Part shown: one piece after another, positions 1 through 64,000 of the stretch
Layout: each line of letters begins with the position of its first letter
Numbering within the stretch: the first letter of the stretch is position 1
Assembly: GCF_000021545.1 (NCBI RefSeq)
Contig: NC_012438.1
Span: 680,003 to 744,002 of the forward strand
Direction of reading: 5' to 3'
Length of the DNA: 64,000 nt
From: Sulfurihydrogenibium azorense Az-Fu1
GTDB taxonomy: Bacteria; Aquificota; Aquificia; Aquificales; Hydrogenothermaceae
Translations under genes and position numbers: made by a program
Notes under the pieces: generated by a model
What the model saw: the letters and a program-made list of their open reading frames with translations, nothing else
Told to the model about the DNA's origin: nothing
Database searches by the model: none

Positions 1-86
1 AGGGAGAGAATGTGCTACCTAAAAGACCTATAGAGTATGCAGAAGAGATAGGAGAGAACATTTGGCGGGCACTAAAAAAGGATTGA
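1..86 (+). CDS. 3' end of an unidentified upstream gene (partial)
   Basis: The third reading frame is open from the window edge to a TGA at 84-86 and encodes about 27 residues ending in RALKKD. It overlaps the TTG start of the hydrogenase small-subunit gene by 25 bases, which suggests both belong to one operon with coupled translation. In related clusters an electron-transfer protein often precedes this hydrogenase, but the visible tail has no recognisable motif, so no function is assigned. Confidence 0.5.
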   Translation, partial: GENVLPKRPIEYAEEIGENIWRALKKD

Positions 87-1000
87 AAAATCTTGTATGG
101 ATACAAGGGCTTACTTGTAATGGAAACTCACATTCTTTTTTGTCTATAAACGATACAATGTTAGATGTGTTTTTAAGTAATATCAATATTCTTTATCATC
201 CTATGCTTACCTCAGAAATGGAGTTTAAAGATGTATATAAACTATTACTTTCCGGAAAAGAAAGTTTGAATTTTTTAGTAGTTGAAGGTGCAGTCAACAC
301 TAAAAAGGATGAAGTATTTTTCCAAGGGTTTGATGTATTTGAGATTTTAAATAATTTAAAAGATAAGTCAGATTACATTCTGGCAGTTGGAAACTGTGCT
401 TGTTATGGAAATTTTCCTGCTTTATATAACGAAAACGTAAAAGGTTTACAGTATAGATTTAAAGATAAAGGAGGTTTTTTAGGAGAGGATTTTAAAACAA
501 AATCTGGATATCCAATTATAAATATAACAGGTTGTCCAGCTCATCCTGAATGGATAGTAAGGACTATCTTAAGTCTTAATTTTGGATACGATATTAAACT
601 TGACAACCTTAACAGACCTAAAGATTTTTACATGTACTTAGCTCATGATGGATGTATTAGAAATGAGTATTTTGAATGGAAAGTTGAAGCTCATGAGTTT
701 GGGACAAAAGAAGGATGTTTATTTTACGAGTTAGGATGTAGGGGACCTTTAACACACTCTCCATGTAATAAAATACTTTGGAATGAAAAATCTTCAAAAA
801 CAAGAAGTGGTATGCCGTGTATCGGTTGCACAGAGTTTGATTTTCCCCTACGTTCAAAATACTTTGAAACAAAGACCAACATAGGTATTCCTGAAGAAGT
901 TCCACTGGGTGTAACAAAAAGAGCCTATATAATGTTATCAGGTGTTGCAAAAACATTCACAAATCAACGGTTAAATAAAAAGTTAGAAGATACTGATTAA
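62..1000 (+). CDS. [NiFe] hydrogenase small subunit, group-2-like, cytoplasmic
   Basis: Iron-sulfur subunit that carries electrons from the NiFe site of the large subunit encoded next. The proximal-cluster motif near the N-terminus is WIQGLTCNGNSHSF, a CxGN form as in cyanobacterial HupS. Further ligands appear in GNCACYG, TGCPAHPE, HDGC, the two Cys of the GCLFYELGCRGP segment, SPC and PCIGC, so the distal and medial clusters look complete. There is no Tat signal and no membrane anchor, so a soluble cytoplasmic enzyme is expected. At 312 residues it matches HupS-type subunits. The start is TTG at 62, preceded by GGAGAG at 51-56; no better ATG lies nearby. The gene overlaps the preceding frame and is one base from the large-subunit gene. 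Group assignment is inferred from motif style only. Confidence 0.88.
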   Translation: MAGTKKGLKNLVWIQGLTCNGNSHSFLSINDTMLDVFLSNINILYHPMLTSEMEFKDVYKLLLSGKESLNFLVVEGAVNTKKDEVFFQGFDVFEILNNLKDKSDYILAVGNCACYGNFPALYNENVKGLQYRFKDKGGFLGEDFKTKSGYPIINITGCPAHPEWIVRTILSLNFGYDIKLDNLNRPKDFYMYLAHDGCIRNEYFEWKVEAHEFGTKEGCLFYELGCRGPLTHSPCNKILWNEKSSKTRSGMPCIGCTEFDFPLRSKYFETKTNIGIPEEVPLGVTKRAYIMLSGVAKTFTNQRLNKKLEDTD

Positions 1001-1001
1001 T

Positions 1002-2354
1002 ATGAGAGTTCAAAAAATTGTTTTAAATAGAGTTGAAGGTGATGTTAACCTTAAACTTTGCTGGGATCAAAATGGAAAAATATCTGATGCTTACGTTGTT
1101 GCTTACAACTATAGAGGTTTTGAACGTATTTTACAAGGGAAAGATCTGTTAGATGCTTTGGTTATAAATCCAAGAATCTGTGGTATCTGTGGCCATGCTC
1201 ATCTTATGGCAACTGTAAACGCTATAGAAAACCTTTACAAAAATAGTTCAATAGATATAGAGATTACTGAAAAAGCAAAGCTTATAAAACAAATAACCCT
1301 CTGTAGTGAAATTGTTCAAAATCATCTGAAATGGTTTTATCTTTTCGTTATACCTGATTTTTTAAACTTTTTTCCTTCTTTGGAAACCGAAAAATTCAAA
1401 CCATTTGTAGGAGAAAAATGGAAAAAAGCTTTAAAGTTTTCTTCTGAAATAGTAAAAGTTATCGCTATTTTCGGAGGACAATGGCCACATACATCTTATG
1501 CTATTCCAGGGGGGATAACGAGTGAACCCTTGAAAACAGATATAGTAGATGCTTTATCTATAGTAGACAGACTAATTAAATATGTAGAAGAAGAAATTTT
1601 TGGAATGAGTTATGAAGATTATTTAAATGTTAAAGACTTAGAAGAGTTTTTATCAAAATCAAAAGGTGGAGATTTAACTACGTTTATAGATTTTTGTGTA
1701 AAAACAGGTCTTGATAAAGAAGGACAGTCTTACGAACATTTTATAACAGTATCAACTGTTTATCCGTGTATAAATGAAGGTGTTATTAAAAAGAAAAAAT
1801 GTAAACTTAATCTAAAAAAGATAAAAGAGGTTAAAGATTTCAATATCCTCTACAATAAAGAAACAGGATACACCTATGCAAACGGTGTCAGGTACGATGG
1901 ATTACCTATGCAAACTGGACCTTTAGCAAGAAGGCTAACGTCGGAAACGGAATTGTTTCTAAACCTTTATCGTCTTTATAAAGACAGCTATTTAGTTAGA
2001 GTATGGGCAAGGGTTGATGAAATTTTAAGAATACTAATAAACATGAAAGATTGGCTTTTAAAGATAAACGTAAATGAGAAATCTTACATTAAACCAAAAG
2101 ATTATAAAAAGCTTTATGGTGAAGCTTTTGGTTACGTGGAAGCATCAAGAGGTTCTTTGATACATAAAGTAAAAGTAGAAAAGGGAGTTATAAAAAGTTA
2201 CAACATAATTACACCAACGATGTGGAACTTAGGCTCAAGATGTAATAAATTTAAATCTCCAGCTGAAAAAGCAGTTTTAGGTTTAGAAGATCCCTTAAAA
2301 GCACAGATGGTTTTAAGAAGTTTTGACGTTTGCTCTGTATGTTTAACTCATTGA
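1002..2354 (+). CDS. [NiFe] hydrogenase large subunit without C-terminal extension
   Basis: Catalytic subunit that holds the NiFe centre. The N-terminal metal motif is RICGICGHAH and the C-terminal one is DVCSVCLTH, which replaces the usual DPCxxCxxH with Val for Pro. The protein stops exactly at that last His, so the peptide normally removed by a maturation protease is missing. The N-terminus reads RVEGD rather than RIEGH. At 450 residues it is shorter than the 578-residue membrane-type large subunit encoded downstream. It follows the small-subunit gene by one base and is the last gene of its operon, because a promoter begins at 2356. Absence of the extension is known for sensory hydrogenases; whether this one is a sensor or an enzyme cannot be told from the sequence. 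Confidence 0.9.
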   Translation: MRVQKIVLNRVEGDVNLKLCWDQNGKISDAYVVAYNYRGFERILQGKDLLDALVINPRICGICGHAHLMATVNAIENLYKNSSIDIEITEKAKLIKQITLCSEIVQNHLKWFYLFVIPDFLNFFPSLETEKFKPFVGEKWKKALKFSSEIVKVIAIFGGQWPHTSYAIPGGITSEPLKTDIVDALSIVDRLIKYVEEEIFGMSYEDYLNVKDLEEFLSKSKGGDLTTFIDFCVKTGLDKEGQSYEHFITVSTVYPCINEGVIKKKKCKLNLKKIKEVKDFNILYNKETGYTYANGVRYDGLPMQTGPLARRLTSETELFLNLYRLYKDSYLVRVWARVDEILRILINMKDWLLKINVNEKSYIKPKDYKKLYGEAFGYVEASRGSLIHKVKVEKGVIKSYNIITPTMWNLGSRCNKFKSPAEKAVLGLEDPLKAQMVLRSFDVCSVCLTH

Positions 2355-2355
2355 G

Positions 2356-2384
2356 TTGACAATTTTAAAAAATTTCATTAATAT
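2356..2384 (+). promoter_or_regulatory. Promoter of the hypCDEA operon
   Basis: TTGACA at 2356-2361 is followed after 17 bases by TAATAT at 2379-2384. The -35 box lies one base beyond the stop codon of the large-subunit gene. The predicted transcription start falls within the palindrome at 2388-2407, so a repressor bound there would block initiation. Confidence 0.6.
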
Positions 2385-2387
2385 AGT

Positions 2388-2407
2388 TAATGAATAATCA
2401 TTCATTA
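2388..2407 (+). promoter_or_regulatory. Palindromic operator upstream of hypC
   Basis: TAATGAAT and ATTCATTA face each other around AATC, immediately after the -10 box. The inner 14 bases TGAATAATCATTCA (2391-2404) recur with one change upstream of the membrane hydrogenase genes at 5177-5190. Shared sequence and shared position argue for one regulator of both transcription units. The regulator is not identified in this window. Confidence 0.6.
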
Positions 2408-2418
2408 GAGGTATAAAA

Positions 2419-2661
2419 ATGTGTTTATCAATTCCATCAAGAGTGGAGGAGATTTTCCCAGACGAAACAGCTATAGTAGATACAATGGGAGTAAAAAGAA
2501 AAGTATCTCTCCACCTTCTCCCTGAACCTGTTGATGTTGGCGATTATGTTCTTATCCATGTTGGATATGCTATAACTAAGATGAATGAAGAAGATGCTTT
2601 AGAGAGTTTAAAGATATACGAAGAGATTGTAAAACATCTGGAAGAAGAATCAGGTGAATGA
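2419..2661 (+). CDS. hypC: Hydrogenase maturation chaperone HypC
   Basis: Small chaperone that works with HypD to assemble the Fe(CN)2CO group and deliver it to the large subunit. The family hallmark MCLSIPS with the essential Cys2 is at the N-terminus, followed by the small beta-barrel and GDYVLIHVGYAI. The length of 80 residues is normal. GAGG lies at 2407-2410, upstream of the ATG. It is the first gene of hypCDEA and its stop overlaps the hypD start (ATGA). Confidence 0.95.
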   Translation: MCLSIPSRVEEIFPDETAIVDTMGVKRKVSLHLLPEPVDVGDYVLIHVGYAITKMNEEDALESLKIYEEIVKHLEEESGE

Positions 2662-3779
2662 TGGGAAAAGTAGATTTTTTAAAGGATTTTAGGGATAAAG
2701 AAAAGATTCTTGCAATTTCGAAACTGATAAAGAAAGAAATAGATAGACCTATTAATGTAATGGAAGTTTGTGGCGGTCATACACACACTATTATGAAGTA
2801 TGGTTTAAAACAGCTTCTTCCCCAAGAGATAGATTTTATACATGGTCCAGGATGTCCTGTCTGTATAATGCCTAAGGAAAGAATAGACCATGGGATAGTT
2901 TTATGTCAAGATGAAAAAAATATACTTGTTACACTTGGAGATATGATAAGAGTTCCTGGTTCAGAGAGTTCTCTCGCAAAAGAGAGGTCAAAGGGTAAGA
3001 ACGTAAAAATGGTATACTCTCCACTTGATGTTTTAAAAATAGCTCAGGAGAACCCGAATAAAAAAGTGATATACTTTGCAATAGGATTTGAAACAACTAC
3101 TCCTATGACTGCATCTGTAATAGAGAAAGTTTTAGAGAGTAAGATGAAAAATGTGTTTTTCCATATAAACCATGTTTTAGTGCCACCTCCTATAAAAGCA
3201 ATCATGGAAAGTAAGGAAGCGAAAATAGATGCATTTATAGGACCTTCTCACGTTTCGGTTATTACTGGAGCCAAAATATACAAAGATATAGTTGATTCTT
3301 ACAAAACACCTGTGGTTGTAGCCGGATTTGAACCGGTTGACGTTATGGAGAGTATTTTGAGAATAGTTAGACAGTTTAAGGAAGGCAGAAGAGAAGTTGA
3401 GATACAGTACACCAGAGCTGTTACCTGGGAGGGAAACGTAAAAGCTCAAAATTTAATAAAAAAGTATTTTGAAGTCAGAGATGAGTTTCGATGGAGGGGT
3501 ATAGGAGATATTCCATTCTCAGCTTTAAAGATAAAAGAAGAGTTTTCTTTCTTAGATGCAGAAGTTGTATTTAAAGATATTCTTCCAAATAAACCTATAG
3601 ACGATCATAAATTGTGTATATGTGGAGACATTCTTAAAGGTATTGCAAAGCCTTATGATTGCAAGGTTTTTGGGAAAGCTTGTAAACCGGAAAACCCTTT
3701 AGGTTCGTGTATGGTATCGTCAGAAGGTGCATGTGCTGCTTACTATAAATATGGAAATCTGGAGGTTTACAAACAATGA
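2658..3779 (+). CDS. hypD: Hydrogenase maturation protein HypD
   Basis: Iron-sulfur scaffold on which, with HypC and HypE, the Fe(CN)2CO unit is built. Family motifs are all present: EVCGGHTHTI, HGPGCPVC, the GFETTTP loop, the GPSHVSVI segment, and C-terminal cysteines in CICGDIL and the CMVSSEGACAAYY region that bind the 4Fe-4S cluster. The 373-residue length is typical. The ATG at 2658 overlaps the hypC stop; a second ATG at 2661 is equally possible. The 3' end overlaps hypE by four bases, so translation of hypC-D-E is likely coupled. Confidence 0.96.
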   Translation: MMGKVDFLKDFRDKEKILAISKLIKKEIDRPINVMEVCGGHTHTIMKYGLKQLLPQEIDFIHGPGCPVCIMPKERIDHGIVLCQDEKNILVTLGDMIRVPGSESSLAKERSKGKNVKMVYSPLDVLKIAQENPNKKVIYFAIGFETTTPMTASVIEKVLESKMKNVFFHINHVLVPPPIKAIMESKEAKIDAFIGPSHVSVITGAKIYKDIVDSYKTPVVVAGFEPVDVMESILRIVRQFKEGRREVEIQYTRAVTWEGNVKAQNLIKKYFEVRDEFRWRGIGDIPFSALKIKEEFSFLDAEVVFKDILPNKPIDDHKLCICGDILKGIAKPYDCKVFGKACKPENPLGSCMVSSEGACAAYYKYGNLEVYKQ

Positions 3780-4774
3780 AACAGATTATGTTGGCACATG
3801 GTGGAGGTGGAGAAGAAACTCAAAAACTGATAAAGGAGCTGTTTTTTAAGTACTTTAACAACGAAATTCTTTTAAGTATGGAAGATTCTGCTGTGTTAAA
3901 TATAAATTCAAAAGTTGCATTTACAACTGACTCTTTTACTATCTCTCCAATATTCTTTAGTGGTGGAGATATTGGAAAGTTGGCAATAGCAGGAACTGTA
4001 AACGACCTTTCTGTGATGGGAGCAAAACCTTTGTATTTAAGCTGTAGTTTTATTATAGAGGAAGGTTTTCCTTTTGAGGATTTAGAAAAGATAGTTAAAT
4101 CTATGGCAGAAGAGTTAAAAAAAACAGGTACTTTGATAGTGACAGGGGACACAAAAGTAGTTCCAAGAGGTTTTGTTGATAAGATTTTTATAAATACATC
4201 TGGATTAGGAAAAGTAGTTTACGAAGGAGTATCTGCTCATAACTTGTCAGAAGGAGATAGTATAATCGTATCTGGAACTGTTGGAGATCATGGGGTTTGT
4301 ATTATGGCTCAAAGGGAAGGTATAGATATGCAAACAGACCTGATTTCAGATTGTGATTCTGTTTGGACTTTGGTAGAAGATCTAATAAAGGGGAATGTAA
4401 AAATAAAGGCTATGAGAGATCCAACCAGAGGTGGACTGTCTGCTGTTTTAAATGAATGGGCTGAAAGCTCAAATGTGGAAATAGAAGTTTTAGAAGAAAA
4501 AATACCTGTTAAACCACAAGTTCAAGGACTATGTGAGTTGTTGGGCTTAGAGCCGTATGTTTTAGCAAACGAGGGAAGGATAGTAGTGGCAGTATCAAAA
4601 GAAGATACGGAGAAAGCTTTGGAGATCCTAAGAAAAAATCCACTTGGAAAAGATGCACAACTTATAGGAAAAGTAAACTCAAAAGGGAAAAAAAGGGTTA
4701 TACTAAAAACCTCTTACGGTTCTTTAAGGATTATGGAACCACCAGCTGGGGAAATCTTACCAAGGATATGTTAA
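3776..4774 (+). CDS. hypE: Hydrogenase maturation protein HypE
   Basis: ATP-dependent dehydratase that converts the thiocarbamate on its C-terminal Cys, made by HypF, into thiocyanate, the source of the cyanide ligands. The N-terminal AHGGGGEET loop, the AIAGTVNDLSVMGA segment, the RDPTRGGLSAVLNEWA segment of the AIR-synthase fold and the terminal PRIC tail with the modified Cys are visible. Length is 332 residues, as usual. The start overlaps the hypD stop by four bases and hypA follows after one base. Confidence 0.96.
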   Translation: MKQIMLAHGGGGEETQKLIKELFFKYFNNEILLSMEDSAVLNINSKVAFTTDSFTISPIFFSGGDIGKLAIAGTVNDLSVMGAKPLYLSCSFIIEEGFPFEDLEKIVKSMAEELKKTGTLIVTGDTKVVPRGFVDKIFINTSGLGKVVYEGVSAHNLSEGDSIIVSGTVGDHGVCIMAQREGIDMQTDLISDCDSVWTLVEDLIKGNVKIKAMRDPTRGGLSAVLNEWAESSNVEIEVLEEKIPVKPQVQGLCELLGLEPYVLANEGRIVVAVSKEDTEKALEILRKNPLGKDAQLIGKVNSKGKKRVILKTSYGSLRIMEPPAGEILPRIC

Positions 4775-4775
4775 G

Positions 4776-5120
4776 ATGCACGAGTTTTCAATAGTACAAA
4801 GTTTGTTGAACCTTATAGAAGAAAATGCGAGAAAAAATAGTGCAAAATCGGTTTCAAAAGTAGTTGTAAAAATAGGAAAAATGTCGGGAGTAGAGCCTCA
4901 TCTTTTAGAAATAGCTTTTAACATTTTCAAAGAAAAAACTATAGCAGAAAACGCAGATTTTATCATGGAAATTCAAAGTGTAGTTTGTAGATGTAATAAC
5001 TGTAATAAAGATTTTACAGTTGAAGATTACAACTTTATCTGTCCGTTTTGCCAAAGTTTTAATATAGAGGTTATAGACGGGACAGATATGATTTTGAAAA
5101 GTTTAGAGTTGGAAGTTTGA
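4776..5120 (+). CDS. hypA: Nickel insertion metallochaperone HypA
   Basis: Nickel carrier for hydrogenase maturation. The N-terminal MHE, where His2 helps bind nickel, is present, and two CxxC pairs (CNNC and CPFC) form the zinc site. Length of 114 residues is normal. It ends the hypCDEA operon. Its usual GTPase partner HypB is not encoded anywhere in this window, so it must be encoded elsewhere or be dispensable. A new promoter begins 18 bases after its stop. Confidence 0.95.
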   Translation: MHEFSIVQSLLNLIEENARKNSAKSVSKVVVKIGKMSGVEPHLLEIAFNIFKEKTIAENADFIMEIQSVVCRCNNCNKDFTVEDYNFICPFCQSFNIEVIDGTDMILKSLELEV

Positions 5121-5138
5121 GGTTAGTAAACATTTACG

Positions 5139-5168
5139 TTGACAAAAAAATTTTTTGCTTTATATTAT
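5139..5168 (+). promoter_or_regulatory. Promoter of the membrane hydrogenase operon
   Basis: TTGACA at 5139-5144 is followed by TATATT at 5161-5166 (16-base spacer) or TATTAT at 5163-5168 (18-base spacer); both hexamers match five of six consensus bases. The palindrome at 5177-5190 follows directly, as at the hypC promoter. Confidence 0.6.
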
Positions 5169-5176
5169 TATATGAA

Positions 5177-5190
5177 TGAATAATTATTCA
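5177..5190 (+). promoter_or_regulatory. Palindromic operator of the membrane hydrogenase operon
   Basis: TGAATAATTATTCA is a perfect 14-bp palindrome just after the -10 region. It differs by one base from 2391-2404 upstream of hypC. Likely the binding site of a common repressor; the identity of the protein is unknown. Confidence 0.6.
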
Positions 5191-5201
5191 GGAATGGAAA
5201 A

Positions 5202-5288
5202 ATGAAAAATTTAAAGAGAGAAAGATCTCCACCAAAAACAAGATGTAAAGATTTCTACTTAATAAAAAATCTTAATCTGGGGGTTTAG
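5202..5288 (+). CDS. Possible 28-codon leader ORF
   Basis: ATG at 5202 is preceded by AGGA at 5190-5193 and opens a 28-codon frame that ends two bases before the ATG of the hydrogenase small-subunit gene. The peptide begins MKNLKRERSPPK and has no recognisable domain. Close spacing would allow translational coupling. It could equally be a chance open frame in the leader. Confidence 0.25.
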   Translation: MKNLKRERSPPKTRCKDFYLIKNLNLGV

Positions 5289-5290
5289 CT

Positions 5291-6541
5291 ATGGAGTTTT
5301 TTAGAAGAGATTTTTTAAGAGAGATGTTTACAAAACCAACAAACCTTATAAATACAAACAGAGGAAAAGAGTATTACGATCAACTTTACAAAAAAGCAGA
5401 GGAAAGGTTAAACTGGCTTAAATCACAAAAACCTGTAAGAGAGGACGATATAAAGTTTGATGAATACCTCTCAATGTGGGATATATCAAGGAGAGACTTT
5501 TTTAAATGGGTTTCCATGATGACGGCAACTTTAATGCTTCCACCGTCCTTCGAACCATTGGTTGCTCAAGCTGCAGAAGTTATGAATAGGGTTCCTGTTA
5601 TCTGGATAAACATTCAAGACTGTGATGGAAATACAGAAGCCCTTATAAGATCTTCTGCTCCTACAGTTGACGAACTAATATTAGATTACCTTTCTATAGA
5701 GTATCAAGAAACACTTATGGCTGCGGCAGGTGATCAAGCAGAAAAGTGTCTTGAAGATGCTGTAAAGACATTTAAGGGTCAGTATTTACTTTTTGTGGAA
5801 GGGTCAATTCCAGTAAAAATGGAGTATGCATTTACAACTGGAAGACATCCTGAAACAGGTGTTCAAAGAGTGAGAAGATTAGCTAAAGATGCTAAAGCTG
5901 TTATAGCCGTTGGTGCGTGTGCCTCTTTTGGAGGAGTTCCAGCTGCCTATCCTAACCCTACTGGAGCAGTGGGAGTGATGGATGTTGTTAGTGGTGTTCC
6001 TGTTGTAAATATACCAGCTTGTCCGGCAAATCCGGTAAACATTGTTGGAGTTATTATGCATTACGTTCTTACAGGTTCATTACCTGAACTTGATTCACTA
6101 AAGAGACCTAAATTCGCTTTTGGATACAGAATTCACGATAATTGTGAAAGAAGAGCCCACTTTGATGCTGGGGAGTTTGTTGAAGAATGGGGGGATGAAG
6201 GTGCAAAGAATAATTTCTGTTTATATAAGATGGGATGTAAAGGACCTTTTACTTTTAATAACTGTTCTATAGTTAGATATAACGATGGAACTAACTGGCC
6301 TATTGGGGTTGGTAGAGGTTGTATAGGTTGTTCAGAACCAGACTTTTGGGATAAATACGCTACAGAAAGACCTGTTGCTGCAAGTGATATAAGACCTCCT
6401 GCCATTGGTGGAGTTGAATCTACAGTAGATAAGGTAGGATTAACAATTTTAACGGCTACAGCCATTGGAATAGGTGCACATGCTGTTATGAGTGCCTTAG
6501 CAGGAAAAAAAGAAACAATAACTTCAAACAAGGAGGAGTAA
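5291..6541 (+). CDS. [NiFe] hydrogenase small subunit, group 1, Tat-exported
   Basis: Electron-transfer subunit of a membrane-bound uptake hydrogenase facing the periplasm. The twin-arginine motif SRRDFF sits at residues 66-71, unusually far in, behind about 65 hydrophilic residues. A second RR motif, FRRDFL, is at residues 4-9 but has no hydrophobic stretch after it. The proximal-cluster segment WINIQDCDGNTEALIRS has CDGN at 111-114, with Asn where other group 1 enzymes have Cys. GACASFGG, PACPANP, HDNC, FCLYKMGC, NNC and GCIGC supply the other ligands. A hydrophobic C-terminal helix (GLTILTATAIGIGAHAV) would anchor it to the membrane. Length 416 residues, long because of the N-terminal extension. 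The Shine-Dalgarno is GGGGG at 5279-5283. Confidence 0.93.
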   Translation: MEFFRRDFLREMFTKPTNLINTNRGKEYYDQLYKKAEERLNWLKSQKPVREDDIKFDEYLSMWDISRRDFFKWVSMMTATLMLPPSFEPLVAQAAEVMNRVPVIWINIQDCDGNTEALIRSSAPTVDELILDYLSIEYQETLMAAAGDQAEKCLEDAVKTFKGQYLLFVEGSIPVKMEYAFTTGRHPETGVQRVRRLAKDAKAVIAVGACASFGGVPAAYPNPTGAVGVMDVVSGVPVVNIPACPANPVNIVGVIMHYVLTGSLPELDSLKRPKFAFGYRIHDNCERRAHFDAGEFVEEWGDEGAKNNFCLYKMGCKGPFTFNNCSIVRYNDGTNWPIGVGRGCIGCSEPDFWDKYATERPVAASDIRPPAIGGVESTVDKVGLTILTATAIGIGAHAVMSALAGKKETITSNKEE

Positions 6542-6542
6542 G

Positions 6543-8279
6543 ATGTCTAAAAGATTAGTAGTAGACCCAATTACAAGGATTGAAGGACATCTTAGAATAG
6601 AAGTAGTTTTAGATGAAAATAATAGAGTTGTAGATGCTTACAGCTCTTCAACTATGTGGAGAGGAATAGAAACGATTCTCAAAGGTAGAGATGCAAGAGA
6701 TTGTGGACTTATAGCTATGAGAATATGTGGTGTTTGTACAGGTGCACATTACTGGACAAGTATAAAAGCTGTTGAACACGCATTAGGTATAACTCCTCCA
6801 ACAAATGCAAGATTGGTTAGGAATCTAATAGCAGGTTCACTATATCTTCACGATCACGTTGTTCATTTTTATCATTTACATGCCCTTGATTGGGTAGATA
6901 TCGTTTCAGCTTTAAAAGCAGACCCTTACAAAGCAGCAAAAGAGGCAGAAAATTACTCGGAAAATCCTTGGTACAACTCACCAACTCAGTATAAAGCTAT
7001 ACAGGAAAGACTTAAAAAGTTTGTAGAATCTGGAAGATTAGGACCTTTTGCAAATGCCTACTGGGGAAACAAATCATACAAGTTCACTCCTGAACAGAAC
7101 CTGATAGCAACTGCACACTATCTTGAAGCTTTGGAAGCTCAAAGATGGATGGCTCAAATGATGGCGATATATGGTGGTAAAAACCCTCATCCACAATCAA
7201 TAGTGGTAGGTGGTGTAACGTGTGTTCAAGATATTAAAAACCCTGCAAGAGCATCGTTATTTAAAGAACTACTTTTAAAATCAAGAGACTTTGTTTTGAG
7301 AGCTTATATACCTGATATTATAATGGCTGGTCAAGTTTACAAAGATGAGGCTTTAAACGGTGTAGGAGCTGGTCTTGGAAACTACCTTGTTTATGGAGAT
7401 TTTCCGTTAGACGATAATCCGCACTATAAGGCTAAGCTTCTATTTTCACCAGGAGTTGTAGTCAATAAGGATTTAACAAAAGTTATTCCTTTCGATCAAT
7501 CTAAGATTACAGAAGATGTCACCCACAGTTGGTACAAGTATGAAAATACAGACAAACCATTACATCCTTTTGATGGCCAAACAAATCCTAATTATACAGG
7601 GTTTGATGAAAATGGTTTATTAAAAGTTAATGAAAAGTATTCCTGGATAAAATCTCCTATATACGATGATATAAGAGTAGAGGTTGGACCACTTGCAAGA
7701 ATGATTGTTGGATACGCATCAGGAAATGAGAGAATTAAAAACTATGTAGATAAAGCTTTAAAAGCTGCTGGATTACCTCTTCAAGCACTCTTTTCAACGG
7801 TAGGAAGAACCGCTGCCCGAGCTATAGAAACATGGATGATATCCGATGTAATGATAGAATGGATAGATCAGCTTGCATCTAATTCTGCAAAGGGAAATCT
7901 TGATACATGGACAAAGTTTGATTATGACAAATTAACGAAAGGGAAAGAGTTGAAAGGTTATGGATTATCAGAGGCTCCAAGAGGTGCGTTGGGACACTGG
8001 GTTAGAATTGTCGATGGAAAAGTTGCAAACTATCAGGCAGTTGTACCTTCTACTTGGAATGCAGGACCAAGAGATTACAAAGGAAGAATGGGTGCTTACG
8101 AAAGCTCTTTAGTTTCAAATATAACGCTTTCTAACCCGGATCAGCCATTAGAAATATTGAGAACAGTACACTCATTTGACCCTTGTATAGCATGTGCTGT
8201 GCACGTAATAGATACAAAGGGTAGAGAAATTGCACAGTATAAAATAGATCCAGTGTCTGGAGGTATGTGTTATGTCTGA
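6543..8279 (+). CDS. [NiFe] hydrogenase large subunit, group 1
   Basis: Catalytic NiFe subunit of the membrane-bound hydrogenase. RIEGH and RICGVCTGAH mark the N-terminal half and DPCIACAVH the C-terminal half. The last motif His is followed by 24 residues beginning VIDTKGRE, the extension expected to be removed by the maturation protease encoded at 9039. Length of 578 residues is normal for group 1. A strong AAGGAGGAG site precedes the ATG. The gene begins one base after the small-subunit stop and its 3' end overlaps the cytochrome b gene by eight bases. Confidence 0.96.
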   Translation: MSKRLVVDPITRIEGHLRIEVVLDENNRVVDAYSSSTMWRGIETILKGRDARDCGLIAMRICGVCTGAHYWTSIKAVEHALGITPPTNARLVRNLIAGSLYLHDHVVHFYHLHALDWVDIVSALKADPYKAAKEAENYSENPWYNSPTQYKAIQERLKKFVESGRLGPFANAYWGNKSYKFTPEQNLIATAHYLEALEAQRWMAQMMAIYGGKNPHPQSIVVGGVTCVQDIKNPARASLFKELLLKSRDFVLRAYIPDIIMAGQVYKDEALNGVGAGLGNYLVYGDFPLDDNPHYKAKLLFSPGVVVNKDLTKVIPFDQSKITEDVTHSWYKYENTDKPLHPFDGQTNPNYTGFDENGLLKVNEKYSWIKSPIYDDIRVEVGPLARMIVGYASGNERIKNYVDKALKAAGLPLQALFSTVGRTAARAIETWMISDVMIEWIDQLASNSAKGNLDTWTKFDYDKLTKGKELKGYGLSEAPRGALGHWVRIVDGKVANYQAVVPSTWNAGPRDYKGRMGAYESSLVSNITLSNPDQPLEILRTVHSFDPCIACAVHVIDTKGREIAQYKIDPVSGGMCYV

Positions 8280-8973
8280 AAAAATTGTTCCTGTAAAAAG
8301 AATGACTGTTACAATGAGAATAATACACTGGACTAATGTTTTTTGTATTATTACAGCTGTAATAACAGGTCTTTACATAGCCAATCCTTACTATCAGGCT
8401 TTAATATCAGAACCAGCAGCTTATAAATTTGTTATGGCTTATAACAGATTTTTTCATTTTATGGCCGCTCTTTTATTGGATATTGTTTCTATAGTTATAG
8501 CATACCTATATTTTAGAAGTAACTTTGAAAGGTATGCTTATAAGTTAATACCAAATAGGCAAAATATTAACGAATTTAAAGAAGTTTTCCTAAATCTCAT
8601 AACTCTAAACAGAAGAAAAAATTTTGATAGCTCTCATGCTGATAGCTTTAATGTTGTTTGGTTTACAGTTTTACATCTAATGTTAGTGTTAATGTTATTT
8701 ACAGGATTTCAGATGTACGTTGCTGGTTTAGAAAGTGGTCTTTCTTCTATAGGTAGTTGGTGGCCATGGCTTCTTCACATTGCAACTGATTGGACTTTAT
8801 GGGTATTTGGGGGACTTGCCGGAGTTAGATTGGTTCACCATTTTACAATGTATTTAATCCTTGCTTGGGTAATGTTCCATATCTACTATCAGATTTGGAG
8901 AACTATATTCTGGAAAGAAGGAGATATTGCTATAGTTTTTGGCGGTTATAAATTTAAGAGAGTTAAGGAGTAG
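8272..8973 (+). CDS. Hydrogenase b-type cytochrome subunit
   Basis: Membrane diheme cytochrome b that passes electrons from the small subunit to the quinone pool. About four hydrophobic helices are visible. Candidate heme ligands are His residues in RIIHWTN, FFHFMAA, LLHIATDW and RLVHHFTMY. Length of 233 residues fits the HyaC/HupC family. It overlaps the large-subunit gene by eight bases, supporting coupled expression, and a strong hairpin follows its stop. Confidence 0.92.
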   Translation: MSEKIVPVKRMTVTMRIIHWTNVFCIITAVITGLYIANPYYQALISEPAAYKFVMAYNRFFHFMAALLLDIVSIVIAYLYFRSNFERYAYKLIPNRQNINEFKEVFLNLITLNRRKNFDSSHADSFNVVWFTVLHLMLVLMLFTGFQMYVAGLESGLSSIGSWWPWLLHIATDWTLWVFGGLAGVRLVHHFTMYLILAWVMFHIYYQIWRTIFWKEGDIAIVFGGYKFKRVKE

Positions 8974-8983
8974 AAATACATAG

Positions 8984-9028
8984 AAAGGAAAGTAAGGCTT
9001 ATTAATGGCCTACTTTCCTTTTATTTTT
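8984..9028 (+). terminator. Hairpin terminator after the hydrogenase structural genes
   Basis: AAAGGAAAGTA (8984-8994) pairs perfectly with TACTTTCCTTT (9011-9021); GGC and GCC extend the stem inside, with one bulged A. A T-rich run follows. It probably sets a lower level for the downstream maturation genes, which may be reached by readthrough. Confidence 0.75.
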
Positions 9029-9038
9029 GAGGTAAATC

Positions 9039-9581
9039 ATGAAGATAGCAGTTTTAGGAGTAGGAAACATACTTTTTAAAGATGAAGGTTTTGGTGTTTT
9101 TGCCGTTAAATATCTGCAACAGAATTACAAGTTCGATCCTGAAATACAATTGATAGATGGAGGAACAGGAGGTTTTAAACTTATTGAGTACTTTCAAGAT
9201 TACGATTATGTGATTTTACTTGATGTTATCTCTGTTAACGATAAAGCAGGATCTATCTATAGGATAGAAGGAGAAAACCTTGCAAGTCTATCGTCCTATC
9301 ATCAAACAGCCCACGAGGTTGAAGTACTTCAAATGATAGATCTTGCAGCATTAGGAGGTAAATCTGCAAAAGTAGTTGTTTTAGGTATAGTTCCAGAAGA
9401 TATAACAAAAACAGAAATAGGATTAACTTCATCTTTAGAAAAAGTGTTTGAGTCTTTCATAAACCTTGTTCTTAAAGAAATTGACAGTCTTGGAGTTAAG
9501 TATGAAAAAATAAACAGTAAATCCCTTCAAGATGTTGTTATTGATTTTATAGGATCATATAACGACGTAAGGAGTTTTTAA
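9039..9581 (+). CDS. Hydrogenase maturation protease (HyaD/HupD type)
   Basis: Nickel-dependent endopeptidase that removes the C-terminal extension of the large subunit after NiFe insertion. The metal-binding residues of the family are visible: Glu in GVGNILFKDEGFG, Asp in LLDVI, and His in SYHQTAHEV. Length of 180 residues is normal. Only one such protease is encoded here, in line with only one of the two large subunits having an extension. It directly abuts the HypF-like gene. GAGG at 9029-9032 serves as ribosome binding site. Confidence 0.92.
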   Translation: MKIAVLGVGNILFKDEGFGVFAVKYLQQNYKFDPEIQLIDGGTGGFKLIEYFQDYDYVILLDVISVNDKAGSIYRIEGENLASLSSYHQTAHEVEVLQMIDLAALGGKSAKVVVLGIVPEDITKTEIGLTSSLEKVFESFINLVLKEIDSLGVKYEKINSKSLQDVVIDFIGSYNDVRSF

Positions 9582-11558
9582 ATGGATGAAATTACCTTAG
9601 AGATTAAAATACCATACCCACATCAAAACGATATATTTTTACCTTTAATAAAAAGAATTGGAGAGAAGGAAGGTATAAAGGGCTATGTTGAAAGAACTTT
9701 GGAAGGAATAAAGATTGTAATATCTTCAAATGAAGATAAAGTAAAAACATTTATGGAAGTGTTAGGTTCAAAACTTCCCGTATCTTTTTTTATGAGTGAT
9801 GCATCTGTTGAAATTTCAGAAGAAGAAATTACAAATGAAGATTTCTTTATTAAAAATGAAACTTTGAATATACTGCCAGTAAATTACGGTCTTTGTCCAT
9901 CTTGCACTCAGGAGCTTCTAAATCCAAATAGTAAAAGATACCTGTACCCTTTTATATCTTGTAGTTTTTGTGGCTTTCAGTACAGTTACCTCTTTTATTA
10001 TCCCTTTGATAGAAAAAATACGATTTTTAAATACTTCCAAATGTGTGATAATTGTCAACAAGAGTATGATTCTAAATTTAGTTTTAGATACAAGTACCCT
10101 TTAACATCTTGTTACGAATGTTTTATACCTGTATCATTCTATGAGGACAATGAAGAAGTATTATCTTTAAATCCCCAATCAAACTTGAATATACTTCTAA
10201 AGGTCGCAGAATACATAGAAAACGGTAAAGATATCTTATTAAAAACTTTGAATGGCTATAAATCAATTAGTAAACATTTTCAACCAAATTCTTACATCTT
10301 AATAACAAATCCGGAAAAGATAAGTGATATTGCATACCTTTCTAACAAAGAAGTGAGATTACTTGCTTCAATAGAAAAGCCTTCAGTAAAACTTCAGCTT
10401 AAGGAAGAATTTTCTAAGAAAGAGAATATTAATTTAAACTTTTGGTACCTTAAATTTCCCGATGATCCTCTCATTGTGTCATTAAGTAATTTTTTAAAGA
10501 AAAAAGGGATAGATTATGTTTTTGTAAACGATGAAAGTCATTCTCATGAAAATTGTAGAATAGATTTTGATATAAAAATAGAAAATCCCCAAAAAGAACT
10601 CAAAGTAGCCATTGTTCAAGGTAAAACTTTAGTCTTAGAAGGAGAAAAAGGATTATTTCCTTGTATTTTGAAGATAGATAAAGATGTGGAAAAAACAGTT
10701 AAATATAAAGGTTTGGGCTGTACAAAAGTAGGTAAAAATGAGTACCTTATAGATAAAGTAGATAAAATTCAAAATCTAGAAGAAAAAGATGAAATAAAAG
10801 GTCTGGATAAGTATGATCCTTATAAACTTGCTATAATGTCTGTTATAGCAGAACATAACCTTTTTGATGAGAAAGCTGTTTGTATATATCTTTCAAAAAG
10901 ATTTGAAAGTGTAATAGCAGTAAAAAAAACAGATATAAAACCTCTTATAAAAGTACTTCCTTTAAGATCATCAGAAAATGAAGACCTAACTGTATCTTTA
11001 GTTTTATCCGAAATATCAAATCTATTACCAGAGTATGATAGATTAGTAAAAAGATATGCAGAAAAGTTTAAAATTAACTTAGAAAAAAACTATTTAAATG
11101 AATATTTAGAACTTTCTTATGGTCTTGAACCTATCTTTAACATTATAGGAAAGATCCTTAATATAGGTAACTTGGATACGATAGAAAGCAATGCTTTAGA
11201 TTTTAAAATTTCAAGAGGGCTTATGGTAGATTTTGTAATTAGAGAAGATAAGGGGTCTTTCTATATAGACTGGCAAAAGGCATTGGCTAGTTTAATGTCT
11301 TATAGATTAGCAGGAGATAACGAAAAAATAATCTCTTTTTCAATGATAGAAAGTTTTTCAGAATTTATAGAAAATCAAGTAAGTAAGATATCTACTAAGT
11401 TTAACACCAATAATGTAGTTATTACAGGAGACTTCTTAAGTAATACAGTTTTGACAGGTAGAATTTTAAAACACCTTAGTAGATACAATGTATTTACAAA
11501 TACATTGCTTCCTGTTAGTCATGAAAATTTTGTTTTAGGTGGAATGTTTATTGATTAA
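9582..11558 (+). CDS. HypF-like protein with degenerate active sites
   Basis: This 658-residue protein follows the domain plan of HypF, encoded right after it. Four CxxC pairs at residues 105, 127, 155 and 177 have spacings of 22, 28 and 22, the same as in the neighbouring HypF, and the segment around KRYLYPFISCSFC mirrors its RRYMYPFINCTNC. The acylphosphatase loop (VQGVGFRPF in HypF) is replaced by HQNDIFLP, so the catalytic Arg is gone, and the catalytic Asn region reads GYVERTLEG. In the C-terminal domain the HHYAH metal motif is not kept; SGGVFQN becomes TGDFLSN and NDGGISLG becomes HENFVLGG. The family relation is my reading of the sequence. A structural or partner role in HypF function is only an inference. 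It abuts the protease gene and overlaps hypF. Confidence 0.7.
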   Translation: MDEITLEIKIPYPHQNDIFLPLIKRIGEKEGIKGYVERTLEGIKIVISSNEDKVKTFMEVLGSKLPVSFFMSDASVEISEEEITNEDFFIKNETLNILPVNYGLCPSCTQELLNPNSKRYLYPFISCSFCGFQYSYLFYYPFDRKNTIFKYFQMCDNCQQEYDSKFSFRYKYPLTSCYECFIPVSFYEDNEEVLSLNPQSNLNILLKVAEYIENGKDILLKTLNGYKSISKHFQPNSYILITNPEKISDIAYLSNKEVRLLASIEKPSVKLQLKEEFSKKENINLNFWYLKFPDDPLIVSLSNFLKKKGIDYVFVNDESHSHENCRIDFDIKIENPQKELKVAIVQGKTLVLEGEKGLFPCILKIDKDVEKTVKYKGLGCTKVGKNEYLIDKVDKIQNLEEKDEIKGLDKYDPYKLAIMSVIAEHNLFDEKAVCIYLSKRFESVIAVKKTDIKPLIKVLPLRSSENEDLTVSLVLSEISNLLPEYDRLVKRYAEKFKINLEKNYLNEYLELSYGLEPIFNIIGKILNIGNLDTIESNALDFKISRGLMVDFVIREDKGSFYIDWQKALASLMSYRLAGDNEKIISFSMIESFSEFIENQVSKISTKFNTNNVVITGDFLSNTVLTGRILKHLSRYNVFTNTLLPVSHENFVLGGMFID

Positions 11559-13794
11559 GAGGGCTGTTATAAAACTTACTGGAGCTGTTCAAGGAGTAGG
11601 TTTTAGACCTTTTGTTTACAACTTGGCTAAAAGGTATGGATTAAGGGGGTTTATACTGAATGACGGTAAAGGTGTAATTATTGAGGTAGAAGGAGAGGAA
11701 AAGGTTATAAAAGATTTTATTCTCTCTATACATAATGAAAAACCAAGACTTGCCAACATATTCTCCCAATCTGTAGAATTTTTTGAAGAATTAAAAAATT
11801 ACGAAAACTTTAAAATTTTAGAAAGTAATTCTAATACTGAAAAAAACGTTTTTATACTTCCAGATATATCCACGTGTGATGAATGTTTAAGAGAATTGTA
11901 CGACCCATCAGATAGAAGATACATGTATCCTTTTATAAACTGTACAAACTGTGGTCCCAGATTTTCAATTATAGAAAAGCTCCCTTATGATAGAGAAAAC
12001 ACCACAATGAAAAAGTTTAAAATGTGTCCTGAATGTGAAAAAGAGTACACAGACCCATCAAATAGAAGGTTTCACGCTCAACCAAATGCCTGTCCTGTGT
12101 GCGGTCCTGAAATTTCCCTTTATACAAAGGATAAGCAACTTATAGCAAAGTCGTTAGAGGCTATAGAAATACTAAGAAGTTTAATCCTTGAAGGGAAAAT
12201 AGTTGCAGTTAAAGGTATAGGCGGATTCCATCTCGTGTGTGATGCTACAGATGACACAGCTGTCTCTACATTGAGAGAAAGAAAAAAAAGATTTGAAAAA
12301 CCATTTGCAGTAATGTTTAAAGATTTAGAAACTGTAAAAGTATACGGAGATCCTTCTAATTTTGATGAAATTTTAATAAATTCTGCAGAAAAACCGATAG
12401 TCTTAATAAAAAAGAAAGAAAATACTGATTTATCAGAGAAAGTTGCTCCTGGTATAGATAGAATAGGTGTTTTTTTACCTTACTCTCCCCTCCATCATCT
12501 ACTTTTAAAAATCGTAGGTAAGCCTCTTGTAATGACTTCTGCAAATCTTTCTGATGAACCTATTGTAAAAGATAACGAAGAAGCCTTTGAGAAACTTTCA
12601 GATTTTACGGACTACATTCTTATTCACAACAGAGAGATAAAAAACAGAGTAGATGATTCTGTAGTTTTTTCCGTTAAAGATAAAATGTTTTTTATACGTA
12701 GGAGTAGAGGATACGCACCCCTTCCAGTTAAATTGCCCTTTAGACTTAAAAATAAAGTTTTAGCAGTAGGAGGACACCAAAAAGTAACTATAGCCTTAGG
12801 AATAGATGATAAAGCCTATATATCCCAACATATAGGTGACTTAGAAACATTATCTTCTCAGCAAAATTTTGAAGAGGTTATAAGTAGATTCTTTGAGTTG
12901 TACGATTTTTTCCCCGGTGTTGTAGTGTCGGACTTACATCCTTTTTACTACTCGACAAAATGGGCAAAAGAATTTACATCTAAACACAATTTAAAGCTAC
13001 TACAAGTTCAACACCATTATGCCCATGCTTTATCTCTCATGGTTGATAACCATTTTCAAAATGGGAAAATACTTGCTATTTGTTGGGATGGGACAGGATA
13101 CGGGACTGATGGCAACCTCTGGGGAGGAGAGTTCTTGGTCTGTGATTACACAGGGTTTAATAGAGTATTTCATTTTGACTACTTCAAACTGTTAGGTGGA
13201 GAGATAGCAGTAAAAGAACCACGAAGAGTAGCACTATCAATCCTGTTTAAAATTTTTGGAAAAGATGCTTTAAGTTTAAAACTACCACCCTTAAAAGAAT
13301 TTTCTGAAAAACAGATAGAAAGCTTTTACACTATATGGGAAAAAGGATTAAAAAGCCCATTATCTTCCTCTGTTGGAAGACTTTTTGATGCTGTGGCATC
13401 ATTGTTAAATATACGCCAGACTTTGTCTTACGAAGGACAGACTGGTATGATAATGGAAAAGTTTTACGATTATACTGTAAAAGACCATTACTCATACGAA
13501 ATAGAGAACGGATTAATAAATTACGATAGTACTTTTGTAGATTTAATATACGACAAAAGTGAAGTACCTATAAAAGTTTCAAGATTTATAAATACACTTA
13601 TCAAGATTATTTTAGATGTTTCAAAAGAGTTTGACCTGCCAGTAGGATTTTCAGGGGGAGTTTTTCAAAATAAAGTTTTGTTAAATCTTTTGATGGAAGA
13701 AGATATTAAGAAGAAATTTCTCTATCATAAAAACGTACCTCCTAACGATGGAGGAATATCTTTAGGTCAAGTTATACATAATCAATTCTTATAA
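11551..13794 (+). CDS. hypF: Carbamoyltransferase HypF
   Basis: Makes carbamoyl-adenylate from carbamoyl phosphate and ATP and transfers the carbamoyl group to the C-terminal Cys of HypE, supplying the cyanide ligands. Domains in order: acylphosphatase (GAVQGVGFRPF), zinc fingers with four CxxC pairs, a YrdC-like domain (VKGIGGFHLVCDA, KRFEKPFAVMF, MTSANLSDEP) and a Kae1-like domain (HHYAHALS, CWDGTGYG, SGGVFQNKVL, NDGGISLGQ). I chose TTG at 11551, preceded by AGGTGGA at 11537-11543; a GTG at 11539 would add four codons but lacks a good site. It overlaps the HypF-like gene by eight bases and, tail to tail, the cvpA-like gene by thirteen. Confidence 0.95.
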   Translation: MIKRAVIKLTGAVQGVGFRPFVYNLAKRYGLRGFILNDGKGVIIEVEGEEKVIKDFILSIHNEKPRLANIFSQSVEFFEELKNYENFKILESNSNTEKNVFILPDISTCDECLRELYDPSDRRYMYPFINCTNCGPRFSIIEKLPYDRENTTMKKFKMCPECEKEYTDPSNRRFHAQPNACPVCGPEISLYTKDKQLIAKSLEAIEILRSLILEGKIVAVKGIGGFHLVCDATDDTAVSTLRERKKRFEKPFAVMFKDLETVKVYGDPSNFDEILINSAEKPIVLIKKKENTDLSEKVAPGIDRIGVFLPYSPLHHLLLKIVGKPLVMTSANLSDEPIVKDNEEAFEKLSDFTDYILIHNREIKNRVDDSVVFSVKDKMFFIRRSRGYAPLPVKLPFRLKNKVLAVGGHQKVTIALGIDDKAYISQHIGDLETLSSQQNFEEVISRFFELYDFFPGVVVSDLHPFYYSTKWAKEFTSKHNLKLLQVQHHYAHALSLMVDNHFQNGKILAICWDGTGYGTDGNLWGGEFLVCDYTGFNRVFHFDYFKLLGGEIAVKEPRRVALSILFKIFGKDALSLKLPPLKEFSEKQIESFYTIWEKGLKSPLSSSVGRLFDAVASLLNIRQTLSYEGQTGMIMEKFYDYTVKDHYSYEIENGLINYDSTFVDLIYDKSEVPIKVSRFINTLIKIILDVSKEFDLPVGFSGGVFQNKVLLNLLMEEDIKKKFLYHKNVPPNDGGISLGQVIHNQFL

Positions 13795-14225
13795 TTACTT
13801 TTAGAGATAAATGAAACGATTTGAGATTTGGATAAAAGAGTGTTTGCAATTTCGTTTTTCTCTTTTAAGTTAGCTAAAAATAAAATACAGGTGATAAAAA
13901 CGAAAATCCCTAAAACGCCACCTAAAACTCTATCTCCTAACTTAACATACTTTTTCTTGTAAATAAATCTTTTTAACATTTTTTCAATTATTAAACTAAA
14001 GCCTACTACAGCAAGGATAATCAGTAAAAATGATAGAAAGTTTACTACAGATGAACTTGCAGAAAAAATTGAAGAAAGTATACTACTAAAAGGTTTGTAA
14101 AAAGCAATACCTATAAAGATACCGCTAAAAAATCCAACAAATTTAAAAACAAGGTTTAAAAATCCTCTGTAAATGCCAAGTAGTAGAAAGTATAAAAAAG
14201 CTAAAACAAGTATAAAGTCGAGCAT
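13782..14225 (-). CDS. CvpA-family membrane protein
   Basis: Small integral membrane protein with about four hydrophobic helices and a basic loop (KMLKRFIYKKKYVK) before the GDRVLGGVLGIFVF segment typical of the CvpA/colicin V production family. The cellular role of the family is poorly defined. I prefer the ATG at 14225 (MLDFILVLAF); a TTG at 14240 would add five residues. It is the last gene of an rpsU-yqeY-cvpA order on the minus strand and overlaps the end of hypF by thirteen bases, so no terminator separates the two convergent genes. Confidence 0.75.
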   Translation of the reverse strand: MLDFILVLAFLYFLLLGIYRGFLNLVFKFVGFFSGIFIGIAFYKPFSSILSSIFSASSSVVNFLSFLLIILAVVGFSLIIEKMLKRFIYKKKYVKLGDRVLGGVLGIFVFITCILFLANLKEKNEIANTLLSKSQIVSFISKSNYKN

Positions 14226-14240
14226 AATTATTTTTCGCAA

Positions 14241-14687
14241 TTAACTTAACTTTTCTTTAACTATTTTACTTACGACAGCTCCTTCAGCTCTTCCTTTAAC
14301 TTTTTCCATCACAGCTTTAATAACTTTTCCCATATCTTTAACAGAAGTTACACCAACTTCTTTGATTGTTTCCTCAACTATTTTACTGATTTCTTCTTCT
14401 GAAAGAGGTTGAGGTAAAAACTCTTGTACTACTTCTATCTCTTTAAGTTCTTTATTTGCTAAATCTTCTCTCCCAGCTTGTAAGTACTGTTGGTAAGCTT
14501 CTTTTCTTTGTTTTACGTACTTTTGAAGAATTGAGACAATCTCTTCATCAGAAAGTTCTTTTTTTGAATCTATCTGAACTTTTTTGATTTCAGAGATTAA
14601 CATTCGGATAGTAGATAATCTATCTTTATCGCCACTTTTCATTGCGGCTTTCATCTCTTCTTGGAGCTTCTTGAAAAGTTCAGCCAT
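14241..14687 (-). CDS. yqeY: YqeY/GatB-like domain protein
   Basis: A 148-residue helical protein of the YqeY family, related to the tail domain of the amidotransferase subunit GatB. Recognised by the KDRLSTIRMLISEIK segment, the EFLPQPLSEEEI segment and the ...GKVIKAVMEKVKGRAEGAVVS C-terminal part. It often lies next to rpsU, as here, and its start codon directly follows the rpsU stop. A role linked to translation is assumed for the family but not proven. Confidence 0.9.
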   Translation of the reverse strand: MAELFKKLQEEMKAAMKSGDKDRLSTIRMLISEIKKVQIDSKKELSDEEIVSILQKYVKQRKEAYQQYLQAGREDLANKELKEIEVVQEFLPQPLSEEEISKIVEETIKEVGVTSVKDMGKVIKAVMEKVKGRAEGAVVSKIVKEKLS

Positions 14688-14882
14688 TTATAGCAACCCT
14701 TTTTTCTTTAGTGCCTTTATTAATCTTTTTCTTGCAGCTCTTTCTTTTCTTTTTCTTTTAACAGATGGTTTTTCGTAAAACTCCTTTCTTTTATACTCTG
14801 TTAAAATACCTTCTTTTTCAACTATCTTTTTAAACTTCTTTAATGCTTTTTCAAAATCTCCTTCTACTAAAACCGTCGCCAT
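14688..14882 (-). CDS. rpsU: Ribosomal protein S21
   Basis: Small, very basic 30S subunit protein of 64 residues. Family features are the [19 protein letters not shown] start, the [17 protein letters not shown] centre and an Arg/Lys-rich end. AGGAGG at 14894-14899 on the minus strand is the ribosome binding site. It is first in the rpsU-yqeY-cvpA unit and is transcribed from a promoter that shares its -35 box with ilvE. Confidence 0.97.
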
Positions 14883-14920
14883 TAACCTTTATACCTCCTA
14901 AAATGTAATTAATACAAAAT

Positions 14921-14949
14921 ATTTTAACCTTTTTAAAAACAAATTGCAA
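14921..14949 (-). promoter_or_regulatory. rpsU promoter
   Basis: On the minus strand TTGCAA (14944-14949) is followed after 17 bases by TAAAAT (14921-14926). The same TTGCAA, being its own reverse complement, also forms the -35 box of the opposite ilvE promoter. Confidence 0.55.
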
Positions 14950-14972
14950 CACAAATATTAAAATGATAAAAT
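14944..14972 (+). promoter_or_regulatory. ilvE promoter
   Basis: TTGCAA (14944-14949), a 17-base spacer and TAAAAT (14967-14972). It mirrors the rpsU promoter exactly, so RNA polymerase could occupy only one of the two at a time. Confidence 0.55.
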
Positions 14973-14999
14973 TTTTTAACAAAAATCAGGAGGAAGTGT

Positions 15000-15908
15000 A
15001 TGGCTATAGTTTACTTTGAAAATAAATTTGTAGAAGAAGAAGAGGCAAAGATTAGTATCAAAACAAACTCTTTTCACTATGGAACAGCTGTATTTGAAGG
15101 AATAAGAGCTTACTACAACAAAGAAAATGATACCATGTACGGTCTATTTTTTAAAGAGCATTACGAAAGACTTTTTAAAAATATGAGAATACTAAATATG
15201 GAGATTGAAGAAAGTATAGACCAGTTAGTAGAGATAACTAAGGAGTTAGTAAAAAGAAATAACCATAAAGAAGATGTTTATATCAGACCAATCGTTTACT
15301 TTTCAGACCTTGCAATAGGTCCAAAGTTAATCGGTTATACTGCAAAGATTGCTATATACACACTTCCACTTGGAGATTACATAGACACAAACAAAGGTAT
15401 TAAAGCAAAAGTCTCATCTTGGGTTAGACTTAACGATAATATGATTCCACCAAGGTTAAAAGTTACAGGTGCTTACGTAAACAGTGCTCTTGCAAAAACA
15501 GAAGCTTTACTATCAGGTGCAGAGGAAGCTATTGTATTGAATAAAGATGGTTTTGTATCTGAAGGAAGTGCAGAAAATATATTTATAGCAAGGGATGGAA
15601 AACTTATAACTCCTCCTGTTAGCGATGATATTCTTGAAGGTATAACAAGAAAAGCTGTTATGGACATTGCAACTGATTTAGGAATACCTGTAATAGAGAG
15701 AAGTATTTCAAGAACTGAGCTTTACGTAGCAGATGAGGTATTCTTCTGTGGGACAGGAGCTCAAATATCACCAGTTATAGAGATAGACGGTAGAAAAATA
15801 GGTAACGGCACTGTAGGAGATATAACCAAAAAGATAAAAGATATTTACTTTGACGCAGTAAGAGGAAAAGTAGAAAAATATAAAAATTGGGTCGTTGAGA
15901 TAAAGTGA
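15000..15908 (+). CDS. ilvE: Branched-chain amino acid aminotransferase
   Basis: PLP enzyme for the last step of Leu, Ile and Val synthesis. Fold type IV features are FHYGTAVFEGIRAY near the N-terminus, the catalytic Lys in YVNSALAKTEAL, and GFVSEGSAENIF in the phosphate-binding part. Length of 302 residues is normal. AGGAGGA at 14988-14994 precedes the ATG. It overlaps by four bases (GTGA) the unknown gene that follows. leuA and leuC also lie in this window but in separate transcription units. Confidence 0.94.
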   Translation: MAIVYFENKFVEEEEAKISIKTNSFHYGTAVFEGIRAYYNKENDTMYGLFFKEHYERLFKNMRILNMEIEESIDQLVEITKELVKRNNHKEDVYIRPIVYFSDLAIGPKLIGYTAKIAIYTLPLGDYIDTNKGIKAKVSSWVRLNDNMIPPRLKVTGAYVNSALAKTEALLSGAEEAIVLNKDGFVSEGSAENIFIARDGKLITPPVSDDILEGITRKAVMDIATDLGIPVIERSISRTELYVADEVFFCGTGAQISPVIEIDGRKIGNGTVGDITKKIKDIYFDAVRGKVEKYKNWVVEIK

Positions 15909-16483
15909 ATAACGTTTTAGAGGGTTTAGAAAATATATTAAAATTTAAAGAAGTTAGAAGAGGTATCTATTACAGTGATATAGGATATGGAGAAAAATTC
16001 ACAACTATCTCCATGCCTGTATCAAATCCAGATAGTCTTATTGAATATTCCTCCTTGCAACTTCTTAAAGAGATGATAAATAGATTTTTTAACGTTAGAA
16101 TGCCTAAAGGATTTAGGATAAGAGTATTTATATACTCTGAAAAGGAAAAAGATTTCTTTGTTGACTTTTATAACTCTTCTTTAGATTTAGATGATATTCT
16201 TTACAATATCGATTTAGAAAATGCTGGTTCTGGATACAACTGTATAGGGTTATATAACTTTTTACAAGAAGATTTTAAAAAAGTTGTAAATTCTTCGAAA
16301 AGTTCAGGTGTAGATGTAATTATAAGAAATATTAAGACCGAGTATAAACCAAATGTAAAAACTATACTCTTTCTAAAAGATGATAGTTATATACTCACAG
16401 ATAAGATGGATAAAGTTTACTATACTCCTTACTTGATAAATAAACCTTTAGCATTTTTAATGGATTTTATAAATAGAATATGA
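15905..16483 (+). CDS. Unknown protein translated with ilvE
   Basis: I do not recognise this 192-residue protein. It starts at a GTG inside the ilvE stop (GTGA) and its own stop overlaps the next gene (ATGA), so the three genes are probably translated together. It shows no signal peptide, no long hydrophobic stretch and no cysteine motif. It contains a mix of predicted strands and helices, for example KGFRIRVFIYSEKEKDFFVD. Its function is unknown. Confidence 0.65.
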   Translation: MNNVLEGLENILKFKEVRRGIYYSDIGYGEKFTTISMPVSNPDSLIEYSSLQLLKEMINRFFNVRMPKGFRIRVFIYSEKEKDFFVDFYNSSLDLDDILYNIDLENAGSGYNCIGLYNFLQEDFKKVVNSSKSSGVDVIIRNIKTEYKPNVKTILFLKDDSYILTDKMDKVYYTPYLINKPLAFLMDFINRI

Positions 16484-17328
16484 TATACAAATTAAATTTA
16501 GCTTTAAAAATAATAATATCCCTAACTTTAGCTGGATATGTTTATCTTTTTGATTACGATTATAAATACCCCCTTTTATCTTTGATTTTAGCATATGTTG
16601 TAGGATCTTTCTTACTGAGTCCACTTTTACAACATAAGTTTTGGAAATTTTTCGTTTATACTTTAGACCTTGTTATGCTTACCTACTTTTCTTATGCAAC
16701 AGGAAATGCTTATTTCTCACTGTTTTACTATATTCTCTTAATTCCTGAGAACAACATAAAAGGAAGTTTTTTCCTAAGTTTATTATCTATACCCGTTGTG
16801 GCTTATAATTTCTACCAAACAAACTTTTACGATTTTTTCTATCTATCCTTTGTTGTCGGATTAAATTTGTTTCTCTTGAAAAATATTTATTTTTATAAAG
16901 GTTTAAATAAGTTAATTCAAGAGAAAACTTCTATCGCTCAGGAAAATTATTTAGAGTATTTAAGATGTAAAACTAAATCAGAGTTTTATAAGAAATACTA
17001 TGAAGTTTCTACAACTTTAAGACTTTTTAAAAAAGGTAAGATTTCTCCAGAGTTTTTCGGTAGCTTCTTATACAATATATTAAATGCAGATGGTGTTGTT
17101 TTATACAATAAAGAAGATAAAGAATGTTATAAGTACGGCTGTGATATTGACTGTAGTATTATAGAAGAAAGACTTTGTGAAGACAGACTTTATATAAACG
17201 AAGAGATAAATAAAATACTTGGTTTTAGATACATTTTTAGTAAAAAGTTTGATAATTTTCGTTTACTTGTAATGTACAAAGAGTTTCTCCTTGAAGAAGA
17301 TGAAATAATTAACCTTATGATGCAATAA
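16480..17328 (+). CDS. Membrane protein with cytoplasmic GAF-like tail
   Basis: 282 residues. The N-terminal half has about five hydrophobic segments (first near residues 5-25, last near 118-135). The C-terminal half is soluble: a charged, probably coiled-coil stretch (LIQEKTSIAQENYLEYLR), then a small alpha/beta part including FLYNILNADGVVLYN, which resembles a GAF sensory domain. No kinase or output domain follows. A membrane sensor or its remnant is possible. Overlaps the preceding unknown gene by four bases and the end of dnaA, tail to tail, by fourteen. Confidence 0.6.
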   Translation: MIYKLNLALKIIISLTLAGYVYLFDYDYKYPLLSLILAYVVGSFLLSPLLQHKFWKFFVYTLDLVMLTYFSYATGNAYFSLFYYILLIPENNIKGSFFLSLLSIPVVAYNFYQTNFYDFFYLSFVVGLNLFLLKNIYFYKGLNKLIQEKTSIAQENYLEYLRCKTKSEFYKKYYEVSTTLRLFKKGKISPEFFGSFLYNILNADGVVLYNKEDKECYKYGCDIDCSIIEERLCEDRLYINEEINKILGFRYIFSKKFDNFRLLVMYKEFLLEEDEIINLMMQ

Positions 17329-18643
17329 GTTTATCTTTTAGAAAATCAACTATTAATTTAAACTTTCTATCTTTATTCATTGTCTCTTCTACTTTATTAC
17401 AAGCACTGATGATAGTTGAGTGGTTTTTCTTTTTAAAGTATGTGGACAGTGAAGATAAAGGTTCTTCTGTTAGTGTTTTTGATAGATACATAGCTATCTG
17501 TCTTGCCATAACAAGATTTTTGTTTTTTTTATCACTGAGTAAGTCTTTTTTATCAATTTTAAAGTAGCTGCAAACTTCATCTATAATACTATCCACAGAA
17601 ATAGATTTAATCTCTTGAAGTTCTACAACATCTTTTAAAACTGTTTTTGCCACTTCAAGGTTTAGTGGTTTACCCATTATATCACAGTATGCTTTCAATC
17701 TTTTAACAGCTCCTTCAAGTTCCCTAACACTTGAATTGACTATCTTACCTAAGAAGATAGCAACTTCTCTAGGTATTTCTATGCCGTACTCACTGGCTTT
17801 TTTATTTATTATATTCACTTTTGTTTCTAAATCTGGCTTTGTTATTTCTACAATTAAGCCACTGTTAAACCTACTTATTAATCTTTTTTCTATACCTTTA
17901 AGGCTATTTGGCGGTTGGTCTGATGATAGTATAATCTGTTTTCCTGCGGTGTAGAGTATGTTAAATATGTGATAGAACTCTATCTGAGTTCTTTCTTTAC
18001 CAACTAAGAATTGAATATCGTCCATTAGTAGTAAATCTACGTCCTTGTATCTCTTTCTAAACTCTAAAATCATTCCTTTTTGAATGTAAGAAAACATCTC
18101 AGATGCAAAAGTGTCTGCTGTTGTGTATATTATCTTTGCGTTTTGATTTCTTTTTAGTAGATGGTACGCAGTAGCATGTAACATATGAGTTTTTCCAAGA
18201 CCAACGTCTCCATAAATAAAAAGTGGGTTAAATATTTTTCCAGGATTTTCTGCTACAGCTATACATGACTGGTATGCTACTTTGTTGTGATTACCTATAA
18301 CTAAGTTTTTAAATGTGAATTTTGGATTTAAAGTTAAGTATCCGTAGAAGTTTTCATCCTCTCGTTTTTGTTCTTCTTTTTTTATCTCTTTTAATGAAAT
18401 AACTTGTATATTAACGTCTTGTCCTATAACTTTTTTGGCGGATAAAGTTATATCCTCTAATAAATCTGCTAAAATCCAAGTTTTGTATACATTGTCTGGA
18501 GTATATATATATAAGCTGTTTTCTTTGAGTTCTACATAGTCTAATCCGGAAAGTAGTGAATATGTGTTTTCATCTACTTTCTCTTTTAAATCGGCAAGGA
18601 CATTCATCCATATTTTGTTTTTAAAGATTTCCTTGCTTTCCAT
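17315..18643 (-). CDS. dnaA: Chromosomal replication initiator DnaA
   Basis: AAA+ ATPase that melts the replication origin. The N-terminal helicase-loading domain is followed by the Walker A site GDVGLGKTH, Walker B LLLMDDIQFL, sensor motifs in the LSSDQPP and RLISRFNSG regions, and a C-terminal DNA-binding helix-turn-helix around KKKNHSTIISACNKVEE. Length of 442 residues is normal. No dnaN, gyrB or other classical origin neighbours lie beside it, and no convincing cluster of DnaA boxes is visible nearby. A TATAAT at 18676-18681 on the minus strand is a candidate -10 box. Confidence 0.96.
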   Translation of the reverse strand: MESKEIFKNKIWMNVLADLKEKVDENTYSLLSGLDYVELKENSLYIYTPDNVYKTWILADLLEDITLSAKKVIGQDVNIQVISLKEIKKEEQKREDENFYGYLTLNPKFTFKNLVIGNHNKVAYQSCIAVAENPGKIFNPLFIYGDVGLGKTHMLHATAYHLLKRNQNAKIIYTTADTFASEMFSYIQKGMILEFRKRYKDVDLLLMDDIQFLVGKERTQIEFYHIFNILYTAGKQIILSSDQPPNSLKGIEKRLISRFNSGLIVEITKPDLETKVNIINKKASEYGIEIPREVAIFLGKIVNSSVRELEGAVKRLKAYCDIMGKPLNLEVAKTVLKDVVELQEIKSISVDSIIDEVCSYFKIDKKDLLSDKKNKNLVMARQIAMYLSKTLTEEPLSSLSTYFKKKNHSTIISACNKVEETMNKDRKFKLIVDFLKDKLIAS

Positions 18644-18715
18644 TTTATCCCTTTTAATTTATTTTTGGGGTTTAAATTATATTAAAAATTTTTAATTGAT
18701 AATAGTAAAAATTTT

Positions 18716-18743
18716 TTGACAATAGAAAATTTTGTGGTAAAAT
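18716..18743 (+). promoter_or_regulatory. Strong orphan promoter opposite the dnaA side
   Basis: TTGACA (18716-18721), a 16-base spacer and TAAAAT (18738-18743) with an extended TGG just before the -10. It points into the 3' side of the gene at 18781-19068, which is on the other strand, so any transcript would be antisense or a small RNA. No + strand gene follows for several kilobases. Confidence 0.4.
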
Positions 18744-18780
18744 TAATTAATTACACAAAAAACATCTTAATATCAATGAC

Positions 18781-19068
18781 TTATATAATATAGTTGATCT
18801 TTAGATATTCTTTTAGTTCTTGCCTTCTCTCTGTAATTACAAATACTTCCTGAACTGTTGAACCTTTCTTCATGAGTAGTTTTGCACCTGTTTCTGTGTC
18901 GTACTGGTAAGTTATTATCTTTTTACCACTTTGTGCTTTTGGGCTTGTGTATATTCTACCTGGAATTGCTGATTTTATAAGACCCTCTTCAACGAGGGTC
19001 TGTAGGTCTTTTTCAAAATCTTCTATTATTGAATGTTCTCTTTTAATACCTTTTTTTCTGTATTTCAT
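18781..19068 (-). CDS. Conserved-looking small protein of unknown function
   Basis: I do not recognise this 95-residue protein. It is rich in Lys and Glu (start MKYRKKGIKREHSII) with a central strand-rich part (GRIYTSPKAQSGKKIITYQY) and no cysteines, signal or membrane segment. It begins two bases after the stop of the transaldolase-like gene, so it is probably the last gene of a leuA-M23 peptidase-transaldolase unit. Confidence 0.6.
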   Translation of the reverse strand: MKYRKKGIKREHSIIEDFEKDLQTLVEEGLIKSAIPGRIYTSPKAQSGKKIITYQYDTETGAKLLMKKGSTVQEVFVITERRQELKEYLKINYII

Positions 19069-19070
19069 TA

Positions 19071-19727
19071 TTAAAAAGGTTTTTCTGGTACACTTTCCCA
19101 GTCTTTTAAGAATCTCTCTAATCCTATATCAGTTAAAGGATGTTTTGCAAGTTGAGATATTACGTTGTAAGGTATAGTGGCTATATCTGCTCCTATTATT
19201 GCAGATTCAAGAACATGTATCGGATTTCTAACAGATGCTACAATTATCTCTGATTTGAAGCAGTAATTTTCTTTTATTGTCTTTATCTGTCTTATTAAAT
19301 CCATTCCTGTATGGCTTATATCATCTAAACGACCTACAAAAGGTGATATGTAAGAAGCTCCAAGTTTCATAGCTAGTAGTGCTTGTGCCGGTGAGAAAAC
19401 AAGTGTTACATTTGTTTTAATACCTTTACTCTCAAAGTATTTTACAGCTTTTAACCCTTCGACGGTCATAGGTATTTTTATTACTACATTTTTTCCAAGT
19501 TCTGCTAACTTTTCACCTTCCCTTACCATTCCTTGATAGTCTGTACTTGCAACTTCAAGGCTTACGGGTTTATCGGGAACTTCACTTAAAATTTCTTTAA
19601 CAACCTCCATAAATGGTCTTTTCGTTTTTGCTATCAATGTAGGGTTTGTGGTAACTCCATCTAAAAATCCTAAACTGTTTGCCTTTCTTATCTCTTCTAT
19701 GTCTGCTGTATCAATGAAAAACTTCAT
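19071..19727 (-). CDS. Transaldolase / fructose-6-phosphate aldolase family protein
   Basis: Class I aldolase of 218 residues. It would interconvert sugar phosphates of the pentose phosphate pathway. [16 protein letters not shown] opens the barrel, the Schiff-base Lys is in [15 protein letters not shown], and [15 protein letters not shown] and the [13 protein letters not shown] segment are family signatures. The short single-domain form is the TalC/MipB type. It abuts the M23 peptidase gene upstream. Confidence 0.92.
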
Positions 19728-21023
19728 CTACCTTGCACCTCCTACTGTTTTGTATACATCGTAAAATCTTGTGTTTAACCATTTTATATCAAACCATTCT
19801 ACAGGGTTTACTTCTATACCGTTTACCAAAACTCCGTAGTGTAAATGGTCTCCTACGGCTAAACCAGTAGCTCCTGTTTTCCCTATAAGTTGTCCCTTTA
19901 CCACTTTTTGTCCCTCTTTAACGTTAATCTGGCTTAAGTGGGAGTAAAGAGTATAGACACATAAACCGTGATCTATTATCACGCTGTTTCCATATATACC
20001 TAAAAATCCTGCAAAAACGACTTCTCCATTATTAGAAGCTTTAACGTCTGCATTTTTTACAGAAGCAAAGTCAAAACCTTTATGATATGCATCTGCTCCT
20101 TCTATTATCTGACCGTTGTATCTATACTTTCTATAATCAGCAAAACCACCAAGTTTAGCCGAGTTTTCTAAATATGTAAACTCTCCCTCAAACGTAGGTT
20201 TTAAGTTTTTACACTCTGATGCTTTTTTATGAATTAAATCTTCGTTTCTTTTTCTAATTTCTACGTTTACGTATTTGAAAAGGTCAACTGGATTATTAAA
20301 GTCTTTATCTGATAATGGTTTTACTTTTGTTTGTATAAAGTTATCATCTATATCTAAGATAGATTTTGCATAGTTAATCCATTTTACATTTATTTTTAAT
20401 CCTTGATTAACAGTGTTTCCTGCGTAGTCTGATGCGTTTAGTACTATAGGTTTTACACTTTCAAAGTGGTAAGGAATACTAAAAGGACAGACATATGTTT
20501 GGTTTATCTTTAAGCATTTAAAGTTAACATCACCTACGTTAACATTTACACTTTTTAGTTCTTCGTTTGCTTGGAGAAAAACAAATCCAGTTCCACCGTT
20601 AATCATATTTTGGGTGTAGTTTAGTATTGAGATAACAGGTGGTGTAAGGTCAATGTTAATCTCTCTTTCTAATACAGTTTTATTTTTAAGTAAGGATTTA
20701 TCTACAGCTTGCACCATCAAAACTGCTTTTCCTTCAAAAAGACCATAACTTTTAGGATTTACTTTTAATCTTATTTCTTCCTCTTTTTTACCGTCTAAAT
20801 TTTTACTGTATATCTTTATGACGTTGTTTCCTTGCTTTAAAAAGATTTCAACATCTTTCAATCCCGGTTTTTCATCTTTTACATAAATATCAACAATACC
20901 TTCACTACCTATAGAATTTAAACCTTTATATTCTACTGTCGGTTTTGAAAAATTAATAATTCCGCTAAAGTAAGCTAAACCTAAGACTACTATAAAAAAT
21001 AAGATTACAAATAACTTCCTCAT
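19728..21023 (-). CDS. M23-family (LytM-type) cell-wall peptidase, membrane-anchored
   Basis: 431 residues. An N-terminal hydrophobic helix (LFVILFFIVVLGLAYF) anchors or exports it. A long middle region rich in predicted strands resembles an Ig-like fold. The C-terminal domain carries the zinc ligands of M23 metallopeptidases: His and Asp in YHKGFDFAS and HxH in DHLHYG, plus HGLCVYTLYSHLS. It probably trims peptidoglycan cross-links in the envelope. It starts directly after the leuA stop and ends directly before the transaldolase-like gene. Confidence 0.88.
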   Translation of the reverse strand: MRKLFVILFFIVVLGLAYFSGIINFSKPTVEYKGLNSIGSEGIVDIYVKDEKPGLKDVEIFLKQGNNVIKIYSKNLDGKKEEEIRLKVNPKSYGLFEGKAVLMVQAVDKSLLKNKTVLEREINIDLTPPVISILNYTQNMINGGTGFVFLQANEELKSVNVNVGDVNFKCLKINQTYVCPFSIPYHFESVKPIVLNASDYAGNTVNQGLKINVKWINYAKSILDIDDNFIQTKVKPLSDKDFNNPVDLFKYVNVEIRKRNEDLIHKKASECKNLKPTFEGEFTYLENSAKLGGFADYRKYRYNGQIIEGADAYHKGFDFASVKNADVKASNNGEVVFAGFLGIYGNSVIIDHGLCVYTLYSHLSQINVKEGQKVVKGQLIGKTGATGLAVGDHLHYGVLVNGIEVNPVEWFDIKWLNTRFYDVYKTVGGAR

Positions 21024-22574
21024 CTACACTCCTTCAGATATCCTCTTTTCTAAAAATGCCTTTCTTGCAGTGTATTTATTGTAAGCGTCGACGTAAGCTT
21101 TTAAACTTGCTTCTATAATGTCTGTTGATGTTCCCTTTCCAGAAGCAACGTAATCTGTATCATCAAACTTAACCAACACTCTAACTTCTCCCATAGCATC
21201 TTTACCAGAAGATAAAGATCTTATTGTATAATCTAAGAGTTTACCTTTTATACCTATTGCCTTTTCTACAGCGTTAATTACGCTGTCTATAGGCCCATCA
21301 CCCGAAGCTGTAGATATTATCTCTTCTCCGTCTTTTTCTATTTTTACAGTTGCAGAAGGTATAACGTTGTCTCCACTTACTACATGGAAGTAGCTAACCT
21401 TAACTTCGTTTTCAAAGAATGAAAACTCTTCTAATATCAACGCTTCTATATCCTCATCAAACACTTCCTTTTTCTTGTCTGCAAGTTTTTTGAACTTTAA
21501 AAACAATGAGTCTATCTCCGCATCTGATAGGTTTGTGTATCCCAACTCTTGAAGTCTTGTTTTAAATGCATGTCTTCCTGAGTGTTTTCCAAGAACTATT
21601 TTTGATTTAGGTACTCCTACATCTTCAGCTCTCATTATTTCGTAAGTTTCTCTGTGGGCTAATATTCCGTGTTGATGTATTCCAGCTTCGTGGGCAAAGG
21701 CGTTGTCCCCTACGATTGCCTTGTTTGGCTGGACAAAACTTCCTGTAATTCTACAGAGCAATCTACTTGTTTTGTATATCTCTTTAGTGTTTATAGTAGT
21801 GTAAATTCCTTTAAAGTAATCGTGTCTAACTTTTATAGCCATTACTACTTCTTCTACAGCTGCGTTTCCTGCTCTCTCTCCAATACCGTTAACTGTAGCG
21901 TGAACCTGTCTTGCTCCATTTTTTACAGCTGCCAAAGAGTTTGCTACTGCTAAACCAAGGTCGTTATGACAGTGAACACTTATAACAGCTTTATCTATAT
22001 TTGGAACATTATTTTTTATATCTTTTATAAGCTGTCCAAACTCTTCTGGAATGGCATAACCTACTGTGTCAGGTACATTTATAGTTTTAGCTCCAGCTTT
22101 TATAACAGCTTCAAAAACCCTATATAAAAACTCTCTCTCAGACCTAAAAGCGTCCTCTGCTGAAAACTCAACATCATCTGTGTATTTTAAAGCGTATTTA
22201 ACAGCTGCAACAGCTCTTTCTACAACTTCGTCTGGTGTCATTTTCAATTTGTACTGCATATGAATTGGAGATGTTGCTATAAATGTATGTATTCTTCTAT
22301 TTTCAGCTGCTAAAAGTGCTTCTCCAGCTTTATCTATATCAGATTGTAATGCCCGTGCTAATGAACAAACTATAGCGTTTTTTACTTCTTCTGCTACTCT
22401 TTTTACGGCTTCAAAGTCTCCCTCTGAAGCAGCTGCAAACCCTGCCTCAATAACGTCTACTCCCAACTTTTCAAGTTGTAAAGCCATCTTTACTTTTTCT
22501 TCAACAGTCATAGAAAACCCTGGAGCTTGCTCTCCATCTCTTAAAGTTGTATCAAATATAATTAACTTTTCCAT
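21024..22574 (-). CDS. leuA: 2-isopropylmalate synthase
   Basis: Condenses acetyl-CoA with 2-oxoisovalerate, the first step of leucine synthesis. DTTLRDGEQAPG at the N-terminus, HCHNDLGLAVANSLAA with metal-binding His, GIGERAGNAA and the C-terminal LeuA regulatory domain (GDGPIDSVINAVEKAIG) are visible. I chose the ATG at 22574 because GTGGAGG just upstream is its ribosome binding site; a GTG at 22586 would put that site inside the gene. A promoter with TTGATA and CATATT (17-base spacer) lies at 22615-22643 on the minus strand. Confidence 0.95.
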   Translation of the reverse strand: MEKLIIFDTTLRDGEQAPGFSMTVEEKVKMALQLEKLGVDVIEAGFAAASEGDFEAVKRVAEEVKNAIVCSLARALQSDIDKAGEALLAAENRRIHTFIATSPIHMQYKLKMTPDEVVERAVAAVKYALKYTDDVEFSAEDAFRSEREFLYRVFEAVIKAGAKTINVPDTVGYAIPEEFGQLIKDIKNNVPNIDKAVISVHCHNDLGLAVANSLAAVKNGARQVHATVNGIGERAGNAAVEEVVMAIKVRHDYFKGIYTTINTKEIYKTSRLLCRITGSFVQPNKAIVGDNAFAHEAGIHQHGILAHRETYEIMRAEDVGVPKSKIVLGKHSGRHAFKTRLQELGYTNLSDAEIDSLFLKFKKLADKKKEVFDEDIEALILEEFSFFENEVKVSYFHVVSGDNVIPSATVKIEKDGEEIISTASGDGPIDSVINAVEKAIGIKGKLLDYTIRSLSSGKDAMGEVRVLVKFDDTDYVASGKGTSTDIIEASLKAYVDAYNKYTARKAFLEKRISEGV

Positions 22575-22614
22575 AGTGTCCTCCACAATTTAAAAGTAAT
22601 TCTTAATAAGAAAA

Positions 22615-22643
22615 AATATGATACCATAAAAACTATTTATCAA
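22615..22643 (-). promoter_or_regulatory. leuA promoter
   Basis: On the minus strand TTGATA (22638-22643) and CATATT (22615-22620) are 17 bases apart, about 40 bases before the leuA ATG. No leader peptide or T-box structure is evident in the short leader. Confidence 0.4.
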
Positions 22644-22648
22644 GGAAT

Positions 22649-22676
22649 TTGCTTTTCTCTGTCTTTGTGTTAAAAT
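22649..22676 (+). promoter_or_regulatory. Peroxiredoxin-tatA promoter
   Basis: TTGCTT (22649-22654), a 16-base spacer and TAAAAT (22671-22676), 32 bases before the ATG of the peroxiredoxin gene. Confidence 0.4.
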
Positions 22677-22708
22677 TTTATCAGTAAAGTAAGCTAAGGA
22701 GAATAAAT

Positions 22709-23176
22709 ATGGCAAAAATAATCCAAAATTTTGAGCTATTTAATGCAGAAGAAAAGAAAGTGTCTTTAAATCAACTTTTAGGGGAAGGTAAACCTATTTT
22801 CGTATACATATATCCAACAGATGAAAAGTTTAGATGTAACAGATCTGAATGCCCATTTAAAGAAAACTTAGAAAAAATAGCCTCTTTAGGAGTGATTGTT
22901 GTTGGAATAAGTGAAGACCCAATCGAAGTCCATAGAAAATTTAAATCAGATTACAATATAACATTTGAGCTTCTCTCAGATCCAACTTTAACAGTTATAA
23001 AAGGGTTAGGAGCATATGAGAAAGTTGACGTAAATGGAATAGAGAAAGAAAAGATAATAAGAACAGGAATACTTGTTGATGAAAAGGGTTATATAGTAAA
23101 AATTTGGAAACCAGAAAGAATAGAAGAGTCTGTTGATGAGATAATAGAAGAAATTAAAAAACTTAAAAAAATTTAA
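22709..23176 (+). CDS. Bcp-type peroxiredoxin with altered active site
   Basis: Thiol peroxidase family of 155 residues. It keeps the two Cys separated by four residues (CNRSEC) seen in Bcp-type enzymes and the Pro seven residues before the first Cys. The usual Thr three residues before the peroxidatic Cys is Lys here (YPTDEKFRC in place of the TPGC context). SDPTLTVIKGLGAY and RTGILVDEKGYIVKIWKP follow the family pattern. It is followed after 14 bases by tatA. Activity may differ from normal Bcp because of the substitution. Confidence 0.85.
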   Translation: MAKIIQNFELFNAEEKKVSLNQLLGEGKPIFVYIYPTDEKFRCNRSECPFKENLEKIASLGVIVVGISEDPIEVHRKFKSDYNITFELLSDPTLTVIKGLGAYEKVDVNGIEKEKIIRTGILVDEKGYIVKIWKPERIEESVDEIIEEIKKLKKI

Positions 23177-23190
23177 TTAGGAGGTTTAAA

Positions 23191-23415
23191 ATGGGTTCAA
23201 TAGGATTACCAGAGTTACTTATTATATTTGGAATACTTGTTTTACTCTTTGGAGCCAAAAAACTTCCAGAGATAGGAAGAGGTTTAGGCGAAGGTATAAG
23301 AAGTTTCAAGCAGGCTTTTTCAGGTGAAGAAAAGAAAGAAGAAGAAAAAGTGATTAAACCAAAAGAAGTAGAAGCTGAGGTGGTAAAAAAAGAAAAAGTA
23401 GAAGAAAAAACTTAA
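23191..23415 (+). CDS. tatA: Twin-arginine translocase subunit TatA
   Basis: Pore-forming Tat component, needed for export of folded proteins such as the hydrogenase small subunit at 5291. A single N-terminal membrane helix (LPELLIIFGILVLLFGAKKL) is followed by the hinge PEIGRGLGEGIRSFK, an amphipathic helix and a charged Glu/Lys tail. Length of 74 residues is typical. AGGAGG at 23180-23185 precedes the ATG. No tatC is nearby. Confidence 0.95.
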   Translation: MGSIGLPELLIIFGILVLLFGAKKLPEIGRGLGEGIRSFKQAFSGEEKKEEEKVIKPKEVEAEVVKKEKVEEKT

Positions 23416-23545
23416 AAGTGTTTTTAATCATTCAATAATTTTATTTTTATTATTCTTAGTGGCTTTTTCTTTAAAAGCTGAAGGTAAAGATTTTTCTTCT
23501 AGTTTACTTGATAAAGATGTTGAAATAATGTATCATCATCAATGA
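23402..23545 (+). pseudogene. Decayed open frame encoding a signal-peptide-like sequence
   Basis: In a frame different from tatA, codons 23402-23545 read KKKLKSVFNHS, then the hydrophobic run IILFLLFLVAFSLKAEG, then a short polar stretch, and stop at TGA. A TAG precedes the first Lys codon and there is no ATG, GTG or TTG start. This looks like the remains of a small secreted protein gene behind tatA. The rest of 23546-23670 is AT-rich with no gene that I can support. Confidence 0.35.
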
Positions 23546-23670
23546 TGAAAAGTTCATTTGGAACAAAGAGAAAACTTCCTCACTCTTTTAAAAATTTCTA
23601 CTCTTGATAGATATAGCTAAATATCTAAGGGCGAATTTTTAATTTTAAAATAAAGTTTTAATGAGTAAAA

Positions 23671-23743
23671 TGGTCGGTAGAGGACTTGAACCTCTGACCC
23701 CCTGCGTGTCGAGCAGGTGCTCTGCCAACTGAGCTAACCGACC
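23671..23743 (-). tRNA. tRNA-Val (anticodon GAC)
   Basis: 73-base cloverleaf on the minus strand. Acceptor GGTCGGT pairs with ACCGACC, the discriminator is A, and the anticodon stem CCTGC/GCAGG encloses TCGACAC. CCA is not encoded. Third gene of a Lys-Glu-Val tRNA cluster. Confidence 0.95.
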
Positions 23744-23780
23744 AAAAAAAGAATTATTAAGAAAGGATATGATTGAAAAA

Positions 23781-23855
<75 letters not shown>

Positions 23856-23870
23856 ATATTCTTTTTGAAG

Positions 23871-23943
23871 TGAGTCGCCTGGGAATCGAACCCAGGACCA
23901 CCGGTTTAAAAGACCGGTGCTCTACCGACTGAGCTAGCGACTC
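23871..23943 (-). tRNA. tRNA-Lys (anticodon TTT)
   Basis: 73-base cloverleaf on the minus strand. Acceptor GAGTCGC with GCGACTC, anticodon loop CTTTTAA in a CCGGT/ACCGG stem, discriminator A, no encoded CCA. First gene of the cluster. Confidence 0.95.
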
Positions 23944-23959
23944 ACAACTACAGATCAAT

Positions 23960-23988
23960 AATATACCACATTAGTTGATTCTATGCAA
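23960..23988 (-). promoter_or_regulatory. Promoter of the tRNA Lys-Glu-Val cluster
   Basis: On the minus strand TTGCAT (23983-23988) and TATATT (23960-23965) are 17 bases apart, with an extended TGG before the -10. The tRNA-Lys gene starts 16 bases downstream. Confidence 0.45.
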
Positions 23989-24031
23989 CTGTTTTATTAC
24001 AATAGATGGAAAACTTTTGTGAGGTTATTAC

Positions 24032-24907
24032 ATGAAAATCGTAGATAAATTAAAAAAGGAGAAAGTATCTATATCTTTTGAATTTTTTCCTCCAAAAACA
24101 AAAGAGTTAGAAGATTCTTTGTTTAAAACTATTGAGGAATTAAAACCTATAAACCCTACTTTTGTATCTGTCACTTACGGAGCTGGAGGAAGTACAAGGG
24201 AAAAGACAAGAGATATTGTGAAAAAAATTCATGAAGAAACAAACCTTACAGTTATGGCACATTTGACCTGTGTAGGACATTCAAAACAAGAAATCAAACA
24301 GATTTTAGAAGATTACAAAAATATTGGTATTGAAAATATATTAGCTCTTAGGGGAGATATACCTCTGTCTTTTGATAAAAAAGATATTCCTTTAGATGGT
24401 TGTAAACATGCATTTGAGTTAGTATCTCTTATTAAAGATAACTTCGGAGACTACTTTTGTATAGCTGTAGCATCTTATCCGGAAGGGCATCCAGAAAGTC
24501 CAAACCTTGAAAGGGATATTTACTACTTTAAACAAAAAGTAGAAGCTGGAGCTGATTTTTCTATTACTCAGATGTTTTTCGACAACTCTTACTTTTATGA
24601 TTTTTTAGATAGATGTACAAAAGCTGGCGTAAATATTCCCATTATTCCTGGTATTATGCCGATTACAAACTTCAATCAGATAAGAAAGTTTGCATCTTTA
24701 TGTGGTGCTACCATACCAGAAGATGTGGTAAAACTCTTTGAAAAGTATGCAGACAATCCAGAAGAAACTAAAAAAATAGGTATAGAGTTTGCTACAAAAC
24801 AATGTGAAGACTTATTGAAAAATGGCGTAAAGGGCTTACATTTTTACACATTGAATAAGTCAGATGCAACTATCAAAATTTATAATAATATAAAAGCTCT
24901 GTTATAA
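24032..24907 (+). CDS. metF: Methylenetetrahydrofolate reductase
   Basis: FAD enzyme that makes 5-methyltetrahydrofolate, the methyl donor for methionine synthase (metE is in this window). [29 protein letters not shown] and ILALRGDIP are family signatures. Length of 291 residues is normal. Its last codons lie in a 33-bp sequence that is repeated on the far side of the downstream IS element, so the gene remains intact. Removing both mobile elements would bring its stop to 34 bases from the leuC start. Confidence 0.94.
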
Positions 24908-24920
24908 TTATTTATACTTT
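24888..24920 (+). repeat. Left 33-bp direct repeat flanking the IS element
   Basis: This 33-bp sequence, containing the last codons and stop of metF plus 13 bases, is repeated without mismatch at 25885-25917. The two copies abut the two ends of the IS exactly. Confidence 0.9.
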
Positions 24921-24967
24921 ACCTTGAGTGAGAAATTCATTTTTTCAATTTTATTTCTAATAAAAAG

Positions 24968-25009
24968 CCAAAAGTAGCTCGGGTTATAATATACCCAAAC
25001 TACTTTTGG
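24968..25009 (+). other. Hairpin overlapping the transposase ribosome binding site
   Basis: CCAAAAGTAG (24968-24977) pairs with CTACTTTTGG (25000-25009), with an inner GGGT/ACCC pair. The right arm runs into GGGAGG, the ribosome binding site of the transposase. A transcript entering from metF would fold and hide the site; this is a common way for IS elements to limit transposase made from outside promoters. Confidence 0.6.
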
Positions 25010-25020
25010 GAGGTCAAAAA

Positions 25021-25857
25021 ATGCAACTGGAAAAGTCTTATAACATACTTCTCAAAAATTTTCAATCATTTAAAGTTTCTTTTTATAAGAATACAGCTAA
25101 ATCTAATGCTGGTAGAAAACCAAAAATTACCGATGAAGAAATAGCAGCAGTTTTCATCTTATCATACATAACTGGAATGCCTGTTTTGAAAATAGCAAGA
25201 CAATTTATTGATGACTCTATAAAGTCTTATCACATATTCAGAAAATCAAGAATTAAAAGAATATACGAACTGCTTAGAATATATCTACAAATGAGAATAC
25301 TGTCTGTAATTATAGAAGTTTTGGTATCTAATAAAAAACCAAGGCTTATAGTAGATGGTACAATACTTCCAGTAGCTAATGTAAACAGAGCAAAAACCCA
25401 GAGAATAAAGAGATTTAATGGAAAGAGGTTTTGGGTAAGAAGAAAAAGAAATCTATACAGTCAACACTACAAAAAAAGAGTAAAATTTGAAGAGATATAC
25501 TATGGAGTGCTTGTTATGATAATTTGTGATACAAAGGGAAGAGTTTATGACATTTGGTTTCATCCAGCAAGTTATCATGAAGTTAAATCTTTTAGGTTAA
25601 GAGCAAAAACTAGTATTTGGTTTAAAAGACTTATAAGCCTTTTTGAAGTAATAGGAGACAAAGGCTATAGAGGATGTGAGAATGTTATCGTATGTGAGAC
25701 AAAAGAGGATAAAGCTCAAAGGCAGATTATTGAGAGCGTATTTTCAAGGTTAAAACAATTTAACGCTCTTAGCAGATGGAGAAAAGGTATAACGCTTCTT
25801 TCATATTTGTATGCTTATGCAATAGGTTATAGCTTTTTCAGGTACTGTGAGGTTTAA
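25021..25857 (+). CDS. IS982-like DDE transposase
   Basis: 278-residue transposase. The acidic triad is likely Asp in IVDGTILPVANV, Asp in VIGDKGYRG and Glu in IIESVFSRLKQF. The N-terminal part (TDEEIAAVFILSYITGMP) is a DNA-binding helical region. I chose ATG 25021, because GGGAGG at 25008-25013 is its ribosome binding site; the upstream TTG at 25006 would place that site inside the gene. The frame is intact, so the element may still be active. IS982 is the best guess; another IS5-like group is possible. Confidence 0.8.
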   Translation: MQLEKSYNILLKNFQSFKVSFYKNTAKSNAGRKPKITDEEIAAVFILSYITGMPVLKIARQFIDDSIKSYHIFRKSRIKRIYELLRIYLQMRILSVIIEVLVSNKKPRLIVDGTILPVANVNRAKTQRIKRFNGKRFWVRRKRNLYSQHYKKRVKFEEIYYGVLVMIICDTKGRVYDIWFHPASYHEVKSFRLRAKTSIWFKRLISLFEVIGDKGYRGCENVIVCETKEDKAQRQIIESVFSRLKQFNALSRWRKGITLLSYLYAYAIGYSFFRYCEV

Positions 25858-25884
25858 TTATGGCATTAATTTCTCACTCAACGT

Positions 25885-25917
25885 ATATAAAAGCTCTGTT
25901 ATAATTATTTATACTTT
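25885..25917 (+). repeat. Right 33-bp direct repeat flanking the IS element
   Basis: Perfect copy of 24888-24920, starting at the base after the right end of the IS. It repeats the end of metF and part of the original metF-leuC spacer. Confidence 0.9.
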
Positions 25918-25979
25918 TTATATAGGAGGTTAAAAACAGTTAACAGAAACTATTAAAGAATAGTATAATAGTAATTATT

Positions 25980-26039
25980 ATGAAACCAAAACTCTTAACT
26001 ATAAAAAACTTAAAAGGTGTTTACAGGAAAAGAAAATGA
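25980..26039 (+). CDS. Short leader ORF coupled to tnpB, copy 1
   Basis: A 19-codon frame (MKPKLLTIKNLKGVYRKRK) whose TGA overlaps the tnpB start as ATGA. Copy 2 has a six-codon frame in the same place with the same overlap. Probably a translational coupling device rather than a functional peptide. Confidence 0.35.
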   Translation: MKPKLLTIKNLKGVYRKRK

Positions 26040-27718
26040 TAACACTACACTGTAAACTAACTTTTGAAAACGAAAAAGACAAACAAACATTGATAGACCT
26101 AATGAGAAAATTCTCTTCCTGCTTTAAATACTCATACAACAGACTACTTGAAGGACACTCAAGAAAAGACCTTAAAAAAGATTTACAAAAAATGTTTAAC
26201 ATAAACTCAAGATATATAGACGATGCAATATTCAAAGCAAAGTGGCTAATAAACAGCTGTATAGAAAGAGAACAAAATCCTAAAAAAGTTATATTTGGAG
26301 GTAAAAGACTATTTCAACTCCTTAAAAACAAACACATAAACGGAAAATACAGAGAAAAACTAAAACAAAAATGGCAAGATAGAAGAAAGCACTGCCTATA
26401 CTCAAGAGGAGATAAATCTAAAAAAGGAAACCTAAATACAAGAATAGAATTTGAGAAAGATAAAATAATATTAAGAATAAACACAGGAGAAAGAAACTGG
26501 ATAAAAGCAAACATAAAAAGAACAGTATACAGACAAAACGATAAATGGACTAACTTCATAGCAGACCTAATACAAGCAAACCAAACAAAACAGTACTTCC
26601 CATACTCAGTAGAGATTAGAAAGATAAACAACGATTTCTACGCATTTATAAGCTACGAAGAAATAAAGACAGAAGAACCAATAATAACAAAAGACAACGG
26701 AGTAATAGGGATAGACATAAACGCAAATCCATTTCACATAGCAATGGCTTTTGTAAAGAAAGATGGCAATTTAGAAAATATAGAGAAATTATATTTACAC
26801 AATCTTTTAAACAAGACAAAAAACCAAAGAGAATACATATCTTGGCAAATAGCACACCAAATAACAGACATTGCTAAAGAAAGAAATAAGGCAATAGCAA
26901 TAGAAAACTTAAAAGACATACCAAAAGGTAGTAAAGGAGATGGGAGTAAGAAACTGAGAAAAATAAAACAACAATGGATATACAAAGGCTTGTTAGACAA
27001 GATAAAAATACTTACCAAAAGAAAGAGAATACAAGTAATACAAGTAAATCCAGCATATACATCAATAGTAGGGTCATTAAAGTATGCACCACAGTATAGT
27101 TTAGACAAAGATATAGCAGGAGCATTTGTAATAGGAAGAAAAGCATTAGGATTTAAAGAAAAACTACCTAAGAATTACGAAAAACTAATAACAGACAGAG
27201 AGTATTTAAACTTTGCAATAGAAAGACTACAAGAAGAAAAACAAAAAACACAAGAGAAGTTAAAAACAGAAAACAATCAGTATAAAAGAAAACCAATAAT
27301 AAAAAATATAAACGATTTAAGTAAACAGATAAGGATAATCCAAAGCCTTTACAGTGAGCCACAGACCCAAGATACTGTCAACCTAAGGAAGGAACAGATG
27401 AGGGGCTTGTATTGGACAAGTTATAAACTGTGGCAAGTTGTAAAGGTAGCCCTTACTATCCCTATTCTGGGTAAGTCTTTAAGTAGAGACTTATCACCCT
27501 TAAAGCCAATACTGGTAGAAGGGGATTGGGATAGGGTAGTAAATAAATCGTGTTTCAAAACCAAAGAGGCAATAGAAGATTTGAAACACGATTTAGGGAT
27601 AGTTCCTACTTCTTGGGGTAGGGGCTATGATGCAAGCGAAATACCGCCAGCTGGGGATAGCTTGCATCTGAATAAGGCGGAATACAAATACCCCAGCCCA
27701 GAGTGTATGAATCTATAA
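26036..27718 (+). CDS. TnpB-related RNA-guided nuclease family protein, copy 1
   Basis: 560 residues. The three RuvC motifs are visible: GVIGIDINA with Asp227, IAIENL with Glu290 and DKDIAGAFVIGR with Asp359. The CxxC zinc ribbon that TnpB normally has between the second and third motif is absent; the link reads VNPAYTSIVGSLKYAPQY instead. About 190 residues follow the last motif, longer than in standard TnpB, and their 3' coding sequence is highly structured. This fits the group usually called TnpB-related accessory proteins of IS200/IS605 elements. Nuclease activity is inferred from intact catalytic residues. AGGAAAAG upstream is a ribosome binding site. Confidence 0.85.
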   Translation: MITLHCKLTFENEKDKQTLIDLMRKFSSCFKYSYNRLLEGHSRKDLKKDLQKMFNINSRYIDDAIFKAKWLINSCIEREQNPKKVIFGGKRLFQLLKNKHINGKYREKLKQKWQDRRKHCLYSRGDKSKKGNLNTRIEFEKDKIILRINTGERNWIKANIKRTVYRQNDKWTNFIADLIQANQTKQYFPYSVEIRKINNDFYAFISYEEIKTEEPIITKDNGVIGIDINANPFHIAMAFVKKDGNLENIEKLYLHNLLNKTKNQREYISWQIAHQITDIAKERNKAIAIENLKDIPKGSKGDGSKKLRKIKQQWIYKGLLDKIKILTKRKRIQVIQVNPAYTSIVGSLKYAPQYSLDKDIAGAFVIGRKALGFKEKLPKNYEKLITDREYLNFAIERLQEEKQKTQEKLKTENNQYKRKPIIKNINDLSKQIRIIQSLYSEPQTQDTVNLRKEQMRGLYWTSYKLWQVVKVALTIPILGKSLSRDLSPLKPILVEGDWDRVVNKSCFKTKEAIEDLKHDLGIVPTSWGRGYDASEIPPAGDSLHLNKAEYKYPSPECMNL

Positions 27719-27737
27719 AACACTTTGGTTTACCAGG
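27545..27737 (+). ncRNA. Putative omega-type guide RNA, copy 1
   Basis: The 3' end of the tnpB gene is GC-richer than its surroundings and packed with pairing segments. A 15-bp perfect inverted repeat AAATCGTGTTTCAAA lies at 27545-27559 with its partner at 27580-27594. GATGCAAGC (27629-27637) pairs with GCTTGCATC (27660-27668). CCGCC (27644-27648) in that loop pairs with GGCGG (27676-27680), making a pseudoknot. TGGGGTA (27614-27620) pairs with TACCCCA (27689-27695). Over roughly 215 bases here I see one difference between the two copies. In known TnpB systems the guide RNA overlaps the gene end and its guide is the flanking DNA. Boundaries are approximate. Confidence 0.5.
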
Positions 27738-27746
27738 TAATTAAAT

Positions 27747-29042
27747 ATGGGAATGACAATAACCGAAAAGATAATAGCAGCTCACGCAGGAAAAGATTAT
27801 GTAGAGCCGGGAGAGTTAGTAACAGTAAAAGTAGACTTAGCAATTGCAAACGATATCACAGCTCCACTTGCCATAAAACAACTTGAAAAGTATGGTATAG
27901 ATAAAGTTCACGATCCAAATAAAATAGCTTTAGTTATGGATCACTTCTTTCCACCAAAAGATATCTTATCTGCTCAGCAGATCAAAATATCAAGAGATTT
28001 TGCTAAAAAGATGGGAATAAAAAATTACTTTGAAGGTCAAGACAGTGGAGTAATGCACACTTTACTTCCTGAGAAAGGCTTTGTCGTTCCGGGAGACCTT
28101 GTAATAGGAGCTGACTCTCATACATGTACTTACGGTGGAATAGGTGCCTTTTCTACAGGGGTAGGTTCTACAGATATAGCTTACATATGGGCTACTGGAG
28201 AAACTTGGCTAAGAGTTCCAGAAACTATGAAATTTACCTTTTATGGAAAACCACAAAAATGGGTTGGTGGTAAAGATTTTGTCCTTACTGTTATTGGAAA
28301 GATTGGTGTTGATGGAGCATTATATAAAGCTATGGAATACCACGGGGAAGCTATAAAAGCTTTAGACATTGATAATAGACTTACTATTGCCAATATGGCT
28401 ATAGAAGCTGGTGGAAAAAATGCAGTAATAGAAGCAGACGAAAAAACTATAGAATGGGTTAGAAAAAGAACAAACAGAGAATTTAAAATATACAAGTCAG
28501 ACCCAGATGCAAAGTACTGTTGTGAGTACGAATTTGACGCAAATAAAATAGAGCCAGTTGTAGCTTGTCCTAACCTACCTTCTAATGTAAAACCTGTTAG
28601 TGAGGTAGCAGGAACACATATAGATCAAGTATTTATTGGATCTTGTACAAACGGAAGACTTTCAGATTTGAGAATTGCAGCAGCTATACTAAAAGGTAAA
28701 AAGGTTCATCCAGAAGTTAGATGTATAGTTATACCTGCATCCGACCAAATATACAAGCAAGCGCTTCACGAAGGTATAATAGAAATTCTTGCAGATGCAG
28801 GATGCTTAATAAGTACTTCTACCTGTGGTCCTTGTCTTGGAGGCCATATGGGAATACTTGCAGAAGGAGAAGTATGTTTATCTACTTCAAATAGAAACTT
28901 TGTAGGAAGAATGGGTCATCCAAAAAGTCAAGTTTACCTCTCAAGCCCTGCGGTAGCAGCTGCTTCTGCAGTTCTTGGAAGAATTGCCCATCCTGATGAA
29001 GTAGCAAAGTATGAAGATGTTGAAACTTTAATCACTTTATAA
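27747..29042 (+). CDS. leuC: 3-isopropylmalate dehydratase large subunit
   Basis: Aconitase-family 4Fe-4S enzyme of leucine synthesis. GADSHTCTYGGIGAF, GSCTNGR and the cluster Cys residues in TCGPCLGGHMG are present. Length of 431 residues is the archaeal/thermophile-type large subunit. The TnpB element ends nine bases before the ATG, so the only ribosome binding site is the CAGG at the element end (27734-27737); the native AGGAGG is 1.8 kb upstream. leuD is not in the window. Confidence 0.93.
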   Translation: MGMTITEKIIAAHAGKDYVEPGELVTVKVDLAIANDITAPLAIKQLEKYGIDKVHDPNKIALVMDHFFPPKDILSAQQIKISRDFAKKMGIKNYFEGQDSGVMHTLLPEKGFVVPGDLVIGADSHTCTYGGIGAFSTGVGSTDIAYIWATGETWLRVPETMKFTFYGKPQKWVGGKDFVLTVIGKIGVDGALYKAMEYHGEAIKALDIDNRLTIANMAIEAGGKNAVIEADEKTIEWVRKRTNREFKIYKSDPDAKYCCEYEFDANKIEPVVACPNLPSNVKPVSEVAGTHIDQVFIGSCTNGRLSDLRIAAAILKGKKVHPEVRCIVIPASDQIYKQALHEGIIEILADAGCLISTSTCGPCLGGHMGILAEGEVCLSTSNRNFVGRMGHPKSQVYLSSPAVAAASAVLGRIAHPDEVAKYEDVETLITL

Positions 29043-29055
29043 AGGGGGATAAACA

Positions 29056-29247
29056 ATGGCTTTATGGGATGTTTTAGTAAGAATTTTAGTAGGAACAATG
29101 TTAGTATACCTTGGTGTAGAAAAAGGAGGAGTTTTTGTTGTTTCTACTTTTGTAGGTGTAGTTTTACTACTTACTGCAATTACAGGTTTTTGTCCACTTT
29201 ATAAAATAGCTGGAATATCCTCAAAGGAAGAAACTACAGCATCTTGA
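29056..29247 (+). CDS. YgaP-like (DUF2892) membrane protein
   Basis: 63-residue protein with two hydrophobic helices and the family end GFCPLYKIAGIS. This domain is found alone or fused to rhodanese in sulfur-related proteins; its function is not established. GGGGG at 29043-29047 precedes the ATG. Its stop overlaps the TTG start of ruvX. Confidence 0.8.
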   Translation: MALWDVLVRILVGTMLVYLGVEKGGVFVVSTFVGVVLLLTAITGFCPLYKIAGISSKEETTAS

Positions 29248-29660
29248 GTAGAATCTTAGCTTTAGATATAGGAACAAAAAGAATTGGGGTTGCTGTAAGT
29301 GACCCCCTTGGTATAACTGCCAAGCCTTTAGATTACATTAAGAATGACGATAATGTTTTTCAAAATATAAAATCTCTAATAGAAAGTCAAAATGTGTCAA
29401 CTGTAGTTATTGGACTTCCTATAACTCTAAAAGGTTTACAAGGTCAGCAGGTAGAGTATACAAAAGAGTTTGCAGAAAAATTAAAGCACTACATTCCACA
29501 TATAAACATAGTTTTTATAGACGAGAGATTTACAACATCATTAGCAGAAAAACATCTCTCCCAAACTAAGAAGAAAAAAAATATAAAAGATTATATAGAC
29601 AGTTTGTCAGCTGTTTTCATACTTCAAACTTACTTAGACAGCCTTTCTTTTGGTAGATGA
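29244..29660 (+). CDS. ruvX: Holliday junction resolvase-like RuvX (YqgF)
   Basis: RNase H-fold nuclease of 138 residues, implicated in pre-16S rRNA processing and in recombination. LALDIGTKRIGVAVSDPLG with catalytic Asp, VVIGLPITLKG and DERFTTSLAE are family motifs. The TTG start overlaps the stop of the YgaP-like gene (TTGA). The 3' end overlaps mltG by four bases; the ruvX-mltG order is common. Confidence 0.92.
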   Translation: MSRILALDIGTKRIGVAVSDPLGITAKPLDYIKNDDNVFQNIKSLIESQNVSTVVIGLPITLKGLQGQQVEYTKEFAEKLKHYIPHINIVFIDERFTTSLAEKHLSQTKKKKNIKDYIDSLSAVFILQTYLDSLSFGR

Positions 29661-30661
29661 AAAGGTTTCTATTTACAGCTTTTACAATTTTAACTGCTTT
29701 TATTTTACTATCATTAATCCTTATAAACAAAAAAATGTATATAGATAAAGAGATAACAATTCCCAAAGGTTCATCTACCTTTGAGATAGGAGAGATTTTA
29801 GAAAAGGAAGGAGTAATTATCAATAAGTACATATTTATTATATACACTAAAATTCATAAAGATGAAACTATAAAGGCTGGAACTTACCAGTTTAAAGGAA
29901 ATTACTCATTAAAAGATATTTACGAAAAATTAGCAAAAGGAGAAGTAAAGCTCAGGCTCTTTACTATAGTGCCTGGAGATAACCTTCTTGACATTGCAGA
30001 AAAGTTAGAAAAAGAAAACATCCTTAAAAAGGAAGATTTTATAAAGTTTGTATTTAACAAAGAAAACGTTAAAAAGTATGGACTTGTAGGTGAATCCTTT
30101 GAAGGCTACTTCCCTCCAGAAAGTTATGCTTTAGATGAAAAAGAAACTGTAGAAACACTTATTGCTAAATTTTTAGAACTATTTAAAAAAAGGTATCTAC
30201 CTTATAAAGAAAAAATTGAATCAAAAGATTACTCACAGTTTTACAAAAAAAGAATAACATTTTACGAGGCTATGATAATAGCTTCTTTAATAGAAAAGGA
30301 AACCTATATACCTGAAGAAAAACCTATCATAGCTTCTGTGATTTTTAATCGTTTAAAAGCCAATATGAAGTTAGACATAGACCCAACAGTTATATACGCT
30401 TTAAGATTAAAAAATCTTTACTCTGGTAATCTAACAAAGGAAAATATGAGAATTGACTCACCTTTTAACACATATAAGTATAAAGGTTTACCACCTACTC
30501 CTATATGCAGTTTTAGCCTATCCTCACTGGAAGCCGTACTTAACCCTGCAAAAACTAATTACTTTTACTACGTTTTATCAAAAGATAGAAAAAGACATAT
30601 ATTTTCAGATAATTATCAAGACCACTTGAAAAATGTTAAGGAAAATATAAAAAGCTATTGA
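29657..30661 (+). CDS. mltG: Endolytic murein transglycosylase MltG
   Basis: Membrane-anchored enzyme that cuts nascent glycan strands. An N-terminal helix (FLFTAFTILTAFILLSLILI) is followed by a LysM-like part and the YceG domain with the catalytic Glu in ASLIEKETY and the signature GLPPTPICSFSLSSLEAVL. Length of 334 residues is normal. Its stop codon overlaps the -35 box of the following tRNA promoter. Confidence 0.93.
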   Translation: MKRFLFTAFTILTAFILLSLILINKKMYIDKEITIPKGSSTFEIGEILEKEGVIINKYIFIIYTKIHKDETIKAGTYQFKGNYSLKDIYEKLAKGEVKLRLFTIVPGDNLLDIAEKLEKENILKKEDFIKFVFNKENVKKYGLVGESFEGYFPPESYALDEKETVETLIAKFLELFKKRYLPYKEKIESKDYSQFYKKRITFYEAMIIASLIEKETYIPEEKPIIASVIFNRLKANMKLDIDPTVIYALRLKNLYSGNLTKENMRIDSPFNTYKYKGLPPTPICSFSLSSLEAVLNPAKTNYFYYVLSKDRKRHIFSDNYQDHLKNVKENIKSY

Positions 30662-30686
30662 CAGTAAGGATAAAATGTAGTATTAT
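30658..30686 (+). promoter_or_regulatory. Promoter of the tRNA Val-Asp pair
   Basis: TTGACA (30658-30663), overlapping the mltG stop, a 17-base spacer and TATTAT (30681-30686). tRNA-Val begins 19 bases further on. Confidence 0.6.
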
Positions 30687-30704
30687 ATTTACCTGTTATT
30701 GCTT

Positions 30705-30778
30705 GGGCGGTTAGCTCAGCTGGCCAGAGCACCTCCCTTACAAGGAGGGGGTCAGAGGTTCGAATCCTCTACCGCCCA
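30705..30778 (+). tRNA. tRNA-Val (anticodon TAC)
   Basis: 74-base cloverleaf with acceptor GGGCGGT/ACCGCCC and anticodon loop CTTACAA in a CCTCC/GGAGG stem. Discriminator A; CCA not encoded. Confidence 0.95.
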
Positions 30779-30793
30779 CTAAGTGAATAAGAC

Positions 30794-30869
30794 GGAGCCG
30801 TAGTTCAGCTCGGCCTAGAACGCCTGCCTGTCACGCAGGAGGTCGCGGGTTCGAATCCCGTCGGCTCCG
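30794..30869 (+). tRNA. tRNA-Asp (anticodon GTC)
   Basis: 76-base cloverleaf with acceptor GGAGCCG/CGGCTCC and anticodon loop CTGTCAC in a CCTGC/GCAGG stem. Discriminator G; CCA not encoded. Confidence 0.95.
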
Positions 30870-30899
30870 CTTAATAAAAATAAAATCTTAGAGTAAAAA

Positions 30900-31694
30900 A
30901 TGCATCGTAAAAGAGAAAAATCTGATTACATAGTACATAATGTAGATTTGGCTTTTGATATTCTTTTTTACATCGCAAGAAAACAATCTGTAAAAACTAA
31001 AGATTTAGAAGAAAAATTTAACGTTTCCCCTACAACCTTAGAAAAGATATTAGAAACTCTCGTTATCAGAGGATACTTAGATTTTAATAAAAGAAAAAAA
31101 CTGTATACCCTTGGAATAAAAAACTTTGAACTTGGTCATTCTTACTTATCCCACTCAGAGATAAGAAGACAAGCAAGACCGTTTCTACAAAAACTTTCTG
31201 AAGAGTTTCAAGAAAATGTCTACCTTGCTACACGAAGTGGATTTGAGATAGTTTACATAGACGTTTACGAAGTAGAAAGAAATGTTGTTGTTAAATCAAG
31301 GGTAGGAAGATTACTTCCAATGTATGCCTCTGCCTCTGGGAAAGTGCATCTTGCCTTTATGGAAAAAGAAGAGATTGAAGAATTTTTTAGAGAAGTAAAG
31401 TTAGAGAGATTTACAGAAAATACGATAACTGATAAAAACTTACTTTTAAAAGAGTTAGAAGAAGTTAGGAAAAAAGGTTATGCAATTGACAACGAAGAGT
31501 GGGAAAAAGAAGTAAGATGTTTATCCGTTCCAGTTAGAGATTACACTGGAGATGTTGTTGCCGCTTTGACATTATCAGCTCCAGCCTTTAGACTTTCTTT
31601 TAATCTTTTACATGGTAAGATGAAAGATAGCTTTTTAAAAGCAAGTGAAGAACTCTCAGAAAAGTTAGGGTACTCAAAAGAAATTCAACTATGA
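30900..31694 (+). CDS. IclR-family transcriptional regulator
   Basis: 264 residues. N-terminal winged helix-turn-helix (VNLAFDI-like start, LEEKFNVSPTTLEKILETL) and a C-terminal effector domain with LPMYASASGKVHLAF and RCLSVPVRDYTGDVVAALTLSAP. Effector and targets are unknown. Its stop overlaps the start of the dapE-like gene (ATGA), which suggests a link, though IclR proteins usually control separate catabolic genes. It begins 30 bases after tRNA-Asp with no clear Shine-Dalgarno before the ATG. Confidence 0.9.
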   Translation: MHRKREKSDYIVHNVDLAFDILFYIARKQSVKTKDLEEKFNVSPTTLEKILETLVIRGYLDFNKRKKLYTLGIKNFELGHSYLSHSEIRRQARPFLQKLSEEFQENVYLATRSGFEIVYIDVYEVERNVVVKSRVGRLLPMYASASGKVHLAFMEKEEIEEFFREVKLERFTENTITDKNLLLKELEEVRKKGYAIDNEEWEKEVRCLSVPVRDYTGDVVAALTLSAPAFRLSFNLLHGKMKDSFLKASEELSEKLGYSKEIQL

Positions 31695-32746
31695 AAGAAA
31701 AAGTCATAAAATATACCATAGACCTTGTTAACATTCCGTCTGTAATAGGTAATGAAAAAGAGATAGCAGACTTTGTAGAAAGTTTTTTGAAAAAAATTTT
31801 GAAAAACATCATAAGATACAACAACTCTATAATTGCCTACAACGATTTAGACCCTAACAAAAAAACTATAACTCTACTGGGACATTTAGATACAGTCCCT
31901 GGAATAAACGAGTTTACAGGTAAGGTTATTGACGGCAAGATATACGGACTTGGTGCAAGTGATATGAAAGGTGGCCTTGCTGTTATGATGGCACTGGCTG
32001 AACTTTTCTCAAAAACAGAGAGTAGATATAACCTTATATACGTGTTTTACGAAAAAGAAGAAGGCCCCTACGAGACAAACGGTTTAGAACCACTTTTAAA
32101 GAATTATAACATTGTTCAACAATCTGACCTTGCCTTTGCCTTAGAACCTACAAACAATAAGATACAGATGGGTTGCCTTGGTACAATGCACGCTTGGGTT
32201 AAGTTTAAAGGAAAGAGGGCACACTCTGCAAGACCTTGGGAAGGGGAAAACGCAATACACAAAGCTTATAAACTTTTAGAAAAACTGTATAACTTTGGTA
32301 GAAAAGAGTATGATTTTGAAGGTTTAAAATACTTTGAAGTTTTAAACGCAACGATGGTTGAGTATAGTGGTGGTAGGAACATTATTCCTGATGAGTTTAA
32401 AATAAATCTAAACTACAGGTTTGCTCCGGGAAAAACAATAGATCAAGCAAAAAAAGAACTTATAGACTTTGTAGAAGGTCAGGCAGAAGTAGAGTTTACA
32501 GATGTATCTCCAGCAGGAAAAGTCTGTAAAGACAACCCTATTTTAAAAGAGATGATAAGTAAGTACAATTTAGAAGTAGAGGCAAAACAGGCTTGGACTG
32601 ACGTTGGAAGATTAAGCATGTATGGGATAGACGCTGTAAACTTTGGTCCTGGAGACACAGCCCAAGCACACCAAAAGAATGAGTATATCCCCATTGAAAA
32701 TCTTGAGAAAAACTTTGAAATCTTCTCTAACTTTTTGTCATGTTAA
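31691..32746 (+). CDS. dapE: Succinyl-diaminopimelate desuccinylase-like M20 peptidase
   Basis: Dizinc amidohydrolase of 351 residues, probably acting in the lysine/diaminopimelate pathway. GHLDTVPG, GLGASDMKGGLAVMMAL and the EKEEGP segment give metal ligands, and ALEPTNNKIQMGCLGT resembles the DapE form found in actinobacteria and some thermophiles. An ArgE- or LysK-like substrate is the main alternative. The 3' end overlaps pgsA, tail to tail, by 20 bases. Confidence 0.8.
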   Translation: MKEKVIKYTIDLVNIPSVIGNEKEIADFVESFLKKILKNIIRYNNSIIAYNDLDPNKKTITLLGHLDTVPGINEFTGKVIDGKIYGLGASDMKGGLAVMMALAELFSKTESRYNLIYVFYEKEEGPYETNGLEPLLKNYNIVQQSDLAFALEPTNNKIQMGCLGTMHAWVKFKGKRAHSARPWEGENAIHKAYKLLEKLYNFGRKEYDFEGLKYFEVLNATMVEYSGGRNIIPDEFKINLNYRFAPGKTIDQAKKELIDFVEGQAEVEFTDVSPAGKVCKDNPILKEMISKYNLEVEAKQAWTDVGRLSMYGIDAVNFGPGDTAQAHQKNEYIPIENLEKNFEIFSNFLSC

Positions 32747-33287
32747 GCTGTCTAAATCCATCGTAAGTGTAAGTCAAAGTTGATAATACCATAAATAAAA
32801 GTGTAATGCCTATTAAAGTATCGTAAAGTAGTTCACTGTAAAAGTTAATATTTACATTTGATAAGAGAGTGTATATAACTGTTGTAATTTGGAAAAAGGT
32901 TGTAGCTTTACCAAAAACTGAAGGATTTACTTTTAAATAACCTTTTATAAAGTAAATTAAAAGACTTCCAGCTAATATGTATAAATCTCTTGATATAACT
33001 AAAACAACAAACCAAAAGGGAAACTTTATAGGTAATTGGGAGTTAAATATAAAAATAAATGCAGACACAAGTAGAGTTTTGTCTGCTATAGGGTCTACGA
33101 TTTTTCCAAACTGTGATACTTGATTAAACTTCCTTGCTATATATCCATCAATGGCATCTGTCAATCCTGCTACGGTAAATACAACAAGAGCAATAAAAGG
33201 TTTTTGATACCATAGAGCAATTATAAAAACAGGAACAAGTAAAAGCCTTATCAAAGTTAGCATGTTTGCAAGATTACTTTTAATCAA
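32727..33287 (-). CDS. pgsA: CDP-alcohol phosphatidyltransferase (phosphatidylglycerophosphate synthase-like)
   Basis: Membrane enzyme of 186 residues with several hydrophobic helices. The CDP-alcohol phosphotransferase motif is complete: DGYIARKFNQVSQFGKIVDP followed by IADK. Most similar in size and layout to PgsA, which makes phosphatidylglycerol phosphate; phosphatidylserine synthase is less likely. It is transcribed against the dapE-like gene. Confidence 0.88.
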   Translation of the reverse strand: MIKSNLANMLTLIRLLLVPVFIIALWYQKPFIALVVFTVAGLTDAIDGYIARKFNQVSQFGKIVDPIADKTLLVSAFIFIFNSQLPIKFPFWFVVLVISRDLYILAGSLLIYFIKGYLKVNPSVFGKATTFFQITTVIYTLLSNVNINFYSELLYDTLIGITLLFMVLSTLTYTYDGFRQLNMTKS

Positions 33288-33376
33288 CTACTTTAAAAAC
33301 CTCTAAAAACATAATGTTAATAATATTATTACACACCGTTTAATTTTTTGGTGAAAAAAACAGTTAAATAAAATCG

Positions 33377-33405
33377 TTGTAATTAACATACAAAGTTTGC
33401 ATAAT
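33377..33405 (+). promoter_or_regulatory. Promoter of the cus-type efflux operon, leaderless
   Basis: TTGTAA (33377-33382), a 17-base spacer and CATAAT (33400-33405). The ATG at 33413 is where transcription should start, and no Shine-Dalgarno is present, so the mRNA is probably leaderless. Confidence 0.5.
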
Positions 33406-33412
33406 TAAAATT

Positions 33413-34597
33413 ATGAAAAAATATTTAACTATATTTCTGCTTTTTTATAAGGTATGTTTTGCCAGTCAGTTAGATGACCTAATTAGTTTTGCTGAAAAAA
33501 ACTCTCCAAAGTTAAAAGAGTTTAATCACCAAAAAAATATAAACTCTTTAAAACAATCATACATCTTATCTTTACCTAATCCGAAGTTGTATGTTGGATT
33601 TAGTAATTTTGAGATTAATAAACCTTACTTATCTTCTAACAATCCTATGGGTAGTTTTTTGATAGGATTATCCCAAGAGTATCCATTGCCTATTAAAAGA
33701 TATCTTGACAGTCAAATAGTTTCAAAGGAAAATGAACTGATAGATTTAAATAGAACTATTTTGGAAAGACAGTTAAAAAGACAGATAAAAGAAAATTACG
33801 CAGATTTTATTTTCTCTTTTAGAAAAGAAGAGGTTATAAACCAGCAGTTAGATTTGTATAAAAAGTATAAAAAAATTTTTGAAGAGAATTACAAATATGG
33901 AAAAGTTCAGCTTAAAGATATTCTAAGTTTAGATGTAAAAGTGTTAGAAACTCAAAAGATTTTAGAAGAGATAAGCAAGGAAAAAGAGATTGTTAAAAAT
34001 CAGATTTTTTATCTAATAGGAGGAGATTATCCCTTAAATGATGATAAAACGTTCTATATAGAAGATTTTTCGGAAAAATCTGATGTAGATGATAGTGTGT
34101 ATATAAAACAGATTGAAATAGATATAGAAAAAACAGAAAAAGAAATACAAAGGTCTAAAGTTGAATATCTACCAAATTTAGAGTTTACGGGAGAGTATAT
34201 GTACAGAAAAGGTTTACCTGATATGTTTACTTTTAAAATTAGTATAACTTTACCTGTTTTTAAATCAAAAAAAGAAGATTTGATTGAGATTCAAAAGAAA
34301 GAAGAAAAATTAATAAAACAACTTCAACTAGAAAATGAGAAACTTAGGATTAAAAATCTTTTTCATACTGTAAACATAACATACAACAAAAACAAACAGC
34401 TTATTGAAATATACGAAAAAATACTTCGAGAAAAGGAAAATCAGATAAAGGCGATAGAGCTGTCTTTAAAGTATGGAAAGGCAGAGCCAGATGAAATTTT
34501 AAAAACTCTTGAAGAGATTTTTCAGATTAAATTGATGGTTTTAGATTTAAAGTTAGAGAATTTAAAATTAAGATTTAAGTTAGAGGAAATTTTATGA
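33413..34597 (+). CDS. TolC/CusC-like outer membrane efflux protein
   Basis: Outer membrane channel of a tripartite efflux pump. A short N-terminal signal peptide (YLTIFLLFYKVCFAS) precedes two related halves rich in coiled-coil segments, as in TolC family proteins. Length of 394 residues is slightly short. It opens a four-gene operon and overlaps the adaptor gene by four bases. No ribosome binding site precedes the ATG. Confidence 0.85.
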   Translation: MKKYLTIFLLFYKVCFASQLDDLISFAEKNSPKLKEFNHQKNINSLKQSYILSLPNPKLYVGFSNFEINKPYLSSNNPMGSFLIGLSQEYPLPIKRYLDSQIVSKENELIDLNRTILERQLKRQIKENYADFIFSFRKEEVINQQLDLYKKYKKIFEENYKYGKVQLKDILSLDVKVLETQKILEEISKEKEIVKNQIFYLIGGDYPLNDDKTFYIEDFSEKSDVDDSVYIKQIEIDIEKTEKEIQRSKVEYLPNLEFTGEYMYRKGLPDMFTFKISITLPVFKSKKEDLIEIQKKEEKLIKQLQLENEKLRIKNLFHTVNITYNKNKQLIEIYEKILREKENQIKAIELSLKYGKAEPDEILKTLEEIFQIKLMVLDLKLENLKLRFKLEEIL

Positions 34598-35913
34598 GAA
34601 AGTACTTGATTATTAGTTTTTTACTTGTGTTAATTGGTGCTTTGGCATACAATCTTTTTTACAAAAAGCAGAATTTAAAAACAGAGAACAATGAAAATTA
34701 TCTTTTTTCTATAAGAGATAGAGAAACAGAGATTACTGTATACGGTGTTAAAAAATCGTTAGATGTTGGTTTAAACAAGATTTTTATAAAATCTAACAAA
34801 AACATAAAAGAAGTTTACTTTTATATGCCTCCTATGCCAGGAATGGGTGAGATGAGGGAAGATGCACAGCTTAAAAAGACAGGAGATGATATTTATGAAG
34901 CTACAGTAAACATATCTATGGCAGGTGGTTGGCAGGTAATTTTTGTTTTAGATGATAAAAAGTTAAGCTATAACCTTAATATTCCATTTTATCCAGACGG
35001 TGAAAAACAAGCTCAAAATAATAGCTTACAGTTAGATACTCAAAAAAAGGAGTATATAGGACTTGAAGTGGCAGATGTCGGTTATAAAGAATTGACAGAG
35101 AGTTTTAACGTTGTTGGTTATGTATCTTACGATTTATCAAAAGCAAAAGTTATAACATTAAGGTCTGATGGCTGGGTGTTAGATACCTTTGAAAGATTTG
35201 AAGGAGAGGAGATAAAAAAGGGAGCTCCACTTTTAAAAATTCTTAATCCTGATTTAGAGATAGCAAAAGAAGAGTTAAAACTTGCTAAAAGTTTAAACAG
35301 GGAAGATTTAGAAAGAGCCGTTTTAGAAAAGTTAAAGTATCTGGGAAAAGGAGAGGTAGTAGTTTCTCCAGTTAGTGGTGTAATAACTAAAAAGGCAGTT
35401 TACGATGGTGGATTTGTAAAGTCAGGAGAAGTTGCCTATGAAATAGTTGATACTTCTACTTTATGGATTGTAGCAGAAATTCCATATATTTATCTATCTT
35501 CTGTGAAGAAAAATATGGAAGTTTTAATATTATCTGTTGGGTCTGAAGATAGTATAACTGGAAAGATAGATTACATTTTTCCTCAAGGAGATAAAGAATC
35601 CAAGACTTTTAAAGCTAGGATAAAGCTTGTGAATCCTAAAAACTTAAAGATAAATCAATTGGTAGATGTTTTAATAGAAAAACCTTTAGGAAAGGTTTTA
35701 GCTGTTCCTGAATCTGCAGTTATTGATACTGGAGATAAACAGATTGTATTTTTAGAGATATCTGAAGGTAATTATATTCCTAAAAAAGTAAAAATTGGAA
35801 AATGTGTTCAAGGTTACTGTCAAGTTTTAGACGGACTTAAAGAGGGAGATAAAGTTGTAGTAGAAGGAAACTTTTTACTAGATTCAGAAGCTCAAATTAG
35901 AAATATTTATTAA
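34594..35913 (+). CDS. CusB-like membrane fusion protein with N-terminal YtkA-like domain
   Basis: Periplasmic adaptor linking the RND pump and outer membrane channel. After an N-terminal helix (YLIISFLLVLIGALAYNLFY) residues about 30-130 form a small domain with FYMPPMPGMGEMR and MAGGWQVIFVL, which resembles FixH/YtkA-like domains and has several Met and His-poor sites. The rest is a normal adaptor: lipoyl-like hairpin (GEEIKKGAPLLKI, VVVSPVSGVITKK) and beta-barrel. The Met-rich motif fits copper or silver handling; the domain fusion is my reading. Confidence 0.85.
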   Translation: MRKYLIISFLLVLIGALAYNLFYKKQNLKTENNENYLFSIRDRETEITVYGVKKSLDVGLNKIFIKSNKNIKEVYFYMPPMPGMGEMREDAQLKKTGDDIYEATVNISMAGGWQVIFVLDDKKLSYNLNIPFYPDGEKQAQNNSLQLDTQKKEYIGLEVADVGYKELTESFNVVGYVSYDLSKAKVITLRSDGWVLDTFERFEGEEIKKGAPLLKILNPDLEIAKEELKLAKSLNREDLERAVLEKLKYLGKGEVVVSPVSGVITKKAVYDGGFVKSGEVAYEIVDTSTLWIVAEIPYIYLSSVKKNMEVLILSVGSEDSITGKIDYIFPQGDKESKTFKARIKLVNPKNLKINQLVDVLIEKPLGKVLAVPESAVIDTGDKQIVFLEISEGNYIPKKVKIGKCVQGYCQVLDGLKEGDKVVVEGNFLLDSEAQIRNIY

Positions 35914-35925
35914 GGAGGTATCACC

Positions 35926-36354
35926 ATGAGATTGATTTTAGCTGTTATTTTACTTGTTATTACTACTTCCTTTGGACAACCAAAGGAGCTACAAAAGGAA
36001 GAAAGATGTCCTATATGTGGTATGAGTGTAAGTCCTAAAGATAAACTTCTTTCTCAGCTAAAGTTAAGAGATGGTTCTTACAAATTTTTTGAAAGTCCAA
36101 AACATGCTTTAAAATTTTACTTTTTAAATCAAGATAAAGTATTAGAAATTTGGGTAAAGGATTACAGTACTGGAAAGTGGATTGACGGAAAATTGGCTTA
36201 TTATGTAATTATTGAAGATGGACCTATGGGACCTGATTTGGCTCCATTCTCTACAAAACTTTCAGCTACAAAATTTGCTAAGAAAGAAAAGGTATACTCT
36301 TTCAAAGATTTAACTAAAGAGTTAATTGAAAAGTTAGATATACACACTCACTAA
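35926..36354 (+). CDS. NosL-like periplasmic copper-binding protein
   Basis: 142 residues with an N-terminal signal peptide (LILAVILLVITTSFG) and the NosL-type metal motif RCPICGMSV. NosL proteins bind Cu(I) and assist copper delivery to nitrous oxide reductase; there are no nos genes here, and the gene sits between the adaptor and pump genes of a copper/silver-type efflux operon. A copper donor to the pump is a reasonable inference. AAGGAGG precedes the ATG. There is no lipobox Cys. Confidence 0.82.
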   Translation: MRLILAVILLVITTSFGQPKELQKEERCPICGMSVSPKDKLLSQLKLRDGSYKFFESPKHALKFYFLNQDKVLEIWVKDYSTGKWIDGKLAYYVIIEDGPMGPDLAPFSTKLSATKFAKKEKVYSFKDLTKELIEKLDIHTH

Positions 36355-36355
36355 A

Positions 36356-39300
36356 ATGGATAAATTAGTAAATATTTTAATTAAATATAGGTTTGTAGTT
36401 TTATCTTTCTGTGTATTTATATTCTTTTACGGGTTATACTCTATTAAAAAAACGCCTTTAGACGCAATTCCAGATTTAACAGATACACAGGTTATAGTAT
36501 ACTCAAAATGGATAGGTCAATCGCCTTCAGTGATAGAAAACCAGATTACTTATCCTATTGTTTCAAACTTAATGGGACTTGCAAAGGTTAAATCTGTTAG
36601 AGGTTATTCTATGCCTAATTACTCTATTATTTATGTAATTTTTCAAGATGGCGTTGACTTATACTGGGCAAGAAGTAGAGTTTTAGAGAAGATATCTTCC
36701 ATACAAGATAGTTTACCGCCTCAAGCTAGTGTAGAACTCTCTCCAGATGCTACAGGTGTAGGATGGATATACCAGTACGTGCTCGTTTCAAAAAATAGGT
36801 CTTTAGACGAGCTTTGGTCTATTCAAAACTTTTACCTAAAGTATGGACTACTATCTGTTGAAAATGTTGCAGATGTTGTATCAATTGGTGGTTTTGAAAG
36901 AGAGTTTAGGGTTATTTTAGACCCAAAAAAATGTTTTCAATTTAATATATCTTTAGAAGATGTTGTAAAGGCTTTAAAAGAGACTAATAAAGAAACAGGT
37001 GGGAAGTATATAGAGTATAACTCTAGAGAGTTTATCGTTAGGTCTAAAGGATATATATCGGCTATAGATGATATAAAAAATACTGTGGTAAAAGTACAAA
37101 ATTCAGTTCCAATAAAAATTGGAGATTTTGCTAAGGTTGTGGAAACTCCAGCTTTTAGAATGGCAACAGCTGATTTTAACGGTCTTGGAAATACTGTTGG
37201 TGCAGTTGTTATAATGAGGTCAAATGCAAATGCTTATGAAACAATTAAACAAGTAAAGGAAAAATTAAATAGTCTTAAAGCTGGTTTACCATCAGATATA
37301 GAAATTATACCTGTTTATGATAGGTCAAAACTCATAGAAGACTCTATAAATCACTTAAAAAAAGTTTTAATTGAAGAATCCTTTGTTGTGGTAGTTGTAA
37401 TAGGATTATTTTTACTCAGTATTACCTTGGGTATTGTTGTTGTAATTTTTTTAGTTTTGTCTGTTTTAACTACTTTTATTCTTATGAACTTATTTAACAT
37501 AAACTCAAATATAATGTCTTTAGGTGGAATAGCCATTGCAATAGGTACGATGGTAGATGCATCAATAGTCTTAATAGAGTCCTTTGTTAAAAGGAAAGAA
37601 GAAGGTAAATCAGTAGTAGATGCACTTAAAGAATCTTTTTCTGAAGTAGGAAAACCTATATTTTTAGCTTTACTGATTGTTGCTGTTTCTTTTATCCCTT
37701 TATTAGCTTTAAAAGGTCAGGCTGGAAAGTTGTTTCATCCTCTTATCTTAACAAAAACTTTCTCAATGCTTGTAGCTTCTGTTTTATCTTTGGTTGTTGT
37801 TCCAGTTTTAATCTACTACTTAGGCAGAGGAAAGTTTATTCCAGAAGAAAAGCATCCTTTAGTTAGGTTTTTTATAAAAATTTATACTCCTTTGTTTTTT
37901 CTGGCGGTAAGGTACAGATACATAGTACTAATACTTATACCTATATCTATTGTAGGAAACTATCTAATCTATAAAAATTTACAAAAAGAGTTTATACCAC
38001 AGCTGAATGAAGGTGTAATAATGTATATGCCTATTACATCAGCAGGTATATCTATTCAAGAAGCTCAAAGATTACTGACTTTACAAGATAAAATAATAAA
38101 AAAATTTCCAGAAGTTGAGACTGTTTTTGGTAAAGCAGGAAGAGCTGATACAGCAACAGACCCAGCACCTTTATCTATGATAGAAACTATTATTACTCTT
38201 AAACCTATTGATAAGTGGCGTGATGGAATGACTTACGAAAATTTAATTTCACAGTTAGATAGACAGTTGCAACTACCTGGAGTTGTAAACAGCTGGACTA
38301 TGCCGATTAGAGGTAGAATTGATATGATATCTACTGGTATAAGAACTCCACTTGGAATAAAAGTTTATGGGTCTGACATAAACCAAACCCTTGAATTAGC
38401 AAAAAACATAGAGATGTCTTTAACGGGTATAGATGGTATTATGAGTGTCTTTGCAGAAAGAACATCTTACGCTACATATTTAGATATAGTTCCAGATAGA
38501 GAGAAGTTAGCACTTTATGGTTTAAGAGTAGAAGATGTAGCAAAAACTATTGAGTATTTATTTGGTAATATTCCTGTTTCAGTATACATATCTGGTAGAG
38601 AAAGGTATAACATAACAATTGGTATTCCAAGGGATTTGAGACAGTTTCCAGAGGAGGTTATACTACCGTTAAACGATAAATTTATTCCGTTAAAAGCAGT
38701 TGCAGAAGTTAAGAGAGTATCATCTACAGCTGAAATTAAGTCGGAAAATGGTCTATTTGTGTCATACGTTTACATAACACCAAAACAAGATGCAGATATT
38801 ACTAAGATAGTACAAACGGCTACAGAAAGGATTAATAAAGAAGTAAATTTCCCAGCAGGCTACTACTATCAATTTAGTGGCCAGTTTGAATACTGGCAAG
38901 AAGCTTTAAACGATTTAAAATTGATAATTCCTTTAGTTTTGATAACAATTTTTGTTTTAGTTTATTTAAGTTTTGAAAGAGTGTTTGAAACAGTTTTAGT
39001 TATAGTCACTTTGCCTGTATCTGTATTTGGAGGATTTTTGGTAATGTATATATTGGGATACAAGCTAAGTATTGCAAGTATTACAGGTTTTTTAGCACTT
39101 CTTGGGGTAGCTGTTGAAATGTCAATAGTAATGATTATTTATATAGTTAACGCATTAAAGGAATCCAAAATCGTCAGTAAAGAAGAATTTATAAATAAAG
39201 TATACTTTGGGTCGGTTAAAAGAGTTAGACCAAAAACTATGACTTTGATAACAATTTTAGCAAGTTTAATCCCTGCAGTTTTACTAAAAGGACCAAGTTC

Positions 39301-39424
39301 TGAGATTATATCTGTGGTTGCACTTCCTATGTTGGGAGGAATATTAACTTCTTTTATAACTTCCCTTTTCTTAATTCCTGCTTTATACAGTTTAAAAGTA
39401 GGAAAGGAAATAAAGTCCTATTAA
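36356..39424 (+). CDS. cusA: CusA-like heavy-metal efflux RND pump
   Basis: Inner membrane proton/metal antiporter of 1022 residues, twelve predicted helices in two halves. HME-RND signatures are DAIPDLTDTQVIV, the GRADTATDPAPLSMIET segment, and WTMPIRGRIDMISTGIRTP. The Met residues in the last segment resemble those of CusA, so Cu(I)/Ag(I) is the likely substrate rather than Zn/Co. It starts one base after the NosL-like gene and its 3' end overlaps the convergent PAP2 gene by 33 bases. Confidence 0.92.
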   Translation: MDKLVNILIKYRFVVLSFCVFIFFYGLYSIKKTPLDAIPDLTDTQVIVYSKWIGQSPSVIENQITYPIVSNLMGLAKVKSVRGYSMPNYSIIYVIFQDGVDLYWARSRVLEKISSIQDSLPPQASVELSPDATGVGWIYQYVLVSKNRSLDELWSIQNFYLKYGLLSVENVADVVSIGGFEREFRVILDPKKCFQFNISLEDVVKALKETNKETGGKYIEYNSREFIVRSKGYISAIDDIKNTVVKVQNSVPIKIGDFAKVVETPAFRMATADFNGLGNTVGAVVIMRSNANAYETIKQVKEKLNSLKAGLPSDIEIIPVYDRSKLIEDSINHLKKVLIEESFVVVVVIGLFLLSITLGIVVVIFLVLSVLTTFILMNLFNINSNIMSLGGIAIAIGTMVDASIVLIESFVKRKEEGKSVVDALKESFSEVGKPIFLALLIVAVSFIPLLALKGQAGKLFHPLILTKTFSMLVASVLSLVVVPVLIYYLGRGKFIPEEKHPLVRFFIKIYTPLFFLAVRYRYIVLILIPISIVGNYLIYKNLQKEFIPQLNEGVIMYMPITSAGISIQEAQRLLTLQDKIIKKFPEVETVFGKAGRADTATDPAPLSMIETIITLKPIDKWRDGMTYENLISQLDRQLQLPGVVNSWTMPIRGRIDMISTGIRTPLGIKVYGSDINQTLELAKNIEMSLTGIDGIMSVFAERTSYATYLDIVPDREKLALYGLRVEDVAKTIEYLFGNIPVSVYISGRERYNITIGIPRDLRQFPEEVILPLNDKFIPLKAVAEVKRVSSTAEIKSENGLFVSYVYITPKQDADITKIVQTATERINKEVNFPAGYYYQFSGQFEYWQEALNDLKLIIPLVLITIFVLVYLSFERVFETVLVIVTLPVSVFGGFLVMYILGYKLSIASITGFLALLGVAVEMSIVMIIYIVNALKESKIVSKEEFINKVYFGSVKRVRPKTMTLITILASLIPAVLLKGPSSEIISVVALPMLGGILTSFITSLFLIPALYSLKVGKEIKSY

Positions 39425-39913
39425 TCCTGAAAAAACTCCGAAAAGATAACCGGTGATTACATCTAATGGGAAGTGAGCTCCCATGTAAACTCTACCATAG
39501 CCAACTAAAATCATTAAAATAAAAAGTATTATAGACAAAGGTAAACTTCCGTAAAATAAAGACACAGCAAATATAGTGGCAACGTATCCACTGTCAGCTG
39601 AAGGGAAACTTTTTAAGCTTACAGGTTCAAGTAGATAAACGTTTTCAAGTAGTGAAGAAGGTCTTTTGTGTCTAAATATATATTTTAAGGTAGGCATAAG
39701 TATCCCTGTTATTATCAGACTTACAATAAGATGTTTAAAGGCAGATGTTCCTGTAAAGATGTAAAAAAGTAAAAAGTAGATAGGTAAAGAGTAAGTCTTT
39801 CCCATATAAAAAAAGTATCTGTAAAACCTATCTAAAAATTTAAACCTTCTATGGTTTATCAAATAAAACAGCTCTATGTTCCACTTTATTGCTACTTCCC
39901 AATCCCTTCTCAA
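39392..39913 (-). CDS. PAP2-family membrane phosphatase
   Basis: 173 residues with about five hydrophobic helices. The three PAP2 motifs are KYIFRHKRP, SFPSADSGY and GRVYMGAHFPLDV. In the second, the usual PSGH has become PSAD, so the acid His is replaced by Asp. The substrate is probably a lipid phosphate such as undecaprenyl diphosphate. It overlaps the PHP-domain gene by four bases, so the two are co-translated. Confidence 0.82.
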   Translation of the reverse strand: MRRDWEVAIKWNIELFYLINHRRFKFLDRFYRYFFYMGKTYSLPIYFLLFYIFTGTSAFKHLIVSLIITGILMPTLKYIFRHKRPSSLLENVYLLEPVSLKSFPSADSGYVATIFAVSLFYGSLPLSIILFILMILVGYGRVYMGAHFPLDVITGYLFGVFSGLIGLYFLSYF

Positions 39914-40971
39914 TCTATCACCTTAAACTTGTTTGTTATCACTACTGGTCTAAATCCAAAGTATAGATTAAAGATTTTAAAATCATACTCATAAACTTCT
40001 ACGTGGTAGTCTCCCTCTTTATCAACCTTAAAAGAAAACTCTTGAATATCTGTTTTTACAATCGGATTACAGTTGTGGTAGATAAATGTGATACCTTTTT
40101 TTAAGGACTTTATGTTTATATTACCCCCTAACTTTAAACTTTCTCCTAATATTTTAACTCCTTCTTTGTCTTCCCCGTATATATCTATGAATTTTTGGTT
40201 GATAGATAGATAGAGGTTTCCTTTTTCCAGAGCTTTTAAGACTTCTTGTTTTGTCCTTATTGGTTGTTTTGAGTAAACTTTGTTTATCAGCCATTTAAAT
40301 CCAGCTCTGTAAGAAGGGATTAAAAGTCCGTGAGTTCTCTCTTGATAAACAACCTTTACGTGAAGGTCAAGTCCACCTATTATGTTTAGATGTTTAGCTC
40401 TATCCCAGTAAAGCTTTCTCCACTTGTCTATAGGTATAAGACTGTTCCATTTATGGACTATGTTTCGTGTAAGTGGGTAGATAATTATATTTTTTACAAG
40501 TGCTAATCCAGTTATAAACTTGTTCCATACAACTATATCTTTAATGTCTATAAACTCGTAGAGGTATCCTTCTTTAAAATCCCCTTTCCATCGGTAGTGT
40601 TCAAAATCAAAGTTATGAGGGTGGGATATAACTGGAAGTGTATTACCAAGAAGTAGCAACCTTCCATCTGGAGTGTTTTTTTCTACTCCAGAAAATACTC
40701 TATCATCCTCAAATAGTCTGTAGTCTGTATTGTCGTGGTCTGTTATAAAAACAAAGTCTATACTGTTTTCTTCCATAGCTTTTTTTATATCAGAAGGTTT
40801 GCCTAAAGAATCAAAAGAAAACTGAGTGTGAACGTGGGCTACAACATTGTACTTATAAAGATTTACTTCTCTAAATTCTTTTTTAGAAATCTTATCAAGA
40901 TTTACAATTCTAACTGCTCTAAATTCAAAATAGAGTATGTATAAAAATAATAGCAGTAAGAGTAATTCCAT
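39910..40971 (-). CDS. PHP-domain metal-dependent phosphoesterase, membrane-anchored
   Basis: 353 residues starting with a hydrophobic helix (LLLLLLFLYILYF). The PHP metal motif HVHTQFSFD, TDHDNTD, and SHPHNFDF are visible, followed by a long C-terminal part ending in predicted strands. Substrate unknown; pairing with a PAP2 phosphatase suggests envelope or phospholipid metabolism. I chose ATG 40971 because TAGGAG lies just upstream; the open frame extends to 41019 but those codons lack a site. Confidence 0.78.
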   Translation of the reverse strand: MELLLLLLFLYILYFEFRAVRIVNLDKISKKEFREVNLYKYNVVAHVHTQFSFDSLGKPSDIKKAMEENSIDFVFITDHDNTDYRLFEDDRVFSGVEKNTPDGRLLLLGNTLPVISHPHNFDFEHYRWKGDFKEGYLYEFIDIKDIVVWNKFITGLALVKNIIIYPLTRNIVHKWNSLIPIDKWRKLYWDRAKHLNIIGGLDLHVKVVYQERTHGLLIPSYRAGFKWLINKVYSKQPIRTKQEVLKALEKGNLYLSINQKFIDIYGEDKEGVKILGESLKLGGNINIKSLKKGITFIYHNCNPIVKTDIQEFSFKVDKEGDYHVEVYEYDFKIFNLYFGFRPVVITNKFKVID

Positions 40972-41025
40972 TCTTCTCCTAAAGATGAAATTAAACAAAA
41001 AGATTATAGCATAAAACATATATGT

Positions 41026-41049
41026 TATAATAATTGCAAATAATTTGCA
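41026..41049 (+). promoter_or_regulatory. Fur-family operator at the TonB receptor promoter
   Basis: An extended -10 TGTTATAAT (TATAAT at 41026-41031) is followed after three bases by the perfect 7-1-7 palindrome TGCAAATAATTTGCA (41035-41049), which covers the predicted transcription start. TTTGCA follows as a third half-site. Nearly the same module lies at 43935-43958. Confidence 0.7.
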
Positions 41050-41068
41050 TTTGCATAAGGAGGAGATT

Positions 41069-42868
41069 TTGAGAAGATTAATACTTATGACTTTACTAAC
41101 TTCAAAGTTTGTAATGGCACAGCAGGAAGTAAATATCCAGTCTTCTTATGGAACAGACTCATCTTTAAGTCAGACAACTTCTCCCGTAAACATTATCACA
41201 CAAGAGGAGATTCAGGAAAACAAGCCAAAAACTCTAACAGAGGTTATAACGAAAATATCAGACATCTCCTTTTCATCAAACGGTGGGTATGGACAAACTA
41301 CTTCTATTTACTTAAGGGGTTTTGAACCAAAAAGAACTTTAGTCCTATTAGACGGTGTAAGGTTAAACGATATAACTGGTTTAAACGGTGCTATGCTTGA
41401 ACATGTTCTCGCAACAGATATTCAACAGATAGAAATCGTAAAAGGAACTCAGTCTGGTGTGTGGGGAGCTGATGCAACGGCAGGAGTTATAAACATAATC
41501 ACAAAAAAACCAAAGAAAGGTTTTTCTTCAAATGCTTACTTTGAATACGGTAGTTATATAACACGAAGATACGGAACAACTTTTTCTCTCGCAAACGATA
41601 AAATATATCTACTTTTTGGATTACATAGGTTAGACTCTCAATCAATCTCGGCTGTAGAACCTTACAGGAAAAAGTGGAAAGATTTAAAAATGGAACCAGA
41701 CCCTTACAAAAATGATACTGTAAACCTAAAAATAGGTCTAAATATAACTGAAAATGATAATGTAGAGTCTACTATGAGATTTATTGACGCAGTAGTTAAC
41801 TACGATGGATTCGATTCTATAACATTTGAACCTGTAGATGCAGAGAATAAAGCCCACATAAATGAAAAATTTTACACTTTTAGATACACAAAAACAATAA
41901 AAAATCATCAATTACAGTTTTATTACAATCAATCAGATTTTTACAGGCAGTATAACGAGCCTAAAGGTTGGATAAAGAGCTATGGCTACGAAGGTAGAGT
42001 AAAAGAGTTGGGATTTAAGTATAGGTTAGATTATGCTAAAAACTCATTTTTAAATTTAGGTTTTGTAAGGCAAGACTTTATAGAAAATGATTCAAACCTT
42101 GATAACAGATACCATAACACAGGATACTTTATTACTAACATTTTAAAAGTAAAAGATTTGGTTTTATCCCAGTCTGTCAGGTCAGATAACTACAGTAAAT
42201 TTTCTGATAAAATCACTTATAAGTTTGGTGGAAAGTACTTTTTTGATAAAGATTTTTATATTCTTGTAAACTACGGTACAGCTTACAACGTTCCAACTCT
42301 TAACCAACTTTTCAGTCCTTACGGAAACCCTAACTTAAAACCAGAGAGTACAAAAAGCTACGATTTAGGTTTTTTTTATAAAGGTTTTTCATTTGATTAC
42401 TTTCACTACAAAATTACTGATATGATAGGCTTTGACTTTAATACATTTAAATATGCTAATATATCTGGTGAGTCAAAGATAAAAGGTTATGAAATGTCTT
42501 ACAAGTATATGTTTAAAAATTTAAACACAGATGTTTACTTAGGATATACAAACCTTTCTGCAAAGGACAGTAATGATAATGACCTACCAAGAAGACCTAA
42601 AGAAAAGATAGATTTTAGTATAACAACTTTTCCTGTAGATAGTATTTCTATAAATTTCAACGGGCAGTATATAGGAAAGAGAAAAGACACTAACAATGTT
42701 CAAACTGGCTACTACACTATACTTAACACGACTTTAAATGTTAAGTTAAATAAGTACTTATCTGCTTACTTAAAGATTGATAACATCACAGATAAGTACT
42801 ATCAAACAGTTTATGGTTATGCGTCTTTTGGAAGGTCTGTTTATGTAGGATTAAACGGAAGTTTTTAA
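41069..42868 (+). CDS. TonB-dependent outer membrane receptor (BtuB-like)
   Basis: 599 residues. Signal peptide (RRLILMTLLTSKFVMA), plug domain with SPVNIITQEEI, TSIYLRGFEP, LDGVRLND and GTQSGVWGADATAGVINII, then a beta-barrel ending in the aromatic YVGLNGSF. Plug features resemble BtuB (vitamin B12) but the substrate may be another metal complex. I chose TTG 41069 because AAGGAGG at 41057-41063 is its site; the open frame back to 41045 lies in the operator. Expression is probably repressed through the palindrome at 41035-41049. Confidence 0.87.
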   Translation: MRRLILMTLLTSKFVMAQQEVNIQSSYGTDSSLSQTTSPVNIITQEEIQENKPKTLTEVITKISDISFSSNGGYGQTTSIYLRGFEPKRTLVLLDGVRLNDITGLNGAMLEHVLATDIQQIEIVKGTQSGVWGADATAGVINIITKKPKKGFSSNAYFEYGSYITRRYGTTFSLANDKIYLLFGLHRLDSQSISAVEPYRKKWKDLKMEPDPYKNDTVNLKIGLNITENDNVESTMRFIDAVVNYDGFDSITFEPVDAENKAHINEKFYTFRYTKTIKNHQLQFYYNQSDFYRQYNEPKGWIKSYGYEGRVKELGFKYRLDYAKNSFLNLGFVRQDFIENDSNLDNRYHNTGYFITNILKVKDLVLSQSVRSDNYSKFSDKITYKFGGKYFFDKDFYILVNYGTAYNVPTLNQLFSPYGNPNLKPESTKSYDLGFFYKGFSFDYFHYKITDMIGFDFNTFKYANISGESKIKGYEMSYKYMFKNLNTDVYLGYTNLSAKDSNDNDLPRRPKEKIDFSITTFPVDSISINFNGQYIGKRKDTNNVQTGYYTILNTTLNVKLNKYLSAYLKIDNITDKYYQTVYGYASFGRSVYVGLNGSF

Positions 42869-42871
42869 AAG

Positions 42872-43429
42872 ATGGATGTTAAAAGTTATATCAGATACAA
42901 ATTTTTAAACTCTCTGTTTGCAGGGCTGTCTATCGGCTCTGTCTTTTCTATTTACTCTCCTTTACAACCTTCTGTATTTTCTATCGGAGGTATTTTACTT
43001 GCATTAGGAATGTTGATAGTGGCAAAGTTTTATGAAAAACTGATGAATGTTAAGTTATTTTTTTTAATATCTCTCTTTGTAGAGGTTGTTATGCTTTTTG
43101 TAATAACAGCTTTTTTATTAAAGCCTTTTTCTTACTCTACGGCCTTGTTTATCTATTCAGGTTATCAAATAACCTTTGTATTTGGTTCTTATCTTGTAAG
43201 GACTGAGACGATTATCTTAAAAAAGAAAAAACTTTTATCTATACTTGATGTGTACAAACAGTCGGGATACCTTTTAGGTCTTGGAGTTTCCTTTATTTTT
43301 TATAAATCTTTAGAATACTTTTTTAACATTACTCAAAATCAGCAGCAAGTTTACTATCTTCATTACCTACTGATTGTTTTAGAATCTTTAGTTATTTATT
43401 TTCTTGTGAAGGCTTTTCGTCGTTTTTGA
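42872..43429 (+). CDS. Membrane protein of the TonB-receptor operon
   Basis: 185 residues with about six hydrophobic helices. It looks like half of a major-facilitator-type transporter or a small permease (FLNSLFAGLSIGSVFSIYSP at the N-terminus), but I cannot name a family. It begins three bases after the receptor gene stop, so it shares the operator. Its 3' end overlaps the convergent Fur-family gene by 38 bases. It may pass the receptor's substrate across the inner membrane; this is an inference from position. Confidence 0.65.
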   Translation: MDVKSYIRYKFLNSLFAGLSIGSVFSIYSPLQPSVFSIGGILLALGMLIVAKFYEKLMNVKLFFLISLFVEVVMLFVITAFLLKPFSYSTALFIYSGYQITFVFGSYLVRTETIILKKKKLLSILDVYKQSGYLLGLGVSFIFYKSLEYFFNITQNQQQVYYLHYLLIVLESLVIYFLVKAFRRF

Positions 43430-43832
43430 TTTTTTCTTTACATTCAGGACAAATTCCGTAGACTTCTATACTGTGTCCTAAAATATCAAATCCGTGGACT
43501 TCTATCAGCTCCTCTTTGAATTTTTCAAAGGGACAGTTATCTATTATCACTATCTTTTTACACTCCTGACAGATTAGATAGTTCTTTTTTGAAGAAAGTC
43601 CAAACCTTGCTTTGTCTTCATTTAACATGTAAGCTTTAATAACTAAACCCTGTTTTTGAAGCATATCAAGATTTCTGTATATAGTTGAAAGGCTTATATC
43701 TATTCCTTTTTCTTTGAGTTTAAAGTATATATCTTCTGCGTGCATAGGTGTAATATTCTCTTCTAAAACTTCCAGTATTGCTTTTCTTTGTTTTGTTGTT
43801 TTATAACCTTGTGGTATTGCTAACTTTTTCAT
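43392..43832 (-). CDS. Fur-family metal-responsive regulator
   Basis: 146 residues. N-terminal winged helix (TTKQRKAILEVLEE, STIYRNLDMLQKQGL) and C-terminal dimer domain with structural zinc Cys pairs at 88-91 (CQEC) and 128-131 (CPEC). The His-rich metal motif of Fur (HHHDH) is replaced by SSKKNY at 80-85; an extra Cys100 and His113/His120 remain. The sensed metal therefore cannot be named. I chose ATG 43832 because GGAGAC precedes it. A TGGTATAAT extended -10 lies at 43870-43878 on the minus strand. It lies between two predicted target units. Confidence 0.88.
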   Translation of the reverse strand: MKKLAIPQGYKTTKQRKAILEVLEENITPMHAEDIYFKLKEKGIDISLSTIYRNLDMLQKQGLVIKAYMLNEDKARFGLSSKKNYLICQECKKIVIIDNCPFEKFKEELIEVHGFDILGHSIEVYGICPECKEKIKNDEKPSQENK

Positions 43833-43901
43833 TACGTCTCCATATTTAAGATATCTAAAGTGAGTAAATATTATACCATTTAAAAGCTTTTTCAAGATTT
43901 T

Positions 43902-43916
43902 TGCAAATGATTTGCA
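43902..43916 (+). promoter_or_regulatory. Fur-family operator 2
   Basis: TGCAAATGATTTGCA, the same palindrome as 41035-41049 with a different centre base. It overlaps the -35 box of the forward promoter at 43912-43940 and lies upstream of the regulator gene's own promoter. Confidence 0.65.
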
Positions 43917-43940
43917 TTTGAATTTAAGTTGTGTTATAAT
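43912..43940 (+). promoter_or_regulatory. Forward promoter that originally served metE
   Basis: TTGCAT (43912-43917), 17 bases, TATAAT (43935-43940) with an extended TGT. Without the TnpB element its transcript would have a leader of about 30 bases and then the metE ATG. Confidence 0.6.
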
Positions 43941-43943
43941 TTT

Positions 43944-43958
43944 TGCAAATAATTTGCA
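43944..43958 (+). promoter_or_regulatory. Fur-family operator 3
   Basis: TGCAAATAATTTGCA, identical to the operator at the TonB receptor and at the same distance from its -10 box. It covers the predicted start of transcription. Confidence 0.7.
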
Positions 43959-44013
43959 TTTGAAAGAGGCTAAAAACAGTTGAGAAAACTATTGAAAAGT
44001 ATATACTAATATT

Positions 44014-44034
44014 ATGATGGAACAGAAGCAATGA
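44014..44034 (+). CDS. Six-codon leader ORF coupled to tnpB, copy 2
   Basis: MMEQKQ with its TGA overlapping the tnpB ATG (ATGA), the same arrangement as in copy 1. Too short to be a functional protein; probably for translational coupling. Confidence 0.25.
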   Translation: MMEQKQ

Positions 44035-45707
44035 TAACACTTCACTGCAAACTAACTTTTGAAAACGAAAAAGACAAACAAACATTGATAGAATTAATGA
44101 GAAAATTCTCTTCTTGCTTTAAATACTCATACAACAGACTACTTGAAGGACACTCAAGAAAAGACCTTAAAAAAGATTTACAAAAAATGTTTAACATAAA
44201 CTCAAGATACGTAGACGATGCAATATTCAAAGCAAAGTGGCTAATAAACAGCTGTATAGAAAGAGAACAAAATCCTAAAAAAGTTATATTTGGAGGTAAA
44301 AGACTATTTCAACTCCTTAAAAACAAACACATAAACGGAAAATACAGAGAAAAACTAAAACAAAAATGGCAAGATAGAAGAAAACACTGCCTATACTCAA
44401 GAGGAGATAAATCTAAAAAAGGAAACCTAAATACAAGAATAGAATTTGAGAAAGATAAAATAATATTAAGAATAAACACAGGAGAAAGAAACTGGATAAA
44501 AGCAAACATAAAAAGAGCAGTAAACAGACAAAACGATAAATGGACTAACTTCATAGCAGACCTAATACAAGCAAACCAAACAAACCAGTATTTCCCATAC
44601 TCAGTAGAGATAAGAAAGATAAACAATGATTTCTACGCATTTATAAGCTACGAAGAGATAAAGACAGAAGAACCAATAATAACAAAAGACAACGGAGTAA
44701 TAGGGATAGACATAAACGCAAATCCATTTCACATAGCAATGGCTTTTGTAAAAAAAGATGGCAATTTAGAAAGTATAGAGAAATTATATTTACACAATCT
44801 TTTAAACAAGACAAAAAACCAAAGAGAATACATATCTTGGCAAATAGCACACCAAATAACAGACATTGCTAAAGAAAGAAATAAGGCAATAGCAATAGAA
44901 AACTTAAAAGACATACCAAAAGGCAGTAAAGGAGATGGGAGTAAGAAACTGAGAAAAATAAAACAACAATGGATATACAAAGGCTTGTTAGACAAGATAA
45001 AAATACTTGCCAAAAGAAAGAGAATACAAGTAATACAAGTAAATCCAGCATATACATCAATAGTAGGGTCATTAAAGTATGCACCACAGTATAATTTAGA
45101 CAAAGACATAGCAGGAGCATTTGTAATAGGAAGAAAAGCATTAGGATTTAAAGAAAAACTACCTAAGAATTACGAGAAACTTATAACAGACAGAGAGTAT
45201 TTAAACTTTGCACAAGATAGACTACAAGAAGAAAAACAAAAAACACAAAAAAAGTTAAAAACAGAAAACAATCAGTATAAAAGAAAACCAATAGAAAAGA
45301 AACTAAAAGAGTTAAATAAGAACCTAAAAATAATCCAAAGCCTTTACAGTGAGCCACAGACCCAAGAGGCTGTAAACCAGAGGAAGGAACAGATGAGGGG
45401 CTTGTATTGGACAAGCTATAAACTGTGGCAAGTTGTAAAGGTAGCCCTTACTATCCCTATTCTAGGTAAGTCTATTAGCAGGGACTTATCACCTTTGAAG
45501 CCAATACTGGTAGAAGGGGATTGGGATAGGGTAGTAAATAAATCGTGTTTCAAAACCAAAGAGGCAATAGAAGATTTGAAACACGATTTAGGGATAGTTC
45601 CTACTTCTTGGGGTAGGGGCTATGATGCAAGCAAAATACCGCCAGCTGGGGATAGCTTGCATCTGAATAAGGCGGAATACAAATACCCCAGCCCAGAGTG
45701 TAGTTAG
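44031..45707 (+). CDS. TnpB-related RNA-guided nuclease family protein, copy 2
   Basis: 558 residues, close to identical to copy 1, with the same RuvC residues (Asp227, Glu290, Asp359) and no zinc ribbon. Differences cluster in residues 421-450, where EKKLKELNKNLK replaces IKNINDLSKQIR. The frame is intact, so both copies may be active. Reading of the promoter at 43912-43940 would place it under Fur-family control. Confidence 0.85.
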   Translation: MITLHCKLTFENEKDKQTLIELMRKFSSCFKYSYNRLLEGHSRKDLKKDLQKMFNINSRYVDDAIFKAKWLINSCIEREQNPKKVIFGGKRLFQLLKNKHINGKYREKLKQKWQDRRKHCLYSRGDKSKKGNLNTRIEFEKDKIILRINTGERNWIKANIKRAVNRQNDKWTNFIADLIQANQTNQYFPYSVEIRKINNDFYAFISYEEIKTEEPIITKDNGVIGIDINANPFHIAMAFVKKDGNLESIEKLYLHNLLNKTKNQREYISWQIAHQITDIAKERNKAIAIENLKDIPKGSKGDGSKKLRKIKQQWIYKGLLDKIKILAKRKRIQVIQVNPAYTSIVGSLKYAPQYNLDKDIAGAFVIGRKALGFKEKLPKNYEKLITDREYLNFAQDRLQEEKQKTQKKLKTENNQYKRKPIEKKLKELNKNLKIIQSLYSEPQTQEAVNQRKEQMRGLYWTSYKLWQVVKVALTIPILGKSISRDLSPLKPILVEGDWDRVVNKSCFKTKEAIEDLKHDLGIVPTSWGRGYDASKIPPAGDSLHLNKAEYKYPSPECS

Positions 45708-45731
45708 TTTTATACACTTTGGTCAACCAGG
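45540..45731 (+). ncRNA. Putative omega-type guide RNA, copy 2
   Basis: Same structure as in copy 1: 15-bp inverted repeat at 45540-45554 and 45575-45589; GATGCAAGC (45624-45632) with GCTTGCATC (45655-45663); pseudoknot CCGCC (45639-45643) with GGCGG (45671-45675). The predicted guide is the DNA right after 45731, starting TAAAGAATGAAAAC, which covers the metE start codon. Confidence 0.5.
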
Positions 45732-45737
45732 TAAAGA

Positions 45738-48023
45738 ATGAAAACAACTGTTTATGGTTATCCCAAGATAGGTGAAAATAGAGAGTTAAAAAAGGTGGTA
45801 GAGTCTTACTGGAAAGGGGAGATTACAAAAAGTCAGCTCCTTGAAAAAGCTCAAGAGATAAACCTAAACAGAGTCAAGAAAGTCTTGGAAGCTGGAATAG
45901 ATATAGTTCCTTCTAACGACTTTTCACTTTACGACTTTGTCCTTGATACAGCTACTATGTTTAACGTTATACCTGAAAGGTTTAAAAAAATTGAAGATTC
46001 TCTTGACCTTTACTTTGCAATGGCAAGGGGAAGTGATGATGCTATTGCCTGTGAAATGACCAAATGGTTTGACACTAACTACCACTACGTCGTTCCTGAA
46101 CTTGCAGGAGATATAAAACTTGTAAAAAACAGACCTCTTGAATCTTATAAAAAGATAAAAGAAAATCTCTCACTGGAAACAAAACCTGTAATAGTAGGGC
46201 CTTTTACATTTGTTTACCTATCAAAAGTGTATCGAAGGCAGGAAGGCTCTATCTTAATGGAGATGGTTAAAGCTCCGGAAAGTGAAAAGTTTGAGTACTT
46301 TTTAGATTACTTTGCTGACCTTTACAACCAAGTTTTAAGACAACTCCAAGATGAAGGGGTTAAAGTAGTTCAACTTGACGAGCCTGCATTTGTTCTTGAT
46401 TTATCAGACAAAGAAGTAGACCTTGCATTAAGAACGTATCAAAAAGCAGTTGAAGGTATTGATAAATTAGATGTAATCGTTCAAACTTACTATGAAAGTT
46501 TATCTTCTTATGAAAAACTTATTAATCTACCTGTAAAAGGTATAGGACTTGACTTTGTGTCAAACACAGAAAACTTTGAAAACATTAAAAGGTACGGATT
46601 TCCAAAAGATAAGTTGTTAGTTGCAGGTGTTGTATCAGGAAGAGACCCTTGGAAAACAGACTTAAAACAGGCAGCAGAGTTTATAAAATCTTTATTTGAC
46701 TACATACCTCAAGAAAACATCATACTTTCAAATGCATCTCCTTTATTCCACCTTCCTGTTAGTCTAAAACCGGAAGTAGGACATTTAAGTGAAGACTTGA
46801 TAAACCTTTTATCCTTCGCAGATGAAAGGTTAGAAGAACTTAAACTGTTAAAGCAACATTTTACAGAAGGAATAGACCTTCCTGACCAAAATCTACAAAA
46901 TATAAGAGATAGGTACAAAAATGAAGAAGTTAGAAAGTTAGTAAGCTTTTATAAAAATCAAGAAGTTGGAAGAAAAACTCCATTTAAAGAAAGATACAAA
47001 AAACAGATGGATATCTTAAAGCTACCACTATTTCCTACTACAACTATAGGGAGCTTCCCACAAACCCAAGAAGTTAGAAAAGTTAGAGCTGACTACAAAG
47101 CAGGTAGAATAACAGAAAAAGAGTATAAAGAGTTTATAAAGTCTCAAATAGCAAACGTTATAAAATTACAGGAAGAACTTGATTTAGATGTTTTGGTACA
47201 CGGTGAGTTTGAAAGAACAGATATGGTTGAGTTTTTCGGTGAAAAGTTGGAAGGTTTTGCATTCACTAAAAACGGATGGGTTCAGTCTTACGGAACAAGA
47301 TGTGTAAGGCCACCTATCATCTACGGTGATGTATCAAGACCAAACCCAATGACCTTAGAAGAGATTACATACGCCCAATCTTTAACAAACAGACCTGTAA
47401 AAGGAATGTTAACAGGGCCTGTAACTATTCTCAACTGGTCCTTTTACAGAAAAGATATACCTAAAGAGGATATTGCTTACCAGATAGCTCTGGCTTTAAG
47501 ACAAGAGGTGATAGACTTAGAAAAAGCTGGGATAAAGATAATCCAGATAGATGAGCCAGCGTTTAGAGAAGGACTTCCACTTAAAAAGTCAAAACAGGAA
47601 CATTACCTAAACTGGGCTGTAAATGCCTTTAAACTCTCCCACGATACAGTAAAAGATGAAACCCAGATACATACTCATATGTGCTACTCAGAATTTAACG
47701 AGATTATAGAGTACATCTACAAGATGGATGCAGATGTAATATCAATAGAAGCTTCAAGAAGTAAAGGAGAGATACTTGGAGCATTTGAAAAGTTTAACTA
47801 CGACCACGGTATAGGTATAGGTGTTTATGATATTCACTCTCCGAGAGTTCCAAGAGAAGAAGAGATAGAAGAGATTGTAAGAAGAGCTTTAAGGTACATC
47901 GATAAAAACCTTATCTGGATTAATCCAGACTGTGGTTTAAAGACAAGAGATTGGGATGAGACTGTAAAATCCTTAAAAAATATGGTAAGCGTTGCAAAGA
48001 AGCTAAGAGAAGAGTTAAAATAG
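45738..48023 (+). CDS. metE: Cobalamin-independent methionine synthase
   Basis: Zinc enzyme that transfers a methyl group from 5-methyltetrahydrofolate (product of MetF) to homocysteine. Both barrels are present (761 residues). Zinc ligands are in IHTHMCYSEF and NPDCGLKTR; FPTTTIGSFPQTQEVRK opens the C-terminal half. The ATG is six bases from the end of the TnpB element, so the ribosome binding site is CAGG in the element. Three Fur-family sites near its original promoter suggest metal control of this zinc-demanding enzyme. Confidence 0.95.
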   Translation: MKTTVYGYPKIGENRELKKVVESYWKGEITKSQLLEKAQEINLNRVKKVLEAGIDIVPSNDFSLYDFVLDTATMFNVIPERFKKIEDSLDLYFAMARGSDDAIACEMTKWFDTNYHYVVPELAGDIKLVKNRPLESYKKIKENLSLETKPVIVGPFTFVYLSKVYRRQEGSILMEMVKAPESEKFEYFLDYFADLYNQVLRQLQDEGVKVVQLDEPAFVLDLSDKEVDLALRTYQKAVEGIDKLDVIVQTYYESLSSYEKLINLPVKGIGLDFVSNTENFENIKRYGFPKDKLLVAGVVSGRDPWKTDLKQAAEFIKSLFDYIPQENIILSNASPLFHLPVSLKPEVGHLSEDLINLLSFADERLEELKLLKQHFTEGIDLPDQNLQNIRDRYKNEEVRKLVSFYKNQEVGRKTPFKERYKKQMDILKLPLFPTTTIGSFPQTQEVRKVRADYKAGRITEKEYKEFIKSQIANVIKLQEELDLDVLVHGEFERTDMVEFFGEKLEGFAFTKNGWVQSYGTRCVRPPIIYGDVSRPNPMTLEEITYAQSLTNRPVKGMLTGPVTILNWSFYRKDIPKEDIAYQIALALRQEVIDLEKAGIKIIQIDEPAFREGLPLKKSKQEHYLNWAVNAFKLSHDTVKDETQIHTHMCYSEFNEIIEYIYKMDADVISIEASRSKGEILGAFEKFNYDHGIGIGVYDIHSPRVPREEEIEEIVRRALRYIDKNLIWINPDCGLKTRDWDETVKSLKNMVSVAKKLREELK

Positions 48024-48055
48024 GTGTGAACTTTATTTTAAATGGAGGAGGAAAG

Positions 48056-48847
48056 ATGAAAAAGTTATTAGTTGCAGCTGGATTTTTTGTTCCTTTTATG
48101 GCTAACGCGTTGGAGCTTGAATTTTCTGTGGGAGCTCTACAGCAAAAACCAAGCGGTTATGTCTCTTACAAACCTGTAAGTGATAATGACAAAATAGACG
48201 TAAAAAATGATGCCCACATATCAGACAAGACAAAACCATGGGTAAGATTAAAGTTAGAGCACCCTATACCTTTAATTCCAAACATAAAACTTAGCTACAT
48301 GCCTATGAAGTTTGACGGAAATGGAACATTAACAAGAGATATAAAATGGGGTAACTATACATATCAAGCAAATGCAGACTTTAACCTATCAGTTAAGCTT
48401 GATAGACTTGATACTACACTATACTTTAACGCTCCTCTTGTTAAAACTTTGACTAACGGTGTTTTAGACATTGAGTACGGACTTAACATAAGAACTGTTT
48501 TCTTTGACGGAAAGTTAAACGGTACTGATAAAACCACAGGTCAAAAAGTTAGTGAAAGTAAATCTATCACCTTGCCAGTTCCTATGCTACACTTAGCTAC
48601 AGAAATCAAACCTATACCTTACTTTTCAGCTGTAGGGTCTTTAAACTACATAAGTTATAACAAAGATACTTACTACGATTACACTGCTGGTGCAAGGTTA
48701 TACGCAGGAAGTTTACTACCTTTGGGAACTTTGAAACCTTTCATTGAAGCTGGTTACAGGTACGAAAAGCTAAAAATAGATGAAAGTGATGTTAAAACCG
48801 ACCTTAAGATAAAAGGCGGATACGCTTTAGTTGGTCTAAGTTTTTAA
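48056..48847 (+). CDS. TIGR04219-like outer membrane beta-barrel protein
   Basis: 263 residues with signal peptide (KKLLVAAGFFVPFMANA) and alternating strands ending in GYALVGLSF, typical of an outer membrane barrel. EFSVGALQQKPSGYVSY resembles the TIGR04219 family; function unknown. I chose ATG 48056, preceded by GGAGGAGG; a GTG at 48026 would place that site inside the gene. Lies 32 bases after metE and ends at a strong terminator, so it may belong to the metE unit. Confidence 0.75.
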   Translation: MKKLLVAAGFFVPFMANALELEFSVGALQQKPSGYVSYKPVSDNDKIDVKNDAHISDKTKPWVRLKLEHPIPLIPNIKLSYMPMKFDGNGTLTRDIKWGNYTYQANADFNLSVKLDRLDTTLYFNAPLVKTLTNGVLDIEYGLNIRTVFFDGKLNGTDKTTGQKVSESKSITLPVPMLHLATEIKPIPYFSAVGSLNYISYNKDTYYDYTAGARLYAGSLLPLGTLKPFIEAGYRYEKLKIDESDVKTDLKIKGGYALVGLSF

Positions 48848-48857
48848 TAGTTGTAAG

Positions 48858-48883
48858 CCACCTGTTTATCAGGTGGTTTTTTT
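48858..48883 (+). terminator. Rho-independent terminator
   Basis: CCACCTG (48858-48864) and CAGGTGG (48870-48876) form a seven-pair stem with a five-base loop, followed by seven T. It ends the metE-barrel transcript. Confidence 0.9.
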
Positions 48884-48904
48884 ATGATTTTTATTATGGT
48901 TTAT

Positions 48905-48924
48905 ATATAAAAATTTTTTTATAT
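48905..48924 (+). promoter_or_regulatory. AT-rich palindrome upstream of the ars operon
   Basis: ATATAAAAA and TTTTTATAT form a dyad with a two-base centre, 36 bases before the first gene of the unit that encodes an ArsR protein. It could be the ArsR operator, but such dyads are common in AT-rich DNA. Confidence 0.3.
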
Positions 48925-48959
48925 TTTTGTATATCAAAATTCTGGAGGTAAAGTAATAT

Positions 48960-49244
48960 ATGGAAAAGAAAAGATTAAAAGATGTAAGTCAAGTAGTTGA
49001 AACCCAAGAAGGTGTCAAGATAGAAGTTAAGGAAAGTGTGAATCTTGAAGGTATAAAAGAGATAGTAGATAACTGTAAAACAGGAAAGTGTGATTGTATG
49101 TCCCAAGAAGTTAAAGCAAAAGTTAGTTTTATGGATTTTAGAGTAGAGAATGGAAAACCTGTTATAGAAATAAAAGGAGATGTAAAAGAGGAAGATATTA
49201 GGCAAGCTCTGGAGAAATCTCAAAAGTATTTAGATGTAAAATGA
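48960..49244 (+). CDS. Small Cys-containing protein of the ars operon
   Basis: 94 residues, not recognised. Cysteines are clustered in CKTGKCDCMS at residues 41-50, a possible soft-metal or arsenite site. Around it lie Lys/Glu-rich strands and a C-terminal helix (EEDIRQALEKSQKYL). No signal or membrane segment. Its stop overlaps arsR by four bases, so it is the first gene of an ars operon. A metallochaperone for As(III) is an attractive but unproven idea. GGAGGT precedes the ATG. Confidence 0.65.
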   Translation: MEKKRLKDVSQVVETQEGVKIEVKESVNLEGIKEIVDNCKTGKCDCMSQEVKAKVSFMDFRVENGKPVIEIKGDVKEEDIRQALEKSQKYLDVK

Positions 49245-49558
49245 CAGAAAAAGAACTTCAGCTTCTATTTCATGCTTTATCAGACCCTATAAGGCTAAAG
49301 ATGGTTAAAATGGTTCTAAAACATGGAGATTTGTGTGTATGCAACTTTTTAGACCATTTTAACCTATCTCAGCCAAGGATATCCTTTCACCTTAGAATCT
49401 TAAGAGAGGCTAAAATTTTTAACTCAAGAAAAGAAGGAAGATGGGTTCACTACTCTTTAAATAAAGATAACGAAGCTCTTAATAAGATACTTCCTCTTAT
49501 TGATAAGGTTGTAAAAGATGACTTTAATAAAATCTTGTGTGAGGTAAAAGATGGTTAA
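49241..49558 (+). CDS. arsR: ArsR-family arsenic-responsive repressor
   Basis: 105-residue winged-helix regulator. DLCVCNFLDHFNLSQPRISFH contains the Cys-x-Cys As(III) site placed at the start of the DNA-recognition region, as in classical ArsR. It presumably represses its own operon and releases DNA on As(III) binding. It overlaps the genes before and after it by four and eight bases. Confidence 0.93.
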   Translation: MTEKELQLLFHALSDPIRLKMVKMVLKHGDLCVCNFLDHFNLSQPRISFHLRILREAKIFNSRKEGRWVHYSLNKDNEALNKILPLIDKVVKDDFNKILCEVKDG

Positions 49559-49973
49559 GATAGCTTTCATCTGTACTGGAAACTCTGCAAGAAGTCAGAT
49601 GGCTGAAGGTTATGCTAAATTTTTTGTAAAAAAGTATGGAAAAGAAGTTGAAGTTTACTCGGCAGGGTCTAACCCATCTGGTTATGTTCATCCAAAGGCT
49701 ATCCAAGTGATGAAAGAAGACGGAATAGATATATCTGACCAATATTCAAAACATATCAGCGAAATACCTATAAATCAAGTAGATTATGTAATTACACTCT
49801 GTGGTGATGCTGCAGAAAACTGTCCAGTTGTACCTGGGGCAAACACTCAACATTGGAACTTACCAGACCCAGCAAGGGTAATAGGACCAACTGAAGATGC
49901 AAAACTAAATGCTTTTAGAAACGTTAGAGATGAAATTAAAAAACGTGTAGAACAACTTATTAAAAACTTGTAA
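49551..49973 (+). CDS. arsC: Arsenate reductase, low-molecular-weight phosphatase type
   Basis: 140 residues with the P-loop CTGNSARS near the N-terminus and the redox Cys in LCGDAAENCP, the pattern of thioredoxin-coupled ArsC. It converts arsenate to arsenite, which the next gene product exports. Overlaps arsR by eight bases and is followed after four bases by the transporter gene. Confidence 0.95.
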   Translation: MVKIAFICTGNSARSQMAEGYAKFFVKKYGKEVEVYSAGSNPSGYVHPKAIQVMKEDGIDISDQYSKHISEIPINQVDYVITLCGDAAENCPVVPGANTQHWNLPDPARVIGPTEDAKLNAFRNVRDEIKKRVEQLIKNL

Positions 49974-49977
49974 AATA

Positions 49978-51276
49978 GTGGAAAAATTAACCGCTTTATC
50001 TGTCTTTATTTTAACCCTATTTTTAGTTATAAAAAAACCAAAAGGTGTAGATATAGGTTGGAGCGCTACTTTTGGAGCTATTCTTTCCCTTTTATTTGGA
50101 GTTGTGTCTATAGATGATGTTTACAAAGTAGTTGAGATAGTTTGGGATCCTACACTTGCGTTTATAGGTATAATTTTTATATCTTTAATTCTTGATAAAA
50201 TTGGTTTTTTTGAATGGGCAGCTCTTCACATAATACACTTTTCTAAAGGTGATGGAGTAAAACTTTTCTTATACTTGATACTCTTAGGTGCAGGAATATC
50301 TGCTTTCTTTGCAAATGACGGTGCAGCTTTAATCCTTACCCCTATCGTGTATCAAAAGATAAAACACCTTGGACTAAGTCAAAGGTATATGCTTCCTTAC
50401 ATTATGGGTAGTGGCTTCGTAGCAGATACAACAAGCCTTCCTCTGATTATATCTAATTTAGTAAACATCCTTACAGCTGACATTTTTAAAATAGGCTTTT
50501 TTGAGTATGCTTCTGTGATGGTTTTTGTTAACTTTTTCTCTTTAGTTGCAACTATCGTGGTTCTTTACCTTTACTTTAGAAAAGACCTTTTAAAAAGGGT
50601 AGATTTAGAGGCTATTGAAGATAAACCGCCAAAGTACGCTATAAAGGATAGATTTCTTTTTAAGTTAAGCTGGTTTGTATTTTTAATACTACTAGTAGGT
50701 TTTTTTGTGGCAGAGCATTATCACATTCCTATCTCTATGGTAATAGGTATAGGTGCCTTTATTTTAGGTGTAGCCACCTACAAAGAAGAGATAGTAGATA
50801 TGAAAACCCTTGTTTTAAAAGAAACTCCTTGGAAAATAGTTATTTTCTCCATTGGAATGTACGTAGTTGTTTATAGTTTAAAGAATACAGGGTTTACCGA
50901 TTTTATTACTTACATCATAAAGCAAACAACATCGATATCTTTAGATTTAGGAATACTAGCAACTGGATTTTTAGCTGCGCTTTTGTCTTCTGTTATGAAC
51001 AATTTACCTTCTGTTATGGTAGTAAATCTGTCTATTTTAGATACTGGGTTTGATATACAAACTATGAAGTATCTTGCTTATGCAAATGTTATAGGTTGTG
51101 ATTTAGGGCCTAAAATTACACCTATAGGTTCTCTAGCAACTTTGCTTTGGCTTTACGTCTTAAATCAAAAAGGTATAAATATCTCTTGGGGATACTACTT
51201 TAAAGTTGGTGTCGTGTTAACAATACCTACTCTTTTAATCACACTTATTGGACTTATTCTTACAAGGTTGATATAA
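49978..51276 (+). CDS. arsB: ArsB-type arsenite efflux transporter
   Basis: 432-residue membrane protein with about eleven or twelve helices of the ArsB/NhaD superfamily. FFANDGAALILTPIVY and SSVMNNLPSVMVVNLS are the two family signature hairpins, and GPKITPIGSLATLLWL follows. It completes a small protein-arsR-arsC-arsB operon. It starts at GTG 49978 with no clear ribosome binding site, so translation may depend on arsC. Confidence 0.92.
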   Translation: MEKLTALSVFILTLFLVIKKPKGVDIGWSATFGAILSLLFGVVSIDDVYKVVEIVWDPTLAFIGIIFISLILDKIGFFEWAALHIIHFSKGDGVKLFLYLILLGAGISAFFANDGAALILTPIVYQKIKHLGLSQRYMLPYIMGSGFVADTTSLPLIISNLVNILTADIFKIGFFEYASVMVFVNFFSLVATIVVLYLYFRKDLLKRVDLEAIEDKPPKYAIKDRFLFKLSWFVFLILLVGFFVAEHYHIPISMVIGIGAFILGVATYKEEIVDMKTLVLKETPWKIVIFSIGMYVVVYSLKNTGFTDFITYIIKQTTSISLDLGILATGFLAALLSSVMNNLPSVMVVNLSILDTGFDIQTMKYLAYANVIGCDLGPKITPIGSLATLLWLYVLNQKGINISWGYYFKVGVVLTIPTLLITLIGLILTRLI

Positions 51277-51326
51277 ACACAAGTTGTATATATAATAATC
51301 TTTAAGATTAAGTTGGAGGCTTTTTT

Positions 51327-52208
51327 ATGAAAAAAATTTTAGCCATTTTAGTGTCGATAGCTTTAACAATGCTATTAATAGATGATTCATTTGCAAGAGC
51401 AGGAAAAGGAAGCTCTTCTGGTTTTAGAACTTACAAATCTCAGCAGTTTAACAAACCAAGTAAAGACATAAACCAACCTTCAGTTTACCAACAAAAACAA
51501 AATACACAAAATCCTGCATACCAACAACCTCAACCTAAACCATCATTCTTTTCAAGTCCTGTATTTAAATGGTTAATCGGTGGAATGATTTTTGGAGCTC
51601 TGCTGTCTTTACTGATGGGTCATGGTTTTCAGTTTGGAATGCCGGGACTACTTGAGATTTTACTTATTATCGGTATTGTGTACTTAATATTCAAGATTTT
51701 TTCAAGAAAGAGTCAGCAAGAGCCAGTTTACGCTACGCCTACAAGCTCTAATGTGCCAAATCAACCTGATTATTATAGTGATTCTACCTTATCAACAGCT
51801 TCATACATCAATGAAGAGCTTATACTAAATCTTGCTAAAAATGCATTTATAGACATTCAAAAAGCTTGGAGTGAAGGAAATCTGTCATCTGTTAGAAACT
51901 TTTTAACAGATAGAATGTACCTTTACCTTAACTCCCAACTACAAGACTTAAAATCAAAAGGTTTAAGAAACATTATTGAAGATGTAAAGATTCTAAACGC
52001 AGAGATAGTCCACGTTGAAGAAGAAGGAGATAACAAAGTTGTAATAGTAGAAATTGAAGCACAGGCAAAAGACTACACAGTTGACAGTAATGGAAATGTT
52101 GTAGAAGGGGATAAAGACAATCCAGTAGTGTTTAAAGAGTACTGGGCATTTGTAGGAAAGGCTTTAAACTGGAAACTTGACGATATAAGACAGGTTCAAG
52201 ATGTATAA
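51327..52208 (+). CDS. Tim44-like domain membrane protein
   Basis: 293 residues. Signal-like N-terminus, a Ser/Gln/Pro-rich linker (QQKQNTQNPAYQQPQPKP), a hydrophobic pair (FKWLIGGMIFGALLSLLMG and LLEILLIIGIVYLIFKIF) and a C-terminal Tim44-like domain (NLAKNAFIDIQKAWSEGNLSS). Such proteins occur in many bacteria; their role is unclear. Ends in an eight-base overlap with the M16 peptidase gene. Confidence 0.8.
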   Translation: MKKILAILVSIALTMLLIDDSFARAGKGSSSGFRTYKSQQFNKPSKDINQPSVYQQKQNTQNPAYQQPQPKPSFFSSPVFKWLIGGMIFGALLSLLMGHGFQFGMPGLLEILLIIGIVYLIFKIFSRKSQQEPVYATPTSSNVPNQPDYYSDSTLSTASYINEELILNLAKNAFIDIQKAWSEGNLSSVRNFLTDRMYLYLNSQLQDLKSKGLRNIIEDVKILNAEIVHVEEEGDNKVVIVEIEAQAKDYTVDSNGNVVEGDKDNPVVFKEYWAFVGKALNWKLDDIRQVQDV

Positions 52209-53505
52209 AAAAATATTAATTCTATGGAGTTTAATAATGGCGTTAACTGTAGCAAAAGCAGAAAGTAAAGAAAACATTACTATTAAAAAGTTAAAAAACG
52301 GTGTATCTGTTATAGTAAAAGAGAGAAAGGATACACAGGCTGTAGCAGTTCAAGTTTGGTTTGGTGTTGGGTCTATTTATGAAAAAGACAACGAAAGAGG
52401 TTTATCCCACTTTTTAGAGCATATGTTGTTTAACGGTACAAAGTATACAAAACCCGGAGAGATAGAGTTTGAAGTAGAGAAAAAAGGTGGTAGTATAAAC
52501 GCAGCTACAAGCTTTGATTTTACTTACTACCATATAGAGATAGGTAATCTATTCTGGAAAGATGCTTTAAAATACCTTTACTATATGACAACTCAGCCTT
52601 CTTTATCTGATGAAATGGTTGCCAAAGAAAAACCTATTGTTTTAGAAGAGTTAAACAGACATTTGGATAATCCTAAAAGTTATCTTTGGGATACTTACTA
52701 CAAACTTGCCTATAAAAAGACAAACTACAAACATCCTGTTATCGGTTATAGAGAAACTATTGAGAACTACACTCCACAGTTAGTAAGAGACTACTTTTAT
52801 TCCCATTACACTCCTTCAAACACGGTCGTTGTTGTTGTAGGTAATGTTAATACTGATGAAGTTTTAAAAGAGATAAACAACACATTTGGAACTGTAAAAG
52901 GACAGTATTATAAACCGCCGAAAGTAGAGTTAGAAGACCCTCAAACAGAAGTGAGAAGGGAAGATATTTATAAACCTCAGATAACAAGGGCATATGTAGC
53001 AATTGGATGGCAAGCTCCTTCCATAAGGGATAAAACCTCTGTAGCTTTAACCGTTTTAGAAGAGATTTTATTAAATGGAAAAAGCTCTGTAATGTATCAA
53101 GAGTTGAAAGAGAAAGGCTATGTCCAGTCTATAATGGGTGGATATATGGCTCACGTTGGAACAAGTCAGTTTTTATTCTATTTCATTACAGACCCAGAAA
53201 AAGTAGAAACTGCTAAAGCCAGACTTTTTGAAATAATAAAAAGTTATCAAGAAAATGGTATACCCAAAGAAGTTATTGAAAACGCAAAGAAAAGAATTAT
53301 AAACAGAGAAGTATTCGCAAGGGAAGAAGTTGACAACGATGCAGAATCGGCAGGATATGCAGTTACTGTAACGGGAGATATAAAGTACGATTTAGAGTTT
53401 ATACAAAGAATTAAAAAAGTTAAAAAAGAAGAAGTAGAAAACTATTTAAAAACTTTAAAAGATAACAACTACACAGAAGTAAGACTACTACCAGAAAAAA
53501 AGTAG
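52201..53505 (+). CDS. M16-family zinc metallopeptidase
   Basis: 434 residues with a cleavable N-terminal signal (LWSLIMALTVAKAES). The inverted zinc motif is HFLEH in GLSHFLEHMLFNGT, and the downstream Glu ligand lies in the KPIVLEELNRH region. M16 enzymes often occur as an active/inactive pair; here only one subunit gene is found. It overlaps the Tim44-like gene, and tRNA-Arg begins one base after its stop. Confidence 0.92.
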   Translation: MYKKILILWSLIMALTVAKAESKENITIKKLKNGVSVIVKERKDTQAVAVQVWFGVGSIYEKDNERGLSHFLEHMLFNGTKYTKPGEIEFEVEKKGGSINAATSFDFTYYHIEIGNLFWKDALKYLYYMTTQPSLSDEMVAKEKPIVLEELNRHLDNPKSYLWDTYYKLAYKKTNYKHPVIGYRETIENYTPQLVRDYFYSHYTPSNTVVVVVGNVNTDEVLKEINNTFGTVKGQYYKPPKVELEDPQTEVRREDIYKPQITRAYVAIGWQAPSIRDKTSVALTVLEEILLNGKSSVMYQELKEKGYVQSIMGGYMAHVGTSQFLFYFITDPEKVETAKARLFEIIKSYQENGIPKEVIENAKKRIINREVFAREEVDNDAESAGYAVTVTGDIKYDLEFIQRIKKVKKEEVENYLKTLKDNNYTEVRLLPEKK

Positions 53506-53506
53506 T

Positions 53507-53580
53507 GTCCCTGTAGCTCAGTAGGACAGAGCACTGGATTCCTAATCCGGAGGTCGGCGGTTCAAGTCCGCCCAGGGACA
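53507..53580 (+). tRNA. tRNA-Arg (anticodon CCT)
   Basis: 74-base cloverleaf, acceptor GTCCCTG/CAGGGAC, anticodon loop TTCCTAA in a CTGGA/TCCGG stem, discriminator A, no encoded CCA. It lies one base from the peptidase stop and six bases from the DedA start, so it must be cut from a longer transcript. Confidence 0.95.
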
Positions 53581-53586
53581 CTATTT

Positions 53587-54159
53587 ATGGAGAATTTGTT
53601 AATGGTTGAAAATTTAGAAAGTTTTCTATCTTCGTACGGTTATTTTGCTGTTTTTGTAGGAACGTTTATTGAGGGAGAGTTATTTTTACTGGTAGCAGGG
53701 TTTTTTATAAAGCATGGCTTTTTACAGCCTATACCAACTTTCGTATTTTCAATTTTAGGAGCTCTAACCCATGAACTTATATACTTTTTCTTGGGACGAT
53801 GGAAAGGAAGACATATTTTACTTGGTAACAAGTACACTAAAAAAAGGTACAGAAAAGCTAAAAGGTTGGTAGAAAAGTATGGGATATACTCTTTGTTTAT
53901 CATTAGATTTTTGTATGGGATGAGAGTTGTCCCTATGATGCTTATGGGAGCTACAGGGTTTAATATTTATAAATTTCTTTTTTTTAACGTTTTATCTTTG
54001 ATAATTTGGGCTTCAATATTTTTAACACTTGGATACATCCTTGGTCATACAGCTTATATGATACTGGGAGATTTGAAACATTACTACTTTATTTTTGGCT
54101 TGTCTGTTGTAATAGGAGGATTAATCTTTTATATGCTTTATAAATTATTGAGAGGTTAA
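53587..54159 (+). CDS. DedA-family membrane protein
   Basis: 190 residues of the DedA/SNARE-associated family, which includes lipid flippases for undecaprenyl phosphate. Features: GTFIEGELFLLVAGFF near the N-terminus, the amphipathic GRWKGRHILLG region, and RFLYGMRVVPMMLMGATGF. About four to six hydrophobic segments. Begins six bases after tRNA-Arg, and pyrB follows after three bases. Confidence 0.88.
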   Translation: MENLLMVENLESFLSSYGYFAVFVGTFIEGELFLLVAGFFIKHGFLQPIPTFVFSILGALTHELIYFFLGRWKGRHILLGNKYTKKRYRKAKRLVEKYGIYSLFIIRFLYGMRVVPMMLMGATGFNIYKFLFFNVLSLIIWASIFLTLGYILGHTAYMILGDLKHYYFIFGLSVVIGGLIFYMLYKLLRG

Positions 54160-54162
54160 ACA

Positions 54163-55068
54163 ATGAAAGATTTATACTCTGTAAACCAACTTGAAAAAGA
54201 GGATATCCAGAAGATTTTCCAGTTAGCAAAAGAGTATAAAGAAAGATTCTTAAAAGGAGAAAAAAAGTTTAACGATTTAAGAAGGTGCTCTATCTTACTT
54301 GTGTTTTTTGAAAATTCTACAAGAACAAGGACTTCTTTTGAGCTTGCAGGTAAGATTTTAGGAGCTGACACTATAAACATATCAGCATCTTCAAGTTCCG
54401 TAAAAAAAGGAGAGACTCTTTACGATACGGTAAAAACCTTGGAAGCTTTAAACTCAGACTTTATAGTGATAAGACATAATATGTCAGGAGCTGCAAAAAT
54501 AGTAGCAAACAGTGTGAAAAGTCATGTTGTAAATGCAGGAGATGGAACGAATGAACACCCTACTCAGGCTTTACTAGATGGATTTACTATTTTAGAGAAA
54601 AAAGGAAGTTTAGAAGGTCTTAAGATAGCCATTGTAGGAGATATATTACACAGCAGAGTTGCAAGGTCCGATATTAAACTGTTTAAAAAGTTAGGAGCTG
54701 AAGTTACGTTGTGTGGTCCTATGACAATGCTACCCAGACACTATGAAGCCCTAGGAGCAGATTACATTACAACAGATATTAAAGAAGCGGTAAAAAATAA
54801 AGATGTTGTTATATTCCTTAGAATACAACTTGAAAGACAAGATAAACCTTTTTTCTCTACACTTAGAGAGTATTCTATAAAGTACGGATTAAATCAAGAA
54901 CTACTAAAAATTTTAAAACCTGATACTGTTATAATGCATCCGGGACCTGTTAACAGAGGAGTAGAAATTCAAAGTGAACTTGTATATTCAAGTAAAAGTC
55001 TAATATTAAATCAAGTAGAAAATGGTCTTTTTATAAGAATGGCGGTATATAAGTACCTTTTAAGTTGA
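54163..55068 (+). CDS. pyrB: Aspartate carbamoyltransferase catalytic subunit
   Basis: Second step of pyrimidine synthesis. FFENSTRTRTSFELAGK binds carbamoyl phosphate, HPTQALLDGFT and the GAAKIVANS region shape the active site, and MHPGPVNRGVEI is typical of PyrB. Length of 301 residues is normal. The homologous argF lies directly downstream. pyrE lies 3.3 kb away. Confidence 0.95.
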   Translation: MKDLYSVNQLEKEDIQKIFQLAKEYKERFLKGEKKFNDLRRCSILLVFFENSTRTRTSFELAGKILGADTINISASSSSVKKGETLYDTVKTLEALNSDFIVIRHNMSGAAKIVANSVKSHVVNAGDGTNEHPTQALLDGFTILEKKGSLEGLKIAIVGDILHSRVARSDIKLFKKLGAEVTLCGPMTMLPRHYEALGADYITTDIKEAVKNKDVVIFLRIQLERQDKPFFSTLREYSIKYGLNQELLKILKPDTVIMHPGPVNRGVEIQSELVYSSKSLILNQVENGLFIRMAVYKYLLS

Positions 55069-55093
55069 CTTAAAAATAAAGCAATGTTATATT
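55065..55093 (+). promoter_or_regulatory. argF promoter
   Basis: TTGACT (55065-55070), overlapping the pyrB stop, 17 bases and TATATT (55088-55093). CGGAGG follows at 55099-55104. argF can thus be transcribed separately from pyrB. Confidence 0.6.
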
Positions 55094-55111
55094 TTTTACG
55101 GAGGTTTTAAA

Positions 55112-56023
55112 ATGGTAAGGAGTTTTGTTTCTTTTACAGACCTTAATAAAGAAGAGGTCTTAAATATTATAGAGTATGGGAAAAAGCTAAAAAAGAATAA
55201 ATTTTTAGACCAATCTTTAAAAGGTAAATCTATAGGTCTTATTTTTATGAAACAGTCAACAAGGACGAGACTCTCTTTTGAAGTTGGTGTTTACCAGATG
55301 GGTGGTCAACCTATCTATATATCAGGGTCCTCTACACAGCTTGCAAGAGGTGAAGATATAAAAGATACAGCAAGAGTTATGGCAAGATACTTAGACGGTA
55401 TAGTTATAAGGACCTTTTCCCATCAAGAAGTTGAAGACCTTGCAAAGTACAGTGGTATTCCAGTTATAAACGCACTAACAGACTATCAACATCCTTGCCA
55501 AGTTTTAGCGGATTTGATGACAATAACAGAGGTCTTTGGTTCTTTAGAAGGAAAGAAGGTAGCTTACGTAGGAGATGGAAACAATATGGCAAACACTCTC
55601 TTACTTGCCTGTGCTGTTATGGGAATGGATATCTCAGTTGCAACACCACCAAACTACGAGCCAAACGCAAAAGCAATCTTAGAAGCTGTAAATATAGCTA
55701 AAGAGACAGGTTCAAAAGTAGAGTTAACCAACAATCCAAAAGAAGCTGTTTTAGATGCAGATGTAATTTACACTGACGTATGGGTTAGTATGGGTCAAGA
55801 AGGAGAAAAAGAAAAGAAAAAAGCATTTGAAGGCTTTACTATCAATAAAGATTTAGTGGTACTGGCAAAGCCAAACGCAATCGTTATGCACTGCCTTCCA
55901 GCCCATAAAGGAGAAGAAATATCTGAAGATGTATTTGAGCAGTATGCAGATGTTATCTTTAACCAAGCTGAAAATAGACTTCATGTTCAAAAATCTCTAA
56001 TGAGCTACTTATTTAAAAATTAA
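55112..56023 (+). CDS. argF: Ornithine carbamoyltransferase
   Basis: Makes citrulline from ornithine and carbamoyl phosphate. FMKQSTRTRLSFEVGVYQMG, the DYQHPCQVLADLMT segment and MHCLPAHKGEEI are diagnostic and separate it from the PyrB relative upstream. Length of 303 residues is normal. Confidence 0.95.
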   Translation: MVRSFVSFTDLNKEEVLNIIEYGKKLKKNKFLDQSLKGKSIGLIFMKQSTRTRLSFEVGVYQMGGQPIYISGSSTQLARGEDIKDTARVMARYLDGIVIRTFSHQEVEDLAKYSGIPVINALTDYQHPCQVLADLMTITEVFGSLEGKKVAYVGDGNNMANTLLLACAVMGMDISVATPPNYEPNAKAILEAVNIAKETGSKVELTNNPKEAVLDADVIYTDVWVSMGQEGEKEKKKAFEGFTINKDLVVLAKPNAIVMHCLPAHKGEEISEDVFEQYADVIFNQAENRLHVQKSLMSYLFKN

Positions 56024-56035
56024 AAGAGGTTTTGG

Positions 56036-57487
56036 ATGGAGAAAAAAAAAGTTGTATATAGAAGACACGACAGAAACCCTATTCCACTTTTACCACCAGA
56101 AATAAGAAAAAATACATTTAAAGAGTATGCTTTAGGTTTAGGACATACAGCTGCAAAAGATGAAGCAAACAGATGTATACTGTGTAAAAAGCCACCTTGT
56201 CAGGAGCATCAGGGTAAGTACGGATGTCCTGTTTACGGTGATATAAATCTGTGGATGGAGCAAATCCAAAATAACAACCTTATTGAAGCAATGAAAATTC
56301 TTAGGGCAAAAAATCCATTCCCATCAGTATGTGGAAGGGTTTGTCCTCAAGATAGACTTTGTGAAAGTACCTGTGTTCTTACATTTAAAGACAATGGTCA
56401 GGCTGTAAACATAGGTGGATTAGAAAGGTTTGTAGGAGATTCTATCAGAATGTCCGGAATACAGTGGAAAGACCCTCAAGACCCACCAACAGGTAAAAAG
56501 GTTGCAGTAGTTGGTGCTGGACCTGCTGGATTATCAGCAGCTTACTTCTTAGCTAAGAAAGGTCATTCAGTCGTAGTGTTTGAGGCTTTGCCGTTTACTG
56601 GTGGAGTAATGAGGTACGGTATTCCTACAGCAAGGTTAGATAGAGAAGTTTTAGACTGGGAAATTTCTTTAATAGAGAAATTAGGAGTTGAGATAAAAAC
56701 AGGAATCAAAGTTGGAAAAGATATATCTTTAAATGAATTAAGAAAACAGTTTGATGCTGTGTTTATAGGTGTTGGTTCTGGAAGAGGTAAAAAGATGGGT
56801 ATTCCTGGTGAAGATTTAAAAAGTGTTTATACTGCTATATCTTTCTTGATGAAAGCGAATGTTGACTATGTGGACGATATGCTTGCTCCAGATGTAGATA
56901 TAGAACTTCCAAGAAATAAAAAAGTTGCTGTTATTGGTGGTGGATTTACTGCAGCTGACTGTATGTACACATCAATAAGACTTGGCAATGAAACACACTT
57001 AGTCTATAGAAGAACAAGGGATACATCTTCTGCAAGGCAAGAGGAATGGGATCACTTAGCAGAGGAAGGAGCTATTTTACATTGGTTAACACAACCTATA
57101 GAAGTTATAGGAAATGAGAAAGGAGAAGTAGTAGGTTTAAAATGTATAAAAATGGAGCTTGTTCCAGATGAGAAAGGTGGAAGACCAAAACCTGTAGAAG
57201 TCCCCGGGTCAGAACATATAATTGAGTGTGATGCAGTTATTATGGCTGTAGGTCAGGGAGATAACCCTCTTGCTTATAAAGATGTAGAAGGATTAAATAT
57301 AGATAAATGGAACAATTTATCTACCGTAGACAAAAAGTTTAGAACAAACGTTGAAGGCATATTTGCAGGTGGAGACGTTGTAAACGGCGGGGATACTGTA
57401 GTAGTAGCCATAAGACACGGTAGAGATGCGGCAGAAAGTATTCATGAGTATTTAATGACTAAAGAGTGGAAGTACGGGGAAGATTGA
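56036..57487 (+). CDS. gltD: GltD-like NADPH-dependent oxidoreductase
   Basis: 483-residue flavoprotein like the small subunit of glutamate synthase. N-terminal Cys-rich region (CILCKKPPC, CGRVCPQDRLCESTC) binds two 4Fe-4S clusters; GAGPAGLSAAYFLAKKG binds FAD and GGGFTAADC binds NADPH. No gltB is adjacent. The alternative is a stand-alone subunit such as the NADH-dependent ferredoxin:NADP oxidoreductase B subunit or a sulfide dehydrogenase. A strong terminator follows the stop. Confidence 0.85.
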   Translation: MEKKKVVYRRHDRNPIPLLPPEIRKNTFKEYALGLGHTAAKDEANRCILCKKPPCQEHQGKYGCPVYGDINLWMEQIQNNNLIEAMKILRAKNPFPSVCGRVCPQDRLCESTCVLTFKDNGQAVNIGGLERFVGDSIRMSGIQWKDPQDPPTGKKVAVVGAGPAGLSAAYFLAKKGHSVVVFEALPFTGGVMRYGIPTARLDREVLDWEISLIEKLGVEIKTGIKVGKDISLNELRKQFDAVFIGVGSGRGKKMGIPGEDLKSVYTAISFLMKANVDYVDDMLAPDVDIELPRNKKVAVIGGGFTAADCMYTSIRLGNETHLVYRRTRDTSSARQEEWDHLAEEGAILHWLTQPIEVIGNEKGEVVGLKCIKMELVPDEKGGRPKPVEVPGSEHIIECDAVIMAVGQGDNPLAYKDVEGLNIDKWNNLSTVDKKFRTNVEGIFAGGDVVNGGDTVVVAIRHGRDAAESIHEYLMTKEWKYGED

Positions 57488-57497
57488 TAATATACAT

Positions 57498-57523
57498 CTC
57501 CCTGTTTAAGCAGGGAGTTTTTT
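57498..57523 (+). terminator. Rho-independent terminator after gltD
   Basis: CTCCCTG (57498-57504) and CAGGGAG (57511-57517) with a six-base loop, followed by six T. Confidence 0.92.
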
Positions 57524-57547
57524 CTTATAATAATCTGACATTAGCCA

Positions 57548-57576
57548 TTAACTTATATCTTATTTTCGTGTAAAAT
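57548..57576 (+). promoter_or_regulatory. Promoter of the ccsA-like gene
   Basis: TTAACT (57548-57553), 17 bases, TAAAAT (57571-57576), about 35 bases before the ATG. Confidence 0.4.
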
Positions 57577-57611
57577 AATCCTTAAAAGATATTTTTTGGA
57601 GATTCTATAAA

Positions 57612-58412
57612 ATGAGTAAGCTTTTTTTACTTATGCCTATACTGTTTTACTTTTTATCATCGCTTAGTTTTTGGATATACTTATTTACAAGAAACAGTAA
57701 AGTTCAAAAACTGGGACATTCTTTTTTTGGACTGGGTTTTACTTTTCAACTTGTACTATTTCTTTTAAACACTGTAAAAAATAAATCCCTTCCTCTCCAC
57801 TCTTTAGAAGAAATTTTAGTTTTTCTTGGTCTTATTCTTGCTTCTATTTTCTATGGATTTTCTTTTGTTTATAGAAAACAACTTATAGAGTTTGGGTCTT
57901 TAATAGCTCCTTTTATAATGTTTTTACTTGCCTTTTCTATACCCTTGTCCCAAAGTAGTCAAAACCTTTACAACAACTTTTGGTTTTACCTTCATGTTGG
58001 GTCTTTAGTAATTGCCTACGGTTTGATTGTTTTTTCTTCTATTGCAGCTGTTATATACATTCTAACAGACAGAGATTTAAAAAGAAAAAAGGTAAACTCT
58101 TTTTTTGTTGTTAAGTTTTCTTCCTCTTTATCTTTGATTCAAAATCTTGAGTATAAATCTACAATTTTAGCGTTTATCTTTTTAAGTGTAGGTTTGATAG
58201 CATCTTCTGTATGGAGTGCTGTCTATATTGGAAAACATTGGATATGGGATGTTAAGCAAGTTTTACTGTTTTTATTATGGATTTTCTATGGTTTTATTCT
58301 TCATACAAGAATGATTAAACATATAAAAGGAAGAAAAGGGTCTTACTTGACCCTTGTAGGAAGTTTATTTGCATTTATCGTTTTTTGGCTTGTAGGACAC
58401 CCTACTTTTTAA
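57612..58412 (+). CDS. CcsA/HemX-like cytochrome c assembly protein
   Basis: 266-residue membrane protein with about eight helices. The tryptophan-rich heme-handling motif is GKHWIWDVKQVLLFLLW, close to the WWD domain of CcsA, and conserved His residues lie in FYLHVGSLVIAYG and ILHTRMIKH. It probably presents heme for cytochrome c maturation; HemX is the alternative. The 3' end overlaps pyrE, tail to tail, by eleven bases. Confidence 0.85.
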   Translation: MSKLFLLMPILFYFLSSLSFWIYLFTRNSKVQKLGHSFFGLGFTFQLVLFLLNTVKNKSLPLHSLEEILVFLGLILASIFYGFSFVYRKQLIEFGSLIAPFIMFLLAFSIPLSQSSQNLYNNFWFYLHVGSLVIAYGLIVFSSIAAVIYILTDRDLKRKKVNSFFVVKFSSSLSLIQNLEYKSTILAFIFLSVGLIASSVWSAVYIGKHWIWDVKQVLLFLLWIFYGFILHTRMIKHIKGRKGSYLTLVGSLFAFIVFWLVGHPTF

Positions 58413-58953
58413 GAAAGTGTGAAACTTTAAATATAGGTATAAGCTCAAATCCTTCTTTCCTTAAATTCTCTTCACCACCTTCTTCCCTGTCAACTATAGC
58501 TATTACTCCAAGTATGTTTAAACCAAACTCTTTTGCCACTTTACAGGCTTTTAAGGAGGACCCTGCTGTCGTTACAACATCCTCTAATATGTAAACATTA
58601 TCTCCTGGTTTTACGTTTCCTTCTATCTGTTTTCCAGTTCCATGCCCTTTTGGCTCTTTCCTTACAACAAAAGGTTTTATAGGGTTGTTGTTAAGGTATG
58701 AGACAAGGGAAGTGGCATAGGCTATAGGGTCAGCTCCAAGAGTTAAACCTCCTACTGCATCGGGATTTTTATCTTTTACCATTTGGTAGACAAGATTTCC
58801 AATTACGTATCCACCTTCTGGGTCCAATGTTATAGTCCTAAGGTCAAGATAGTAGTTGCTCATCTTACCAGAAGATAGCTTAAATATAGGCTCGTCTGCT
58901 ACTTTTAAAGCTCTTTCTTTTATTAGTTCTTCCAACCTTTTTTTGTAATCCAT
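58402..58953 (-). CDS. pyrE: Orotate phosphoribosyltransferase
   Basis: 183 residues; makes orotidylate from orotate and PRPP. The PRPP loop is VYILEDVVTTAGSSLKA and the catalytic Lys lies in FVVRKEPKGHGTG. Length fits the PyrE of this type. Separated by one base from the nitrilase gene, from which it is co-transcribed. Confidence 0.94.
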   Translation of the reverse strand: MDYKKRLEELIKERALKVADEPIFKLSSGKMSNYYLDLRTITLDPEGGYVIGNLVYQMVKDKNPDAVGGLTLGADPIAYATSLVSYLNNNPIKPFVVRKEPKGHGTGKQIEGNVKPGDNVYILEDVVTTAGSSLKACKVAKEFGLNILGVIAIVDREEGGEENLRKEGFELIPIFKVSHFLKK

Positions 58954-58954
58954 C

Positions 58955-59707
58955 TCACAACTCCATCTTTATTTTATTTCTCACTTTATAAACTTCATCT
59001 AAGTCTACATCTGCCCAAAGGACACCTTCATCGTTTCTTTCTATATCAAGGATATCTCCCCAAGGTGAGTATATACCTGAGTGTCCGGCATACTCTACCT
59101 CTCCTATCTTTCCAACTGTATTACTTACAACTACAAAAGATTGAGTCTCTACTGCCCTTGCCCTTGATAAGATTTTTAGGTGTTCTACTCTCTCTTTTCC
59201 CCACTGGGCTGGGACAAGGATTATTTCTACATCTTTTTTCCTTAAATGATAAGATATGTTTGGAAATCTAAGCTCAAAACATATCATAAATCCAAGGTTT
59301 CCAGCTGAGCTCTCAGTTATGTCTATATGTATATTTTTTCCTGCTTTAAAGTACTTGTGTTCGTTTGTAGGTGTAAACAGTTTTACTTTTGGTCTTTTTG
59401 CAGTTATCTCTCCGTTGTCTATTACAAATCCCATGTTGTATACTTCATTTTTCTTCCTTTCTGGAAGTGTTCCAGCTATTACTAACTTTTTCTCTTTTGA
59501 TATTTCTTGAAGCTCTCTGTATATTTTTGGAGTTTTTTTAGAGTGTTCTATTAGATTATCGTTGTCAAATCCACAGCTAAACATTTCAGGAAGTAGCACT
59601 AACGAGTCTGATTTTATTTTCCTAGAGTTAAGTATATCGTATATCTTTTTCATATTAGAATCTACATTTCCAAGTTCCAAGTTCAGCTGTAAGCTATACA
59701 CTAACAA
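58955..59707 (-). CDS. Carbon-nitrogen hydrolase (nitrilase family)
   Basis: 250 residues with the Glu-Lys-Cys triad: Glu in VLLPEMFSCGF, Lys in AKRPKVKLFTP and Cys in GFMICFELRFP. The NEHKYFKAG and GRAVETQSF regions are also typical. Probably an omega-amidase-like enzyme that removes damaged amides; the substrate cannot be fixed from sequence. It precedes pyrE by one base. Confidence 0.85.
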   Translation of the reverse strand: MLVYSLQLNLELGNVDSNMKKIYDILNSRKIKSDSLVLLPEMFSCGFDNDNLIEHSKKTPKIYRELQEISKEKKLVIAGTLPERKKNEVYNMGFVIDNGEITAKRPKVKLFTPTNEHKYFKAGKNIHIDITESSAGNLGFMICFELRFPNISYHLRKKDVEIILVPAQWGKERVEHLKILSRARAVETQSFVVVSNTVGKIGEVEYAGHSGIYSPWGDILDIERNDEGVLWADVDLDEVYKVRNKIKMEL

Positions 59708-59753
59708 TACTTAAACCCCTTAGATTTTTGAAGGTGTATATTTTACCATAGCA

Positions 59754-61085
59754 TCAGTCTGCTTTTTCTTCCTTTCCTCTAAAGATTAATTTTATCGGTG
59801 AGTTTTCTAAACCAAGGAGTTTTCGTAAGTTATTTTCTAAAAATTTTACGTAATTTTCTTTAAAGCCTTCGGCTTTGTTCACAAAGAGTAAAAACGCAGG
59901 TGGTTTTCCTTCTAACTGTGTTGCGTAGTATATTTTCAATGGTTTTCCTTGGTAAGAAGGTGGTTGCCTTAATGAAGTTATCTGTTTTAATGCTCTGTTT
60001 AACTGACCTGTTGAAACTCTCTTCCATACTTGATTGTAAACTTTAACTATTTGGTTTAAAAGTTCTTCTATACCTATTTTTTTATATGCAGATGTTAAAA
60101 CTATCGGTGCATAGTCTAAAAAGTAAAGTTTTTCTTTAACCTGTCTTATAACTTTTTCTATATCTTTCTCTTTCAACATATCTATCTTGTTTATAACTAT
60201 AACAGCTGGTTTATATCTTCTTTGTATCAATCCAGCTATTTTTTGGTCTTGTTCTGTAGCACCAATAATAGCATCTATAACAAGTACTACCACATCTGCT
60301 TTCTCTATTGCCTCTATAGACCTTCCAACTGAGAAAAACTCTACTCCATATTCTACTTTAGATCTCTTTCTTATTCCTGCCGTATCTAAGAATAAAAATC
60401 TTTGACTATCTTTTTCAAAAAGAGTATCTACCGTATCTCTCGTTGTTCCGGGAATATCTGAGACTAAAACTCTTTCTTCGTTAAGTATGGCATTTAAAAG
60501 AGAAGACTTTCCAGCGTTTGGTTTTCCTACGATTGCTACTTTTATATAATCTTTTTCTTCTTCCTCTTCTTCATATTCTACTTCTTTTTCATAGTCTGGG
60601 ATATACTCGTAAATCTTATCTAAAAGGTCAGCTATTCCTAACTTTTGTATTGTTGATATAGGGATTACATCTTGAAAACCAAGCTCATAAAACTCGTAAG
60701 CAAGTTTTTCTTTTTCCGGGTCGTCTATTTTGTTTACAGCTACTATAACAGGTTTTTCCGTCCTATGGAGAAGTGTTGCAATCTCTTTATCTAACGGCGT
60801 TAAACCTTGCTTTCCATCTACTACAAAAACTAAAAGGTCTGCCTCTTGGAGCTCCTTTTCTACTTGTTTTCTTATATAGGGTGCAAATTTATCTTCATCT
60901 GAGGTTATATAACCACCTGTGTCTACTACTTCAAATTTTACACCTCTCCACTCAGTCTGAGATATTATCCTATCTCTTGTAACTCCGGGTATATCTTCAA
61001 CTATAGCTTTTCTCTTACCTATTAACCTGTTAAAAAGAGAAGATTTTCCTACGTTAGGTCTTCCCACTATTGCAACTCTGAACAT
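59754..61085 (-). CDS. der: Ribosome assembly GTPase Der (EngA)
   Basis: 443 residues with two tandem G domains and a KH-like end. First domain: GRPNVGKSSLFN, DTGG, NKID; second: GKPNAGKSSLLN, DTAG, NKID. Acts in 50S subunit assembly. AAGGAGT upstream of the ATG is its site. The truncated tnpB lies upstream on the same strand. Confidence 0.96.
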   Translation of the reverse strand: MFRVAIVGRPNVGKSSLFNRLIGKRKAIVEDIPGVTRDRIISQTEWRGVKFEVVDTGGYITSDEDKFAPYIRKQVEKELQEADLLVFVVDGKQGLTPLDKEIATLLHRTEKPVIVAVNKIDDPEKEKLAYEFYELGFQDVIPISTIQKLGIADLLDKIYEYIPDYEKEVEYEEEEEEKDYIKVAIVGKPNAGKSSLLNAILNEERVLVSDIPGTTRDTVDTLFEKDSQRFLFLDTAGIRKRSKVEYGVEFFSVGRSIEAIEKADVVVLVIDAIIGATEQDQKIAGLIQRRYKPAVIVINKIDMLKEKDIEKVIRQVKEKLYFLDYAPIVLTSAYKKIGIEELLNQIVKVYNQVWKRVSTGQLNRALKQITSLRQPPSYQGKPLKIYYATQLEGKPPAFLLFVNKAEGFKENYVKFLENNLRKLLGLENSPIKLIFRGKEEKAD

Positions 61086-61164
61086 TCTTTACTCCTTAGA
61101 TATCTTGAACTATATTTATAGTTATCTATTTTAACAGAATTGTGAGGTATAGAAAAATTAGGTT

Positions 61165-61797
61165 TTAAGTTCCAAATGTATTCAAATAACCTGATTTTTC
61201 CATCCACCCTGCAGGGAATGATGCTCCCCACCTACTACTCCCTATCCGTAAGGACTCAGGAGATACTTTGTAAAACAAATCAATCAACTTAAGCTTTACA
61301 GGATTGCAAAGCTTTATAAAGAAAGTTTTAAGATTTTCGTAAAACCTAAGTCTCAGGAGCTTGGCTCCTACTCTAATAATATTTACTGCTCCCACTAAAT
61401 CTGCGTGAAATACTTTATTTAAAACTTTATCTTTAAATATATCTCCATCCCTTTTTCCTTGACATACTTCTTTATTTTTTGTCTCTTTTACTTCAAATAT
61501 ATTAGCTAACGGTGATGTTTTAGATGTATAACTCTCATCAACCTCTATAACTTCCATTCCATACTCATAAGCTTTGTATTCTATTAACTTTATTAACCTT
61601 CTAAAAGGAATAGATACAAAATCTTGATTAGTTTTTTTTCCTAAGTCTATACCGTTTTTACTTTCAATTGCATTTTTTCCTATGTAGATGGTTTTATGTC
61701 CTGTTTCATGGAGTAAATCAACCAGTTTCCTTGCTATTTTGTGAAAGTTGTTATCAAGCCATCTCTTCCTGTGTGCGGATAAAATTTTTTTCTTCAA
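61165..61797 (-). pseudogene. Truncated TnpB of a different IS200/IS605 lineage
   Basis: The 210-residue frame equals the C-terminal half of a TnpB protein. IGKN, LGKKTNQDFVSIPF, EVDESYTSKTSPLANIF with the RuvC Glu and HADLVGAVNIIRVGAK with the last RuvC Asp are present, but the N-terminal half with the first RuvC Asp is missing. The frame starts at a TTG without a good site. It is not related in detail to the two elements at 26 and 44 kb. I regard it as a degraded insertion. No left end or tnpA is visible. Confidence 0.75.
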
Positions 61798-61869
61798 TTC
61801 AAGTTCAGTGATTTTTTTCTTGTGGTTTCATACGATTAAAGTAATCATTTGACTACATTTTGTCAAGAG

Positions 61870-61897
61870 TTGCTAAAAAATTTTAGTTATATAAAAT
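61870..61897 (+). promoter_or_regulatory. Promoter of the HDAC-like gene
   Basis: TTGCTA (61870-61875), 16 bases, TAAAAT (61892-61897), then AAGGAGGA at 61919-61926 before the ATG. Confidence 0.4.
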
Positions 61898-61933
61898 AGT
61901 TGAAGATAAAGTTTTAACAAGGAGGAAAGTTTA

Positions 61934-62854
61934 ATGAAAAGAGTAGGTTATATTTACGATGATATTTACTTAAAACACGATACAGGTATAGGTCATCCAG
62001 AATCACCCCAGAGATTGGTCTATATAAATAGATACCTAGAGCCTTTAAAAGATAAACTTGTCCATATCAGTCCAAGAAGGGCAACTGTAAAAGAGATAAC
62101 CCTGATACACGATACTTACTATCCTCAGGAGATTATGGATTTTTGCTCTGCAGGAGGAGGCTACTTAGACCCGGACACCCATGTAGGTATTCACTCTTAC
62201 GATGCAGCTGTTATGGCTGTTGGTGCAGGTTTACAAGCTGTAGATAAGATACTATCAAATGAGGTAGAAAGGGTTTTTTGTGCAGTTAGACCCCCAGGCC
62301 ACCACGCCGAAAAGGACAAAGCCATGGGATTTTGTATTTTTAACAATATAGCAATCACTGCAAGGTACGCTCAAAGTAAAGGTTTTAAAAAAGTTTTTAT
62401 AATAGATTTTGATGCTCACCATGGAAATGGAACCCAGAAAGCCTTTTACGATGATGATACAGTTTTTTACTTTTCAACCCATGAGTACCCCTTTTACCCG
62501 GGAACAGGCTCAAAAGATGAAAAAGGAGTAGGAAAAGGCTACGGCTACACTTACAACGTACCACTACCAGCAGGAACAGGAGATGATGTTTACTTACAAA
62601 TCTACCAAGAAGAACTACCACCTTTGGTAAAATCCTTTGATCCTGATATAATACTTGTATCAGCAGGATACGACCTACACGAAGATGACCCTCTTACATA
62701 CTTAGAAGTAAGTACAGAAGGTATAGGGAAAATTGTAGAAAGCATACTACAGCTAAAAGACGTGCCTTACATATTTATGTTAGAGGGTGGTTATAACTTA
62801 GATGCCATAGGAGAAAGTGTAAAACTTACAATAGAAAAGATGTTAGAGGTTTAG
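61934..62854 (+). CDS. Histone deacetylase-like (AcuC/acetylpolyamine hydrolase family) protein
   Basis: 306-residue zinc hydrolase. The start HDTGIGHPESPQRL, RPPGHHAEKDKAMGFC with the active-site His pair and DFDAHHGNGTQ with zinc-binding Asp/His are complete, and SAGYDLHEDDPL provides the last Asp. It would remove acetyl groups from small molecules or proteins. The murE start follows its stop directly. Confidence 0.92.
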   Translation: MKRVGYIYDDIYLKHDTGIGHPESPQRLVYINRYLEPLKDKLVHISPRRATVKEITLIHDTYYPQEIMDFCSAGGGYLDPDTHVGIHSYDAAVMAVGAGLQAVDKILSNEVERVFCAVRPPGHHAEKDKAMGFCIFNNIAITARYAQSKGFKKVFIIDFDAHHGNGTQKAFYDDDTVFYFSTHEYPFYPGTGSKDEKGVGKGYGYTYNVPLPAGTGDDVYLQIYQEELPPLVKSFDPDIILVSAGYDLHEDDPLTYLEVSTEGIGKIVESILQLKDVPYIFMLEGGYNLDAIGESVKLTIEKMLEV

Positions 62855-64000
62855 ATGAAAGAGCTTCAAGACTTACTTACAGGCGAGAAAGTAGTAAATT
62901 TAGGAAAAAGTCAAGTTGTAAAAGGTATAACAAATAACAGTAGTAAAGTACAAAAAGATTACGCCTTTTTTGCTATAAAAGGGAATTCTACAGATGGGCA
63001 TCACTTTATAGAAGACGCTATAACTAAAGGTGCAAGTACTGTTTTTATTCAAGATACATCAATCATTGATACATTGAAAAGAAAATATCCCTACATAAAT
63101 ATAGTCTTTTCAGAAAATACGAGAAAAAGTCTTGCTACAGCTTCAAACAAATTTTACAATGAACCTTCAAAGTACTTAAAAGTTATAGGCATTACTGGAA
63201 CAAACGGGAAAACTTCAGTCTCTAACCTACTTGCCCAGTACTACGAAAATGCAGGATACAAAGTAGGAGTAATAGGAACTATAAACTACCGTATAGGAGA
63301 TGAAATTTTATCGTCAGGGCACACAACCCCAGACCCTGTCCAATGGTTTGAAACCCTCAACCTTATGAAAGAAAAAGGGTGTGATGTAGTGGTTGCAGAA
63401 GTCTCTTCCCATGCAGCTCACCAGTTTAGAGTTTACTCAACCCTATTCCACGGAGGCATCTTTACAAACCTAACTCAAGACCACTTAGACTATCACGGAA
63501 CTATGGAAAACTACTTTTTAGCAAAAAGAGAGTTTTTCAACCAGATACAACTTTTCAACGATAAAGCTATAGCAAGTGTAAACATAGATGACCCTTACGG
63601 AAAAAGAATATACAACGACTTTAAAGAAAAGATAGACTTTATAACATACGGATTTGAGGGAGAATTTAAGATAAAAGACTACAACCTGTCCCTTTTTGAA
63701 ACACTGTTTAATATAGAATATAAAGGAAAGACTTTAAACTTTAAAACAAAACTCAGAGGACTGTTTAACGTTTACAACCTTTCAGCTTCTATATCTTTTT
63801 TAATCAAAGATGGATTTGATATAGACTTTCTAAAAGATAAGACTTTAGACCTAAAACCAATTAGAGGTAGGTTTGAGGTTGTAGAGGCAAAAGATTTTAT
63901 AGTTGTAATAGACTATGCCCATACACCAGATGCACTTGAAAATATTTTAAAATCTCTAAACCAGATAAAACAAAATAGAGTAATCACAGTCTTTGGAGCC
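62855..64000 (+). CDS. murE: UDP-MurNAc-tripeptide synthetase (5' part)
   Basis: Runs off the window; 382 codons are visible. Mur ligase features: N-terminal domain (GITNNSSKVQKDYAFFAIKG), the ATP loop GTNGKTSVSN, SSHAAHQFRV, the LTQDHLDYHGTMENYFLAK segment and GRFEVVEAKDFIVVIDYAHTPD. These identify MurE, which adds the third residue to the muropeptide. The ATG follows the HDAC-like stop without a gap. Confidence 0.92.
   Translation, partial: MKELQDLLTGEKVVNLGKSQVVKGITNNSSKVQKDYAFFAIKGNSTDGHHFIEDAITKGASTVFIQDTSIIDTLKRKYPYINIVFSENTRKSLATASNKFYNEPSKYLKVIGITGTNGKTSVSNLLAQYYENAGYKVGVIGTINYRIGDEILSSGHTTPDPVQWFETLNLMKEKGCDVVVAEVSSHAAHQFRVYSTLFHGGIFTNLTQDHLDYHGTMENYFLAKREFFNQIQLFNDKAIASVNIDDPYGKRIYNDFKEKIDFITYGFEGEFKIKDYNLSLFETLFNIEYKGKTLNFKTKLRGLFNVYNLSASISFLIKDGFDIDFLKDKTLDLKPIRGRFEVVEAKDFIVVIDYAHTPDALENILKSLNQIKQNRVITVFGA

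Follow-up and report, generated by a model that had tools for sequence, protein, structure and literature searches.

The present study identified FL, a 658-residue protein encoded in a 64,000-nucleotide stretch of the Sulfurihydrogenibium azorense Az-Fu1 genome (the window), as the most HypF-like branch of the protein family containing HydE, a family identity that is well supported. FL is probably (probability about 0.62) an old HypF paralogue that has lost all three HypF activities and become a dedicated accessory factor for one HyaABC/HydABC hydrogenase clade. The results are best read as a pseudo-HypF whose role in maturation is client-specific and directed at one clade of membrane-bound group 1 [NiFe] hydrogenases, at a molecular step that we infer. 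The FL gene adjoins the end of hyaD (9581), and its own end overlaps the start of hypF (GTG at 11539 or TTG at 11551), for which the TTG at 11551 is the likely choice. The features of the locus, in window coordinates, are as follows:

2419-2616, + strand: hypC (PF01455)
2658-3779, + strand: hypD (homology and gene order)
3776-4774, + strand: hypE (homology and gene order)
5291..6541, + strand: hyaA, Tat-type small subunit
5621..5632, + strand: HyaA residues 111-114, CDGN (usually CxGC), with Asn replacing the second proximal-cluster Cys
6543..8279, + strand: hyaB, group 1 [NiFe] large subunit and proposed client (PF00374; in the HyaB clade paired with FL/HydE)
8272..8973, + strand: hyaC, cytochrome b subunit (PF01292)
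8983..9022, + strand: terminator-like hairpin between hyaC and hyaD (dG -20.8, z -4.9)
9039..9581, + strand: hyaD, hydrogenase maturation protease (PF01750)
9582..11558, + strand: FL, HypF-derived pseudoenzyme of the HydE family, 658 aa, ATG start (sequence profiles, predicted fold)
11539..13794, + strand: hypF, intact carbamoyltransferase (TIGR00143, 841 bits)

The hairpin parts the structural from the accessory genes, which fits expression of FL together with the latter. Hairpins of unrelated sequence were also observed at the same hyaC/hyaD position in L034, L035, L036, L037, L047, and L048. A role of FL as a stand-in for a missing HypC was ruled out by the presence of hypC within the window. 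No HybE or HupH (HupH_C) family protein was found in this genome.

The profile search against HypF that the initial annotation had proposed matched FL over nearly its entire length (hhalign, E 5e-46, 654 columns), and BLASTP against the neighbouring HypF gave 25% identity (E 7e-28), while FL failed the TIGR00143 equivalog cut-off (137.6 vs 466.1 bits). In the Pfam search, matches above cut-off were obtained for Acylphosphatase, zf-HYPF, and HypF_C_2, and none for PF01300 (YrdC) or PF17788; the lack of a PF00374 match in Pfam indicates that FL is not a paralogue of the hydrogenase large subunit like HoxV/HupK. Four parts were delimited in the FL gene:

9591..9851, + strand: acylphosphatase-like domain without the catalytic Arg/Asn, about residues 4-90 (PF00708, 25.2 bits; R23>L, N41>R; strand/helix order in the model)
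9894..10121, + strand: double HypF zinc-finger module with four CxxC, residues 105-180 (PF07503; spacing 22/28/22)
10173..10676, + strand: shortened YrdC-like region without YrdC motifs (boundaries approximate, from the alignment)
11229..11519, + strand: Kae1-like second subdomain (HypF_C_2) with catalytic motifs lost, residues 550-646 (PF22521, 28.6 bits, cut-off 27)

As first read from the sequence, the CxxC pairs of FL (residues 105/108, 127/130, 155/158, and 177/180) follow one another in steps of 22, 28, and 22, identical to those of the neighbouring HypF (113/116, 135/138, 163/166, and 185/188). The YrdC-like region keeps LASxEKP (residues 261-267), which is near-universal across the family. 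The initial description of a full-length HypF paralogue holds for homology, which spans the whole protein in profile and fold, but FL is 93 residues shorter than HypF (658 vs 751 aa), residues being deleted from both the YrdC-like and the Kae1-like part. Likeness beyond the zinc fingers, which had been fixed beforehand as the decisive point, was found in the predicted structure. The AlphaFold2 model of FL (alignment n=13; pLDDT 88.9, pTM 0.88) gave whole-chain Foldseek matches to the HypF structures 3vth, 3vti, 4g9i, and 3tsp, for instance with E 2e-42 (3vth) and TM 0.77 (3vti), and its TM values against HypF structures (0.64-0.78, query-normalised) correspond to the overall HypF fold. The model of a 27% identical protein from Sulfurimonas indica also matches HypF over the whole chain, at lower confidence (pLDDT 78.7). 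In the HypF/FL tree, FL is set apart (100/100) on a long branch, owing to which the tree does not resolve its position among HypF sequences.

The loss of the catalytic motifs is extensive. Comparison of 21 FL members from Aquificota and Campylobacterota with 53 HypF sequences, at the columns conserved to at least 95% in the latter, revealed that the zinc-finger part kept 14 of 22 columns, including 8/8 Cys, and that the acylphosphatase (AcP), YrdC, and Kae1 parts together kept 5 of 69 (AcP 1/18, YrdC 2/21, and Kae1-like 2/30, with 4/51 for YrdC and Kae1). The motif alterations reported initially were confirmed (AcP R23>L and N41>R, HHYAH, GGVFQN, and NDGG), DGTGYG/WGGE is lost as well, and the losses are also present in the orthologues examined. 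Across 88 family members, no catalytic-residue constellation is conserved, nor does any group of conserved residues point to a particular binding partner; the near-universal positions (P66, S68, L261-S263-E265-P267 (LxSxEKP), D550, S570, S573, and G616) could be structural. Four CxxC pairs occur in 39 of the 88 and none in 27, and the zinc fingers of the FL/HydE family are eroded stepwise.

The initial annotation knew of no described function for such a protein, yet FL is no orphan: it has a homologue in HydE of Helicobacter and its relatives. In Helicobacter loci (H. pullorum, H. mesocricetorum, H. valdiviensis, and others), hydA-B-C-D is followed by a protein of 542-575 aa that matched FL at E 3e-12 to 6e-11, and the HydE and FL profiles aligned over 529 columns (hhalign, prob 100, E 5e-45). 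HydE also aligned with HypF directly (hhalign, prob 96, E 3e-9), and its profile alone retrieved HypF 3vth from the PDB at E 2e-11; Pfam and NCBIfam hold no HydE model, and HydE gives there only sub-threshold HypF matches. The species compared included H. pullorum and H. mesocricetorum, with H. pylori HydE tied to them by name and operon order. In Helicobacter and Wolinella, hydE is the last gene of the hydABCDE operon and occupies the slot matching that of FL. H. pylori HydE has been described as not fully understood (PMC5557546), and another account assigns it no function, reporting, after Benoit 2004, mutants without hydrogenase activity that nickel did not rescue and in which urease was normal (PMC7695850); this requirement is reported for H. 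pylori alone. A literature search found no statement tying HydE to HypF, and a 2025 review of [NiFe]-cofactor assembly does not mention HydE (PMC12134894). The window protein is still HypF-like enough to reveal the origin of HydE, and this origin gives concrete candidate partners, namely HypE, HypF, HypC/HypD, and pre-HyaB.

FL was detected in 21 of 136 Aquificia genomes, all belonging to the window's family, Hydrogenothermaceae. A HyaB of at least 70% identity occurred in 23 Aquificia genomes, again all Hydrogenothermaceae, of which 21 had FL and two were drafts (78% and 86% complete); FL was found in none of the Aquificia genomes without such a HyaB, including ones with hypF and HoxSL, and G069, G072, and G074, with a different group 1 HyaB (51-53% identity), had no FL. 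A role of FL for HoxSL is unsupported, G076 having HoxSL and hypF and no FL, and FL is apparently not shared by the two hydrogenases of the window, since its occurrence in the family goes with HyaAB and not with HoxSL. In the mapped Aquificia cases, FL follows hyaA-hyaB-hyaC-hyaD except in G080, where it stands alone (L038) about 145 kb from the hyaAB operon. Furthermore, a pattern-led survey covering about 85,000 species genomes uncovered FL in Sulfurimonas, within the same operon, and the order hyaABCD-hydE-hypF was present in 4 of 399 Pseudomonadota genomes. The Campylobacterota and Pseudomonadota members rule out a restriction of FL to Aquificota, and the range of the family comprises Hydrogenothermaceae, Campylobacterota, and some Pseudomonadota, with the gene after hyaA-hyaB-hyaC(-hyaD) and often directly before hypF. 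The place beside hypF, noted initially, is true here and common (direct adjacency in 48 mapped operons across phyla), but it is not constant; most Persephonella-type loci, for example, lack it. Nothing was found in 395 genomes from the phylum of a Desulfobulbaceae record, in a search run without a positive control.

In the operon neighbourhoods read, FL/HydE was present in 45/45 CxGN operons with hyaC and in 36/41 CTGC/CTCC operons with hyaC, counts that are not independent because the operons share ancestry. Three of the five CTGC/CTCC exceptions are Aquificota hydrogenases of another clade, and the Campylobacterota operons L245 and L247 have no adjacent hydE in the operon surroundings, the scope of that reading. 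Among CxGN operons without hyaC, none of four had an adjacent FL/HydE. Moreover, HyaB from FL/HydE-bearing operons forms one clade (100/100), each operon of a two-operon genome has its own FL/HydE copy, and FL/HydE sequences group by client type in their tree, with the copies of two-type genomes each falling among those of their own type. Extra CxGN-type hyaA-hyaB copies without hyaC and without FL were seen in L212, L217, L231, and L238, and in L238/L215 the ORFs give HyaA of about 810 aa and HyaB of 717 aa.

The small subunits of these operons are distinctive as well. In FL operons the HyaA motif is C-[DA]-G-N, against CxGC or CTCC in other group 1 small subunits, so that one proximal-cluster Cys is replaced by Asn. 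Within Hydrogenothermaceae every FL-linked HyaA has CxGN, as does a large Campylobacterota clade, and in the Hydrogenothermaceae sequences examined FL and CxGN coincide without exception. A requirement of FL for a CxGN small subunit was ruled out, since HydE accompanies CTGC clients, and CxGN stands as a trait of the FL branch. The HoxS-type small subunit of the window (62-1000) also reads CNGN.

Taken together, the presence of a separate copy for each hydrogenase, descent from HypF, the reported activity loss that nickel does not rescue, and the lack of HybE/HupH favour a client-specific maturation factor. The best guess for FL is a non-catalytic part in maturing hydrogenase, whereas the part in cyanide-ligand synthesis itself that was suggested initially is no more than a hypothesis. 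A HypF paralogue would have lost its three enzymatic activities and kept the HypF fold, with the zinc fingers kept in the FL branch; FL may then bind a subunit of the cognate hydrogenase while it is still immature and/or a Hyp partner normally touched by HypF, HypE being the first candidate, and would thereby direct or hold a maturation step before export, much like HoxV/HupK elsewhere. The HypF likeness suggests that an enzyme of cofactor synthesis has been repurposed as a factor specific to its client. A bolder version, speculative and rather unlikely, is that FL/HydE represents a new class of [NiFe]-cofactor scaffold that would occupy the HypF docking site on HypE, or take over the cyanated intermediate, and pass it on to one cognate hydrogenase, each hydrogenase having its own dead HypF, with the CxGN branch perhaps also serving the altered proximal FeS site.

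FL could instead act on a reused HypF fold in small-subunit chaperoning, Tat proofreading, or membrane assembly (the HyaE/HybE role), without contacting the Hyp machinery, which is conceivable although doubtful. The lack of HybE and HupH in the genome and the visibly different (CxGN) client small subunits agree with such a role, as do HyaC-less copies of the same hydrogenase type without adjacent FL (L212, the first operon of L215, L217, and L231), although the genomes with these copies also carry FL/HydE. HydD and HydE have further been described as acting in membrane localisation (PMC4992972), which fits a later assembly step and counts against a client-specific maturation factor of the kind preferred here. 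However, Aquificaceae HyaABC operons have a cytochrome b too, yet no FL, and the HypF origin and frequent hypF adjacency suggest a role on the cofactor side. That same adjacency, together with the gene overlap in the window and the common fold, would also suit a regulatory partner of HypF that tunes carbamoylation generally, through a mixed complex or by competition for HypE. Such a role is improbable: a general tuner should track hypF, whereas Hydrogenothermaceae genomes with hypF and HoxSL and without HyaAB have no FL, and two FL/HydE copies are matched to two hydrogenases in one genome.

The retention of zinc fingers and scaffold raises the question of an enzymatic or ligand-carrying activity other than that of HypF, for which the CO ligand, whose origin during anaerobic maturation is still unresolved (PMC12134894), would leave room, but fast sequence drift and the lack of a conserved catalytic constellation in the 88 members render it very unlikely. 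Finally, selection and conservation refute a decaying pseudogene or annotation artefact. Many motifs are lost, FL evolves fast (80% identity to its nearest relative vs 89% for hypF), and broken copies exist in L053, a poor draft, and in G307, where one of two copies (L202) is split into three ORFs. Nevertheless, the dN/dS against the nearest relative is low (0.139, vs 0.131 for hypF), indicating that the gene is maintained and upholding the earlier proposal of a retained pseudoenzyme, and the frame is intact in nearly all genomes, across three phyla and with conserved gene order. The second copy of G307 (L203) is intact.

Compared with known systems, FL resembles HypF (TIGR00143) in domain order, fold, and zinc-finger spacing and is its gene neighbour, but differs in having lost all catalytic motifs, in being 93 residues shorter, and in scoring far under the family cut-off. 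HydE of hydABCDE in Helicobacter and other Campylobacterota shares with FL the slot after hydD, full-length homology, and the type of client, whereas Helicobacter HydE is shorter (542-575 aa in the species compared), lacks the zinc fingers of which FL has all four CxxC, and serves the usual CTGC small subunit rather than CxGN; it is distinct from the radical-SAM HydE of [FeFe] hydrogenases. HyaE/HybE/HupH-type accessory proteins occupy a similar operon slot after the protease but are unrelated to FL. HoxV/HupK, itself dead, is a paralogue of the large subunit and carries Fe(CN)2CO for a single hydrogenase (PMC12134894, PMC3534401), whereas FL is a HypF paralogue, and no homology is claimed between them; the likeness is one of working, a dead paralogue from the hydrogenase system employed as an accessory scaffold for one hydrogenase.
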